Shown here: one piece after another, positions 1-64,000 of the stretch | Position numbering within the stretch: the stretch's first letter is position 1 | How the letters are laid out: every line of letters begins with the position of its first letter | Assembly (NCBI GenBank): GCA_950295325.1 | Contig: OX485804.1 | Span: 9,054,001-9,118,000, forward strand | Origin: Polytrichum commune | Taxonomy: Eukaryota > Streptophyta > Polytrichopsida > Polytrichales > Polytrichaceae | Length of the DNA stretch: 64,000 nucleotides | Reading direction: 5' to 3' | Position numbers and translations under genes: made by a program | Notes under the pieces: model-generated | Databases searched by the model: none | The model's input: the letters and a program-made list of their open reading frames with translations, nothing else | Told to the model about the DNA's origin: nothing

Positions 1-549
1 GATGAAGGTTGCCTCAAGGGAATTAAATGATTCTTAATTGATAGAAAAATACACTACCCCTCACATTACATCTCATTAACTCGGAGTTGGGCTTTGGAGA
101 GGAGCAAGGAGAAAGAACCCGCACAAAGCTAGGATTCTACCATTACGAGCATCTAATACCTAACCACAAATCAAAGGCAATCGACTCAAAGATGATGAAC
201 CAAAAACATGCAAAGACATGCAAATCCACTCACATTTCTTAAAACAATTCACATTCCATGTTCACATTATACCTAAGTTCAGTATGCCATGTTGTGGGTA
301 AAGTTTCCTGACACCTATCATAAACGCCACGGTAACAAACTGGATGAAGGTTGCCTCAAGGGAATTAAATTATTCTTAATTGATAGAAAAATACACTACC
401 CCTCACATTACATCTCATTAACTCGGAGTTGGGCTTTGGAGAGGAGCAAGGAGAAAGAACCCGCACAAAGCTAGGATTCTACCATTACGAGCATCTAATA
501 CCTAACCACAAATCAAAGGCAATCGACTCAAAGATGATGAACCAAAAAC
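1..549. repeat. Direct duplication, 207 bp x2, 342-bp period
   Basis: Bases 1-207 recur at 343-549 with a single visible mismatch (g29 versus t371). The two copies are separated by 135 bp of unrelated sequence. The first copy starts at the window edge, so the array may extend further left. Short open frames cross it but match nothing I know. It lies downstream of the amidase gene on the opposite side of its stop codon. Near identity suggests a recent duplication or an assembly duplication. Confidence 0.9.
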
Positions 550-1742
550 TCCCCCACAACACATTTGCAAGGAACAAAATGAGCATAATTGGGATACCTA
601 CACAACCGCACATTCTAGAATCTCAAATCTTACACCTTCAACAATGGGGGGAAGAGGGGGGGGGGGGGCACAGAGATAATGTGTGGCCAAATCATATGTC
701 ATTTTTCACACACACACCATTGCTTGCCACAAGAATATGAACTCATGTATTTGTACCAATTTTTTCAATTTTATGTGATAATTGTTGCCAATACATGCAA
801 AAACATAAAGTACGAAATGAATAAACCTTTATTACATATACAATCCACTTTCACTTTCCAAAGAGAAAGTCCTTGATCATTTTCCATCTATAAACTATAA
901 TTCATTATGACATAACCCAAAAACACACATCATTGAAGCTAAGACAATAACATGCCATCTTATGATCAGATTAACCATAACTCGTCTTCAGTCCATTTGA
1001 CTTTTGATACCAAAATAACCCTCTGTCCACGTGCAAAGGAAGCTCTATTAGGTCAATTAGTTCCCTATATTCTACCCAAATAAGACCAAAATTTTGACAG
1101 TTTCTATAAACCTCGCCAATGTACCAAGTCATAGTACTAAGTCAAGTCAAGTCGCTACTTAGTCAAAAACTTTGTAGTCATAGATGGTCTTCCTCTTTTC
1201 TTAACCATCTCGATTAGTGTCCGAGGAATTATTTGGGCATAATCAATCAAGATCCTAGTGTTTCCAAGTCCAACTGGTTACATGTTGTGGTCTATCAGTT
1301 TTTCTTTATTAAGTTAAGGTATATTCCGTAGATTCCTCTAAAATGATCGATAATTTTCTTCAAGTCTTGAACTTCAACTGGTTAATTCTCAAACACAACC
1401 GGTTCATTTGTAAGTAGTGGTCGGTTCTCCCCATTCATCGATCTTGATAATCGTTGTGTCTGCAAAAGACACTGCACAATCAAACCCCAACTTCAATCAA
1501 AATCTCCAATTCTCCCACGGGGGTCGACTCTTCATTGGAATAAATAACAAGTGTGGGTCATTGTGAAATTAAACCCCATATGTACGAGAAGTTTATTAAA
1601 GAAAAACAAATGTATAGATATTAATTATGACACGATTAGCTAAAAATGAATGTATGTAGCTCAAGTACGTTATTTTTTGCTTGGAGATTTGGCACTCTTA
1701 GACGCCTAGGGGTTAGTAACTCCTTGTTTCGTTTTATCATGA
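550..1742. other. Intergenic region 3' of the amidase gene
   Basis: No coding region is supported here. It holds a G-run near 654-668 and one copy of the CAACCGGTT repeat family (listed separately). The amidase 3' UTR should run leftward from 1742. I did not identify a convincing polyadenylation signal. Confidence 0.6.
1229..1432 (+). repeat. CAACCGGTT-family interspersed repeat, copy a
   Basis: About 200 bp starting at TTTGGGCATAAT and ending at CGGTTCTCCCC, with an internal CCAACTGGTTACATGTTG block and an AACTTCAACTGGTTA block. Recognisable copies lie at 20551-20740 (same strand), 40612-40820 (opposite strand) and 19671-19756 (opposite strand, partial). The shared ends suggest a short non-autonomous element. 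No target duplication was found, so the class is unknown. Confidence 0.75.
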
Positions 1743-4700
1743 TTAACCCACCACATCTCCTGGGCTTAAATCATTAACCGGCGGCCTTTGAAGATGGTGA
1801 TCAGTTACAGACTGGTATGCCATCGCCAAAGCTAAAACCTGCAATACAAGATTTTACAAAAATTAATTGTACCACAATTTGAGGCAACATCGGCATATGC
1901 TCTTCCAACAATAGCAATTTTGCAACACCAAATGTCATTGGAATCCATTCATTTCTGTGCAGTGATAAATAATAACTAAAACGGGCTTGTTTGGCATAAC
2001 ATTTCACAACAATTCAAAAGGTCGAGGGATTTATATACAATAGAGGACGTGTTGGTTGGTGGTGAGGCTATCGCCCCATCATTCCTCACATGTTCTTGCC
2101 TAAGAAACCAAAAAAATTCAAAGAAAAAGAGCAACATGCCGAAGATTCTTCCCCAAATCAAACATGTAACATGAGAAATAGGAAACAAATGTGGAAAGAT
2201 AAGGGGATTATAAGTGAAAAAGGTGGTGGGCTTATGAGCATGGGCATACATGCATGTGGCAGGTGCACATGGGCATGGTGCCAAAGTGGCAGGCATGGCA
2301 TGGTGACAGGTCATGGGGAGTTTATGAGCATGGGCATGGACATGGGGGACATGGACATGAGCATGAGCATAGGCATGGGGGGGGCTACCTGGAAAGGTCG
2401 AGAGCTTAGAAGAGGGAAGAGAACTGACAGGGAGATAGACGGGGTTGCTACCTCGTTATTTTTAAATCTGCATTTATTCATGTTCAAGCACCCCATGTCC
2501 ATGGGCATATGACAAGCGCACACGGGCATGAGAATATGGGCATGGGGGTATATGATTGCATGCACATATGGGGTTGGGTTGACCTGGGAAATTAATTCAT
2601 ATGCACAGGTGCAACGGGCCAAGACAGCACAGGTCCAAGCTAGTAACCTTCCTATGTAGGAATTTTATAAGTACATACCGTTGCATCTTGATATGGAGCC
2701 GCATAAATGCCAGTTGTTATAGTTGTCCGACGCCGAGTACCCCCAGGGGGAGGGTTTTCAATTTCCTTTAGACCTGTTGGGATCACCATGACTGGCATGC
2801 CTACGATATTACCCAAGCACACTTTCTCCCAATCTGTTGCATTTCCAATGAAAGCATCCACTTTCTGGCTCTCAAATATATCTGAAATTTCACGAACTAC
2901 TTTTCCACGTGCTCTTTGCGCCTGCACAAGCGAGAAAATTACAAAGGATATGTTAGTCTAGGATGTAATGGGTTCTGCATATGCTTCCCAGGTGTTAAAT
3001 TGTCGAGATCAGAATGCCAATACCCAAACATGACCATGTTGAAATTTTGTCTATGAGGTGAGAAATCACTGATAATTTTAATTCACGGTACTCTTACCAC
3101 CTAATGGCTGGAATGTAGGCACATACTACACATCTCATGTTGAGTTCAAAATTGTGTAGAAATTACTTGCATACTAAACTTCATATACGAGACTATCTTG
3201 GATACACTACAGCAGTATTTGTCTATGCTAGAGACACTCTAGGTAATAAGTAGGTTCAGCGAAGAGTGATTCAAATTTTCAGTGCCATGTGTCATCATTT
3301 TTCTCACTCTCTACATGTGTCACTATAAAACATTAGCATTGCGGCGCCAAAATGCTGAACTATCCTGCTTATCACTTATAGGTAGACAATCCCACTTGCT
3401 ACCAGAAATTACACACCCTAAGTAGGAGCTGTTTAAGGCTGACGGTCCATGACCTCCAATTTACAAACTCAGATAGCTCTCTATCTGTGAAGTCCTCACA
3501 GCACATCATGCGTTTAATGGCTCCTGGCAAACTAAAGGAAGGCCCAGACATATTTTCATCTTGGATCTAGTACATGCCACCTTCTGTATGGTGCAGAACT
3601 TTTATACCAATGACTAATATAATTTTGATCTTACCTGCACATAATCCACAGCTGGAATGAGTCGAGCGCGCCGAAGTTCAATTGGCCATGCAGTTTGATC
3701 TTCGTATACATGATCTAAACGTGCTCTTTGCCAGTGATCAAAGTGTGCAAGTGTGTCCACGTCCATTGTGACATTCAGGATGAATTGTACTGAAGTCACA
3801 GAGTACTTCAATTCCATGGGTACCATCTTCACCCCTTTTTCAGAGAGCACCTTGACCATCTTCACATGTCCACACATAAGTTGCTTAGAATGAAGCTTTC
3901 TCAAATCTGCCAAAAAGGAATCAACGTATATAACAACTTTGGTGACTGGAATGCAGAGCTACGTATACCCAAAATCAACAGCGAGTCTAAAACCAACACT
4001 ATGTACAGTGGTTATAGATCTGTGGTACATAGTGTTGGCTTTAGGTTGTGTGTTGGTTTAAGTATGCCTACCTTAGGAGATGGTAGCTTTTCAGAACATA
4101 ATCAGCAGTAGAACTCACCCCCATATCTGCATCTGATAGGTAGCCCACAGTGAGCTTTGTGACATCTATTGAAAATGGATTTGGCAGATGGACATCTTTT
4201 GATGACCAGTCATTTGAATCCTTGCCCCTGATAGTATCCAATATGATGGCACAGTCTGCTGCGGAACGACAGAACGTACCAAGTTTATCCTGCCATTTAA
4301 ATACCATCCCCTTGTCATGCATAAGAAACATACCACACAAAATCTCCATTAGACTGCATCTCAGTTTTAAACCCCTAAACACTCTTGTAGCATGATTTGG
4401 GCCTCTCATTCATACGGTATTTTGAAATTGCACAACATGAATTACGTTGAGAGGTGATTGTCTGCTAGATAGTGTCTTGGAAGGTTACACTTCTCCACAC
4501 CCACCCAATGTAACTTGGAAGGAATTTGATGATGACGATTTCATATCATCCAGTACAAATAGTGTGAAAATGCTAGAAGCGTTTAAGGGTTGACCTCAAA
4601 CAGGTCCATATCTCTTGAATTGATGGTTCGGTTGGATTGTGTATTTTTGAGAGGCACAGGAACACTTACTATGCTCTCAGACCAACTCATAACCCAAGAT

Positions 4701-7700
4701 CTTCCCACAATTCCAAAAGAAGGACGCAATGCAGTTACACCACACCGAGCAGCTGGATATGTAATAGACCCTGCTGTCTCTGACCCTAATGCAAATGGAA
4801 CATTGCCTGCAGGAGAAAAATCAGTTTAATTGGGGTTTTTAAGTTGCTGATGTGCTGTGCTGTGCTGTGCTGTGCTGATGACCTCATGCCAAAACAATGA
4901 TCACATACTCAGCCTACATTATTGTCACTGATAATCTAACATATGGCCAACACCTCTTTTGCAACGTGAATGGAAGGTCACCCTAATCCAAGCTCCTTTT
5001 ATCTTTTTATTTACTTAACTAAATATTATACTCTAGACACCTTTTCTGCAACACGCCACCTACCCTAAATTTTCAAAACAATTGCAAACAGTCACAAACA
5101 ATCTCTAGCCTATGCAGTTTACGACTCCCAAAGACCTTAAATCACTATTAAAATGGAGTTATCAAGTACCTGCAGATGTACTAGCACCTGACCCAGCAGA
5201 TGACCCAGTAGAACCTTCTGCAATGTTCCATGGATTCTTTGTTCGGCCTCCAAACCAGATATCATCCCAAGCCAATGCTCCTGCTGAAAGCTTAGCTATC
5301 AAGACAGCCCCTGCTGCTTTCAATCTGATACATTTACATAGACATTAACAGAATTTTAGATGGGAGGATGTATGCAAATTTATATATAGATATATTCAAA
5401 CAACCCACGCCAAATTTCCAGATCAGTTGTATATGTACAATGAACTGGGACCATTATAGACAGTCCTATATGGTAGACATGTCTTATTCAAACACCTCCT
5501 TTTTGGTGCAAAACGGTTTAACATTCTCCTAAAAGGAACACCTTTAATATTATTCTGATAATTAATACAACAGCTCATTGGTTGCAAGAGCCAAAAAGTC
5601 AATGCTCAACACCTGCTCAACACTAACCACTTTACACACCTATATAACCACTTAAAAAGAACACATTTACGCTCTTTGAAAATTTGTCACAAATTGAGGT
5701 TTAGTCAACTTCATCAATCTCATTTTTATTGGCAATGATCAACTAGATTTTTGTCTTGGATTTATTGCACAACAGAAAAGGCCAAGCCTCCTGGAAGTGA
5801 CCATAATAGGCTTGTCTACCTTAAACAACCAGAGCATGATTAGTTGCCAATATGTGTATCAATCATTTCCAAATTGGTATGATCCCAATATAGGTCATTG
5901 TAGTAGTATAGTGCTAAGGTCCAGCCATAAGAGCAGCAAGAAATTTCAAACACTCTTCAGCAATGAAGAGGAGGCTTGCATTGACATTTTTGTACAACAA
6001 TCAAGAAACTGCAAAATTACGAGAAATGGGACTTTGTATTTTTAACAAGAACTCTCTTACTTTTGATACACCCCAGCTTCCTCGTCAATGACTTGGTCCT
6101 TGAAGGATTTTGAACCCCAGGTAGTTTTGTATCCAGGGACCGCAATGATGTCCTTTAATCCATATGGTATACCATGCAATGGTCCTGCAGCAACAGTTTA
6201 GAATTATGACAAGGTAGCCTTTCCATGTATATAATTAGAAAACTCAAGAAATGTAATTTCTTAGTTAAATAAGTTTGTAGTTGACAAAATACTTAGTAAA
6301 ATAAAATAAAACCAAAGGGTATTGGGACTTTATTTGAAAGAATGGACTGCTTGTTTTCAACCATCTTCGTCCATTAAAACCATAGAGTTCATGAGATAAT
6401 GATCCACAATTATGACTCTGTTTCTCCAGGCTATGATCTGAAACCATCACTGTAAAGAATGTACTTTATAGGTAGATGAAGTGAATCAATTTTGTTGTTT
6501 ACCTACTAAATCCTCAAGTGCTAAATTGTGCTGGCCAGTTTAGATACTGGATCCCATGTGGTAAAGGTAAAAAAAAATACCTAAGTACTTTCCTTTTGCA
6601 AGTAATGCATCAGCAGCAAGGGCCTGCTCATGGGCCAATTCCTCAGTGTAAGTCACCACTGCTTGCAACACGTTATCAACCCTAAAAAATGAAGTTGATA
6701 AGAAACTTAGAACCGATTAAAGTGGATCAGACCTCCTCCAAAGCAAACTATGTCCTTTCAGTAACAAAATTGGACCTACATTGATTCAAAGCGGCACACT
6801 GGTAAAATGAAAATCTTTGAACACCAAATAAGGGTATTTCTTTGCTTAGCCTCATAAGTTCTTTGGGAGCCTCAATTACATGCAAAGCAAGACAATAAGT
6901 GCATTATGCATTGTAGATATATAATTAGAAAACAACAAATAAGGAATATAATCCACCCAAAGCTGCATTTTTTTTTCCAAAAGCTTGTACTTTCCCTTCT
7001 TCCATTCCCCTCGCGAGATGTTTGCACAAGTAAATTCCAAATGTGTGCTCAAGTGAAGGAAGTATAATCTGTACCTCTTCAGCCGTTCAGTGTACAGCTT
7101 CACAAGCTCTAAGGAGGTTACTTGCTTGGACCTTATCAATGCACCAAGTTGCAAAACCTGTATAGAGAAAACCTGACTATCAGACAAACTCTCCAAGAGA
7201 GAGCGATTCCTGTAATCAGATTTTTTTCAAATTACCTGATGGTGCCTGTCACAACAGGCAACTTTGTTCTCCATCTTCCAGAAGTCAAGTAGGTTGTACT
7301 AATTTCTACCAGAATCTTTTCGAATTAGAAAATATTGACAAATCTTTTTTAACTAGAACAAATTGACAAATTAACAAATAAGTGGGATTGACACATATTT
7401 TAGAAGTAGAAAATGTATCTTACAGTCATAAATGCAAGATCTTCATCACTCTGTGGACGCATCACATTCTCAAGAACTGGGTACTGAAATTGCTCATCAG
7501 GTTTGCAGAAATGCTTGGTGTTGAGACTTGGATCAAATGTGAGCACCATGTGATTGTATAACCCTCCATCAGGGTAGGCAACCAAGTCCCTGTTTGCTTG
7601 AAACCCTGGGATATTGATGTTTACTACCCCGTTTGCCATTTCTTCTCGCTGCAGTGAAGGGAGATAATGCATCATTCTCAGGTGATCAAATATCAAAATT

Positions 7701-9894
7701 AAACATCACATTTACGCTCTGACTGGAAGCCAACAGAATCCCAAACAATGACCTCACAGCTGTGATATGGATCCAGTTAGAGTGACCTTGTATTTCTTGG
7801 GAGGAGCCCATGTAGTTGCAAACCTAAAATTCTCAGAAGAACTGCTCCTAAACTCTCCAACCAAAATACCCCTAACCATTGCAAGAGCTCAATTGATAAA
7901 ATGGTCTGATTGTTGGTTACCTCTGTCGCATTAAATATATCAGCATCAGTAAGTTTGGTTGCTGAAAGAACTGCGGATGCATTGTTTGAGACATCAGATG
8001 GACGCATGGTTAAAGGATCTATACTGCCCAGCACGTTGTTTACAATGTGCACGACACCATTTCCAGCTTTGAGGTCTGCACTCACAACTCTTGCATTCCC
8101 AATATACACATGACCATTCTTCTTGCGCACCTGCAATGCAAGAAGCACTTGATGCTTTAATGGCATGAAAGTACATACTGTGCAAAACATTGAAACATTT
8201 AAATTGTATTAGAGTTATCCTTTAATTCAAACAGAGTTTTGGTCCAGAGTTGGTGTTTTGCATACAATACTTTTCATGTTCAGTAAGTTTTGGTGCATGC
8301 TTGGAGTCGGTGTGGAGGTCTGAACGAGGAACATTCTATAGGATAACTCTATTGCGCTGTCTTTCAGCCATCAATTCAGGAGCATTTTGTAACTAAATGA
8401 GGTAATACAAGGAAAGAAAACCTGCTGAACAGAGTCGCCAGCAAATTGGAGCAGCTCTCCATCAAAGAAGTCTTTGGCTTGAATCACTCCCTCCACCACT
8501 GCACCAAAAAAAAACCCTAAGATAAAGCAAACAAATATATGTCACAAGTAATTTTGTGACATCTGACTACTACCGTTAACCCCAGAATAATGTAGTGGTC
8601 AAGGCAAGCTTTTGCTGACATGTCCATTCCTGATTGGATTCAAAGATGCATATTATTAACCATAAGTTGATGACCATGCCATAGCATAACTATTACTACG
8701 TCCGATAACGAACACGTGTCCTGCCATCGGTTGTATCAGGGCACCCAACACCTATTTCCATTGCGGCGAGCAAGAGAAGGATGTGCTTGTGACACAAACG
8801 CACACCAAAGCACATAAATCATACCTACGATTGGCAGCATTATGATTCGACCTCTAAACTTTTATCTAAAACATTGCAAGAAACGTTTACCAAAGTTTAG
8901 GAGGAGTTTCTGCAAGTTCGTAGAGGAGTAAAGATCTGCGAGGGAGGAGCACGGATAAGCGCTGTAAAATTTATGCACACATGTCAACTGAAGATTAACC
9001 AGAACATCCTGGACAGCCTTGTCACTCGGTGCGAAGATTGTATACTTTTTCTGCTTATTTCCAAGTAACGCATCCAGGTCTGCCTTCTTCATTCCTGCAC
9101 TCACATTAGACTGGCCCACACCAGGCTTCCAATCAGCTCATCCGCATACATATACTCTTCAACCCCTAATTTGCCATACTCTTCATCTTTGTAAGCATAA
9201 TTACTCCGCAACACAGGAAGGTGCCCTACTTGAATCAATTTAGAGCAACTCAGGACCACGAGGATTTCAAAGCAGGATCGATGTGTCCTCTAAATCCACA
9301 TGCCCCGTTAACACGTCTCTAGTTTAGATTCGAGTTTGCGGCTTTGATCCAGGCTGAAGTGTCTCTCATTTACGCCAACCTCGATCCCCAGTTGCGTCAT
9401 CAATTCCTGCCATCTTTTGCATGCAACTCCTCCCATGTTTGGTAAGTTTTTGGTGCATTTTTGGAGGTAGGAATGTGCAGGTTTGAATGAAGAACATTCT
9501 TCTATATCAGTTCATCAGTTCATGGAGAGTCAAGCTCATTTTGGCATGCCAATAGGTTGCTCTCCGTTCAGATGCAAGCACTAGCTTTGAGCAGGCACCA
9601 CAAGTGGACAGAAATTATTAATTTTGCATGCAAAACACCTGGCGATAAATTATTATATGGGAACATCGTTTCATCATATTCTGAAATACCCTGGAATCGT
9701 CTGCATGAGAGATCGGTGGGAGGCAAAGGTACCAAATCTTGGGTATGGAGCAGAATGTCGACCACTGTTGTTGTGGTTTGCTGGAAGCTCCATTTCTGCT
9801 GCTCCACCTCCACCTTGCCTGGAATCCACCCACCTCTTTCCGACGCAACAACTAGACCCAAGGAAACAACAAGGACGAGCACAGTGATGCTCAT
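1743..9894 (-). CDS. Secreted fasciclin (FAS1)-amidase fusion protein, predicted
   Basis: Minus-strand exons: 9894-9690, 9094-8891, 8498-8422, 8130-7921, 7648-7424, 7157-7075, 6681-6581, 6184-6061, 5324-5170, 4806-4670, 4289-4119, 3859-3635, 2921-2679, 1838-1743. They join in frame to 2256 nt, 751 aa. Residues 1-18 are a signal peptide (MSITVLVLVV start). A FAS1 domain spans roughly 45-215, with YTIFAPSDKA and NGVVHIVNNVL as its two conserved boxes. Residues 240-751 are an amidase-signature enzyme like Arabidopsis At5g07360: Lys379 in PYGLKDI, the Ser451-Ser452 pair in TGSSAGS, and nucleophile Ser475 in GSETAGS. The family hydrolyses C-N amide bonds; the substrate is unknown. Signal peptide plus FAS1 suggests a secreted or wall location (inference). 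The amidase exons are secure. The exon 1-2 junction is tentative. The FAS1-to-amidase junction (7921 to 7648) is phase 0 and in frame, but two separate genes remain possible. One donor, at 8421-8416, is the unusual GTTTTC. Confidence 0.8.
2225..2580. repeat. Intronic GCATGG-rich minisatellite
   Basis: The 840-bp last intron of the amidase gene (1839-2678) contains an irregular array of GGCATGG and GACATGG hexamer-like units. Both strands are open over part of it and encode Met-Ser-rich junk, which I treat as non-coding because the flanking amidase exons splice cleanly across it. Confidence 0.75.
4851..4875. repeat. TGTGC microsatellite, 5 units
   Basis: Five perfect TGTGC units lie inside the amidase intron between exons 5324-5170 and 4806-4670. 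Confidence 0.9.
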
Positions 9895-11284
9895 CGTCTC
9901 CAACTTTGAACTTCAATCTCTGCTTCGCGATTTGCGACGACCCAAACTGTCAAATCAAAGTATAAGGGACTACAAAACCACCCGAACTTCTTAAGATGCC
10001 ATACGTGGGTTTTGTGGGTCGTGGACAAGTTGTCGGTTTTGGTTTCACTCGACAAAATCACACAAGGAAGAGTAAATAGGGAGAGTAAATAAGTGTCAGA
10101 TTGAAATTTACGTGTCATAATTAGGTTCATTGATAGGTCATAATGATTTAGGAATGAGATTGGGACATCAAACATAGGTTAGGTTTTTTTACATGTGTCT
10201 TTTTGAAACTTATGAGATTAAGGAGTGGATTATGAGGGTCACTCAATATAGTATATATAATTGCGCATCTTTTCCTTACAGCCAACCATAGTACGTTCAG
10301 TACTCACAACTCAGGGCCACTTTATACACGGCCTGGGGCCGGCCGGAGCACCGGCCCGATTGAGGCCTCAATCGGGACGCACTTTATGAACTTATTTCCG
10401 GCCCAACCTTGTCGCATGTAAAGTGGTGAGGCCCGATTCTAGGGCCCGATGGTCTTGAGGGTTAAGTTTCATGGAACTTACTGTGGTCAATGCCCGGTGC
10501 TCTTGAGCATTAGTTACACGGCTTTTACTATGGGGGATGATCTCTATAGGCTTATGGTTAGGGGGTCAACCTTGGGTCCCATTAGACTATATTGAGCCCT
10601 TTGAATCTAATTCCGGTGTGAAAATGCTCATATAAATTCACCTACCATGTACAATGGAATAACCGATGTACCCGGTAACAAAAAAAAACCAGAGTTGCAA
10701 TGATACAATATTCATTATAGAGTAATCTATGTTTGTAGATATTAATTGGCTTTGTTCCGTTCGGGAACATGACAACATTGAGCATATATTTTCGTGTGGG
10801 TTACTGATTGTAAGTAGGCATTGCGCCAACATTGTTGTCGTGCTTTTTATTTTTCAAGCTACATAAATTTATAAAACCATATCAACCTTTCTAAAGCCTC
10901 AATTAACTTTCTCTTTATAGATAAGAGATTTTATTTAAAAAATAATAATTCTAACCATAGTATAAGTTTACATTATTGTTGGATCTAAGTGCGTGTAAAC
11001 TTTTGAGCATGGCTCCACTTGGAAACCATCTTTGGCTTATTTTTGGAATGTGTTTGTTATGGTTAAAATTGTGGAGTCACTACACTAAACATGATATTTA
11101 GTGTGAGATACTATAAATACGATCACTAGACTAAATATCACTAACCCTATGAAAGTAAGTAACATTAAATGTAAAATCAAACACTAAATATCATCCATGG
11201 TAATATGTGAAAGTTACATGCACAAATTTAGTGTTAGGAAGGATATGAAAAAAAATTAACAATGAGAAAAAGAGAAGGGACATG

Positions 11285-11832
11285 CCCGGGTACGCAATCC
11301 CATATTATACGTAGGGGGGCATCGTACTTAAAACGGCTTAGAGGACGGCTTTTGTAAAAATTATATCAAATTATATCAAATTAAAATGATCAAAAAGTTG
11401 GGTGAAGACCAAATTAAATAAAATGAGATGAAAAAAAAGTTGGGTAAAGACCAAATTAAATAAAATGAGATGAAAAAAAAATTGGGTTGCATATTTATTA
11501 AGCCTCCCATTAAAATTATAAGCCACGAATAGTTGCCTCCCATTAAAATTATAATTCATTCACAATGTTAAAATTTTATTCAAAAGTCCAAAAAGTTGGG
11601 TAGTTTGACCTATGGTACCTATATTAAAAAAATAATATAATTAGGTTTTTAATGCAATTATATGCTTCAAAATATATTCATTTCCTATATATAATTACAT
11701 TTTTGGATTCCTTGTTAGAAGGGCTACAAGGGTTTCCTACATTAAAACAAATTGTATCACTCAATATTGGACTAAAACGCATTATAAGTGATTATAATCA
11801 TGACCATATAATACGGGAGTTGCGTACCCGGG
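11285..11832. mobile_element. hAT-like MITE, 548 bp, with 8-bp target duplication
   Basis: The termini are CCCGGGTACGCAA at 11285 and its inverse TTGCGTACCCGGG ending at 11832. The inverted repeat continues imperfectly for about 26 bp (TATTATA region). The octamer GGGACATG flanks both sides exactly (11277-11284 and 11833-11840), the duplication length of hAT elements. Removing it restores the reading of the surrounding MITE family. It contains a tandem repeat of about 50 bp at 11386-11482. Confidence 0.88.
11386..11482. repeat. Tandem repeat, about 50 bp x2
   Basis: Two copies of a unit containing AAGTTGGGT, GACCAAATTAAATAAAATGA and GATGAAAAAAAA lie inside the hAT-like MITE. Confidence 0.85.
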
Positions 11833-12003
11833 GGGACATGGTAGTAGGGAAGGTGGTGGCGCATTTAGGGGAAGAGAAGAGAAGAGAAGAGAAGAGAAGG
11901 GGAAGGTGGAGGGGAGAGTAGTAAGGAGGAGAGGAAATGCTTTTACCCCTCCTATTGATTGACGGACAAGATTGGAACAATCCAACGGAGGAGCCCCATC
12001 CGG

Positions 12004-12057
12004 CCCTAGATGGGAGTTCGGGACGAGGAAAAGCTCGTCCCGAAATCTCATCTAGGG
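12004..12057. repeat. Strong hairpin, 24-bp arms
   Basis: The left arm 12004-12027 and right arm 12034-12057 pair at 22 of 24 positions around a 6-base loop. It is a subterminal feature of the PIF-like element and not a terminator. Confidence 0.85.
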
Positions 12058-12239
12058 CCCGATGGTTTGGCGCCAAAATTGTGCCACCTAAGACGCCACA
12101 TGGGATAGGTGAGTGTTCGGGCCGGCCCCAAGTATAAAGCCCTTGGGCCCGATTTGATGAAATCGAGCGATCCTATTGGTTCAAATTTTGAGAGTTCCGG
12201 CCGGCCCTCAATCCGGCCCCAAGTATAAAGTGGCCCTCA

Positions 12240-14570
12240 CTATATCATGGATTTCAATGCAGGGAGTCACAGTTCATCAATAGTGTTTTTTTTAGTAACC
12301 GTAATCATATGTAACCAGGGCTAAGGGCATCCTGATATGAACCATGATCTCTCCTTGATTGTTTGATAATTCAATGAATCGTGAATTACATTAATAACAG
12401 CCCTATGGGTTATAGCGTTTATTGATTTATCACAAATATAATGAGGCATTGTGACCATCGTCCTTACATGGACCGACTTAAGGACAATAACATATAAGTT
12501 TCCAAAATCCTCGGCCAAGGCAAATTAGATAGTAGCCAAGACCGTAGTCTTCAACATACACCTTGTTGGATTAGTTTCGTTGTGCAATTTAATCCAAAGT
12601 TGATTCCCATTTTGATTCAATGATATGATGATTTTTTTCATTCATTATTTTATCTCCTCTTAAATCTTAATAACTTAAATTCGTTGGTTCGTGAAATATA
12701 TTTAATATTTAGTTATTTTAATTAATTAAGAAACACAAAGGACTATGGTTAGTTTTTATCTGGAACTTGCCTTCATCAACCATTGGTCAACAATTCACTT
12801 TCTTTAGTCCCTTGCTCAAACAATTAACTCTTCAGTTTACATGTTGCCATTGACCATGGCCTCACCACGCGTCCTGGTCCCTGCCTCTTTGACTCCAACG
12901 GACAATGAACCTATGTCGATCATGGCCAATACCTTGCTCCGTGAGTTTCATGCATTGATGGTTCCTCTCAAACTTTGACCACCCGCAATTGTTAGATGAT
13001 CTACTTGACTGCACTTTCACATAGAATTCAACCGAGTGATTATATTCTTGAGAAAATGGATTTCTCTCTCGACAACAACGTCACTTAGAGCTCACACCTT
13101 GGTCCCACAAACTAGTGTTTTCGTCAATTCATCGCTTAATACCTCAATCTCGCAAGACCATTTACCACACTCAATCTTGGTTTTGCACACATAAAATAAT
13201 CACATGCAACAAGATAATAGTTTATTTGATTATTATCAGAAGTTTCACACTCTAGACAAAGGTAATTCACTTCGACCATAACCCATAGTTTCACACTCTA
13301 GACAGTAGGTGATTCACTCAACCATAGCCCATAGCTTCACACCCCAACTCTTCTCTCTACTTAGACTATTGCTTGAACAATTTCAGTATGTACTAATTCA
13401 ACTAGATCATTCACTTTCCCAAGAATATTTGTCCAATCCAATTGTAACTCATAAGTTTCAATTTATTTGGAATAGGCTTCACACCTCATTGCTCTCACAT
13501 ACAATGGTACTAATCAACTTCCTCATTTAGTTCATCAACCCTCTTCTCGAGAAACATGTCAATATTTCACATCAATTTACTGGGCTCTCTAGTGCAACTT
13601 GCTCTTATTCATAAGAACAATTTCACAAAATAGAAAGGGTCCACTCTATCTTTCTTTCTCTCTTGACTAGATTGTGACCAACATGCAAAACCATGAAATA
13701 AAGTCAAGGTTTATCCAAGAGCTTTCAGTTTTAGCAAAAGGCTTCTTACCTTGGACCTTAATCACAAACAATGGTGTCACTCAAAATATTCACTCAATGA
13801 GTCCACTCCCTTCCCAAGAGTGCAAACAATTTGCTTTCCGCCAAGATATTTATGAAGATGGTCATTTTCAATCGATAAACATACAAGGGTTCAGGGTGAT
13901 GAGGGTTTTACACCCCAAACACTCCACTCACACTTACACACAAAGATAATTGCCACACTCATCTCAAATTATGAAGTGAATCGATAGAGAAAGGGCTTCA
14001 CACCCTATGCTTGATTTCAGAGAATAACATTCAAACAAAAGTTTACTATAATGGGCATCCACTGTCTTCCCGATTGAGATTCCTACTTTTTGATACAACC
14101 ACTTGAGTATATAAAATAATTGCTACCTTTGACTATGGCCTACATGGTTAAGTGGGAGAGGGGAGCAAGGTGCTCGACCCTCAAAAGTTATGATTGTCCA
14201 TAGCTAGAAACTCAAGAGGTTTTGCTAATTTACGACATGTTTATAGCCTCTTCACTTAAACACCTCCTAACCCTTGCCAACGGTCAAAATGTCCACTTTA
14301 GCATTTCTAACCCTTTGTTGGCTTAGTATTCATGAATATCGTTGTTTCTTCACTAATACAAGAACCAAAAATGGAGATTTGAGATCAAAAATCATCAAAG
14401 TTAAACTTTAAGCTAATCTAACCAACAAGTTGGATTACATGGCTTAATTTATTTGGACTTTCATGAGCAGCAAGTTGCACTAGGTGTATGTATGTAAGTT
14501 ACATGCAACAAGCCACTTTGAGGACCTGCTCATATTCCTCTCAAGTACTATAATTAGAATTCCCTAACAT
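12240..14570. other. Gene-free AT-rich stretch
   Basis: No coding region is recognised. About 13240-13352 contains a short imperfect tandem repeat around TTCACACTCTAGACA and CCATAGCCCATAG. Remaining open frames are short and without family features. Confidence 0.5.
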
Positions 14571-14575
14571 TTCTA

Positions 14576-14791
14576 CACTAAATATGATAATTAGTGTCAC
14601 TTACTATTTGGAATTATACATTGCTATACCTATTTATTGTATACCTCATATTTTACCAACAACTATCAGATTGGTTGTTTAGACATAATAGAACATCGAC
14701 AACTTTACTTGGTTAAAACTACATCAATAGTGAAAACATATGCATTGTGTAATTCCAAATAATAAGTTACACTAATTATCATTATTTAGTG
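14576..14791. mobile_element. Tc1/mariner-like MITE, 216 bp
   Basis: TA dinucleotides flank inverted ends of about 45 bp: CACTAAATATGATAATTAGTG then a TTGGAATTA block on the left, mirrored on the right. It has the same terminal motif as the copies at 18667, 39605 and 51970 but a different interior. Confidence 0.85.
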
Positions 14792-14931
14792 TAATCATTT
14801 TAAGAAGTAGGGTCTTGTTCTCTACAGTGGCAAATGAGTGACTACATAGGGCCAAAGGCCCACGTTGTTGGGAGGAGAAGGCTCACATAAACTAATTAAT
14901 TTTAACAAAAACATCTCTATGAATACTTCCG

Positions 14932-15380
14932 ACTAAGGTAGGGAAACTGAAAATGGTGAATGACCACTACTGGTGCACTAAAATGTTTTGTCTAATTAGT
15001 GTGGGTAATCATTTGGGGTAACACATTGGCAATGATGAGGAACGCAAGTTGTTCTTAATTCTATTCCATGGAAGTAATTAGTTTTATTTTTCCAAAGAGG
15101 CAAGTAACTCAAACCTCCCTACTTGTATAGTAGAGTCCCTAATTTGAGCACCAAAATATCCTACTTTGTAAAAGAATGCACATAAAATGGTTAAATCATT
15201 GACACCCAAAAGTGATCACAAGTGGCATGAAACAACACCTATATTGCCAATCATTGCATCCCACCTATCATTGCATCCTTTTTGAGCCACTACTTTTATA
15301 ATTAGCCATTTTGAGGTCCACAAAATAATTGTTCTACCCCTAGTAGTGGTCATTCACATTTTCAAATTGTCTACCTTACT
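14932..15380. mobile_element. Unclassified MITE, about 450 bp
   Basis: Inverted termini: ACTAAGGTAG followed by GAATGACCACTACT on the left, and AGTAGTGGTCATTC then CTACCTTA on the right. No protein is encoded. The target duplication was not resolved, so the superfamily is unknown. Confidence 0.7.
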
Positions 15381-15593
15381 CCATCTCTAAAAATTATTGC
15401 ACAAATTTCAAGCCATTCTTTTTGGATGAATCAAATTATTTTCACCATTTTCCGTATATCTACCTTAACACAATGAATTATTATTAGGTCTTGTTTTCAT
15501 GAAAGCCATTAGGCCATGGATCTAGAGAATCCTTGAATGCTCATTAGTTGGGAGTGTCACGTACCCTTGCTTTAGATTGACATGAGGACAGTT

Positions 15594-15805
15594 GTGGACT
15601 ACAACCCATAACATTTTGAGTGAATGAAAAATCTACGTGGAATCCCACATGGCAAGTATGCATAATGTTGACTGGGATTGTAAGGGGGGATTTTTGGGAC
15701 AACTCTTGAGGGTAGGCATGGCAAAATGTGCGCCGGGGGGGGGGGGGGGGTGGGTTTACACCAAGGGTTCAAAACCTCCAAAAGACTTTGGGTTGTAGTC
15801 CGTGG
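15594..15805. mobile_element. Short inverted-repeat element, about 210 bp
   Basis: GTGGACTACAACCCA at 15594 is mirrored by TGGGTTGTAGTCCGTGG ending at 15805. A 16-base G run (15735-15750) lies inside. Size and structure fit a MITE; the superfamily is unresolved. Confidence 0.6.
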
Positions 15806-15806
15806 A

Positions 15807-18660
15807 CTTCTCTATGTTCTCATCCAAAAAGCCGGGTACTATGAATATTTAAGAGCTATGGCTTAATGCCTTTAGTGTAAACAAACCCTTAGTTATAGGA
15901 CAAAAAAGTAGCACAAAGGAAAACAATCGCCCACGTTATTTTTCTAGAAAGAAAAAATAGTGGCCCAATTCTACTAGACATTTGGTGTGGGTAGTAATGG
16001 ATGTAGCCCACACTAATTCTCATTATGGGAATTAAACTTGGGCTATAGAAAATTATTGTGGCATGTATTAATGTAGTGTGGGCAACATGATCAAGAAGTT
16101 TTTATAAGAAATTGATGTGGGTGACTAATTTACTTTGTGCTCCTCAAGTACTAATCTATGATACTAGTTTGTTTTATGCTACTATTCTACTTCATGCTAC
16201 CTTGTCTCCAATAAGACGGGGTCTTGGATCCACATTATTTCCACCTTGACTAGATAACTACAATGTTCATCTAGATTTGCCCCAAAAAAGTTTCTTAAAA
16301 TAATCATGTAATGACGGTTCATCAAATAGCTCATTGGAATCACCCATTGGAGTTTTTCGAACGCATAAATGCACCTTGTCTAAAGACAATATAGTGAGTT
16401 GTATCAAATTAAAACAAATTCTCCACAACTTTTGCAGGCTTTGTCAATTCCTTTGAGTTTCAACCTCATTGGCAAACTCCCTTTAGGCCACATGTCAATT
16501 GCGTAACGAGTGTATGTGCCATCCCCATGACCATGATTGACCATTCCAATGAGGTTTACATGTAGCTGGAACAATCTTGCAAAGGATTTTGTTGTCATTT
16601 GTAGACAATATATTTGTTTGTCTTGTTGACGTCCATTCCATTATGGATGATAGTTAGAATTTCACGTGGATCCATTTTGGACTCGTGCATGCACCTTGGC
16701 GATTGTTGTGTTTCACAAATTCCTTCTTAAGATGTTCCTTTTTTTTCACTTCTTATGATGCTCATATCAATCAAGTCTCTGTATTGTTTGCATTCACACT
16801 TTGAAAAAAATCTGAAACCTCCTTTACATACATCAACATTTGGGAAGACATTCTGTGAAGGCAAGTCACATTTGATCGAGGTACACTCTAAATCCCAAAT
16901 GATTTTAGAATTTGGAAAAGACCATCAATGTCATTGTATCAATCTTTACGTTTTCATAGAAATTATGTAAGGATCGTGAGTGATCCATATTCACGTAACA
17001 ATTTAAATAGTTTGTGAACCACTAGATATTTGCAAAGAATCTTGCATTTATTATGAACAAGTTATTTGAAACCAATTAATAATAGCACATTTACAAGCCA
17101 CAATAACATGGGGAGACATGCCCATGGAGAACATATGATTGGAATTTCAAAATGATTACTTTTAAAATAGTATTTTGGTACTAGATGCACCAACAACATA
17201 TGAGATTCACATACACCAAAAAACCCATTAATCACTTCCCAATCATCTTGATATTGGTTCTCGAAGGTCTCCCGATGCATATTCTCAACATGATTTTGAG
17301 GATTCTATCACCCTTGTGCGGCCTAGTGCCAACCCAAAACCAAACCCTTCAAGTTCATCATTCTTTCCATCAATGATCTACTTTGTAGTCACGCTTTGCC
17401 GAGTGTGAGACATAATACCATTATATGTTTCTTTCCGGGCGTGATGATCTTGGAAGGGACAAACTATGGGATATCAAAGTTCGTGCATGATCGGGAGAAA
17501 TTATGTCTCTACTACTGCACAATTTCCATGTCGTTGTGTGGTCAAAACATTGATTGGGGAAAGGGCAATATTTTGTTTGTGGATGACCAAACTAGCAAGC
17601 ACATTAGGAACAATGCCTTGGAGTGATGCTACTTCCCCCATACTTGGCATGGTCATAGAGTAATAGATACTATTACTACCGCATGTTACGAGAAACTCAT
17701 ACACACACCAAATGTTCTTTTGTATTTGGGAAATCACATTACATATAGACAACTCCCAATTCCACATTATCATATTTGGTTTGTGCCATTTATGACCAAC
17801 AATTGCATGCCAAACTCAACATAAATCTTGCAACACATCAAGTATGTACTTCTCACTTGTTCTCTATTCATGTTTGAATATGTTTTGTAGTTGCTACCAT
17901 GAATCAGGATACCTCCTGATGCATCCATTCTACAATGTATTTTTTTCTTTGTTTAATTGGATTGGCTCTCTCTAAACTTTGCCTTTTGTTTGTATCAAAT
18001 GTTTGTGAGTGTGAGTAGTACTATTAGGTACTACATTTTGAAATCCAAGAAATCTCCAAAGAGGCAAATGGACTTGCGACCCTCAAAGCTATCGAAGTGT
18101 AGTTTCTATGTTGCTTACTATTCAAGGCAAATCATTGCAATTGATTTTTCTTTACCACAATGCAAGATGTCGTGCGTTAGACAATGTCTACAACTTTCGA
18201 GAAGTAATATGACTTTTTGATTTGGTAAATTTCACTTCGAACAATTTTGTATACTACATCAATTGATTAATACAAGCTCACATTTCTTGTTTTCCTTATT
18301 TGCATTTCAACAAACTCGTCTGCTTTGAGTTCTCATATGCTTCCTACACTTCTAGGTTTTACCTAAACATGAGGCAACCGACTCTATGTAAGAGTCACTA
18401 AGGACTACGTGAACACCACGAGCTATCATGATCCGCTACTCATTTCAAATAGAAGGCAAGAAATTCTATAAAATAGGAACTAGGGACTACATGGCCATCT
18501 TGTGTCTTCATAATAGAGAATGCATACATCACTACTAGGATTCTTGAACCATCCTTGCTTTGGTTTAGAGAATCATCTAAACAATCATGGGGACCCGTTA
18601 CAAAAATGAAGGAGCTATTAGAGGGGTTAAGCGACTAGTCCTACGAACAGAAGGATTCAA
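15807..18660. other. Gene-free stretch, possible decayed sequence
   Basis: Several 60-90-codon frames occur on both strands (for example minus 16404-16598, 17062-17280 and 17501-17773). They do not link through splice sites into anything I recognise. A worn transposase on the minus strand is possible but unsupported. Confidence 0.4.
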
Positions 18661-18666
18661 CCACTA

Positions 18667-18945
18667 CACTAAATACAAACGCATACACTAAATATCACTA
18701 ACCCTATGAAAGTAAGTAACATTAAATGTAAACTCAAACCCTAAATATCAACTATGGTAATATGTGGAAGTTATGAATTTAGTGTTAGTGAGGATATGAA
18801 AAAAAGATTAACAATGATAAAAGGAGAAGGAAGGTGGCAGTAGGGAAGGTGGTGGCGCATTTATGTCTAACACTAAATTAGTGTTGAGCAAGATAGGGTG
18901 GTAACAACACTAAATATAATCAAACACTAAATATCATATTTAGTG
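18667..18945. mobile_element. Tc1/mariner-like MITE, 279 bp
   Basis: TA flanks (18665-18666 and 18946-18947) enclose CACTAAAT ends; the right end carries the palindromic CACTAAATATCATATTTAGTG. The interior shares TATGAAAGTAAGTAACATTAAA and GGGAAGGTGGTGGCGCATTT with the copies at 11083 and 39605. Confidence 0.85.
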
Positions 18946-19002
18946 TAGTTACAATTGAGCCGGTTGGGTTTGAAATATAGGCAGTTCCAATTCAAGACTT
19001 CA

Positions 19003-19509
19003 GGTCCACTTCACACACAAGCCAAGAGCCGTGACCATGAGATTGCATGTGAGAGCGTAAAAGAAAGTGTCCAAAGGCCGTCCCAGGACACCTCCAAAAT
19101 CATGGAGTGTAATCACGCACCCTCAAGTGTCGTGTGAAGTCACATGTGACTAGGCCCTCAACCAAATGCTATTTCAATGAATATCTATTCATGCGGATCC
19201 TCACACATGATAAAATACAATAAATCAACGGTTATGAGTGTTCTGAGTGCCATGGTCTCCCGGTTTTGTGTTGGGCCTACCTTCGAGAGGTGGTTTTTCA
19301 AAATAGTCCAAGTGACCATGAAACATGATCCATTCGATGCCATGTACGAACGAATCCATGTAGACTTTACATCCATCTTGTATTCACATGCTCCGTTGGT
19401 CCCTCAAGCATAGTGTGAAGTGAACTTGGACCAGCTCCGCCTTTCCCACCAATGAGAGTGCTTGAAGTGTAATGGTCACGGGCTCTCAGTCTTGTGTGTG
19501 AAGTGGCCC
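19003..19509. mobile_element. GGGCCACTTCACACAC-family MITE, copy 1
   Basis: The left end GGTCCACTTCACACACAAGCC and right end GTGTGTGAAGTGGCCC (ending 19509) are inverted. TTA follows the right end, TCA precedes the left. The interior (AAGAAAGTGTCCAAAGGCCG and onward) is closely repeated at 21195-21690. The GGGCC terminus with a TTA-like flank suggests PIF/Harbinger. Confidence 0.75.
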
Positions 19510-19670
19510 TTAGATTCATATACATTGTGATTTGATAAAGAGAAAAGAAAACCCATAACCCCTTTACTGTTGAACAACATAATTCAAAGCAAGTTTGCCA
19601 CTTGCGTATTCCGCTGGAATGTTTTTGTTTAACAATATTGCTACAAATTTCTTGTGGAGAGTTTTAAAAT

Positions 19671-19756
19671 GGATACACCCCAGTTTAATAAATAAAAACT
19701 GGAAGCTGTCAACTTGGAAACACTAGGATGTTGACCGGTTGTGCCCAAAAAACCCC
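19671..19756 (-). repeat. CAACCGGTT-family repeat, copy b (partial)
   Basis: Minus-strand partial copy containing CTTGGAAACACTAGGAT and GACCGGTTGTGCCCAAAA. It faces copy c at 20551 in inverted orientation, with the GGGC edge of each pointing inward around an 800-bp segment. Confidence 0.65.
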
Positions 19757-19793
19757 TATGGACATGGTTACCTACTTATCTTAGGGCTACTTC

Positions 19794-20374
19794 ACACACA
19801 AGATTGAAGGCCCGTGACCATTGCAATCTAAGAGCTCTCATTGGTCGAAAGGGTGGAGACCGTTCAAGTTCACTTCACACACGAAGGTGAAGGCCTAAAG
19901 GTCCAAAGAAGACTTCACAAATGAAAAGTCTACATGGAGTCCTACATGGCGGACTATGGATAAGGTTTCATGGCTTCCTCTACATTTGCGGTCTCCTCTT
20001 GGAGATGGGCCTGACACAAATTCCGGGAGACCATGATTTTTTAAATATTTTTTCTAGCATGACAAATCACAGATAAATCGTAGGTCAAATTCCAGAACAT
20101 ACTCTAGGTAATCACAAACAAACACCACCGAGTGAATTCTCTCGAATTGATAGAGTTTGAGACAAATTAGATTGAACCGAATCCTCCCCTCTTTTTCCGC
20201 CAACAACATATGCAATGGTCCCACAACATGGTCCATTCTCACTTCACACTATGCTTGAGGGCCCGTGACTACATAAAACGGCTTTCCCAGCACCCATGGT
20301 ACAACCTTTGGATGAGAGTCAAGGGTCCTCACCATTACGAGGTCACGGCTCTTGGCTCATGTGTGAAGTGGCCC
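19794..20374. mobile_element. GGGCCACTTCACACAC-family MITE, 581 bp, TTA duplication
   Basis: TTA at 19791-19793 and 20375-20377 flank GGGCTACTTCACACAC and GTGTGAAGTGGCCC inverted ends. The 3-bp TTA duplication and terminal GGGC fit PIF/Harbinger. The interior differs from copies 1 and 2 of the family. Confidence 0.8.
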
Positions 20375-20550
20375 TTACATGTAAAAAGAAAGGAGACGTC
20401 ATCGCCATTCATGAGCCTGATGGTGTCCAGGGTCGCCTCAGTCTGCATGTTCCGCATGCCCCTGCTTTCAAGAGCCCAAGCTCAGGGGTTGTCGTTTTGC
20501 ACTTGGCCTTTACTAGAGGAGGCTGGCAACTAGCATGGCAGGGTGATCTG

Positions 20551-20740
20551 GGAGATATTTGGGCATAATCGGTTGAGATCCCAGTGTTTGCAAGTCCAAC
20601 CGGTTACATGTTGACATCCTTTAGTTTTTTCTTTATTAAATTGGGGTATATTCTATAAATTCTTCTAAAATGAACAGTAATTTTTCCTGCAGTCTTGAAC
20701 GTCAACTGGTTATTTCTCAAACTCAACCGGTTCTCCCCGA
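20551..20740 (+). repeat. CAACCGGTT-family repeat, copy c
   Basis: Full-length copy: TTTGGGCATAATCGG near the left edge, CCAACCGGTTACATGTTG inside, AACCGGTTCTCCCC at the right edge. Confidence 0.8.
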
Positions 20741-20769
20741 TCATAGGTGCCCACTTGTTATTGTATCCC

Positions 20770-21030
20770 TGAGGCACCACGGGCCTTGGCTTGGTGGTTA
20801 GGGCTCATGGCCCTCAATGAGGAGGTTGTGGGTTCTATTCCCCATGCCGGCGTGGTGCTCACCACCTTAGTCCACCCAACTATGGTGGGGGGTCCTTGGA
20901 CCTTGTTGTATGGGTACCTCAAAGCCCTTTGGGGGGATACCATGTCCGGTATCTTCAAGGCACTAGTGGCTAGCTAGGAACTAGTATAGTGTGTCACTAT
21001 AGTGTCCATCCTCGAAAGGGGAGAGTAGTA
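20770..21030 (+). mobile_element. tRNA-derived SINE
   Basis: TGGCTTGGTGG at 20787-20797 matches the RNA polymerase III A box, and GGTTCTATTCC at 20831-20841 matches the B box (GGTTCGANTCC). The 33-bp gap between boxes is tRNA-like. The head reads like a degenerate tRNA with a GGTTAGGGCTCATGG block. A tRNA-unrelated body follows. The 3' boundary and target duplication were not fixed. A tRNA gene is unlikely because no acceptor-stem pairing is evident. Confidence 0.65.
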
Positions 21031-21194
21031 TTTGTCCCAATGTCCTCTTGTCCAGTGGGCATCGGGTCATTGGCATTACGAACGGACACTTTATTCACGC
21101 CGGCCCCTTGCTAAAAAGGGACCGGAGTTTCTATCTATCTGTATCCCTGAGAAGACCGGATTATGTTGAAGCTGGATTAGCGCCATGTAAGTTA

Positions 21195-21690
21195 GGGCCA
21201 CTTCACACACGAGCCAAGAGCCGTGACCTTTGTAATGGTGAGGACCCAAAAGAAAGTGTCCAAAGGCCGTCCCAACACACCTCCAAAGTCATGTAGTGTG
21301 GTCACGGACCCTCAAGTGTAGTGTGAAGTCATATGTGACCGGGCTCTCGACCAAATGCTATTTCAAGGAATTTCTATTCATGTGGGTTCTCATACATGAT
21401 GAAATAGAATAAACCAACGGTTGTGAGCGTTTGGAGTGTCATGGTCTCCTGGTTTTGTGTTAGGCCTACCTCCAAGAGGTGGTTTTGGAAAATAGTCCAA
21501 GTGACCATGAAACATGATCTATTTGATGCCACGTAGGAATTCATGTAGGCTTTTACATCCATCTTGCATTCACATACTCCGTTGGTCCCTCAAGTGTAGT
21601 GTGAAGCGAACTTGGACCGGCTGCTCCTTTTTCACCAATGAGAGTGCTTGAAGTGTAATGGTCACATGCTCTCGGTCTTGTGTGTGAAGG
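21195..21690. mobile_element. GGGCCACTTCACACAC-family MITE, copy 2, right end truncated
   Basis: TTA then GGGCCACTTCACACACGAGCC opens the element; the body matches 19003-19509 closely. The right end stops at GTGTGTGAAG without the final TGGCCC, so the terminus is lost. Confidence 0.8.
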
Positions 21691-21769
21691 TGTGTGCATA
21701 CAACACTGTACTTGGTGATGAACCTTGCTTGTTCTGTTGCCTCAGAGTTCCTGTCACAATCTGGATTAC

Positions 21770-22330
21770 AACCAGCTTTCGATCTTTATCCGGCCTTCTT
21801 CTCCTCTTCCTTTGATCTCCAAGGTTGGTTACGGTTGGATCTAGATTTTGACAGCTTGCAGAACAACTTCGGCCTGGATTTCAAGAGCTTGCATTTCAAC
21901 TTTGACCATCCAGCCTTCTTCTCATCTTCTTTCGATTTTAAGGTCAGGTAGGGTTCGTTGTAGACATTGAGAGCTTGTAGATCAACTGTGGCCTGGGTTT
22001 GAGAGCTTGCACATCAACTTCAACCTGGATTTCGAGAGCTTGCAGATCCGTGTCCTTACGAGAAGCCCAACACCTTGTGGCACCGAGAGTCAGGTTGAGT
22101 TCTGATCTTCTTCGACCTTCTTCTTATCCCCTGGAGCCGAGTTTGACGTTCGACCTAGGTTTCGAAAGTCAGCTTGCGAAAGAGAATCAGGCGGAGTTGG
22201 AATCTTCCGATCCTCTTCGACCTTCTTCCGATCTCCTTGAGCCGTGTTTGACGTACTTCCAATCTCAAAGGTCGGGTTGAGTTCGACCTAGATTTCGAAA
22301 GCTTGCAAATCTCTTCCCCCATGAAAAGCC
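21770..22330. repeat. Imperfect tandem repeats around TTCGAGAGCTTGCA
   Basis: Units containing GGATTTCGAGAGCTTGCA, CAACTTCGGCCTGGATTT, and TCTTCGACCTTCTTC recur at irregular spacing. Open frames crossing it are low-complexity and share no family features. I see no gene. Confidence 0.6.
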
Positions 22331-22732
22331 TGCTTGTTGGGAAGATCGGAGTTAGCTACTGTCAATTATGTGTGACCCGATTACAGACGCTTGAGGGCGT
22401 GCGCAACGATTTGTGTGAAGGATGCTTGGAGAAGGCTTGGGAGTTTTCGTGTGGCTTTCCAGTTTAGATGGAGCTCACATCACTCCGGAAGCCTCTCCTT
22501 GTTCATTCAAAAGGAACCCCAAACAAGCTCCTCAAGTATAAATGGAGGGTTATTTCAGGGCTATAGAAACTTCTCAAGATAACTTGTTCTACAACGTCTT
22601 CGTTTCAAGTTGGCCCAATTAGACTAATTTTTGTTTTCAAGTGCTATTTGCAGAGTCAAGTTGATTGAAATAAAGAAGACAATTTGGCTACAATAGTTTG
22701 TTACGTTACATACCATTACTCATCATTGTGTG

Positions 22733-22838
22733 TTCATAACATTACTCAGTTGATGAGTTGTGTTCATGGGCCTTGCAATAAATTCAAAAATAAAGCCTCC
22801 GAATGTTGGAATTTTAATGCTTCAAATAGAATGTGAAG
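22733..22838. mobile_element. Left half of a foldback MITE split by the MULE
   Basis: CATAACATTACTCAG...GATGAGTTGTGTT at 22735 is mirrored by AACACAACTCATCAG...AATGTTGTG at 38218-38249 on the far side of the MULE. Joined without the MULE and one target copy these make a hairpin element of about 150 bp, the probable insertion site. Confidence 0.65.
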
Positions 22839-22930
22839 GGGGGACGCTAAAGTACCCCATCGAACTTTTAGGGGGTAGGTCAAACCAAAAAACAGGTTGC
22901 CCGCCCCCCCACTCCGCTGACCAACCACGG
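22839..22930 (+). repeat. MULE left terminal inverted repeat
   Basis: Pairs with 38105-38197 through GAACTTTTAGGGGG, GGTCAAACCAAAAAACAGG and a C-rich block. Identity looks near 90 percent over the first 85 bases. Confidence 0.93.
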
Positions 22931-22944
22931 AAGGATGAAATAGA

Positions 22945-23066
22945 TGGAATGACGTGCCATGGTTTGGGTCACGTCATTCGAGGGTTTGGGACTTGTCGTT
23001 CGATGGTGTGGGTCTCATCATTGGAGGGTGTGGATCCTGCCATGGTTTAGGGTTGGTGTCATTCAT
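22945..23066. repeat. Subterminal GTCATTCG repeats (left end of MULE)
   Basis: Units of about 22 bp of the form GGTTTGGGTC-GTCATTCGA recur with drift: GAATGAC at 22948, GTCATTCG at 22973, GTCGTTCG at 22995, GTCATTCA at 23058. The same motif is present near the right end (38029, 38043, 38068). Confidence 0.7.
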
Positions 23067-25853
23067 GGCGATCCTTCACTCTCAAGTGGAAATCTTTCTC
23101 ATCATTGTGTTTTTTTGGTGAAGGACGTCAATGATTTGAGAGTGATTGTTGTAGGATCCGTGAGAGATTAGACATGTTAGGTGATGGTTTGGACAGTAGG
23201 GGTGAAATTGAGTGACAAATTAGATGTGCTTAGCTATTGAGTGTACCCGTATCCTTGCCATCTAGGGTTTCGAAACCAGATTTGCGAGCAGTGTGGTGTG
23301 TACCATACACAAGCACATAGGTGCGGTGGAGGCTCCGAGGTACTGGCGGTTGCTTGCCGTAGTTTCATTGTGTAAGCCCGGTCCAATTTGAAGGAGGTCC
23401 TTGAAGTCATCAGCAGGTGGCTCAATTTGAAGGGCTTCTCGAGGCGGATCTTGAGATTGCGTTGCTGCCGCTAATGTTGAGGAAGTTGCTGAGGCGTACT
23501 TTAGTTAACTACCTCGCGTACGTCCTACTACAGAGAGCATACTTTAGCAGCCTGCAGCAACATTCTACTCAGAAGCAACAAAGCATTTGTTGTCATTTGT
23601 CCATGTGCTGGACCTTCACAAACCTTTCAAATTACGAAGCAGGTTGTAACTTTTATGTTTCCTCTGCAATTTCTGCAGGATCCGGTAGTTCAGGCGCAAG
23701 AGAGAAAACCCTCATATGGTGGCGGCTTCTTTGACAAGGTATGTCATTCGCCTTGGGCAACTCAAGATGGCACTGCCTCCAAATATATGAATACCAACGA
23801 TAAGGTCAGAGTCCTATGGACAGAGGACAGGAGGATCCTTCAAAATCTCCCCGAAGGTGAGAGCAGATGTAATCGACATAGTACCCCGAACTTTGGTTGT
23901 CGCTTTGTCTCTTGTTGTCTGGAAGTCGCTTGCTAGTCAAACTGAGTGATTAGTTTTCCTTCATTGCTGTTGTGGAAGTGCTTCTCAGAATTTCTTTGTT
24001 CAGCTACCCTCAGCATGAAGTTCTTCACAAAGTGTCTGATGTTTTGCTGATGGAAGAGTGCACTCCTCTCCAGTTTTCTCAATCTCCATCTAAGTCTTGC
24101 AAAAAACTTAGTGAGGGAATTATATGTAGTCATTTTGATGACTTTTTTGAGAGCCTGGCGATGGTTGCAGGCATTTACTCCCAGGTTTGCTACTTGTCAT
24201 AATCGGTAAAACCTACTACATTAACTAAGTATCATTGCTTTCCCGTCTGTGAGCCTTAGGAGCAATCCATGTCAGGTGGGAAAAGTATCTGTGGGATGGG
24301 TTTTGGGCACCTTTTGGGTTGGTGGAGTTTTCAAGGAAGTTTCGGGAGTTTCTAAGCTGCCAGTTTTCCTGGCTGTGTTGTTTTGCCTAGGTTTTTTCCA
24401 GCTTGACACCATGATTCCAATAGTAGGGGTTGTCACACCTTCTCGGAGAATGTAGAATGGGAGGATGGAGAATGGAGAATGAGGAAAAAGAGGAGCCAAT
24501 AGGATAGCTTCTCCATGGAGAAAGGTGTGACACCCCTTTGTGGTCCGTGGAGAATGGAGAATGGGAATTACCATTTTGCCGTTCGCATGTGGTAAGAATT
24601 TGTGCTTTATTCACACGCTCGGATCATGCACTTTTTGTAGTGTGGATTTTTTATCAAAACTTTTACGGGAAGTTAGCTTCGTGCATGTGTGATCCGATTA
24701 GAAAGGGGATGATTTGTGAAAATTTTATCCATCATTTCATGTTGTAGTGTTCCACCCAAAATTTTGAAAATTTTAGTCTTAAAGTGCTCTTAAAAAAGTG
24801 AAGTACTAAAATTAAGCAATCAAAAAATCTCCAAAAATCACTACACTTAGAGTATTACATTCCAACCAAACACAACAAAATTTATTATTAGATTGTCAAT
24901 ATCTCATTCGTAATCATATTACAAAAAATTGTGTAATTTTAAGTTTAGGGTGTAATACAGAAATATTGGTAATAGCAATTGCAAATCTAACCATATGGAT
25001 AGAATCTAAAATGCATATTGTACAACTTTTATTCATTTATCAAGTTGATCTTATCCCTCTTAGTTGCATTTTATAATGCATCTTTGAAAAACTGCCAAAT
25101 CTGAAAAGGATGAGAACGTTTAGGAATTAAGGAAGGATTAAGGAAGGATGTTTGTTATGTTTTGTATGTTTTGTATGTAACATTGAGATCTTTTGGATCA
25201 TGCAATGATGTGCTAATAATAATGTAGTGCAAAAGTATAGTAAAATACATGTGTTTTTGAAATAGGATTATAATCTACATTTAAATTTTTCAAAAGTAAA
25301 AGTACTGAAATGCATGTTTGATACTTCATTAAAAAATATTATTGAAAATAGAGAAATATTAATATCAAAAATTGAATGCATATTTTAATAACATAAAAGA
25401 ATAATTTTGCAAAGTAAAAGAATAATTTCTGAAAGTAAAAATATTAAATTTTACTTAATCACTATATTCGTTAATTAGAGACTTTGGAAAGTCTCAAAAT
25501 CGATGCAAATGGTTGAATATCTAGTTCAATTTTTTATTGTGATGACATGTATTTGTGCCAAATTGGTTAGTGCGGCCCATGCAAATCACTTTATTAAGTT
25601 ACATTGAATATATTTCTTGTACTTTTCTTGTTTTTTATTTGAAACACTATGTTCTTAAATAGTCTCAAAATCATGAAAAAATCTTCGATTACCGAATATA
25701 GTGATACTTTGTAAAACAATTGGAGATACACTGTATATATTTCCCTTAAATATGTATTTTGGATCATTGTACATCATCGTTGGTTTCACTTGAAATACAT
25801 ATAATATATTAGATCCTTCATATTATTTGTCTTTGTTTTTTACAGTTGTAAAT
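23067..25853. other. MULE interior, no recognised gene
   Basis: Exon-like fragments occur on the plus strand, for example an open stretch ending near 23638 and GATCCGGTAGTTCAG after an acceptor at 23679, followed by a donor near 23740. A further open frame spans 23972-24185 (ending FESLAMVAGIYSQ before GTTTGC). They could be pieces of a captured host gene, but I do not recognise the family. At 24425-24540 GGGGTTGTCACACC and GGTGTGACACCCC form a short inverted-repeat unit. From 24750 to 25830 the sequence is AT-rich and empty. Confidence 0.4.
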
Positions 25854-27108
25854 ATGCCTTGTCGTAGTGAACGAGCTAAGGCTACTGAAGAACTTGAAAA
25901 TACTCTTGTAGCACGTATAGTGTTTAATTCTATGGGAATGATAGCTTCATGTACTGATTCGTCAAGTAGTGCTAGCAGTTCCTCTACTTTTGATAGTAGT
26001 GATGAGGGCCTCGACAATGTCTCTACATTATACAACTGCATCTTATCACAACGTTACTTTGCAGAGAAACATCATGAAATGGTAGATTCATCATGCATGC
26101 CTAATGATATACTTCGTATAAACCCTAATAGGTTTAGAGCAAGATTCAAGATATCATCCACAATATTCGACAAAATTTGGAATATGATCAATGACCATAA
26201 CATCTTCACTAATGTTAGCACTTCCACTCAATTCGATCCTAGGTTGCAGTTCCTAATTGTTTTATTTAGGTTTGGAGCCTATGGAACCGGCGCCTCCAGG
26301 GCAAATATTGCGGCATCATTTCATATATCCACTAGCGTTCTATTGAAGTTCACAAAACGCGTTATAGTTGCTCTTTTATCACTTGAAAAGAATGTCGTAT
26401 GTTGGCCCAATGCAGTGGAAAAAAAATCCATCAAACTCTCTATTCAAGAATCCCATGGATTTCCCAACGTCATCGGCATGATGGATGGTACTCATGTTAT
26501 ATTTGCTGCAAAACCAAGCTATCAAGGAGAACAATATTTCAACAGAAAAAAATGATACTCCATTTCATGTATGATCGTCAACGACCACAATTATAAAATA
26601 ACGCACCTACATGTAGGCTTCCCTGGCTCAGCTCATAATAGTCGTGTGTTTGTCAACTCACATATGGCTTCACCATGCTGATTTTTTCAAATCTCCTGAG
26701 TATATTCTAACAGAGACTGGCTATTCTCTCACTGCTATTACTCTACCACCATACAAGGTCCCTGCATCAAAGAAAAAAGAGAATCAACGTTTCAATAAAT
26801 ATCTCTCTTCTATTCGTGTGCGGTCCGAACATATCATTGGGCAACTGAAGGGGAGGTTTCAAAGCCTTCGTGGCAATCCTACAGTCATTTCAGGAAAGGG
26901 AATGCACACCCTTGTTATGCTTTGGATTCGGAGTTGTGCCGTTCTACACTTCCTACTCCTCGTGGATGGGTATGATTATTCAAATTGGGAAGGTGGAATC
27001 GAAGACCCAGACATGATTGTTTCCAATGAAACTCCAGAGGGAAATAACATAATACTTGGATATAACAATAGTTATGCGAGAAGCAAAAGAAAAATGATTA
27101 AAACATAG
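25854..27108 (+). pseudogene. PIF/Harbinger transposase (HARBI1-like, DDE_Tnp_4), broken
   Basis: The open frame from ATG 25854 runs to a TGA at 26553-26555. Its N-terminal part has a Ser-rich stretch and the helix-rich domain typical of plant PIF transposases, then GMMDGTHVIF with the first catalytic Asp, and NRKK before the stop. The same frame continues after the TGA with YSISCMIVNDHN and VGFPGSAHNSRVF, as in intact family members, then is lost by a frameshift near 26670-26690. The next frame gives YILTETGY, KVPASKKKENQRFN and RSEHIIGQLKGRF (catalytic Glu). The second catalytic Asp, normally in a DSGY context, is replaced in TETGY. One nonsense codon, one frameshift and one lost catalytic residue make this copy dead. 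Confidence 0.9.
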
Positions 27109-27523
27109 GTCTTGAAATATCATGGATATGGAATATGATGTACAAGTCTGTCACAAATATAGAGCTATATCATGTTCTAATATCAGCATAGTACACAAGT
27201 TCAACACAATACATGATGAAGGGTTCATGACTATCAACCTTTATGTAATAAACTCAAAGTTAATATTCTAGATAATTAAATGAATATTCAAAAGATGCTC
27301 ATATGACAAGTAGGAGAATCTATATGCTCATATCACCGCAGATTGTTTAAAAGTATCTCTCATGTTTTGATTGCATTTTTCCACCATGGGAGGATCAATT
27401 CGGGAATCAATTGGTAGTCATTGTCAGACTTACTGTTCAAAATTCATTACGCATTTGGATGAAAAATCGCTTAGTAAGTGACTGTAAATGCGATATTATA
27501 AATCTATAATGTACAAAAAAATT
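27109..27523. other. Spacer between convergent PIF transposase and Myb-like gene
   Basis: About 400 bp of AT-rich sequence separates the two convergent coding remnants. No gene or terminal inverted repeat was found. Confidence 0.5.
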
Positions 27524-28916
27524 TCATGACGTCTTAGCACGCAGTTTTTCAAGCTCAAACTGTAAAGCTAGTTTACTAATATGTGATTTCTCACGTTGCT
27601 TGTCTCTCCACATTAATTCCAAATCCAAACAGTGGTGTTCAAGAGCAAGCTGCTTATCTGATTGCTCTCGCAGGAATTGAAGTTTCTTTTGTTGATGTGC
27701 AGAATGCTTCTCTAACTTCTTCTCCATCAACACTCGGTTTTGCTCTTGCATATCTGCTATTGTTTCTTCTATTGATTTAAGTTTTTTCTTCTGCTCTTTC
27801 TGATGGCGACTGGGAGACAGTCTAGGCTACGTTCTCTCAGGTACAAAAGGTGCACCTGCACATCCAACAACCCAAAACTAAAAACATAAAAGAAAGTGAA
27901 AATATATGTTAAAATGTTGAAAGTCAATGTTCTACTTGTGACACATAGGAACTGATCGCACTGATTGGACAGAACAAGTGACTCCCTTAATGACCAAGTT
28001 CTAAAAAAACCAATTTGACTAATCATAAGAGGTGATACCTTAAAAATAAGCATATGGGATTGGCTCTGAACCCGGAACACTATCTTCTTCGAAATCTGTC
28101 TCTTCATCATCACTAAACTCATCTTCTTCATAATTACCATTGTCACCCTCCTTAATCATCGATTCATGAAATCCTTGCCCAATAGAGGTTCCAAATAATA
28201 ATTCCTCTGTGTTCTTAGTCATGCCGGTCTCACCAATGTATGGTGGATTAACAACAACACTCTCAGACATGATTGGTTTGACCCGAAAGTAAAATGGACA
28301 AATGAAGATAACCTTATCTCTAATTCTAGCAATCCCCAACTTTTCATTAGTAGTGGTTAATCCTTCACATGTGTTACACAAGTAATCTTCCGCCTCTTTG
28401 AATTTCTTCTCCACATACCTCATCTTGGATATTACATGTTCAGATGTTTTTTTTTGTATTCAAAGTGTCGAGGAAATTAGAAATGGTAACAATTATTGTT
28501 TTCTTGGTGAGCCCTGAGGTCCGCGTTCCTCCGCTTGCATTTCTGATACATGCCCCCTTCCACATCTCGTAGTTGCCTGACAACTCCAACCACTCAAACA
28601 GCTGTGCTTCCATATTTTCGGTCCATGTCTCGTACAATGTCTTCTGAGCTGACTCTTGTGATGCACTACCAACCTCGATGGAACGGGAGGTGGCAATGTC
28701 AGATGCTTGGGATGCCATCATAAGACTTTGCGTTTGGTTACATTGCTTCTTTCGTTGTGTGCATTGGGGGGATTGGGGTTGCGTTTCCAGAGGTCCCAAG
28801 TAATTTGCGGGATTCATCTGTATGACTGCAATGAACAATAATCTTACCTTCACAAACAGTAATCTCAATATCGAAAACAGTAATCTAATTTGCACCATTG
28901 AACCAAGAAAATCCAT
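27524..28916 (-). pseudogene. Myb/SANT-like DNA-binding protein, PIF ORF1 partner, broken
   Basis: Reading on the minus strand, 28916-28440 ends with a Myb/SANT-like domain (TENMEAQLFEWLELSGNYEMW, then GLTKKTIIVTISNFL). The frame shifts at an A8 run near 28448-28455; one base fewer would lead directly into SEHVISKMRYVEKKFKEA at 28440-28400. That second frame carries an IRDKVIFICPFYF and VVNPPYIGETG segment and an acidic tail (EEDEFSDDEETDFEED). A further 3' exon around 27830-27524, with one in-frame TAG, encodes a Lys/Glu/Gln-rich coiled coil (MQEQNRVLMEKKLEKHSAHQ). This architecture is the usual companion protein of plant PIF/Harbinger transposases, needed with the transposase for DNA binding. 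Its position, convergent with the transposase remnant, fits one decayed element. Confidence 0.8.
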
Positions 28917-28992
28917 GCTACCTTCTATATAGTGTTGATATTTTAACGTGCAAAGGATAAGAGGTTAGAGTTGGTTATAATCAGAAAAATTA

Positions 28993-29217
28993 ATGGTTCA
29001 TCTGGCCTTGACAGGAGTGCAGCAAGAGGAGAATGTTATGGTGGTTCATGGATTGGAGGTGCTTCAAAGTGAGCTGAAAATTTCTAAGAATGAGCTTCTT
29101 GAGACCACTGCACACTTGAAGCAGGCACAAGAAGGTATGAAAAACATGTCAACTTATTTGGCAGCAGTTTTGAAGATGGATTTTACAAAGCCCATGAGAG
29201 GAGATATTCATAAGTAG
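28993..29217 (+). other. Coiled-coil exon-like fragment, unrecognised
   Basis: An acceptor-like TTGACAG ends at about 29015 and is followed by an open frame to a stop at 29215-29217. It encodes a charged helix (LEVLQSELKISKNELLETTA) and a short tail MDFTKPMRGDIHK. It looks like the last exon of a longer gene; no upstream exon was found. A captured host fragment is possible. Confidence 0.35.
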
Positions 29218-29387
29218 CTGAAGTTCATATTGTTTGTGGATTACTTTTAATTGATTATTACAATTTTATGCTTGAATTTTAAGTTTGTGGACTTCTTTAA
29301 AGTTCTGTCCAGAATTATGAAAGTTATGGTCGGAGTTTGTGATGTATTTTGACTGTCATCATCCACTTACAAATGTTTGTAGCTCTG

Positions 29388-29915
29388 GAAATCATGTCTG
29401 AAATTGGTAGTCTTGATCTTAATGCTCGAATTTGAAGCAAGAGGTTAGGACTGAGGTTTTCCATGTTATCCTGTGATGAGCTTTTTAAATTCAATGATTT
29501 CATACCCAAGTCCCAAGAACTTGCTTAAGTCGTACCGTATAGCTGAGGTCCTCAAACACTCCTGCACATTCTCAGACAAATGTATTCAACAAGAATTACA
29601 ACGTATTTCCAATTCTTGCAAACTATGGAAACTACGACACAGATGCTCTGTTTCATGGCATAATGAATTTGATATTCATATGAGCTCCAGAAATTGTGAG
29701 GCAAATGTCTATGGGCACAAGGATTTGGAATTGGTAAACGTGTCAAACTAAGTTAATTGAGTGTTTCATATCCTACGAGAAGTGGGCGCTGAGACAAAAC
29801 TATCCAAATAACACATGTCTACCTTATCCAACTCACAATTCAACCTTTTAGGTGTTGCAACTACACAATACAGAAACAAAGAGCATGAAAATTGCAAACC
29901 CTATGTATGGTAAGC
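29388..29915. repeat. 528-bp direct duplication, copy 1
   Basis: Repeats at 30012-30539 (offset 624) with few differences. The shared block runs from GAAATCATGT to CCCTATGTATGGTAAGC. A diverged third copy of part of it is at 60401-60520. Confidence 0.92.
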
Positions 29916-30011
29916 TCTGGAAATCAAGCGACTGCAACACTACACATTATGGTCCCACCTGAATACTCTGAATCCCTCATTCATGCTTGTTCAAAACAAA
30001 TAGCTGCAATA

Positions 30012-30539
30012 GAAATCATGTTTGAAATTGGTAGTCTTGATCTTAAAGCTCGAATTTGAAGCAAAAGGTTAGGACTGAGGTTTTCCATGTTTTTCTGTGA
30101 TGAGCTTTTTAAATTCAATGATTGCATACCCAAGTCCCAGGAACTTGCTTAAGTCGTTCCGTATAGTTGAGGTCCTCAAACACTCCTGAACAATCTCAGA
30201 CAAATGTATTCAGCAAGAATAACAACGTATTTCCAGTTCTTGCAAACTATGGAAACCACGACACAGATGCTCTGTTTCATGGCATAATGAATCTGATATC
30301 CATAAGAGCTCCAGAAATTGTGAGGTAAATGTCTGTGGGCACAAGGATTTGGAATTGCTAAACGTGTCGAACTAAGTTAATTGAGTGTTTCATAACCTAC
30401 GAGAAGTGGGCGCTGAGATAAAACTATCCAAATAACATATGTCTACCTTATCCAACTCACAATTCAACCTTTTAGGTGTTGCAACTACACAATACAGAAA
30501 CAAAGAGCATGAAAATTGCAAACCCTATGTATGGTAAGC
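30012..30539. repeat. 528-bp direct duplication, copy 2
   Basis: Second copy of 29388-29915, separated from it by 96 bp. No coding content recognised. Confidence 0.92.
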
Positions 30540-31779
30540 ACTGATTCAATATTGCAGCTTGAAATCAATGTGAGGTCAGTGTTGATGATATATGAATCTA
30601 CATGTTTGTGATGTCAAATAATGCCGGATCGGCAATGCTGCAATATTTTTAGGGTTAGGCGCCCAATTCTCGAAATTTCAACCACCTTGTACCACCGTAA
30701 TTTAGAGGATAACAGGAATTTCTTCAATCCCGAAATTTGGAATCCACACAGATGAACTACTACTACCCACAACACCACGAAGCAAGGATGACATTCACAA
30801 GCAACTAAGCTAGTCCTCCGTGAAGCAGATATGAAGTTTTGAAGTTATGATGTCTTCAGAAGTCCAGTGAGCGACTGCTCCAAAACTGCAACTCCTTAAA
30901 CTGGAACCCATATATTTTGCATGAGGACAAAAAGCAAGAAATCTAAGTTATAGCTCCTCCTTCATGGTCAACCCTCACAAAATGAAAAACCCACCACTGG
31001 ATTGCAACCAAACATGAGAACTCCACTTACAAATAGATGCGAAAAGGATATGACAAACCTCCAAGAAGGAAAACACTTGAAGTTGAGGGAAGACCACTTG
31101 CACAGAAATCACAGAAATGAACTAAAGCCCCGCCGCCAGGTGAAAGAAGTGGGAGAATGGTGAAAAACAGTAAAACTTCAAAGAAAGAGGTAGGAGCTCT
31201 TCTTCTTCTTTTTCTTCTTCTTCTTCTTTTGTTTTTTTTCCCCTCTTTCACTCTCTCACCTCTCATCACCTTCAACAAAGCCAAGCCAAAGCCAAGCGAG
31301 CCCCATGCACTCAAAACCCGCCTCAGGCCATTGCCTGGAGATTGGAGTGGAACTAATTAACTTATGCAAGCTTCTTGAGGTCTTTTGGAAGACCGACATT
31401 CATACATGTTTACACACAAATATGCGTGCTCGATTTGTGACTCGACTTCAGAGTTGTTTAATTTCCTATTTGGGAAACTGCTAATCAGGTGCATGATCTA
31501 TCGAGGATTTTGGTACACACAATGATTACATAAGCAAGTTTGAGGAATCCAAAATGCACGAGGTTCTGATGAGTTTAGTGTTATGATAATTGCAGGCTTC
31601 ATAGTTGATTCAACGTTTGAGAGTGTTGTGTTGCTCGAGGTAAGTGTGGGGACAATCAAACCACATAACAGGTGCCTGCAATTTGAGTTCATGTTATTGA
31701 TGTTGATAATTGAGATGATTGTAATCTTGTATAACTGGAACTTGTGGTGCTGGTGAGTTCATGCAGTATTTTGCTGGAT
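30540..31779. other. MULE interior, non-coding
   Basis: No gene recognised. A CTT-rich tract at 31197-31250 produces Leu/Phe or Lys/Arg homopolymer frames that are not real proteins. Confidence 0.55.
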
Positions 31780-32935
31780 ATGGCGCCAACTGTTGGAGCA
31801 AAGGTGTCTTTGACACCTGCAAGGCTTGTTGTAGAGGCTTTAGATCATGGTTTGCACGTGGTCGAGGATCCTCCAATGATTAAGCTCCTTGGTCGTACAA
31901 AGTTTGTGGAGCTTGTCGTTTTTGGTGTTCTTGGTTGGCAGGAAAGGGTGAGAACTTTGAACTTTTCCTTCACATTCAATCTTGCATCATTTCCAACGTT
32001 CCCGACTTGTTTAGTCTGCAAGGTTTAGGGTCTATGTCTTTCTCTCCTCCTCTCATTCGGGCAAGGCAAGTATGAGCAAGTTTGTACATTCTCCTCACAT
32101 ATAGGCTTCAAATGTTTACCGTGGGAATAAATGGCATGTGTCTAGAATATCCAAACAAATCCTTTAATGTTTGAATGACAGTCCCTGAATGACAATACTT
32201 GAATGACATGATGATAGTCTATGTCATTCAATTTAAATTATTATCTTCTTATATGATTTTGTTATTATGACAGTTGTTCGCAGGACAACGTGTTTTTAGG
32301 TCCACTATGATACACAATAGAAAACCTTCTATAGCATTATTCTTGGAAGCAGAGTACGAGGCGCTCACGCTTGAGGCTTATTGGGAGTCTAGAGTGATTA
32401 CCACGAGGTTGGTTAATGGCAGACATCCATTCTCTTGTGTACACTGTAAAGAAACACACATATCGAAGAACACGACATCTTATCATAGAATGCTCAACAT
32501 GTGTAAGGTATACAAGGGTCTTGGAGTGTTGAAGATGTATCCATCGTGGGAGAAAAGCAACCACGGAGAGGTTTATAGGATTGCTAAGAAATATGGGAAG
32601 ATGTATCAGTCTAGCGTAGTGTGCAAGCCACCTACACTGCTGAAGAGGAAGGCAACAAATATCATTGACATTCCCCCTTGAAACACCGCAATATAGCTGT
32701 GAAGGCAGCCCCCAAACCTCCAAAGTCACCGTCCCACAACAAACCAAAGCGGAAGGTGAAGTGTATCCCTCAATGTGTGAGGTTTGAAAAACATAAAAAA
32801 TGACATGACTCTGAAGGACATGGCGATAGTGAAGAATTTGCGGATGTGAGCTCCGAAGACTATTCTAATTCGCATTCACCAAGAGAAGCCAATAATGAGG
32901 CTATGTCCGCGGTTGCACCTCTAATTTCTAAATAA
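31780..32935 (+). pseudogene. MULE-borne gene with BED-like zinc finger, unrecognised, frame broken
   Basis: Exon 1 (ATG 31780 to 31947, donor GTGAGA) joins in phase 0 to exon 2 from 32274 after TTATGACAG. The product begins MAPTVGAKVSLTPARLVVEA and is about 190 aa to a TGA at 32679-32681. Exon 2 holds FSCVHCKETHISKNTTSYH with HRMLNMC, a CX2C...HX5C arrangement resembling a BED zinc finger of transposon proteins. Just before the stop a C5 run breaks the frame; a neighbouring frame continues with a Lys/Pro-rich, NLS-like stretch (NKPKRKVK) and an acidic Ser-rich tail to 32935, with another stop at 32799-32801. I do not recognise the family. It could encode a DNA-binding accessory protein of this MULE. 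The intron carries four copies of the GAATGAC motif. Confidence 0.5.
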
Positions 32936-33909
32936 TTGGAGTACATTAGTCTGGGCACATTGTCCAATGAAGAGGTTTTCCATGTGGTCAGACATCCCAA
33001 ACATTCAAAGCGTGTCATTCAGCATGACACCACATGCAATCTCACTCGTAAAGAGGTTGAGAAACAGACGTGGCGGAAGGCCAAACTTATGTTTCCTGAT
33101 GGCTACTTTAGAAACATTCATTTCCCACACCATTGTTGAAATCAACGGAATATACATCCTCATTACTGAGGCGTTGTCCAATAGATGCCTAAAGAACTCG
33201 TTGAAGACCCTCAATATTGCATAGATCACTTGTATAAGATGTTAGAAGACGGGATCATTGGCTCAGGGGGGGGGGGTAGTCATTGGTTGGAGTAGCAATA
33301 TACGTGCGAACAAATGATAAGGTATTTTAAAAACATGGGAGCAAAAAATATAATTGGGCGTAAGAGTAATATAGGGTATCAAAAATGGCACTGGACATCT
33401 TTAAAGTACTATAGGGTATGGAATAATAGGTAATTTGAAATTATAAGTAATGCAAGCCATTTTTCTATTAATCCAAAGTAGAAATTTACATAATGATAGC
33501 ATGTGAAAAAAAAAATTGAAAGTAATACCCCCTTATAAAATAGTGGTTGTTCGCACCTATATCCTTAACTTTTTAACACACTGCCCCCTCCCCGAGATCA
33601 TTGGGAAAAAAATTAGCAACGCATTTGGCCAATGGTATCTATACGGAAATCTAGTAAGATCAACATATGTCAATACATGTTACTTGTTTTTATGTTTCAT
33701 TCTTGTAATACGTGGTTTGTATTGAGGATTACATGGATTTGACTTGTGAATATCATTGTTTTACATTAAATAATATATCAATTTGAACTTTGAATGACAA
33801 GGTTTTGTGTTGAGGATGACAAAACTTTGATACGATAATCAAATATTTTGCATCAAGGTTGATATAGCTTTGAATTCCTAATGACATGGTTATAGTTGGG
33901 ATTTGTAGG
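32936..33909. other. MULE interior, one unexplained open frame
   Basis: The plus frame 32936-33139 (SNEEVFHVVRHPKHSKRVIQ) is charged and could be a further exon of the neighbouring gene. A G9 run at 33266-33274 follows. The remainder is AT-rich. Confidence 0.35.
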
Positions 33910-34745
33910 GTCCTCGCACTCCAAAAGAGCACAAGACGCTCATTAAAAGAATAAATGAGTAGATGCGATGCTTCAATAGTAACTTTGATATACAGAGGTT
34001 TGATGAGCTCATGCATTTGAAGGATTACCACAACCTCAGAATCACGTTCAGGGCGTACGAAGCTAAGCTAGCTGCCGCAAACAAAGATGTAGAAGAACTA
34101 CGCAAAAAATTTGTCCATGATAAACTCAACAAGCTCAATGTTGCTGAAAAAATACGTACAGAACATAAAAGGTGGGCGTGGTCCCCGGTGTTTTGCATAC
34201 TTAAGGAATGGTCTCTCTCTGATTTCCACGGCTATCCATGGGAACACACGGAACATGAGTGGTTAGAAATAGAGAGAATTTTATTGTCACAAGTATACTC
34301 TAAACCATGTTTAATTGAGGTTGAATGTCCCCATATTCTCAAAGTTTTGTTGATCTTAAATCGGATATTGGATGGTCACAACAGTTCTCTTGTCCATCCT
34401 TAGAGAGGTTTGACATTGACAAATATTCTTCACATTGCTCGGGATAAAATAAAATCTGTAATTTTGACTAATATTATGCACAATTTATCAACTATGGGTT
34501 GGACATTGTTTCCGCGTATTCATACAACATGTGGCACCTTTAGCAATTTGTATTCAGAGATATTTGCTCTGCTTGGTTACGATGTGGATAAATATGCCGG
34601 AGTCGTGGAGAAAGTCAGGGCCTTCATTGGTAGGATTGCACATCGAGCACTCGCCGATATGGTGAAAATGCATCGATCTTCCGAGGTCGTTGATATGTGG
34701 CATTCGGCGGACGTCCCGAACCAACGAAAACCTAGATGTGAAGAA
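33910..34745 (+). pseudogene. MULE-borne unknown gene, interrupted by two TAG codons
   Basis: An acceptor-like TTTGTAG precedes GGTCCTCGCACTCC at 33909-33910. One frame is open from there to a donor GTATGT at 34746 except for TAG at 33959-33961 and 34401-34403. The roughly 278-codon product has a coiled-coil segment (AYEAKLAAANKDVEELRKK) followed by a Trp-rich part (WAWSPVFCILKEWSLSDFHG) and a helical C-terminal half (LYSEIFALLGYDVDKYAG). No family recognised. Because the frame is otherwise clean over 830 bp, the sequence was recently coding. Both TAG could derive from CAG. Confidence 0.5.
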
Positions 34746-35184
34746 GTATGTAGTTATTCTATACATTTGATTGTAAAAATATACTCATATATTGTTTGAT
34801 TGGAATGGTATTAAAGTTTATTTATTTGACTTGCATGTATTATTTTTTGTCCTCGTCATGCGTGAAGACATGGACATTGGATAATTGATCATGAACGACC
34901 TCTAAAGAAAAAAAACATTGTATACAGATCAGATTAGGTAAAACAGTCAATATCATGTTTGCCTTAAGACAAACAAAATTCAGTCTTATTTAATGTGAGT
35001 TTGGCTTGGAGGAGCCCACTGGTGACATCGCACTGGATGTGCCAAACACATTGTCATTAATGGATAATTCCCAAAAATGCGTCAATTCCTTTATGTGACG
35101 AAGCCACAAGATTATGTAGAATGAGTGCAAGAGGCAATGAGCTTAGACGATCTTAAGAATATCCCGTTATTTTCCTAAAAATAT

Positions 35185-35664
35185 ATGGATTGTTTCGACA
35201 TTCATGATTTATGCCTCACGCAGCTCCAGAATGATCTCCAAAAAAATTCTTTGAAGTTTTTTACGTCTTCGACGCCCTTATTTCTTGATGACATACTATG
35301 TACGATGCAGTCTACGAAGTCATGGACTCCCACAAAACTATACAATGAGTCAAGCAAAGGATCTTGGTTTGCAAGAATTTTGGCCCTGACTCTTGCCATT
35401 GGGCATCCCGAGTCCAGAACAACAACTTCACCACCACGTAAATTAGAGTTGGGCAGCATGACGAATATTGGTTATGCACAAGAAAACTCTTTGATGTTCG
35501 ACAACAACGTGAGTGTGAAGAAGACTGAAGACATGAAGAACAACACTTCAAGAGACGCCACATTCGAATCGTTTTCAGTCATGCCCCCGTGTTCGATCAT
35601 TTCTGAGGTGATCGAAGGACATAGGAAAAAAAACCAAGAAAAAAAAAAACCTCGTCGTACTTGA
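35185..35664 (+). CDS. Unknown ORF in MULE, possible last exon
   Basis: A 159-codon open frame with a hydrophobic N-terminal half (ILALTLAIGHP region) and a basic tail (RKKNQEKKKPRRT) that could be a nuclear localisation signal. It lies 440 bp downstream of the preceding exon-like block on the same strand and may be its continuation. No recognised domain. Confidence 0.35.
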   Translation: MDCFDIHDLCLTQLQNDLQKNSLKFFTSSTPLFLDDILCTMQSTKSWTPTKLYNESSKGSWFARILALTLAIGHPESRTTTSPPRKLELGSMTNIGYAQENSLMFDNNVSVKKTEDMKNNTSRDATFESFSVMPPCSIISEVIEGHRKKNQEKKKPRRT

Positions 35665-36640
35665 TGTGGAAGGACAAGACTGTAGATGATATCATATCTT
35701 GAACAACTCACAAGTGTGATAGAAGATAAATTATCTAGCACATTAATTTTGTAATAATTCACATTTTGTTCATGACTACTTGTATAAATCATTCACCTAT
35801 ATGTCATGTCATTCAATGTTGATAGTCATCTCGAGTTATTCAAGGATTCACAATATGATTCACTTGGTATATCAATTAATCAATCATATAATATATGTAA
35901 TTCGTACTTGTAGTCATGTGGTAATCATTACATATTGTCATTAAACCGGTGTGACATTCAAATGTTCCATTACTTGTGATTGTGATGTTATTTATGATTG
36001 TGAAGATACTAATTCCAAGTCCTCTTGTGATTCATACAATAGTCATATGGTTATTAAATGATTTGGATATTTTGTCATTCAATATTGTACTTTAGTTATC
36101 AACTATGTAGTTATGTACAACATGATGTTGTACATCATGGTCAATGAAGTGTTATGTGATTTTTTACTGGATTTAGACCATTTAGATAATAACAAAGGCA
36201 TTAATGTGAAGAACATGACTAACAATGTAAAGGACATTGTACTCAATACATATATATAGTATGTTGAAGGACTCTATGATTTAATATGAAACGTGTTGCT
36301 AATTTGAATAAATAGGTGGATTCAATGTAGATATTCCATACAAGTTACAATATAATAATATATCTATAAAAATGACGTACATATCAAAACATACATCTGT
36401 TAATGACATTAATGCTTAAGTGTGGGTTTTTTTTTCTTCTTAGGAAAAACTGTCTCCAGGAAGCCTCGATGGCGCTTGAGAGAGTTGTCATCGTCTCTCT
36501 ATTTGGGAACGATGATGTGGTGGATGTAGTATGGAACATTGCGACGCCACGTGCAATCAATTATTTATGTTTGCCTCTAATGTGCTTCAAATCAGCAAGC
36601 AAGTAAGGATGAAGTGACAGAAAAATTTATTCGTTATTTG
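35665..36640. other. MULE interior, AT-rich
   Basis: No coding region. GTCATTCA motifs occur at about 35808 and 36076. Confidence 0.5.
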
Positions 36641-37713
36641 TCAATGATGTGTATATACTATGAATCGTTGCTTGCGATGCAATCTGGGAGCTTGTGGGTC
36701 GTCTTGTAACAATTCATCTAGGTTGGAAACATCGTTCAGAGATATATGAGATCCTATATCATTATAATCTATAGAATTGAGATGGCCATATCCACCCACA
36801 TCACCAATGGTTTGAACGTGTAGTTCCAAAATTTTATGTGATTCATTGTCATTCATTGCATAGATATGTTGTCCGAGATGTTCGTCGCATCGTCGTACAT
36901 GTGCGCGCGTGGAATAATATTGGGACATGATAGTATCACGATCAACACCGTGTAGTGTACTAGCCTCCCTAACTATGACATTGTCTTCGATGTCGGGGTG
37001 GAGCATCTTGAACACCTTCACCGTATGCTTGCATATCATGTCTTCACGTGCGACGGGACAGTCGCATTGTGGCCACTCAAAGTTAGGTGAGTGTATCGTC
37101 CACATTTTAGGATTGTTATTCACTGAGCTAACATATGTTTTGTCCTCATCCATACAAATCAAAACATTTGTATCATGGATTGTTGATGGACGTATAATTG
37201 CAGAACAAACAATGCCCTCATATTTTTTTGTTCTTCACAAACCCAAAAGCCTTGCATTGGACTTCGTACCAATAATGTGTGTGTACATCACCAGTGAGAT
37301 AATAGATAAGTCAATCCATGCGCCTTCCAACGAACCACTCTTCTGTAGAATTGAGGATGCTTTTGACGTTTGAGTGGTACGATTCAATGACAGCGTTTGT
37401 GTTTTGTCCAGCATGAGCTATCCTCTTCGCCCCCACGTACCACATTGATGCCTTAGCTCTCCATGTGTCATTCATGTACTTCATGAATGAAGCTAAACGT
37501 GGCCTTGTGTTCGCAATCACGTCTTGTTGCTGAAGAACCCAATCAACTGGATCATCATCGATGTCACAACATTTTCCATACATGTTATCCCCGACCATGT
37601 GCCAGAATAATGCTGACTTGTTGTCCACAGAATGTCATTGGGTCAGTGAATTCCAAGGCATCCAGTGGTACATGCAGTCCTCCATTGGGAAAAGGTTGCG
37701 AGCTTGAAGCCAT
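36641..37713 (-). pseudogene. MULE transposase with SWIM zinc finger, core deleted
   Basis: An ATG at 37713 starts MASSSQPFPNGGLHVPLDAL, which runs only about 28 codons before the frame changes near 37630. The next frame (37628-37311) is the post-catalytic part of a MULE transposase: WVLQQQDVIANTRPRLASF, MWYVGAKRIAHAGQNTNAV and IESYHSNVKSILNS. A TGA replaces the expected Trp in MDWLIYYLTGDV, then a one-base shift in an A7 run near 37226-37232, then the SWIM finger CDCPVAREDMICKH (CXC...CXH) at about 37060-37020. The C-terminus ends at 36641. The DDE catalytic core and N-terminal zinc-binding region expected between start and tail are missing, so an internal deletion is likely. Position next to the right terminal repeat is as expected for a mudrA-type gene transcribed inward. 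Confidence 0.85.
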
Positions 37714-37740
37714 TGCAATTTCTAAACTAAATGATGTGCA

Positions 37741-37766
37741 ACCCTAAAACCCTAAAACCCTAAACC
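37741..37766. promoter_or_regulatory. Telo-box-like ACCCTAAAACCCTAAA cluster
   Basis: Three CCCTAAA units with an extra A lie 28-53 bp upstream of the ATG of the MULE transposase remnant. In plants such telo-boxes are promoter elements of genes active in dividing cells. A regulatory role here is inference; it is too short to be telomeric DNA. Confidence 0.45.
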
Positions 37767-38104
37767 ACACACTTCAACAACATATGTGTATGTCCAATCT
37801 GTCATCAACCAGATGCGCCTATCACTATTGTATGTTTTGATAGATGGTGTTGCAACATTAACTATGGTGTCATTCGCCCAACAAGAGTGTGTGCACAAAC
37901 CAGGAGGATCACAACATGGAACTATGGAGCCTTAAACACAAAATTGACAAATGAGCACCTAGTGTAACCTAACTCTCAGATCTTAGATCCCATATCCGAT
38001 TATTGCGGCATGACGAATTACATGTCCTGAATGACGCGAATGTGAATGACATCCGCCTGTGTTATACGTCGTTCACGATGGATGGAATAGTGACATCCAT
38101 GTCC

Positions 38105-38197
38105 GTTGATGACGTCAGCGGCGTTGGGGGGCAGGCAACCTGTTTTTTGGTTTGACCTGCCCCCTAAAAGTTCGATGGGGGTACTTTAACGTCCCCC
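38105..38197 (-). repeat. MULE right terminal inverted repeat
   Basis: Inverse of 22839-22930, ending GTCCCCC at 38197, followed by the target copy AATGTGAAG at 38198-38206. Confidence 0.93.
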
Positions 38198-38206
38198 AAT
38201 GTGAAG

Positions 38207-38249
38207 TCATGACAACTAAACACAACTCATCAGCTAAATAATGTTGTGT
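38207..38249. mobile_element. Right half of the foldback MITE split by the MULE
   Basis: AACACAACTCATCAGCTAAAT at about 38218 pairs with the left half at 22735-22765. See the left half entry for the reconstruction. Confidence 0.6.
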
Positions 38250-38371
38250 TCGTTATGTGGACCCTGGGAATATAATCAAGAGATGACTCACATTCGGATT
38301 GAGCTTCCAACATCCCATGGTTATATTCTCACACCCCACATAACAAATGCACGACGTTGATTAATGTTATG
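38237..38371. mobile_element. Foldback MITE (GAATATAACCATGGGATG family)
   Basis: Arms TTATGTGGACCCTGGGAATA and TATTCTCACACCCCACATAA face each other. The same terminal pattern forms the element at 56876-57055 and resembles the arms at 22735. It overlaps the end of the split MITE. Confidence 0.7.
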
Positions 38372-39090
38372 TACTTTCACCTTCTCAATAGATGAGTATT
38401 TAATCTACGTGGACCTCTAGCTTTGCTTCAAGGTCAAAAACTTGAAAGCGGTGCACTACATTAAACAAAATGTGTCATGCCCCAAAGCTTACTCCACAAC
38501 CTTGTCTTGCTGGCCATTCGTCGCCCACGAGGGGCTGTAGATAATGGTTACATAGAAAGCACTTCTCATTTACCTTGACTACACCTCTATCTTTCAAATT
38601 CTCAACTAATTGAATTGCCATTAAGTCTTACTAGAGCAACGTCCTACTAAAACTGAAGGTTTTGATGCGATGTTAAATATTGTGATATCAATTTTTAGAC
38701 CTATGAAAAATCATCCCAATACAACACCTATATTATTATAATTATGCAAAATTGCTTAAGTTAATAAAAATAAGTCTCTCTACTCTAGTCTTTTCTTCAC
38801 TCTAGATGTGATGGCTATATGTGTGAAATTTCATGGCTTTAGGGGACTTTATGTACTCTAAGCGTTTTTTTTGAAAAAAATTAATATATATTTTTTGTTT
38901 GTTTGGGGGGGGGTTATCGGAAATGAGTCTATCTATCATACCCCTATTGAATATACTCATGCCAAAATATTAATAAGTGCAATCGAATGCCAAGGATCAT
39001 GAGGTGACACTAATGATGAAGTTGTTGATCATTGGTGTAACCTATCATACACCTCAAAATAGGGTTCGTGACTCTAGACCCACATGACAC
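38372..39090. other. Intergenic, no gene seen
   Basis: AT-rich sequence with a T/G-rich tract at 38866-38917 and no recognised element. Confidence 0.5.
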
Positions 39091-39472
39091 TAAGGTCGAG
39101 GCATCCATAGTTGACCATGTTCATCTAACCGCTCACCAAGGAAATGTAATGCTGACATGGATGAGATCTATACTTTTTAGGCGAAGGGAGTCGAGGTTTG
39201 TGATCGATCACCCTCATAAGAGTTTTGACAATTGTTGTACCAAGAATTAGCATTTAGATGAGCAATTATGGATTAACCTATAAATCGACTTTGTGTTACC
39301 CTAAACTTGACCGCTTCGAATTTGTAGCAATTTCTATATTCATGGATTTAAATAAATAAGATTGCATTCTCCTTTGAATATGTTTCTCTTCACAAGAAAA
39401 ATAATTCCATGCTATTACTCCTCCTTAACATATGCAAACTATCTTAATTTATTGGTTACAAATGCCTCAACC
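39091..39472 (+). repeat. Dispersed repeat R2, copy 1
   Basis: Shares TAAGGTCGAGGCATCCATAG, ACTCCTCCT-AACATATGCAAAC and GGTTA-AAATGCCTCAACC with 57575-57977 in the same orientation. Roughly 75 percent similar by eye. No coding or terminal structure identified. Confidence 0.8.
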
Positions 39473-39604
39473 TTACATATCATACTGTAAATATTGCATG
39501 TAACTTAGCTTAAGCCCCCGCTCCACATGACCCTAACTTCTGCAGGCTTAGCTATGACACGAAGTTTACTTACTGGCTCTTCACACCGGGGTTTGTAACC
39601 ACTA

Positions 39605-39921
39605 CACTAAATAGGATATTTAGTGTTTGATACACTAAATACGAACACATACACTAAATATCAATCACCCTATGAAAGTAAGTAGCATTAAATGTAAACT
39701 CAAACACTGAATATCAACTACAATAATATTTGGAAGTTACATGTTTGTATTTAGTGTTAGTAAGGATATGAAAAAAATATATAATAAGGGAGGTGGCAAT
39801 AGGGAAGGTAGCGGCACATTTATGTCTAACACTAATTGTCAAAGAATTGAAAATTAGTGTTCAGCATGGTAGGGTGGTAACAACACTAATTATAATCAAA
39901 CACTAAATATCATATTTTGTG
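39605..39921. mobile_element. Tc1/mariner-like MITE, 317 bp
   Basis: TA flanks (39603-39604, 39922-39923), CACTAAATAGGATATTTAGTG at the left and a decayed CATATTTTGTG at the right. The interior matches 18667-18945. Confidence 0.85.
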
Positions 39922-39923
39922 TA

Positions 39924-42900
39924 TTAATCTTAGTTGGTGTATTATATGGCACAAACAAAAACCAGGTTTTAAAATTCCAAACCATAGATAAAACTTAAGA
40001 ACCCACCTTCGTTAGCTAAAATTTTGGGCCAGTGATAATGCAACGTCCCTACGCTCCCATTGGTAGTTCTTTGTCCTTAGCTAACCGTGACCAATGTGTA
40101 TGTTTGACAAATTTCATTTGACATTCAACTTCAAATCTAAAGTGTCATGTGACGTTTTCAAAAACAAAAGTGAATGTCAATTGACATTTACAATTTTTTT
40201 TCTAAAATGTCACCTCAATGTCCTATGCCTAGTAGTATGTGTCAATTCAATTTGTAAAGTATCAGTTGACGCGTGGTTTTTTTCTTCACAAGTCACACTA
40301 CATGTCAAAATCTAAATTGTGCGTGTCAATTGACGTGCATTCTATTTGTGTGCGAGTTTTTGTGTGTCAAATATCAAAAAACTTGCAACAACTTTGTCTA
40401 AAATACACAGTGACCGTGACTTCCTGCCTACACTAAACTTGACAGCAATGGCAGTTGTGAAGTTTTAGTTGCAGCCTGCCTTCAATCTCCAGCATCGAGG
40501 TGAGGTTGTGAATCCCCTCCCCGAACTCTACAGAGCACGATGGGTCGCTTAAACCAGTTAGAGCTGAAATTTCTTTCTTAGCGTTGGTGGGTTCTGAGCT
40601 TTGCAATGAACGGAGAACCGGCTGCTAGTTAGAGACGAACCGGTTGAGTTTGAGAAATAACCGTCTGAAGTTCAAGAATCCAGGAAAATAACTGATCATT
40701 TGAATGCAATCTGTGGATACACCTCAACTTATTATTAAAGGAAAACTGGACGATCACAACATGTAACTGGCTGGACTTGGAAACACTAGGATTTTGACCG
40801 ATTATGCCCAAAAATCTCCTGGACACTGGAGCTCTAGCTAGCTTTTGTCACCTTCATTCGGCTGGCCGTTGCCCGAACAAGCATCTCTGCATTCATAGAA
40901 ACGGTTTCAGTCACCTGGATTCGGTGGAGCCAAGTCGAATTGCAATCCGCTAGGGCTAGGGCAATCAATGTGACACCTGGACACAGTTCCGAAGAGCTCT
41001 ACAACACAAATTCATTCTCGAAGGTGGTGTTTTTTTGGTTTACATACTGGGTGAAGAACTGGCTTTTGCAAACAGATTTCGAAAATATGGCACCTTCAGT
41101 TGAATACCGGGGCCACAGATTCGCAGAAATCGGTCACCTCGCAACATATAACATGGTTTTCGAGATAGCATGCTTGAAGGTGAGTGAATGAGCATGTATG
41201 AGGGAGGAGAAAGAAAAAAAAGTGCCGAAGTCTGAGCGTTCGAATCGTGTGTTAGTTCTTTCACTTGTGCAGTGTTCAGAGAATGGAAGGGAGCAATATC
41301 CAATGTTCACCGCAAAGATGTTGTGTGGAAGAATGATGCGTCCGAGAGAGCGAGAAGGCTCACCAACGAAGGAGTCAGATAAAAACTCAGCATATGGAGA
41401 AGGTAGGCTGAGTGCGGTCCCAGAGGAGGGGACTTGGCACAAACAACAAGCACTAATTTAAATGCCATGGAGGTAGGAAAAGAAAGAAAGAAAGGGGGGA
41501 AAGAAAAGAAAAGAAAGTGGTCTTAAATCCCACTGCTATAGGAAACCTGGAATTGAGCCATCCATGTGAACGGGTCCAACCCTAGAAACAAGGGCGGTTT
41601 TTGAGTTTAAGGCTCATGCCCCCATCACACCAACATTTCCATCCGGTTCCAAATGTGAGATTGATGGGAATTATGCAAAGAAATAGATGTTGGCCCATCA
41701 CTTTTCACACTATTATAATTGGAGATGTCAACGAACAATGTTTGACCTGGTCAGTGGGGTAAGCCTCTCATGTCCCGATCACACCAACTGTTCGTCAACT
41801 TTTGGATGTGAAATAGTTGGGGATGCCACCATGGCCGGACGCCAAGTTGTTCACACCAACATCTTGGCTTGCTCAACGTTTTTGTTGTGATGTAAATAAC
41901 TACTTGCATGGCTTCCCTGCCTCCCCGGTGGCAATAAAAACGACTGCGGGGCAACATAACTCGCCCGTGTGGACAAACCACAAGTTTTGGGTGGTGGGCC
42001 CACGTGGACGTCAAAGTGCAGGTGGTGTCGTATATGGTAGGTTGGATGGTGATGGCCTACCATGAAAATCATTGTTGGGAGTCTATTCACCTACATAAAG
42101 TGCACTTTCAATTTGGGTGTGATGATGACATCATGCAGGCTAAAGTCATGTGGGATGAGGCGTCAAGGAGATGGGGTGGAGGAATTGGGCCCCCTTTCTA
42201 GAAGGAAAAGGTGGACGCACATGGGTGGCAAGTGAGTTAGCTGGCGGCAAGCGACGTCCATCGCCAGGAAGGTACGCGGAGACGTGCGTTCGGCAGCCTT
42301 CATCGCAACTCACTAACTTACTACGAAGCTTACGACTGTCATAACTACTTCTTATACACTACGAAGAATAATGGGAACAAAGTTGCTGACTCATCACCGA
42401 CCGTACAGGCAGGCAGGCAGGCCGGACAAAGGAAGGAATGGAAAGGAAAGGGAAAGGGAGAATGTCTACCACCCTTTGCTCTTTCTCCTCTTGCTCCATC
42501 CGAACCTCACTCCGCAGCATCGGTCACACAAACGCGGATTCTTCCCGCAGGGAGAGAGACGGCCTAAATAGCCTCCTGCTTTGACCGCCCCTCTCTTCCA
42601 CCCGACGCAATTTTCCCCCATCCCATTCTTCTTTGCTCCCTTGGCGCCGAACTTCTGATGTTTTTTGTTTTGCGGTTTTTCTCGCATTTCACATCTTGGA
42701 AGCCGTTTATCCGGTAACCGCAGCAGCGGCTGCCGCGAGCATGCGGTGGTGAGGCGGAGCTAGGGTTTGGAGGGATGTGTTCGGATCGGGAGGGAGGAGC
42801 GCGCTTCCGGGGAGGAGGGGCGAGGCAGTGCGTCTGGGAGCGCGGCTTCCGTGGGAGTGAGTGGTGTGGATTCCGAGTGTAGATCGAGGGAAGAGGGGGC

Positions 42901-42936
42901 GGGAGGTGCAGGGGTAGTGGGTTTTTGTGGGGCGCA
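39924..42936. other. Upstream region of LCB2
   Basis: No gene recognised up to the LCB2 start. It contains one minus-strand CAACCGGTT repeat (40612-40820), a GAAA-rich tract (41478-41518), and a GC-richer, CT-rich stretch at 42460-42936 that should hold the LCB2 promoter and 5' leader. CCTAAATAGC at 42562-42571 is the only TATA-like sequence I see there and is unproven. Confidence 0.5.
40612..40820 (-). repeat. CAACCGGTT-family repeat, copy d
   Basis: Minus-strand full-length copy, from GGAGAACCGG to GACCGATTATGCCCAAAAATC. Confidence 0.75.
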
Positions 42937-47862
<4,926 letters not shown>

Positions 47863-50334
47863 GCAATACCTTCAGTCATGATTGCCACATGCAGTGTACT
47901 GTACTTCATATATGCATATGCAGTAGTCTTACATGAGATAGTGAACAATTTGATTCTGGATTCCAGCAGGATTAATTGAAGATAAGTACAAAGTAGGAGT
48001 TGCTTAGTCTTCTGGGAGTAGAACATGAGAGACATCTCTCAAATTTTGTGACAATGCATTGATGGGTCATGGCCCGAGAACATTTTTAGAGGTTTAGAGG
48101 TCTTTGGGAGCTCCAAACTTTGTGATGCCTAATACTTTTAAAAGGCACAGCTCTTAGAAACGTAGGAGTGCAAGCATAGCTTCTCTTGGGCGGATCGTCC
48201 AACATCAACAAGTCCCTTTTAAAGTTTCTGCGCTATTCAATCCTTGTGCCTTGTATGTGTTGTGCGAAATCCAACATTATAAAAGCCTTCGCTTATCAAA
48301 ATTATTTACAGTAGGAGTGTAGTCAGCAAGTCACATGGTGAACAACTGGAGAGGGTACTGAAGTGTTTATCTTAACACTCCATCCTTGCAAAGTGCATGG
48401 TATCTTGATGTGATTTTCTTCAAAAGAGATTTGTCCTTGTATCTATCTGTGACATCTGTAACATAATTTGGGATGTTCATACTCAATCAGAATAACCTCA
48501 TGTGGTTGGTTCTTTGAACATCATCACTTACATATGAGGAAAATATTAAGAACCTCGATGTGAATCTATTGATTCGTACTACACTCTTTCTTCTATGTAC
48601 ACCGTTTATGGAATGTACTGTGGGCATACTTATGGTGATTTTTTCTTCAATACACTACAGTGTGGGCGACTGGATGGGAAATGCACACTATTTTTCATGC
48701 AATTGAAATACTGTGACCTACAACGTAGGTTGTTGATGTTATACACTGTGGGTTGAAATACAATGGGCATTCACATCATTATCCCTGATGTTTTAGTGTT
48801 GGTTTTTTCACATATATTGTGACCCACACTATAATAATGCGTCATCATGTTAGGGTGGCCCACTTTAATTGCAGTTTCTTCAATGAAATAAAACAACTGT
48901 TATCTGGATGAGTAATTGCGTGGGCTTTTTTGCCGCCATTGTTGGGCCGCCACTTCTTGCAAACAGTCACCACTGGTCTCAAAGTTGAAAATATTTTTGA
49001 AGATTTTAAGACAACCTGTCGTGCCTTGAGGCCACCACTGCTTGATGTAAATAGTACATTTTAAACTTTTTGGATGGTTAAGTATGCAGTTGTGAGATCC
49101 ATCACACATTAATGTTTGAAATGCAATGTCTTGCACACTAATTTAATTTCTCTAAGTTGTATGATTATGTGGTGTTCTACTATATCATGTACGGTATCCA
49201 ATCAAGATAGGTAACTCAATGCAAAAGAGTGTAGTCATGTGTCAAACATTCTAGGAGAAGTGGGGCTATTTGGGAGAAAGTAACTACAAAATCCATCTAC
49301 TTTAAAAGCAAGTGGTTTAAAAATAATTGATACTAGTGTGTATCACTTGCACCAATGCTCTACACGTGCACTTAGCATTTTGCAGATGCACGATTGACTT
49401 AAGCTTGTTTGCTAGCTCAAACATACCATAGTGTCCACTAGCCTTGAGGAGCACTTGCCCTTATACATCCAGAGGTCCAAATTGGGCCACTTGAAGCACA
49501 AAAACATGCATTTAGACTACATACTTCCATTTTAAACCATGTAAGAAGTGTCCTCATCTAAAATCAACTTACTCTTCACGTGCACTTTTTGAGTCCAATG
49601 AATACCTTGATGCTATTGAATTTAAGTTCAAATATGTAGCATGGGTGCCCTCCAATGGGGCTAGGAATTCGTGGTGTCCACATAAACTCATCTGTTAGCA
49701 AGGTGAAAGATGCAACAAACTATATTATAGTCTAAAAGCAACTATTTAAAAACTTGACTATGAAAATGGCATCAGAAACCCCAAATTAGTCTAGTGAACT
49801 CCAGTTGGAATGAATTGGTCCTCAACCTTGTAGGGGACTGGTTTTTTACTAGAACCCCTTCATCCATGATCAGAATGCCATGGAATTACATTAAATCATG
49901 AATGCATTCCATGGCAATCCATACATAATCAAAATTAATTAGACTTAATTACATTAAATCACACTTGATTGGTTTGAATGTGTATGAATACTTGTGAAAG
50001 TAGATGGCATTACTAAATTAATTGTAAAAAATACATACTAAATCAACACACTAAATTTAGGTTTCACTTTAGAATGACAAAGACAATTTCAAATGGTAAG
50101 TCATAAAAATTATAACCTCAATGTTGATGAGGATTTTGTAATTTTATTTGACCTCCAAGTTAATTACATGCTTCATTGATGGTTTCACTTCCGGAATGAT
50201 ATCCCAATGAATTGTTATTTACTAGTGGGAAGTGCACATATATATTGGATTTTAGACCTTGAAGGTGAAGTACACTCAATATGGGATTTGTAGTCAAGCA
50301 GCCTTCAAAAATGCAAGAGCAATATTTTTTTCGA
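47863..50334. other. Intergenic 3' of LCB2
   Basis: No second gene was recognised. The LCB2 3' UTR occupies the beginning. The sequence near 49245-49300 (TCTAGGAGAAGTGGGG) weakly resembles the dispersed repeat at 60401 and 29671. Confidence 0.5.
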
Positions 50335-50452
50335 AGTTGGGCGGGGCGGGCAGCAGTTTTCGGTCGGGTTCAGAAATTTCCGAGGAGGCTGCCCCCGCCC
50401 GGATCTGACACCCCCCATAGTTCGTATGGGGGGACTTAATGTCTGCCCACGC
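50335..50452. mobile_element. Fragment resembling the MULE terminus
   Basis: CCCCCCATAGTTCGTATGGGGGGACTTAATGTC follows a GC-rich block (GGGCGGGGCGGGCAG) in the same order as the right end of the 15.4-kb MULE (CCCCCT, GTTCGATGGGGGTACTTTAACGTC). No partner end or target duplication was found, so it is a solo end or a diverged relative. Confidence 0.5.
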
Positions 50453-50777
50453 AAAGTAGTTCCCTTGCCTTGCAAAACCAAACTACCTCACATGGCCATG
50501 GCAGGCTTTCTCCAATAGCCAACTATCTAGTGGACCCACAAGCAACTTGCAACAGAAGGAAGCCAGGCTAGTGAGTTGTCGCCATTCCCCCCTCGGCAAA
50601 TCACAACCAATATACTTTTGGCTCAACCTTTTATACGGGACAAGTGACAACCTCTACAAAAATCTTAAGTGTTGAATTGATATTTTATTTGGTGTGAGGC
50701 ATTACATGCATATATATTAGTAGTCTACTATTAAAAGGAAATAGACAAGAAAGTCATTTCATAACAACATTCAGATC

Positions 50778-50909
50778 CATAACATTGTTATGTGGGACTG
50801 ACAATATTTCATGTAGTATTCTTGGATATTCCCCACGTTCAGATTGAATGTGGGGGAATATCCGGGAATATTATGTGGAATACTGTCAGTCCCACAAAAC
50901 AATGTTATG
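50778..50909. mobile_element. Foldback MITE, about 60-bp arms
   Basis: CATAACATTGTTATGTGGGACTGACA on the left is mirrored by TGTCAGTCCCACAAAACAATGTTATG on the right. The arms extend through GGATATTCCCCAC with a 15-base loop. The CATAACATT terminus links it to the elements at 22735 and 56876. Confidence 0.85.
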
Positions 50910-50925
50910 ATATGATAACAATGAT

Positions 50926-50950
50926 TATATATATATATATATATATATAT
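50926..50950. repeat. AT dinucleotide microsatellite
   Basis: Uninterrupted alternation of A and T over about 25 bases. Confidence 0.9.
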
Positions 50951-51967
50951 GCTATGTAGTTGAGTCTAGGTCATATACACTAGGTCAAATCTTCCTAGAA
51001 TTCATTGTATGTAAATTTATGTTACAATGGGGATACTACATATGATGAATATGCTAATTTTGATAGGGTCATTTTTACACTTTGACATAAGAATATCAAG
51101 ATATATATCAAGCCCTCCATATGACATCCTAAGGCCCGGATAAGATCTTTCAGAATTTTAGGGGTTAAGGTACGTGCCTTATGTGGTCACTTTTCATAAC
51201 GATACACTTATGTTTGAGTGGTTTAGGGTTTCTCTTGTAAGTGTTGCATCTCTTAAAATGACAATCACGATTCATAATTGCTAATTGGATGAGACATGCC
51301 TAGAGTGGATCCGATGGTCATAAATGTCTATAGAAGTGGGAAGTGCCAACAATAGGATTGCATTCATTACCACCTCTCTTGATAGGGTCAGGTTAACGTT
51401 AACGCTAACGTTGTAGTCCGTCATAACTGCTGAGTGAAAATTTCAGTATCTACAAAAGTAACTATGGCAATACTATACCGACTTATAAAACCTCGGCAAT
51501 CATCTTACATTGGTGAGAGAACAATGCAAATCTGCCAGTGGTATAGGTTTACAAGTTTCTAATGACGTGGAATGAGTTTCCAGTAACGCAAGTCAATTGC
51601 CCAAGACTCGTATGCTTGTTGTGGTTGTGTATATATGTAATACTCCAATAATGATTTTCTCAATAATTTGTGGATGATCTTCTAGGAAATTGCATGTAGA
51701 AAGTTGGCACCTGAGGGATCGGCCTTTGCACTTTCATGTTGGCATAAGTTAGCCTTTCGGTTTGAAGAGCTACGTTCTTGGACCATCCATATGAAGAATG
51801 ACTCAGCCTACTCTTTCATAGCTTAACTTACTGGTTCTCAAGCGTGCTCATCCTTAAGTCTGACTCATGAGGTTTCACCTTGTGACAATTTTAGTAACAA
51901 TAAATATTTCTGTAAATAAATATTGAAGCAGGTAGATTCCATTGCATTACAACATTACTAAAGCAGC
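50951..51967. other. Intergenic, no gene seen
   Basis: A small internal palindrome TTAACGTTAACGCTAACGTTG at about 51392-51412 is the only structure noted. Confidence 0.5.
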
Positions 51968-51969
51968 TA

Positions 51970-52377
51970 CACTAAATATGATGTTTAGTGTCATATGGTT
52001 TTTTTTATGTCACTCTATGGTGACGTTCCGAATAACACTTCTTATGGATAAGTGAAGAAATTTTGTCATGAATGATGGATGAGTTCATCCATTGGCCAAA
52101 ACCCTACCTTCTCTTGTTAGCAACTTGTGATGAAATGTTGTCATGGATGATTGAAATTTGGATGAAAAATCACTTGGTAAGTAGCAATAATTGCAATTGT
52201 TGTTACTATATTGTTAATAATTGCAAACACTGTAAACCTATAATTGCCCAAAAAGTTTACAAGGAATGACTAATAATGTCGGGTTAACATTTAGTGTTTG
52301 GTGACACTACACTGCGGTTTACGATTAGTATTGAGCAACGCAATGAGATTTGGTGACACTAAATATCATATTTAGTG
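51970..52377. mobile_element. Tc1/mariner-like MITE, 408 bp
   Basis: TA flanks (51968-51969, 52378-52379) with CACTAAATATGATGTTTAGTG and CACTAAATATCATATTTAGTG at the ends. The interior is unrelated to the other copies of the family. A 65-codon frame inside has no features. Confidence 0.85.
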
Positions 52378-52379
52378 TA

Positions 52380-55300
52380 GATGATGGTCTCTTTCCACAA
52401 ATGTTGGTTGTGATTGGAAAACTCTGATAAATTACAGCTACTTGTTGAAAACTCTACAATTTATAGCTTGAGTGTTCCCCATAAATGGGGAATACTGGAA
52501 TTAAAGGAAAAGTATGCTAGTCTGCAACCTAGTCCTGTGGAATGCAACTAAGGAGTTGAGTAATGTTATGGTTGAGGAACACAATTACATCCCGGACACC
52601 ACCGTACCCCCATTTAAGGTCACCATTACCAAGTAACATGCTCCCCTTCTGGAATGAAAGGGATGTGCCTATAGCAAGGAGCCGTGCTTGAAGGGGAATG
52701 GGTTGGAGACTACTTCACCTTTCACCTTTTTCCTTCTATGTAACATACAGTGTCGTGTAGAGAGGGGTCCGCTTTGGGAAAGGATTGGGCTTTTGGCTGC
52801 AACTAGATTTGCTAGCCGGACCGTCGGATCTTCTTGTCTTCAAAAGTCTCGGTCTTCAATTTCTTCAAAACTTCAACCTCTTTCCCGTTGGCCTATCCTG
52901 TTGCGGTTCTAAACGGGTTAAGGGTAAGGGTAGGGTAATAAGAAAACACATGCCTCGGACGGGTAAAACGGGACGTCAAAACATGAGCTGACGTCCGACA
53001 GATTGGCTCCTAAACTTTCAAACCCACGGTGACCAGCAATCGCGCCTCACCAGTGGGAACAAAGTACAACCTTGTGGGTCACCAATCCCACTTCGTTGTC
53101 ACAAACACAAAATGAGGTTTTAATGGTTTCCCACAAAAAAACCCGCAACAATTTTACGATGCAAAGAAATTCAAGTACCACTAGCCTCCAAACCCGGCTG
53201 GGAATCACAAAAAAATGACAACGGACCACAAACCACAACACACTTGAATTTTCAAAATTCTTCAATCTTCAAATCTTCACGCCAAATTGATCGATTCAAA
53301 TCTTTACAAAAAAAATCTATCGATAAGTGCTACTCCCTCAAAGGATTGTTGCCAACAAAAGACTTGTCCGTCTTTTTGTGGTCGGTTGAAGTCTCAACCC
53401 TTCTATGCAAGAGCTAACAGACTTCCCTCCACTCAAACTAGCACAACTTTTGTTTTTGCTAACTCTCATTCAAGCAAGTGATCACTCCAGAAAAAATAGT
53501 CCCATGAAACACAACTCTTTCATATTTAATTTTCCGATTCTCATCAAATCCACACAAAACACAACAATGAGCTTTCCACAACAAAAAAACTCTTGTCTCC
53601 CCAACCTCTCTTCTCTTCAACCACACATGTGAGATAAGGCCAAAAATCCTCCTCTTATCCTCATCACATGGCTTCTAATTATTCATTGGTCTAAAAATAA
53701 ACTAAGGATAAAACTAGAAGTAAGGCTAAAAGGGTAATAAGAATAAACTAAGAAAGAAAAAAAGATAAGATTAAAAAGGGTAAACTAAAAGTCACTAAGA
53801 ATAAACAAAAAGGTAATCTATTTCTACTCCCTTTAACTTTCCTCCAAATCAAAGAATCGTAATGCAACACAAAATAAGTTCACATGTAAATAGTGTACGC
53901 ATTTACACTACGACAACGGGTGTCTAAGGCATGCTTCCAAGAATTTGAGGTAGATGAGGCTACTTCGGTTAGCCTCCTTAATTGGACACCTTTTTTGGCT
54001 CCTAATCACAGTACAATCTCTTTAATTATGTGCATGAGTAACACATGGTGATTTAGCTGCTGGCTTGATGATATTTGGGTTAGTCACCTTGGCAAAAGTC
54101 AAACTACACCCACCATCCTCCATAATGAGGAGTATTATTCACTAAGCTCTGACATGCTTGATTTTTTTGCGTGAGGTGGGAAAATTAGGATGTGGCATGT
54201 GGCTGTGAGGTATTGACCAACTTGTATTGTGGGTATTCTATAATGAAAAAAAGAAGTTCAACAACATTTTATCTTACATGTGACCACTTTAGAGACATGA
54301 CACAGTCAATATTGACATTAATCATGGGTTTCATTGGTAAACGACCCATGTGGCATCTGCAAATGATGTTGTCCACTTAAGCAACATTGAATGCTAAGGG
54401 AGTTGCCCCTATAGCACCACATTGGAAAGTAGAAAATCTTTGATTCCATAGCCTATATCAACACCGATTCAACACCGATTCAATAATTTCAAATTCTTTG
54501 GTCCTAATTCGCAACTGCTAACATGCTCAAGCTTCAAATGCTCAAATCCATTGACTGGAAGATTCCAAAGAGCTGGAGGTTGTCCACATTAGCCTCATCT
54601 ACCTTACATGGTTGTGACATACTAGGAAAAAATGACCCAAGATCCGGTCCATAATTACAACAAGCTAGATAACTTGTACAATAGGATCTTGTGTTGACAA
54701 TATGCAAAGATGGTTATGATCATATTTACATAATTGTTTGAATTAGATTTTTAGTATGTGTAAATTGACATTATAGGTCAAACCTTAAAATTTGAGTACA
54801 TTGAAGGTTTTCATCACATTACCAATATCATAATATTCAAGTTATCATTGAGGATACATAAATATGTCTTCCATGCATGAAGTTCAAATGATACATTGAA
54901 AGTGTACTGATGAGTCCTTCCATAGAATTCGTGCAACCAGGAAGTCAATATTCTAAAAACGAGTCTGGTTTTACGTAAATGTGACGTCAAGGTCAACGTC
55001 TATGAATTCATGAATATACAACATTACTTAAAAAATGTACTTGTGACAAATGCACGTTCTAGTGTATGCCATGAATATGCCACCCACATGTTGGTCCATG
55101 TGAGAAATGCTCATGCTACACATCTTTGATTGGTTGGGAGGGGTTTGAGGGGGGGAGGGTGGAAGGGGTTATTCATTGAGTTAGGTAGAACATTATTCAA
55201 TTGCATGGTTGTGTTCCATTCTATATAGAGCACTTGACATGGTCCTTCCCTATCTTACTTTAATGGGAAGAAACTTAAAAAATAAGAAGAAACTAACGTC

Positions 55301-56875
55301 GGTATGAATAATGAATAATGCCGATTTGAATAGTAAGAATATTATGAATAGTGTCGGTATTTTCCATGATAGTTCTACTAGTAATAACAATGTTAAGGAG
55401 TGATACTGGGATGAATACTCTTGGGATGAACAGTAATTCCAGCAACTCCATTCAAATTTTCAAGTTCAACTTGTATACATGTGTGAATATGGATATTCCT
55501 AATTTGTTCGAAGGGACACAAAATATAGCACATGGTTGAATAATATCATGCCCCTCAAATGCATGTTCATGTAGGGATGTGTAATCCTCATCTAATATCT
55601 AATAAACATGGGGGGGGGGGGGCATAAGATAGGGGCAGTGGATGGCCATAATGTGGTGGATGGTTAACAAAAGTATATGTTACGAAAATTAATATGGGTG
55701 TGAAGAGCATACCGTAGCTCTCGAGCAATTTGGGCATAAAAGTAATCAATTTCAAAGGTGCCTACATGTTTGGGAAATTAATTTCATTGAGTGTCCAAAA
55801 AAAAAAGGAAATAACATTTAAAGGGTGTCCAAAATCATAATAATGTGAGTGGCATTCATTGGAATCCAACAATGTAGCATCAAATCAAAGCAAAATATGT
55901 TGCCAAGCAAAACCCTGACATACAAGTCAAAGACATACTTTAGGGTAAGGAGTGTTGGTTAAGGGAAGTGTTTCGGTTAATCGTAGCTGCCATAGATGAC
56001 ATTAGGAAAACCATCCATGAATCATAGAAACGACTTGGATGAATGTTTAACTTATCTTAAATTAGTTCTTAAATCTGCCCAATTTTAGAATATGATTTTT
56101 AGGGCTTGCCTAACTTACTTTTGCACTTTAATGTGTTTAACGTATGAGCCATTATCGTGAGATTGTTTTTTGTTCGTTTCATGTCCTCCGATGAGTGACA
56201 ATGCCGTGACTCGGACCCAATAAGAGCTTGTCACAAACTTAGTGAGCAGTCTATGTTCGGCTTTGAAATTTATGCATTGAAACGAGGGCCCCAAGTCTTG
56301 GAGATTTGCTCCTTTGAGTTAGCGTGGCAAATAGAGGTTTAAGGGTGTGAGTTCACGAAGCTTCATAATGTTAAGCTTATGACCATCTCAAAGCCTGCTT
56401 GATGTTTGCAAGATAAACAACTCCATTGTTCATGTGTATAGAGTAGAGGCACCTATAGCCGATCACTTAAGAGATTCTACGCCACATCTGGAGAAGTATA
56501 TGGGCGGTGCAATTTTTTCCCTGTGTAAAGGAAGATAGAAATCAAGCAGATTCCAATTTTTTCGGTAATTTTATTCCTTAGATTGGAATTGTTGTGAATT
56601 TTTGAAGTCAAAAGTTGGTCTGAACATATCACCAACATCTAGAGTTTGCCATAACCGCTCATTCCTCCTCACCTTAGCACTCAAAACCAAGACATGTCTC
56701 ATGGCATCATTGATTCTGGCTTGATCGAATTTCAGTCTTTGCCTAATCGAAATTTAGTCCCAATCTAAATGAAATTCTTGTACCCTATAGGTTGCCGATG
56801 GGGTCCTCATCAGGAATAGGCGCCTCTACTATTATGTCACTTATTATTTGAAATAAGCAAGGTTATGATGTTTTG
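52380..56875. other. Long gene-free stretch
   Basis: No gene or clear transposon was recognised in 4.5 kb. Noted: an A/G-rich zone at 53690-53830, a G14 run at about 55609-55622, and a duplicated CAACACCGATT near 54461-54483. Confidence 0.5.
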
Positions 56876-57055
56876 CATAACAATATTAACCAGTGTGTGT
56901 GTCATTCATGTGAACCCTAAGAATATAACCATGGGATGCCCCAACCTAGTGCAAATTTAAACTTAATTTGAGTCTTCTTACACTAGGTCAGGACATCCCA
57001 TAGTTATAGTCTGAAGGCCCACATGAACAAACATGCCTTGCTTAATAATGTTATG
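56876..57055. mobile_element. Foldback MITE (GAATATAACCATGGGATG family)
   Basis: Arms begin CATAACAATATTAA and end TTAATAATGTTATG. Inner arms GAATATAACCATGGGATGCC and GGACATCCCATAGTTATAGTC pair, then a CTAGTG block. Related to 38237-38371. Confidence 0.85.
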
Positions 57056-57574
57056 AAATAGCAACAAATTATCTAGAATGTCATCCTCTCTCGAGCATTT
57101 ACATAAGACGTTGCCTAGTATTTGGACACACACATATCTTGATACTATACCTTTTATACCTATCATGACACCTATCAACGAATGTCTTTTTTGGGAAATG
57201 ATGAATACTGAACCCACCGAGATGAAAGCCACATGTTGTGCTGCAATCCACTATAACTTCCACACACAACAATAATTTGGTCAATGTATCTTTTTTTGAC
57301 CATGTCGTTTTGGAGTCCAACATATCAAATGTTAGAAAACTAAAAATACAAAATCAAAGTTTTCTACACTAACATGAATTATTGTGGTTTGAAAAATACA
57401 ATGTCAATTCAAAAACATTTTTATCACTATTATTTGAACATTCATACATAATCCATGTTTGAATATCACCAATTTATTGATTTATGAACCACTCTAATTG
57501 TTAGCCCAAACATAAAATATAGTGGACTATGATATTTGCTACCTATGCTCACTTGCAACCCACAATGTTGGGTG

Positions 57575-57977
57575 TAAGGTCGAGGCATCCATAGTTGACC
57601 AAGTCCATTTAACTCCTCATTAGGGTCATGTAGTGCTGACATAGATGAGAACTATGCTTTTTTGGTGAACAAAGTTAAAGTTTATGTGGTGGTGGTTTGT
57701 GATTTGATTACCCTCATAGAATATTTGACAATTGTCGTAGCCAAGGAGCAACATTGGGATGAACAGTTATGGGTTGACCTATAGATTGACTATGTGTAAG
57801 CCTAAAATTTATGCTTCAAAATTTGTAATAGTTTTCATATTCATGATTTTTTAAAATAAAAACAATTCCATTTTCTTTAAAAATTTGTTTCTCTTTGCAA
57901 GAAAAACAATTCCTTGCTATTACTCCTCCTAAACATATGCAAACTCTCTTATTTTATCGGTTATAAATGCCTCAACC
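57575..57977 (+). repeat. Dispersed repeat R2, copy 2
   Basis: Homologous to 39091-39472 in the same orientation. The left flank GACCC/AACCCACA is also loosely shared. Confidence 0.8.
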
Positions 57978-58252
57978 ATAAACGGTAGAACCAGTGTTCA
58001 AGATTGAAGCCCTCATATGACTTTCATTTTGAAAGGCTCTCAAATTTCAACCCTTCCGTTGAAGAGCTAGTTCAAATCCAAGGCGTCAATCCAAGAATAT
58101 AGAAATAAAATACAAAACTCATATTGAACTTGCGCATATATTATATGGTACATGCTTTCAGTACGATGTGAAGAATTAAGAATCAACCATCTAACTCCAC
58201 TCTTGTAGTGACAATGCCCTACACTTGCTCGATCTTGGTAGTTTTCCAAGAT

Positions 58253-58730
58253 TCAAAATTTCCAATCCATGAATTCAACTCCAAACCCATTTAGACTAAC
58301 CCTCATCAAAGCATCTAGTGTGTCAAGGTTGAGTCTTGTTTTCCTTTTGCTCTTAACCCAATTCTGCTTCAAAAATTCATGCTCACAAACAACAATGCTA
58401 GTTAAGATCACACGTATGGCTTGCCATAGCAACATTAGAGTTGGCCAATTAATCATGAATTCCCGGTCATTGCCACAAAAAAACCCAATCTTTGTGCATA
58501 CCTCGGTGTTCATAAACAAAAGATACCATCTCCACGAATTCTAGCAATTCCGCATTCCATTGATTAACAAGGTCATCGCTCCAACGGAAATTTGTCACCA
58601 ACCGGTTCAACCATTGCTCAGTTAATGTCCCTCTGTCCAATTCATCTACGGGATAGTATTTTGGACTAAAAAGCTTGGCCGCATTGAATAACGTCTCGTA
58701 GTAAGTTCTATCTTTGCATGGTCAACATTC
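58253..58730 (-). pseudogene. hAT-type transposase C-terminal remnant
   Basis: Minus frame from about 58727 reads DRTYYETLFNAAKLF, SPKYYPVDE, TEQWLNRLVTNFRW and ELLEFVEMVSFVYEH, then shifts by one base in a T7 run near 58482-58488. The other frame continues with NDREFMINWPTLMLLWQ, an EHEFLKQNW segment and KRKTRLNLDTLDALMRVSL before a stop at 58253. The last part resembles the C-terminal dimerisation region of plant hAT transposases (zinc-finger-862-like), where an E-x-x-F-S-x-x-N-x-x-K-S motif precedes R-x-R-L. The N-terminal zinc finger and catalytic part were not found upstream (to the right), so this is a truncated, broken copy. Confidence 0.7.
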
Positions 58731-59775
58731 TCTTGAGCTTTGATACTACAAAATCCTTTAACATGGGTACCTAAATGAACCGAGACCCCATAACCCCAAT
58801 AACCATCATTGATGGATGTTTACAATAACCCTGCAACACTCTTGTGCGTCACTTCTTGTCATTGGGGGCCTAACATTAGAACTCAACAAAAACATAGAAA
58901 TTTCCTACAATTGAGATCATTATCATCATCATCACAAGTGCCCATGAAGGATGATCCACAACATAGGAGTAGTGTTTGATCAAATCACACGGTGAAGAAA
59001 TCGTTCTTACAAGGATCCTTGCAACCGTTGATCCTCCCCTCCTGTTGCTACTACTACTATTCCACCACATTCCTCCTCACCCCAAATAATTCTAGGCTAA
59101 TCTCCGAACCTCCATCCCAAAACTAACAGAGCACACTCAATAGCTAGTCATACAACTACCCATCTGAACCTAGTTCTAGATTCCACCCCAAACAGGGGAG
59201 CCTTGCATTCGGAAACTCTTGGATCGAATTCCTGATTTCAATCCTTGCATTAGCTTCTGAGCATTTAGGCTCGTGGTAATCCGACCCCCCCTTGCCTGCT
59301 TGCTTGCATGCCCGTTCGTCCCCTACTAGGGTGAAGTAGATCGGATCGGAAGCTACTGATTTGGCGTGTCTGAATGGCAACCAAAACAAATCGATCTAAC
59401 GTACTTCTCAGTGTTGAGGTGTGTGGTGATGAAGATGAAGCAAATGGCGGATTTGGAGGAGAGGGGCATCCGAGGGGAGTCTAAGAAATTACAAGTTCAG
59501 GGACGAAGGTGGTAGCGAGGAAGCAAAGGGAGGGACTCTCGACTCTCGAGTCTCCGCTCTCCAGAGACGAATGAAATTTGACTACTCAATTATCGTATGA
59601 ACAGTGCTTGACGGGCATATTATATTGAGGACTTCAAGTGACATCTTCATTGTCAATTTGGGGTTGTGTTTTGAAAGGCTGTTTTGAAGGGCCACATCGT
59701 GTTTGAAGGGCATTGAAGGCTTCAATCTGGAACACTGGGTGGAACTTACGTGATGAACTAGGCTTGTCACTCGTA

Positions 59776-59865
59776 CGGAAATGTCTGTGTTAACGAACAA
59801 TAGGATGAGCCGGGCTTTTATGGAAATGTCTGTGTTAATGAACAATAGGATGAGCCGGGCTTTCA
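59776..59865. repeat. 45-bp tandem duplication
   Basis: GGAAATGTCTGTGTTAACGA...GAGCCGGGCTTT occurs twice back to back (59776-59820 and 59821-59865) with three differences. Confidence 0.9.
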
Positions 59866-60400
59866 CCTAGTAAGGCAAGAGTGTGGGGGCCCAATATAAA
59901 GTGCTTGATAGATATATATACATATCTATGTAGCATTGGCCAACTTCTAGGAGAGTGCATGCATTGTCGAACTTTTGGTAACTTCAGAAATACTACCTCT
60001 AAGAGTTTGACAACTGGATGCTCTCGCGGGCTGCCCATAAAATAAATTATGTGCAAAAGAGGTCAGAAAACTGTCACTAGATTGTGTTCCTGGACTCTGA
60101 GTCAGTTCCAGGCATTCGTATGTGGCAAGGGATTAGTGGCGTCTATATAACTCATCTATAGTGTGCGACAATACTAGGTGTGTAAAGTGCAAGGTAGATG
60201 TGCCAAATTCATCATACACCTATATTTGAGTGGTATAGGGTTAGGTGTGGCTCCAATATTAAATATTAAAAAGACACATTTTTAAAAGAGATTGGACTAC
60301 GTGCTCAAAATATGATAGTCAATTTAAGTTTAATTGGCAACGTATTGGGGGGAGCATAGTATGACCATTTAATGTCTTAGAAAATTTTCCTACTTTGACA

Positions 60401-60520
60401 ATGAATAAGGTATTCATATGAGCTCCGAAAATTATGAGGAAAGTGGCTACAACCTTGGTTTGGATTTGCTAACCATCTTGTACTAATTGCGTGTTTCATA
60501 TCCTAGTAGGAGAAGTGGGC
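60401..60520. repeat. Diverged copy of the 29.4/30.0-kb repeat
   Basis: TATTCATATGAGCTCCGAAA, TTTGGATTTGCTAA and GTTTCATATCCTA...GAGAAGTGGGC match 29670-29790. This shows that the duplicated MULE segment belongs to a family also found outside the MULE. Confidence 0.75.
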
Positions 60521-61251
60521 TAGTTGCAAAAAGTAACCATTCAAGGCCCATCTGCCTTGGGGGGTTTTTTGGGACCGTGTCACTACACCATGAATCTTTC
60601 ATTTGCACCCCAAGATAAAAAAACCACCCTAAAACCAACCTTTTGGGTACTTGAAACCTCATAATTGATGAGCAAAGATTTGCTCAGCGGTAAAGATAAG
60701 GCGGAGTCCTCATGAATGGAAAAGTGGTTGATGTGGCGGTGTGCTGGCATAGAGTCACTTGAATGATCTAAGCTAAATTTCCAGTCGCGTTTGAATTCGT
60801 AGGGCTCGATCACTTGTGCACATCCTACGAAGAACCAAGGTACATCTGGTGAGAGTTAAGTAGCTAACTGAGCGATTAGGTGGTGAATTTAATTCACAGG
60901 AAGAAGCAACATCAATTCATCAAGTCTACCCCGCGGGTCGACAGTTGCAGGAAATCACTGCGGTCGATGGTTACTTTTGTACCAGTTGAAGTTAAATGGG
61001 AATATTAGCACATGCTGATACTGTGCTCATCGACATATCAGCTCCATATGAGGCTAATTTTGGTTGTCGATATCTCTGATTTGGGTTGATGACAGGGTCA
61101 ATATAAGAGTTATATGACAATATATGATCAGTGCGGGAAGAAGGGTTAGACGGTGGTAGAATTTTCTTGTGTCGTGGCGCAATCGATCGAGATACAAAAT
61201 TTACAGGAGGTACATGAAGTAGCTGATTTGTGGAGCTCCTCCGATCCAGGT

Positions 61252-64000
61252 ATGGTGGAGTCAAACAAGGTGGATTTGTCAGAAATCGCTCAAGGGGGAG
61301 AGACGAATGGATCAGTTGCAGGGTTGAAGGTTTTGGAGGACTTTGGACCCGTGGGGCATCCATTGTTGAAGTCATGGAATCCGCCCACACGACACAGTTT
61401 CACCAAATCTCAGATGCAGACGTTGTCCTCCATTTGTGACACTTTCTCGCCATCCATCGATCCGCCAAGTTCAAATTTGACTCTAAATTTAACATCTGCA
61501 TCTGCAGGGAGTTTTTCAGATGGTGTGAATAATAATGATGTCTCTGCAACCACGAAGCATGTGTTTGGGAGATTATCTGGTGCAGGGGATTCTAGTAGTA
61601 TTGCTGGAGCGGTGGATTTCTACAGGTGCTCGGCGTCGGACCTTGGAGTGCCTGCGGATGTAAGTTGATACACACGATTCTACATTCTTCTCTGTGGTTT
61701 GTGTTTCTAGTTGAAATTACATCACTGGACGAATGAGATGAAATCTGTACTATCATATGAAAGTTGGGTGCACTATTATATTACAATCGAGGAGTTTTCC
61801 AATGTTTGAGAGTTTATCGGATTAGTCGAAATTGGATGAATTACCACAAGCGCTCACAAGTCTCGAAAGCCTACCACAACGGTACCCATGAAGCAGCCGC
61901 AATATACGTAGTAAATGTTCAGTGGTAGTTGAATCTTGGATATATTCGAGATTTTTTCACAATTTGATGCGCATCAAGCTGGATTTGTACACAAAAGATA
62001 ATGAGTGTGGGTTAAGGGTTTGAGTCAAGGATCAACCTGCCTTGATGAATTTGCGAACTGATGAGGGGCGGAATGAATCCGAGGTTGCTTTGAATTTGCG
62101 GAACCGATTTGCGGAACTGATGAGGAGCGGGGAATCCTCTTAGCACGCACAGATACTATTTTTTTTTTGACAGCGGAAATTAGAGAATTGCCAGTCTGAT
62201 ATTGCTCTTCAAGCCAGAATCTGTAGACAAAGAGAGACTCATTTTAGGTTGAAAGTTTGAGTCAAGGATCGACCTGCCTTGTTGAGTTTGCGAACTGATG
62301 AGGGGCGGGATGATGAGCTTGCCTTGAATTTAGGGGAAATGTTGAGGAGACGGAAGTAATCCTCCCAGCGTGCATACATAGTAAATTGTTGACATGTGGT
62401 TGAATCTTGGCTGAATTTAAGAATCGTCACAATTTGATGCACTTCAAGCTGAATCTACAGAAGATAGAAAGATGATGAGTGTGGTTGAGGGTTAAGTCAA
62501 GGAATATCATGCCTTGATGAATGAAGAGCCTGCCTGGAAATTGCAGAACTGATCTGACGGAGCTGATGAGGAGCCGGAAATATTCCGCCCAGCGCACATA
62601 CATAATAAATTGTTGACAGGGCCGAATCTTCAGGCTACATTAGAGAATTGCCGCAATTTGATATAGTTGCGCTTTAAGCTGAATCTAAAAACAAAGAGAG
62701 ACTGATAGATCAGGTTGAGGGATGAGTCCAAAATCAACATGTCTTGATGAATTTGCGAACTGATGATGGGCGGACTGAAGAGCTTCCTAAAATTGCGGAA
62801 CTGATGAGGAGCCGGAATCTTCCCAGTGCACATGTATACTAGATTTTTGACATGGGCCAAATCGTGCGTGTATTAGATAATTGACACAGGAAGAGACCGA
62901 TAGATCGGGTTGAGGGATGAGTCAAGGATCACCCTGCTGTGATGAATTTTGCGGAACTGATGCGGAGTCGAAAATAATCCTCCCAGCGCGCATACATAGT
63001 GAAATTGTCGACATTAGAGAATTCTGCGTTAATTAGCCAGGAATGACCACGATCTGATATTTCGTTTCAAGCTAAATGTGTAGCCAAGAAGAGCCCGAAT
63101 CTGGGTTTAGGGTTTGAGTCAAGGATCAGTCTACCTTGATGATGAATTTTGGATGTTAACTGAGGGGCAGGCACTGGTTGTTTCAGATCGCAGGATTGCT
63201 AGGAGTGCTGTTGAAGCCGAAGTTCCTGTCGGCGGTCCGCTTGTTTCTATGGCTCCTGTCCACTCGGATTGGAACAGTAATGCTGGGAGGAAGGGCCAGC
63301 ATGAGCTCGCAGTTCCCATACTTTCAAACCTTCTCCTGCCTACCCCGCTGCCAACAAGAGAGAGTGCTTCGGCAGTGGTCGCTCAGCGCCTTCTCCAGCT
63401 TGCGAGGTGTGTACAAGCTCTTCAAGATGATCACCATGTGGGCTGTCTACACCAAGGTATGCACGAATTCAGTGTTGCTCAAAGGAGATAATTAATTACA
63501 CATAAAATTATTGAATTAGTTGCCTGTGTTGTCTACCATCGCAACTGGAATCATTCTAAACAAATTCCGGATAATTTAAGAATAATTGCATTTGGGGCGC
63601 ACCCCTTCAATTGAATCTTGGTAGATGAGAGACGAGGGCTTCACGTGCGAATTATATAGGCAACAATGGGGCACCAATGAGGTCGGTGACGAGCAGTGAT
63701 AGCATGCTTGCCATTCGACTATTAAGGATCTCGATTCTTGAAAATTTTCTTCATCAAGCTGGAATGGAAAAGAAAAGGGGCACCCTTTCAAGGCTTAAGA
63801 ATATTTTGTCTGCTGTTGTACGAATAGTGTACGGAGAATTAATGCACTGTTGATGATGCACAATAAGAATATTCGAAAATTCCTATCCCCGGATTGAACG
63901 AATCGTGGATTGAAGGACACAAGGGAATTGACAAAACGGAAATTAGGGATTTCTTCTTGAAGCTAGAATAGAAGAGAGTGTCTTTACAAGGGTTAAGAAT
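61252..64000 (+). CDS. FAO: Long-chain-alcohol oxidase (FAO), 5' part, continues past window end
   Basis: Exon 1 61252-61659 (136 codons, donor GTAAGT) joins in phase 0 to exon 2 63187-63456 (90 codons, donor GTATGC). The next exon lies beyond the window or was not found before 64000. FAO enzymes are membrane-bound GMC-type flavoproteins that oxidise long-chain fatty alcohols to aldehydes with oxygen. Matching features are GHPLLKSWNPP, HSFTKSQMQTLSSICDTFSP, VDFYRCSASDLGVP, LFLWLLSTRIGTVML (a membrane segment) and RQWSLSAFSSLRGVYKLFK. These are the family's N-terminal region; the FAD-binding and catalytic domains are not in view. The start is the first in-frame ATG; the frame is open upstream to about 61153 without an ATG. 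A Ser/Asn-rich insert (about residues 85-120) separates the conserved blocks. I recognise it with good confidence but cannot say whether the gene is intact. Confidence 0.85.
61985..63165. repeat. Tandem diverged repeats filling FAO intron 1
   Basis: Six units recur about every 190-245 bp, starting near 61994, 62222, 62465, 62690, 62888 and 63080. Each has GTTGAGGGTTTGAGTCAAGG, CCTTGATGAATTTGCGAACTG, ACTGATGAGGAGCGG, CCCAGCG-CATACATAGTAAAT and TTGTTGACAT. The last unit ends just before exon 2. Confidence 0.9.

Follow-up and report, generated by a model that had tools for sequence, protein, structure and literature searches.

The element analysed here occupies positions 22839-38197 (15.4 kb) of the window, meaning the whole 64,000-nucleotide stretch of Polytrichum commune DNA, and is flanked by a perfect 9-bp duplication, AATGTGAAG. 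Between its inverted ends it holds part of a Mutator-like (MULE-type) transposase gene and, besides this, the remnant of a C48 protease gene, fragments of host genes, a Harbinger-type element and a 334-bp MITE. The features, with the evidence for each in brackets, are:

22735-22838, no strand: target MITE (about 147 bp), left part (joined-flank search; inverted repeat I2)
22830-22838, no strand: target-site duplication, left copy (direct sequence comparison)
22839-22931, plus: left terminal inverted repeat (alignment to right end; family ends)
22839-23352, plus: left arm (common to five fetched relatives)
23424-24298, plus: mosaic of captured host-gene fragments in shuffled order (genome matches)
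24301-24424, plus: left half of a fragment with homology (90%) to C1:61984593-61984716 (genome match)
24426-31179, plus: nested Harbinger-type element, left end GGGGTTGTCACACC (DDE_Tnp_4; recurrent left end; related copies L014-L016)
31180-31458, plus: continuation of the C1:61984 fragment, its right half (81%), parted from the left one by the Harbinger-type element (genome match)
32271-35646, plus: Ulp1/C48-type protein, broken N-terminal exons, zinc-finger-like N1, N2 and N3 (tblastn to L027 exons, 26-61% identity)
33262-33595, no strand: nested 334-bp MITE (9-bp duplication GATCATTGG; relatives' matches)
35809-35823, no strand: deletion joint with imperfect 13-bp direct repeats, C48 catalytic domain lost, 0.9-1.4 kb (comparison with L001-3 and L006)
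36454-37619, minus: MULE-type transposase, C-terminal (SWIM-like) part, frames broken (tblastn to L027; transposase match C2:9090671-9091318)
37600-37601, no strand: deletion joint, transposase 5' part including DDE exons lost, 1.8-2.9 kb (comparison with the C7 copy and L017)
38102-38197, minus: right terminal inverted repeat (end alignment; family ends)
38198-38206, no strand: target-site duplication, right copy (direct sequence comparison)
38207-38250, no strand: target MITE, right part, outer limit approximate (inverted repeat I2; joined-flank search)

The first-pass annotation had described inverted terminal repeats of about 90 bp with the same nonamer on both sides, and this is borne out: the ends are about 95 bp long, identical in 86 of 96 columns in an alignment of 93 nt (left) with 96 nt (right), and 94% complementary over an ungapped 67-nt core. 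Long ends of the TIR class and a 9-bp target-site duplication, here exact, are marks of the MULE superfamily. A 30-nt end motif, with up to three mismatches allowed, matches once in the window, at the right end (maximum in 100 shuffles, 0); the left end is missed because of a one-base gap there. Genome-wide, a 38-nt end pattern at the same tolerance finds 35 family ends, against none for the reversed control. A search with the flanks joined around a single AATGTGAAG, in which 40 of 915 candidates were scored, finds at least 38 further loci that span the junction at 79-85% identity, and 22839 and 38197 are therefore the limits of one insertion. These loci are copies of a repeat of about 147 bp, that is, paralogous empty sites; the target of the MULE was another small transposon, a MITE.

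Other loci with the same termini do exist, contrary to the objection that the first-pass annotation had raised against its own reading: end pairs face each other at 12, 0.2-11.8 kb apart, and one of these copies, 11.76 kb long, is flanked by a 9-bp duplication that is perfect. Exact duplications are found at C7:19875358 and C5:43658702, and eight of nine positions agree at C2:55299008. The left arm is 79-82% identical over about 510 bp in L001-3, L007, L008 and L009, and matches L010 in two pieces. The C7 copy is the only other large one with exactly these ends and a proven duplication; protease exons N2 and N3 find no tblastn match in it and its catalytic D is replaced by N, so that no intact two-gene copy with exactly the window's ends was seen. 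For the nearest relative, C2:11264170, a right end was sought and not found. The large relatives with 9-bp duplications measure 11.8-12.4 kb, and the window copy without its two nested elements about 8.3 kb. The description of the element as unusually large is thus not supported, and the premise of a usual MULE size of a few kb fails for coding MULEs: besides these relatives, Table 4 of PMC2528002 gives grapevine MULE families of up to 17.7 kb.

Both of the element's own genes are gutted in the window copy: the transposase has lost its catalytic DDE exons, and the Ulp1/C48-type gene its catalytic domain. A PF10551 match in one sister copy (E 2.1e-5, 25.3 bits) lies below the curated cut-off of 27.6 bits, and the SWIM match in sister copies (13.7 bits) below that of 19.6; Peptidase_C48 exceeds its Pfam cut-off in L027, L028, L029 and L030. 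Both genes are under constraint by dN/dS, a statement that covers three pairs among L027, L028 and L029, out of ten pairs per gene. Scans of N-terminal exons from L027 (three), L028 (two), L029 (one) and L030 (two) gave no match to DUF1985 or DUF287, at a maximum E of 1 in one scan and 0.1 in the other. Two sister copies with both genes, 12.0-12.4 kb long, lie on different chromosomes; they share about 99% identity over 9.2 kb, yet each is flanked by a separate 9-bp duplication. This shows that transposase and C48 protease move jointly as a unit of about 12 kb, for a sister family whose ends differ from those in the window.

Other parts of the interior are foreign. The mosaic at 23424-24298 derives from an ABC-2 transporter locus, a DnaJ locus and a gene that we take to be SCAMP-like, a name for which a Pfam search of that fragment returned nothing. 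Host-gene fragments captured between MULE ends are what defines a Pack-MULE, and they are present here. The Harbinger-type element carries transposase remnants at 25794-27108, with DDE_Tnp_4, the transposase domain of PIF/Harbinger elements, above its cut-off in 26617-27105 (E 8.7e-11), and its left end recurs at 56 places. Its right end and duplication were not found with up to three mismatches allowed, and its right limit, 31179, is for this reason the empty-site border given by L018. The nested MITE has its duplication at 33253-33261 and 33596-33604, and recurs at 91-98% identity at no fewer than 22 other loci (39 of 5690 candidates scored). Both the Harbinger-type block and this MITE are absent from C2:11264170. 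A 300-bp direct repeat, D1, was considered as a pair of LTRs and rejected: both of its copies start in a stretch common to the Harbinger-type L014 and L016. Neither Rfam nor tRNA scanning turned up a match in the window.

Taken together, the locus is very probably a TIR-type MULE of a two-gene kind that landed in a MITE, carries captured fragments of host genes, lost the core of both its own genes to deletions, and was enlarged by nesting. Units of this kind with both genes are about 12 kb long and, as the sister copies show, mobile as one piece. The two genes converge: the right end is where reading of the MULE/SWIM-type transposase starts, the left end that of the Ulp1/C48-type protease. A copy of this kind would have inserted into the MITE of about 147 bp, making the 9-bp duplication, presumably by cut-and-paste as in its family. 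It would also have captured the host-gene fragments; internal deletions that stripped the transposase of its 5' part and the protease of its catalytic domain, and growth by the Harbinger-type element (about 6.75 kb) and the 334-bp MITE, may each have come before or after landing. The window copy is now non-autonomous; mobilisation in trans by a relative's transposase is conceivable, at most, because its ends look usable.

Three other readings deserve weighing against this one. Many short non-autonomous copies bear these ends too, and the two ends could on that account belong to two separate smaller elements, the flanking 9-mers agreeing by accident. This is barely credible: a given 9-mer would agree at random with a probability of 3.8e-6, the order of the interior is common to the window element and C2:11264170, and the paralogous empty sites that cross the junction refute it unless the MITE copies have been misread. 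Two unrelated ends were rejected on these joined-flank matches. Somewhat easier to entertain is that the C48 region was captured from a host gene on a single occasion and rides along as passive cargo, as in a Pack-MULE, outside the element kind. The window copy does hold passively captured host fragments, and Ulp1 domains in MULEs are treated as transduplicated in passages of PMC2528002 and PMC13317346. Among the best 62 of 149 C48 matches, however, set against 111 of 130 transposase matches, 55 lie within 6 kb of a transposase match and converge with it, where 0.2 would be expected by chance, and both genes are constrained. One-off capture is thus very unlikely and was rejected on this pairing, from which it follows that the protease gene belongs to this kind of MULE as its second gene; an ancient capture, long kept since, is possible. 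Of the first-pass annotation's "several non-MULE coding remnants", the main one is this second gene; the other sources of such content are the host fragments, the Harbinger-type element and the MITE.

The last alternative is that all 15.4 kb, already with the Harbinger-type element, the MITE and the deletions in place, arrived here in one transposition as a single unit with its cargo. Its ends and 9-bp duplication appear undecayed, and its own transposase would be dispensable if a relative acted in trans. Against this, only one of 42 matches spans the MULE/Harbinger junction, namely the window itself (40 of 65 candidates scored), and both deletion joints are private to the window copy among the relatives' matches listed, which break there (in one search, 39 of 5690 candidates scored). 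Such a transposition is therefore improbable, though less so than the two readings above. Full-length copies with the same cargo, proposed earlier as support for joint mobility, did not appear: the 15.4-kb arrangement was found nowhere else among the matches scored. Of "single unit with cargo" and "nested growth", each is right for a part of the element: the sister copies show joint movement of the transposase/C48 pair, and the Harbinger-type element and MITE, both absent from C2:11264170, are nested insertions. Decay and enlargement by pieces of host genes and other transposons are an ordinary fate for such MULEs. More than a third of candidate coding MULEs in maize and rice contain nested insertions (PMC3903597); there, as that paper describes them, the nested elements are LTR retrotransposons, unlike the Harbinger-type DNA element and the MITE found here.

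The closest known likenesses are the grapevine Mutavine-3, -4 and -18, as described in PMC2528002: TIR MULEs of 7.1-16.2 kb, with a 9-nt duplication where one was seen and an ULP1-like region downstream of the transposase. The comparison is by description only, and unlike in Mutavine the N-terminal region of the moss protease is long and matches no Pfam family, and the window copy has no catalytic domain. The Arabidopsis KI-MULEs (Kaonashi) share with this kind of element an Ulp1-type domain encoded in the direction opposite to the transposase (accounts in PMC2528002, PMC13317346 and PMC6117577) but are described there as non-TIR; the window element, with its inverted ends, is like a KI-MULE without being one. 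VANDAL elements with VANC anti-silencing genes likewise pair a MULE with a second large gene (in the account of PMC5735166), and some VANC genes bear an Ulp1 domain (as mentioned in PMC13317346), but the N-terminal exons scanned here lack the two DUF domains. With Pack-MULEs, as PMC13317346 presents them, the element shares captured and rearranged host-gene fragments, but remnants of the transposase and protease genes proper to it are present as well.

MULEs of 7-16 kb that carry Ulp1 are thus already published, and what is modestly new is the host plant and a long protease N-terminus without Pfam match; a literature search by titles and the openings of abstracts brought up, among the papers listed, none about an Ulp1/C48 MULE in a fern, liverwort or moss. 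One tentative possibility, which we consider rather doubtful, is that in a non-flowering land plant a convergent Ulp1/C48 gene, with an N-terminal region of about 900 aa without known domain, has been retained under constraint by a clade of TIR-MULEs; that the MULE-protease partnership in plants would then predate the capture which publications place at the monocot/eudicot split, or have arisen independently of it; and that the protein may be an element-coded anti-silencing or SUMO-directed factor. The locus shows how a very large MULE is put together: comparison with paralogues tells apart the two-gene unit, the gene fragments that were captured and the insertions that nested in it later. Dozens of loci where a constrained C48 gene is paired with a transposase offer a system in which to ask, outside the flowering plants, why transposons keep a SUMO-protease-like gene.

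The Mutator-like element (MULE) at 22839-38197, in a 408-Mb assembly of 64 contigs, has the 9-mer AATGTGAAG at 22830-22838 and 38198-38206, directly flanking GGGGGACG...CGTCCCCC, and its terminal inverted repeats correspond closely (93/96 bases aligned; 86/96 columns identical). For the empty site, 250 bases of each flank were joined through a single copy of the 9-mer and searched genome-wide: apart from the two own halves, at least 38 loci span the junction (79-85% identity over 133-170 bases; a lower bound, 40 of 915 candidates having been scored). Query and target lengths differ by a few bases at most, and there is therefore no element-sized insert at the junction in those loci. The matches represent a ~147-bp repeat whose halves are inverted; the MULE thus sits inside a copy of this MITE, and its limits are those read in the first-pass annotation, whose observation is confirmed.

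The same annotation had proposed looking for other copies with these termini, and such copies exist. A 38-base end pattern, allowing three mismatches, has 35 genome-wide matches, while its reversed control has none; twelve pairs that face inward at spacings of 0.2-11.8 kb account for 24 of the matches, and the right end in the window for one more. Among the five pairs whose flanks were inspected, exact 9-bp duplications border the copies at C7:19875358-19887118 (11.76 kb; the C7 copy) and C5:43658702 (2.7 kb), eight of nine bases agree at C2:55299008, and at C1:45270573 and C1:61231149 the duplications are similar, with borders slipped or 8 bp long.

Some separate observations were made along the way. 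About 4.7 kb inward from a right end of this family, a 301-aa open frame (L011:2021-2923, within C5:36560000-36568500) resembles NLI-interacting-factor-like phosphatases (PF03031, E 1.3e-6); a telomere-like unit, AACCCTAA, occurs three times at 37740-37764 in the right arm of the window MULE; and the genome has LEAFY-type loci at C1:40571425, C1:62298386 and C7:8635861, three being more than the one or two of most plants. A LEAFY exon of this genome reaches 202 bits with 4bhk, from a moss, and 182 bits with 2vy1, the Arabidopsis LEAFY, and lacks two residues diagnostic for mosses; on this single gene the host probably lies outside the flowering plants.

The window element contains the following:
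23424-24298: mosaic of fragments, 88-97% identical to their sources, in shuffled order
24426-31179: Harbinger-type element, most of block 24290-31560 (right limit taken from the empty-site border)
32271-35646, plus strand: exons for the N-terminal part of a large protein that, in its relatives, closes with a Peptidase_C48 (Ulp1) domain, by protein alignment
33262-33595: 334-bp MITE with duplication GATCATTGG
36454-37619, minus strand: C-terminal part of a MULE-type transposase, by protein alignment

Protein alignment at E 1e-5 gave no window match for the first exons and catalytic middle exon of the transposase, or for the C48 catalytic domain. Compared with the nearest relative (C2:11264170) and locus L006, the window is missing the C48 catalytic domain (0.9-1.4 kb), which was lost between two direct repeats, imperfect and 13 bp long. 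Alignment to the C7 copy and locus L017 shows that the transposase 5' part (1.8-2.9 kb) is missing at 37600/37601. Less the Harbinger-type element and the 334-bp MITE, the window element is 8,262 bases, and adding the deleted parts gives roughly 11-12.5 kb, near the size of large relatives, an agreement that is rough because the C7 copy has no match for protease N-terminal exons N2 and N3. The nearest relative has a ~13-kb insert of its own (C2:11264738-11277867; L001:839-10000 plus L002:1-3968) that contains remnants of CACTA-type coding sequence (Transposase_21, E 2.5e-42; DUF4216, E 1.8e-7); in the window, 0.9 kb separates the points that border this insert.

The C48 protease gene belongs to this kind of MULE. 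Taking the best 62 of 149 C48 matches and 111 of 130 transposase matches, 55 of the 62 have a transposase match within 6 kb (0.2 expected by chance), all 55 in convergent orientation; for the other seven, none is listed within that distance. A Pfam family search gave 51 C48 matches genome-wide, all above cut-off, as is the domain in four loci carrying the gene (L027-L030); the top PDB match of the L027 domain is a Ulp1-like SUMO protease (E 1.2e-4). In these four, H, D, Q and C are retained where Ulp1 has its catalytic residues, and in the C7 copy N replaces D. For the middle exon of the transposase, the PF10551 match (E 2.1e-5) falls short of the curated cut-off. Among the three L027-L029 pairs, for which the ratio is given, dN/dS ranges from 0.20 to 0.27 in C48 and from 0.16 to 0.18 in the transposase exon; for each gene, dS exceeds 1.2 or is saturated in the remaining seven pairs.

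Whether the element moved as a single unit with cargo or grew by nested insertion had been left as alternatives; this interpretation is supported in part, each alternative holding for different parts. Joint movement is shown in a sister family whose ends (GGCAGACG) are related to these but not the same: its copies on C3 (12.4 kb) and C1 (11.97 kb) share a 9.2-kb stretch at 99% identity and smaller pieces at 95-98%, other stretches finding no match, each has its own perfect 9-bp duplication (CCTTCCTCC and GGCTTGGAC), and transposase and C48 exons are open in both; therefore a ~12-kb two-gene unit moved as one piece. A third copy, on C2, shows ~97% identity with each of these two across the portion compared. 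Against movement of the whole window element as a single unit, the MULE/Harbinger junction is spanned by one of the 42 matches listed, the window itself (40 of 65 candidates scored).

Nested growth is evident here. Block 24290-31560 is not present in C2:11264170; the Harbinger-type element filling most of it has a DDE_Tnp_4 match (E 8.7e-11) and a left end found at 56 places with up to two mismatches, versus none in the control, and the fragment it interrupts is almost continuous at C1:61984250-61984716, with ~40 bp missing at the junction. The 334-bp MITE, with at least 22 other loci at 91-98% identity, looks recently active. Within 30284-30614 are two stretches of ~165 bp, each similar to the sequence beside the other; matched at many loci (74-80%), they resemble a dispersed tandem-repeat unit.

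The captured fragments of the mosaic derive from an ABC-2 type transporter-domain locus, a DnaJ-domain locus and a gene presumed to be SCAMP-like, for which there was no Pfam match. C2:11264170 shares the last of the DnaJ pieces together with its 5' junction: the capture of this piece is therefore older than the divergence of the two copies, and it was then carried along. No second locus combining pieces of two sources appeared among 23 matches (18 of 18 candidates scored).

An insertion that made a 9-bp duplication is thus shown, as are deletions and nested insertions in the window copy; the family transposase would have acted by cut-and-paste, the window copy may be mobilised in trans, and the C48 protein might counteract silencing or have a SUMO-directed function. 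Ulp1 domains in MULEs are already known: they are described from Arabidopsis, maize, rice, melon, hydra and lancelet (PMC2836005), a grapevine account gives ULP1-bearing TIR families of up to 16.2 kb and one MULE family of 17.7 kb (PMC2528002), and a 2026 review dates the capture of the domain by non-TIR MULEs to the monocot/eudicot split (PMC13317346).
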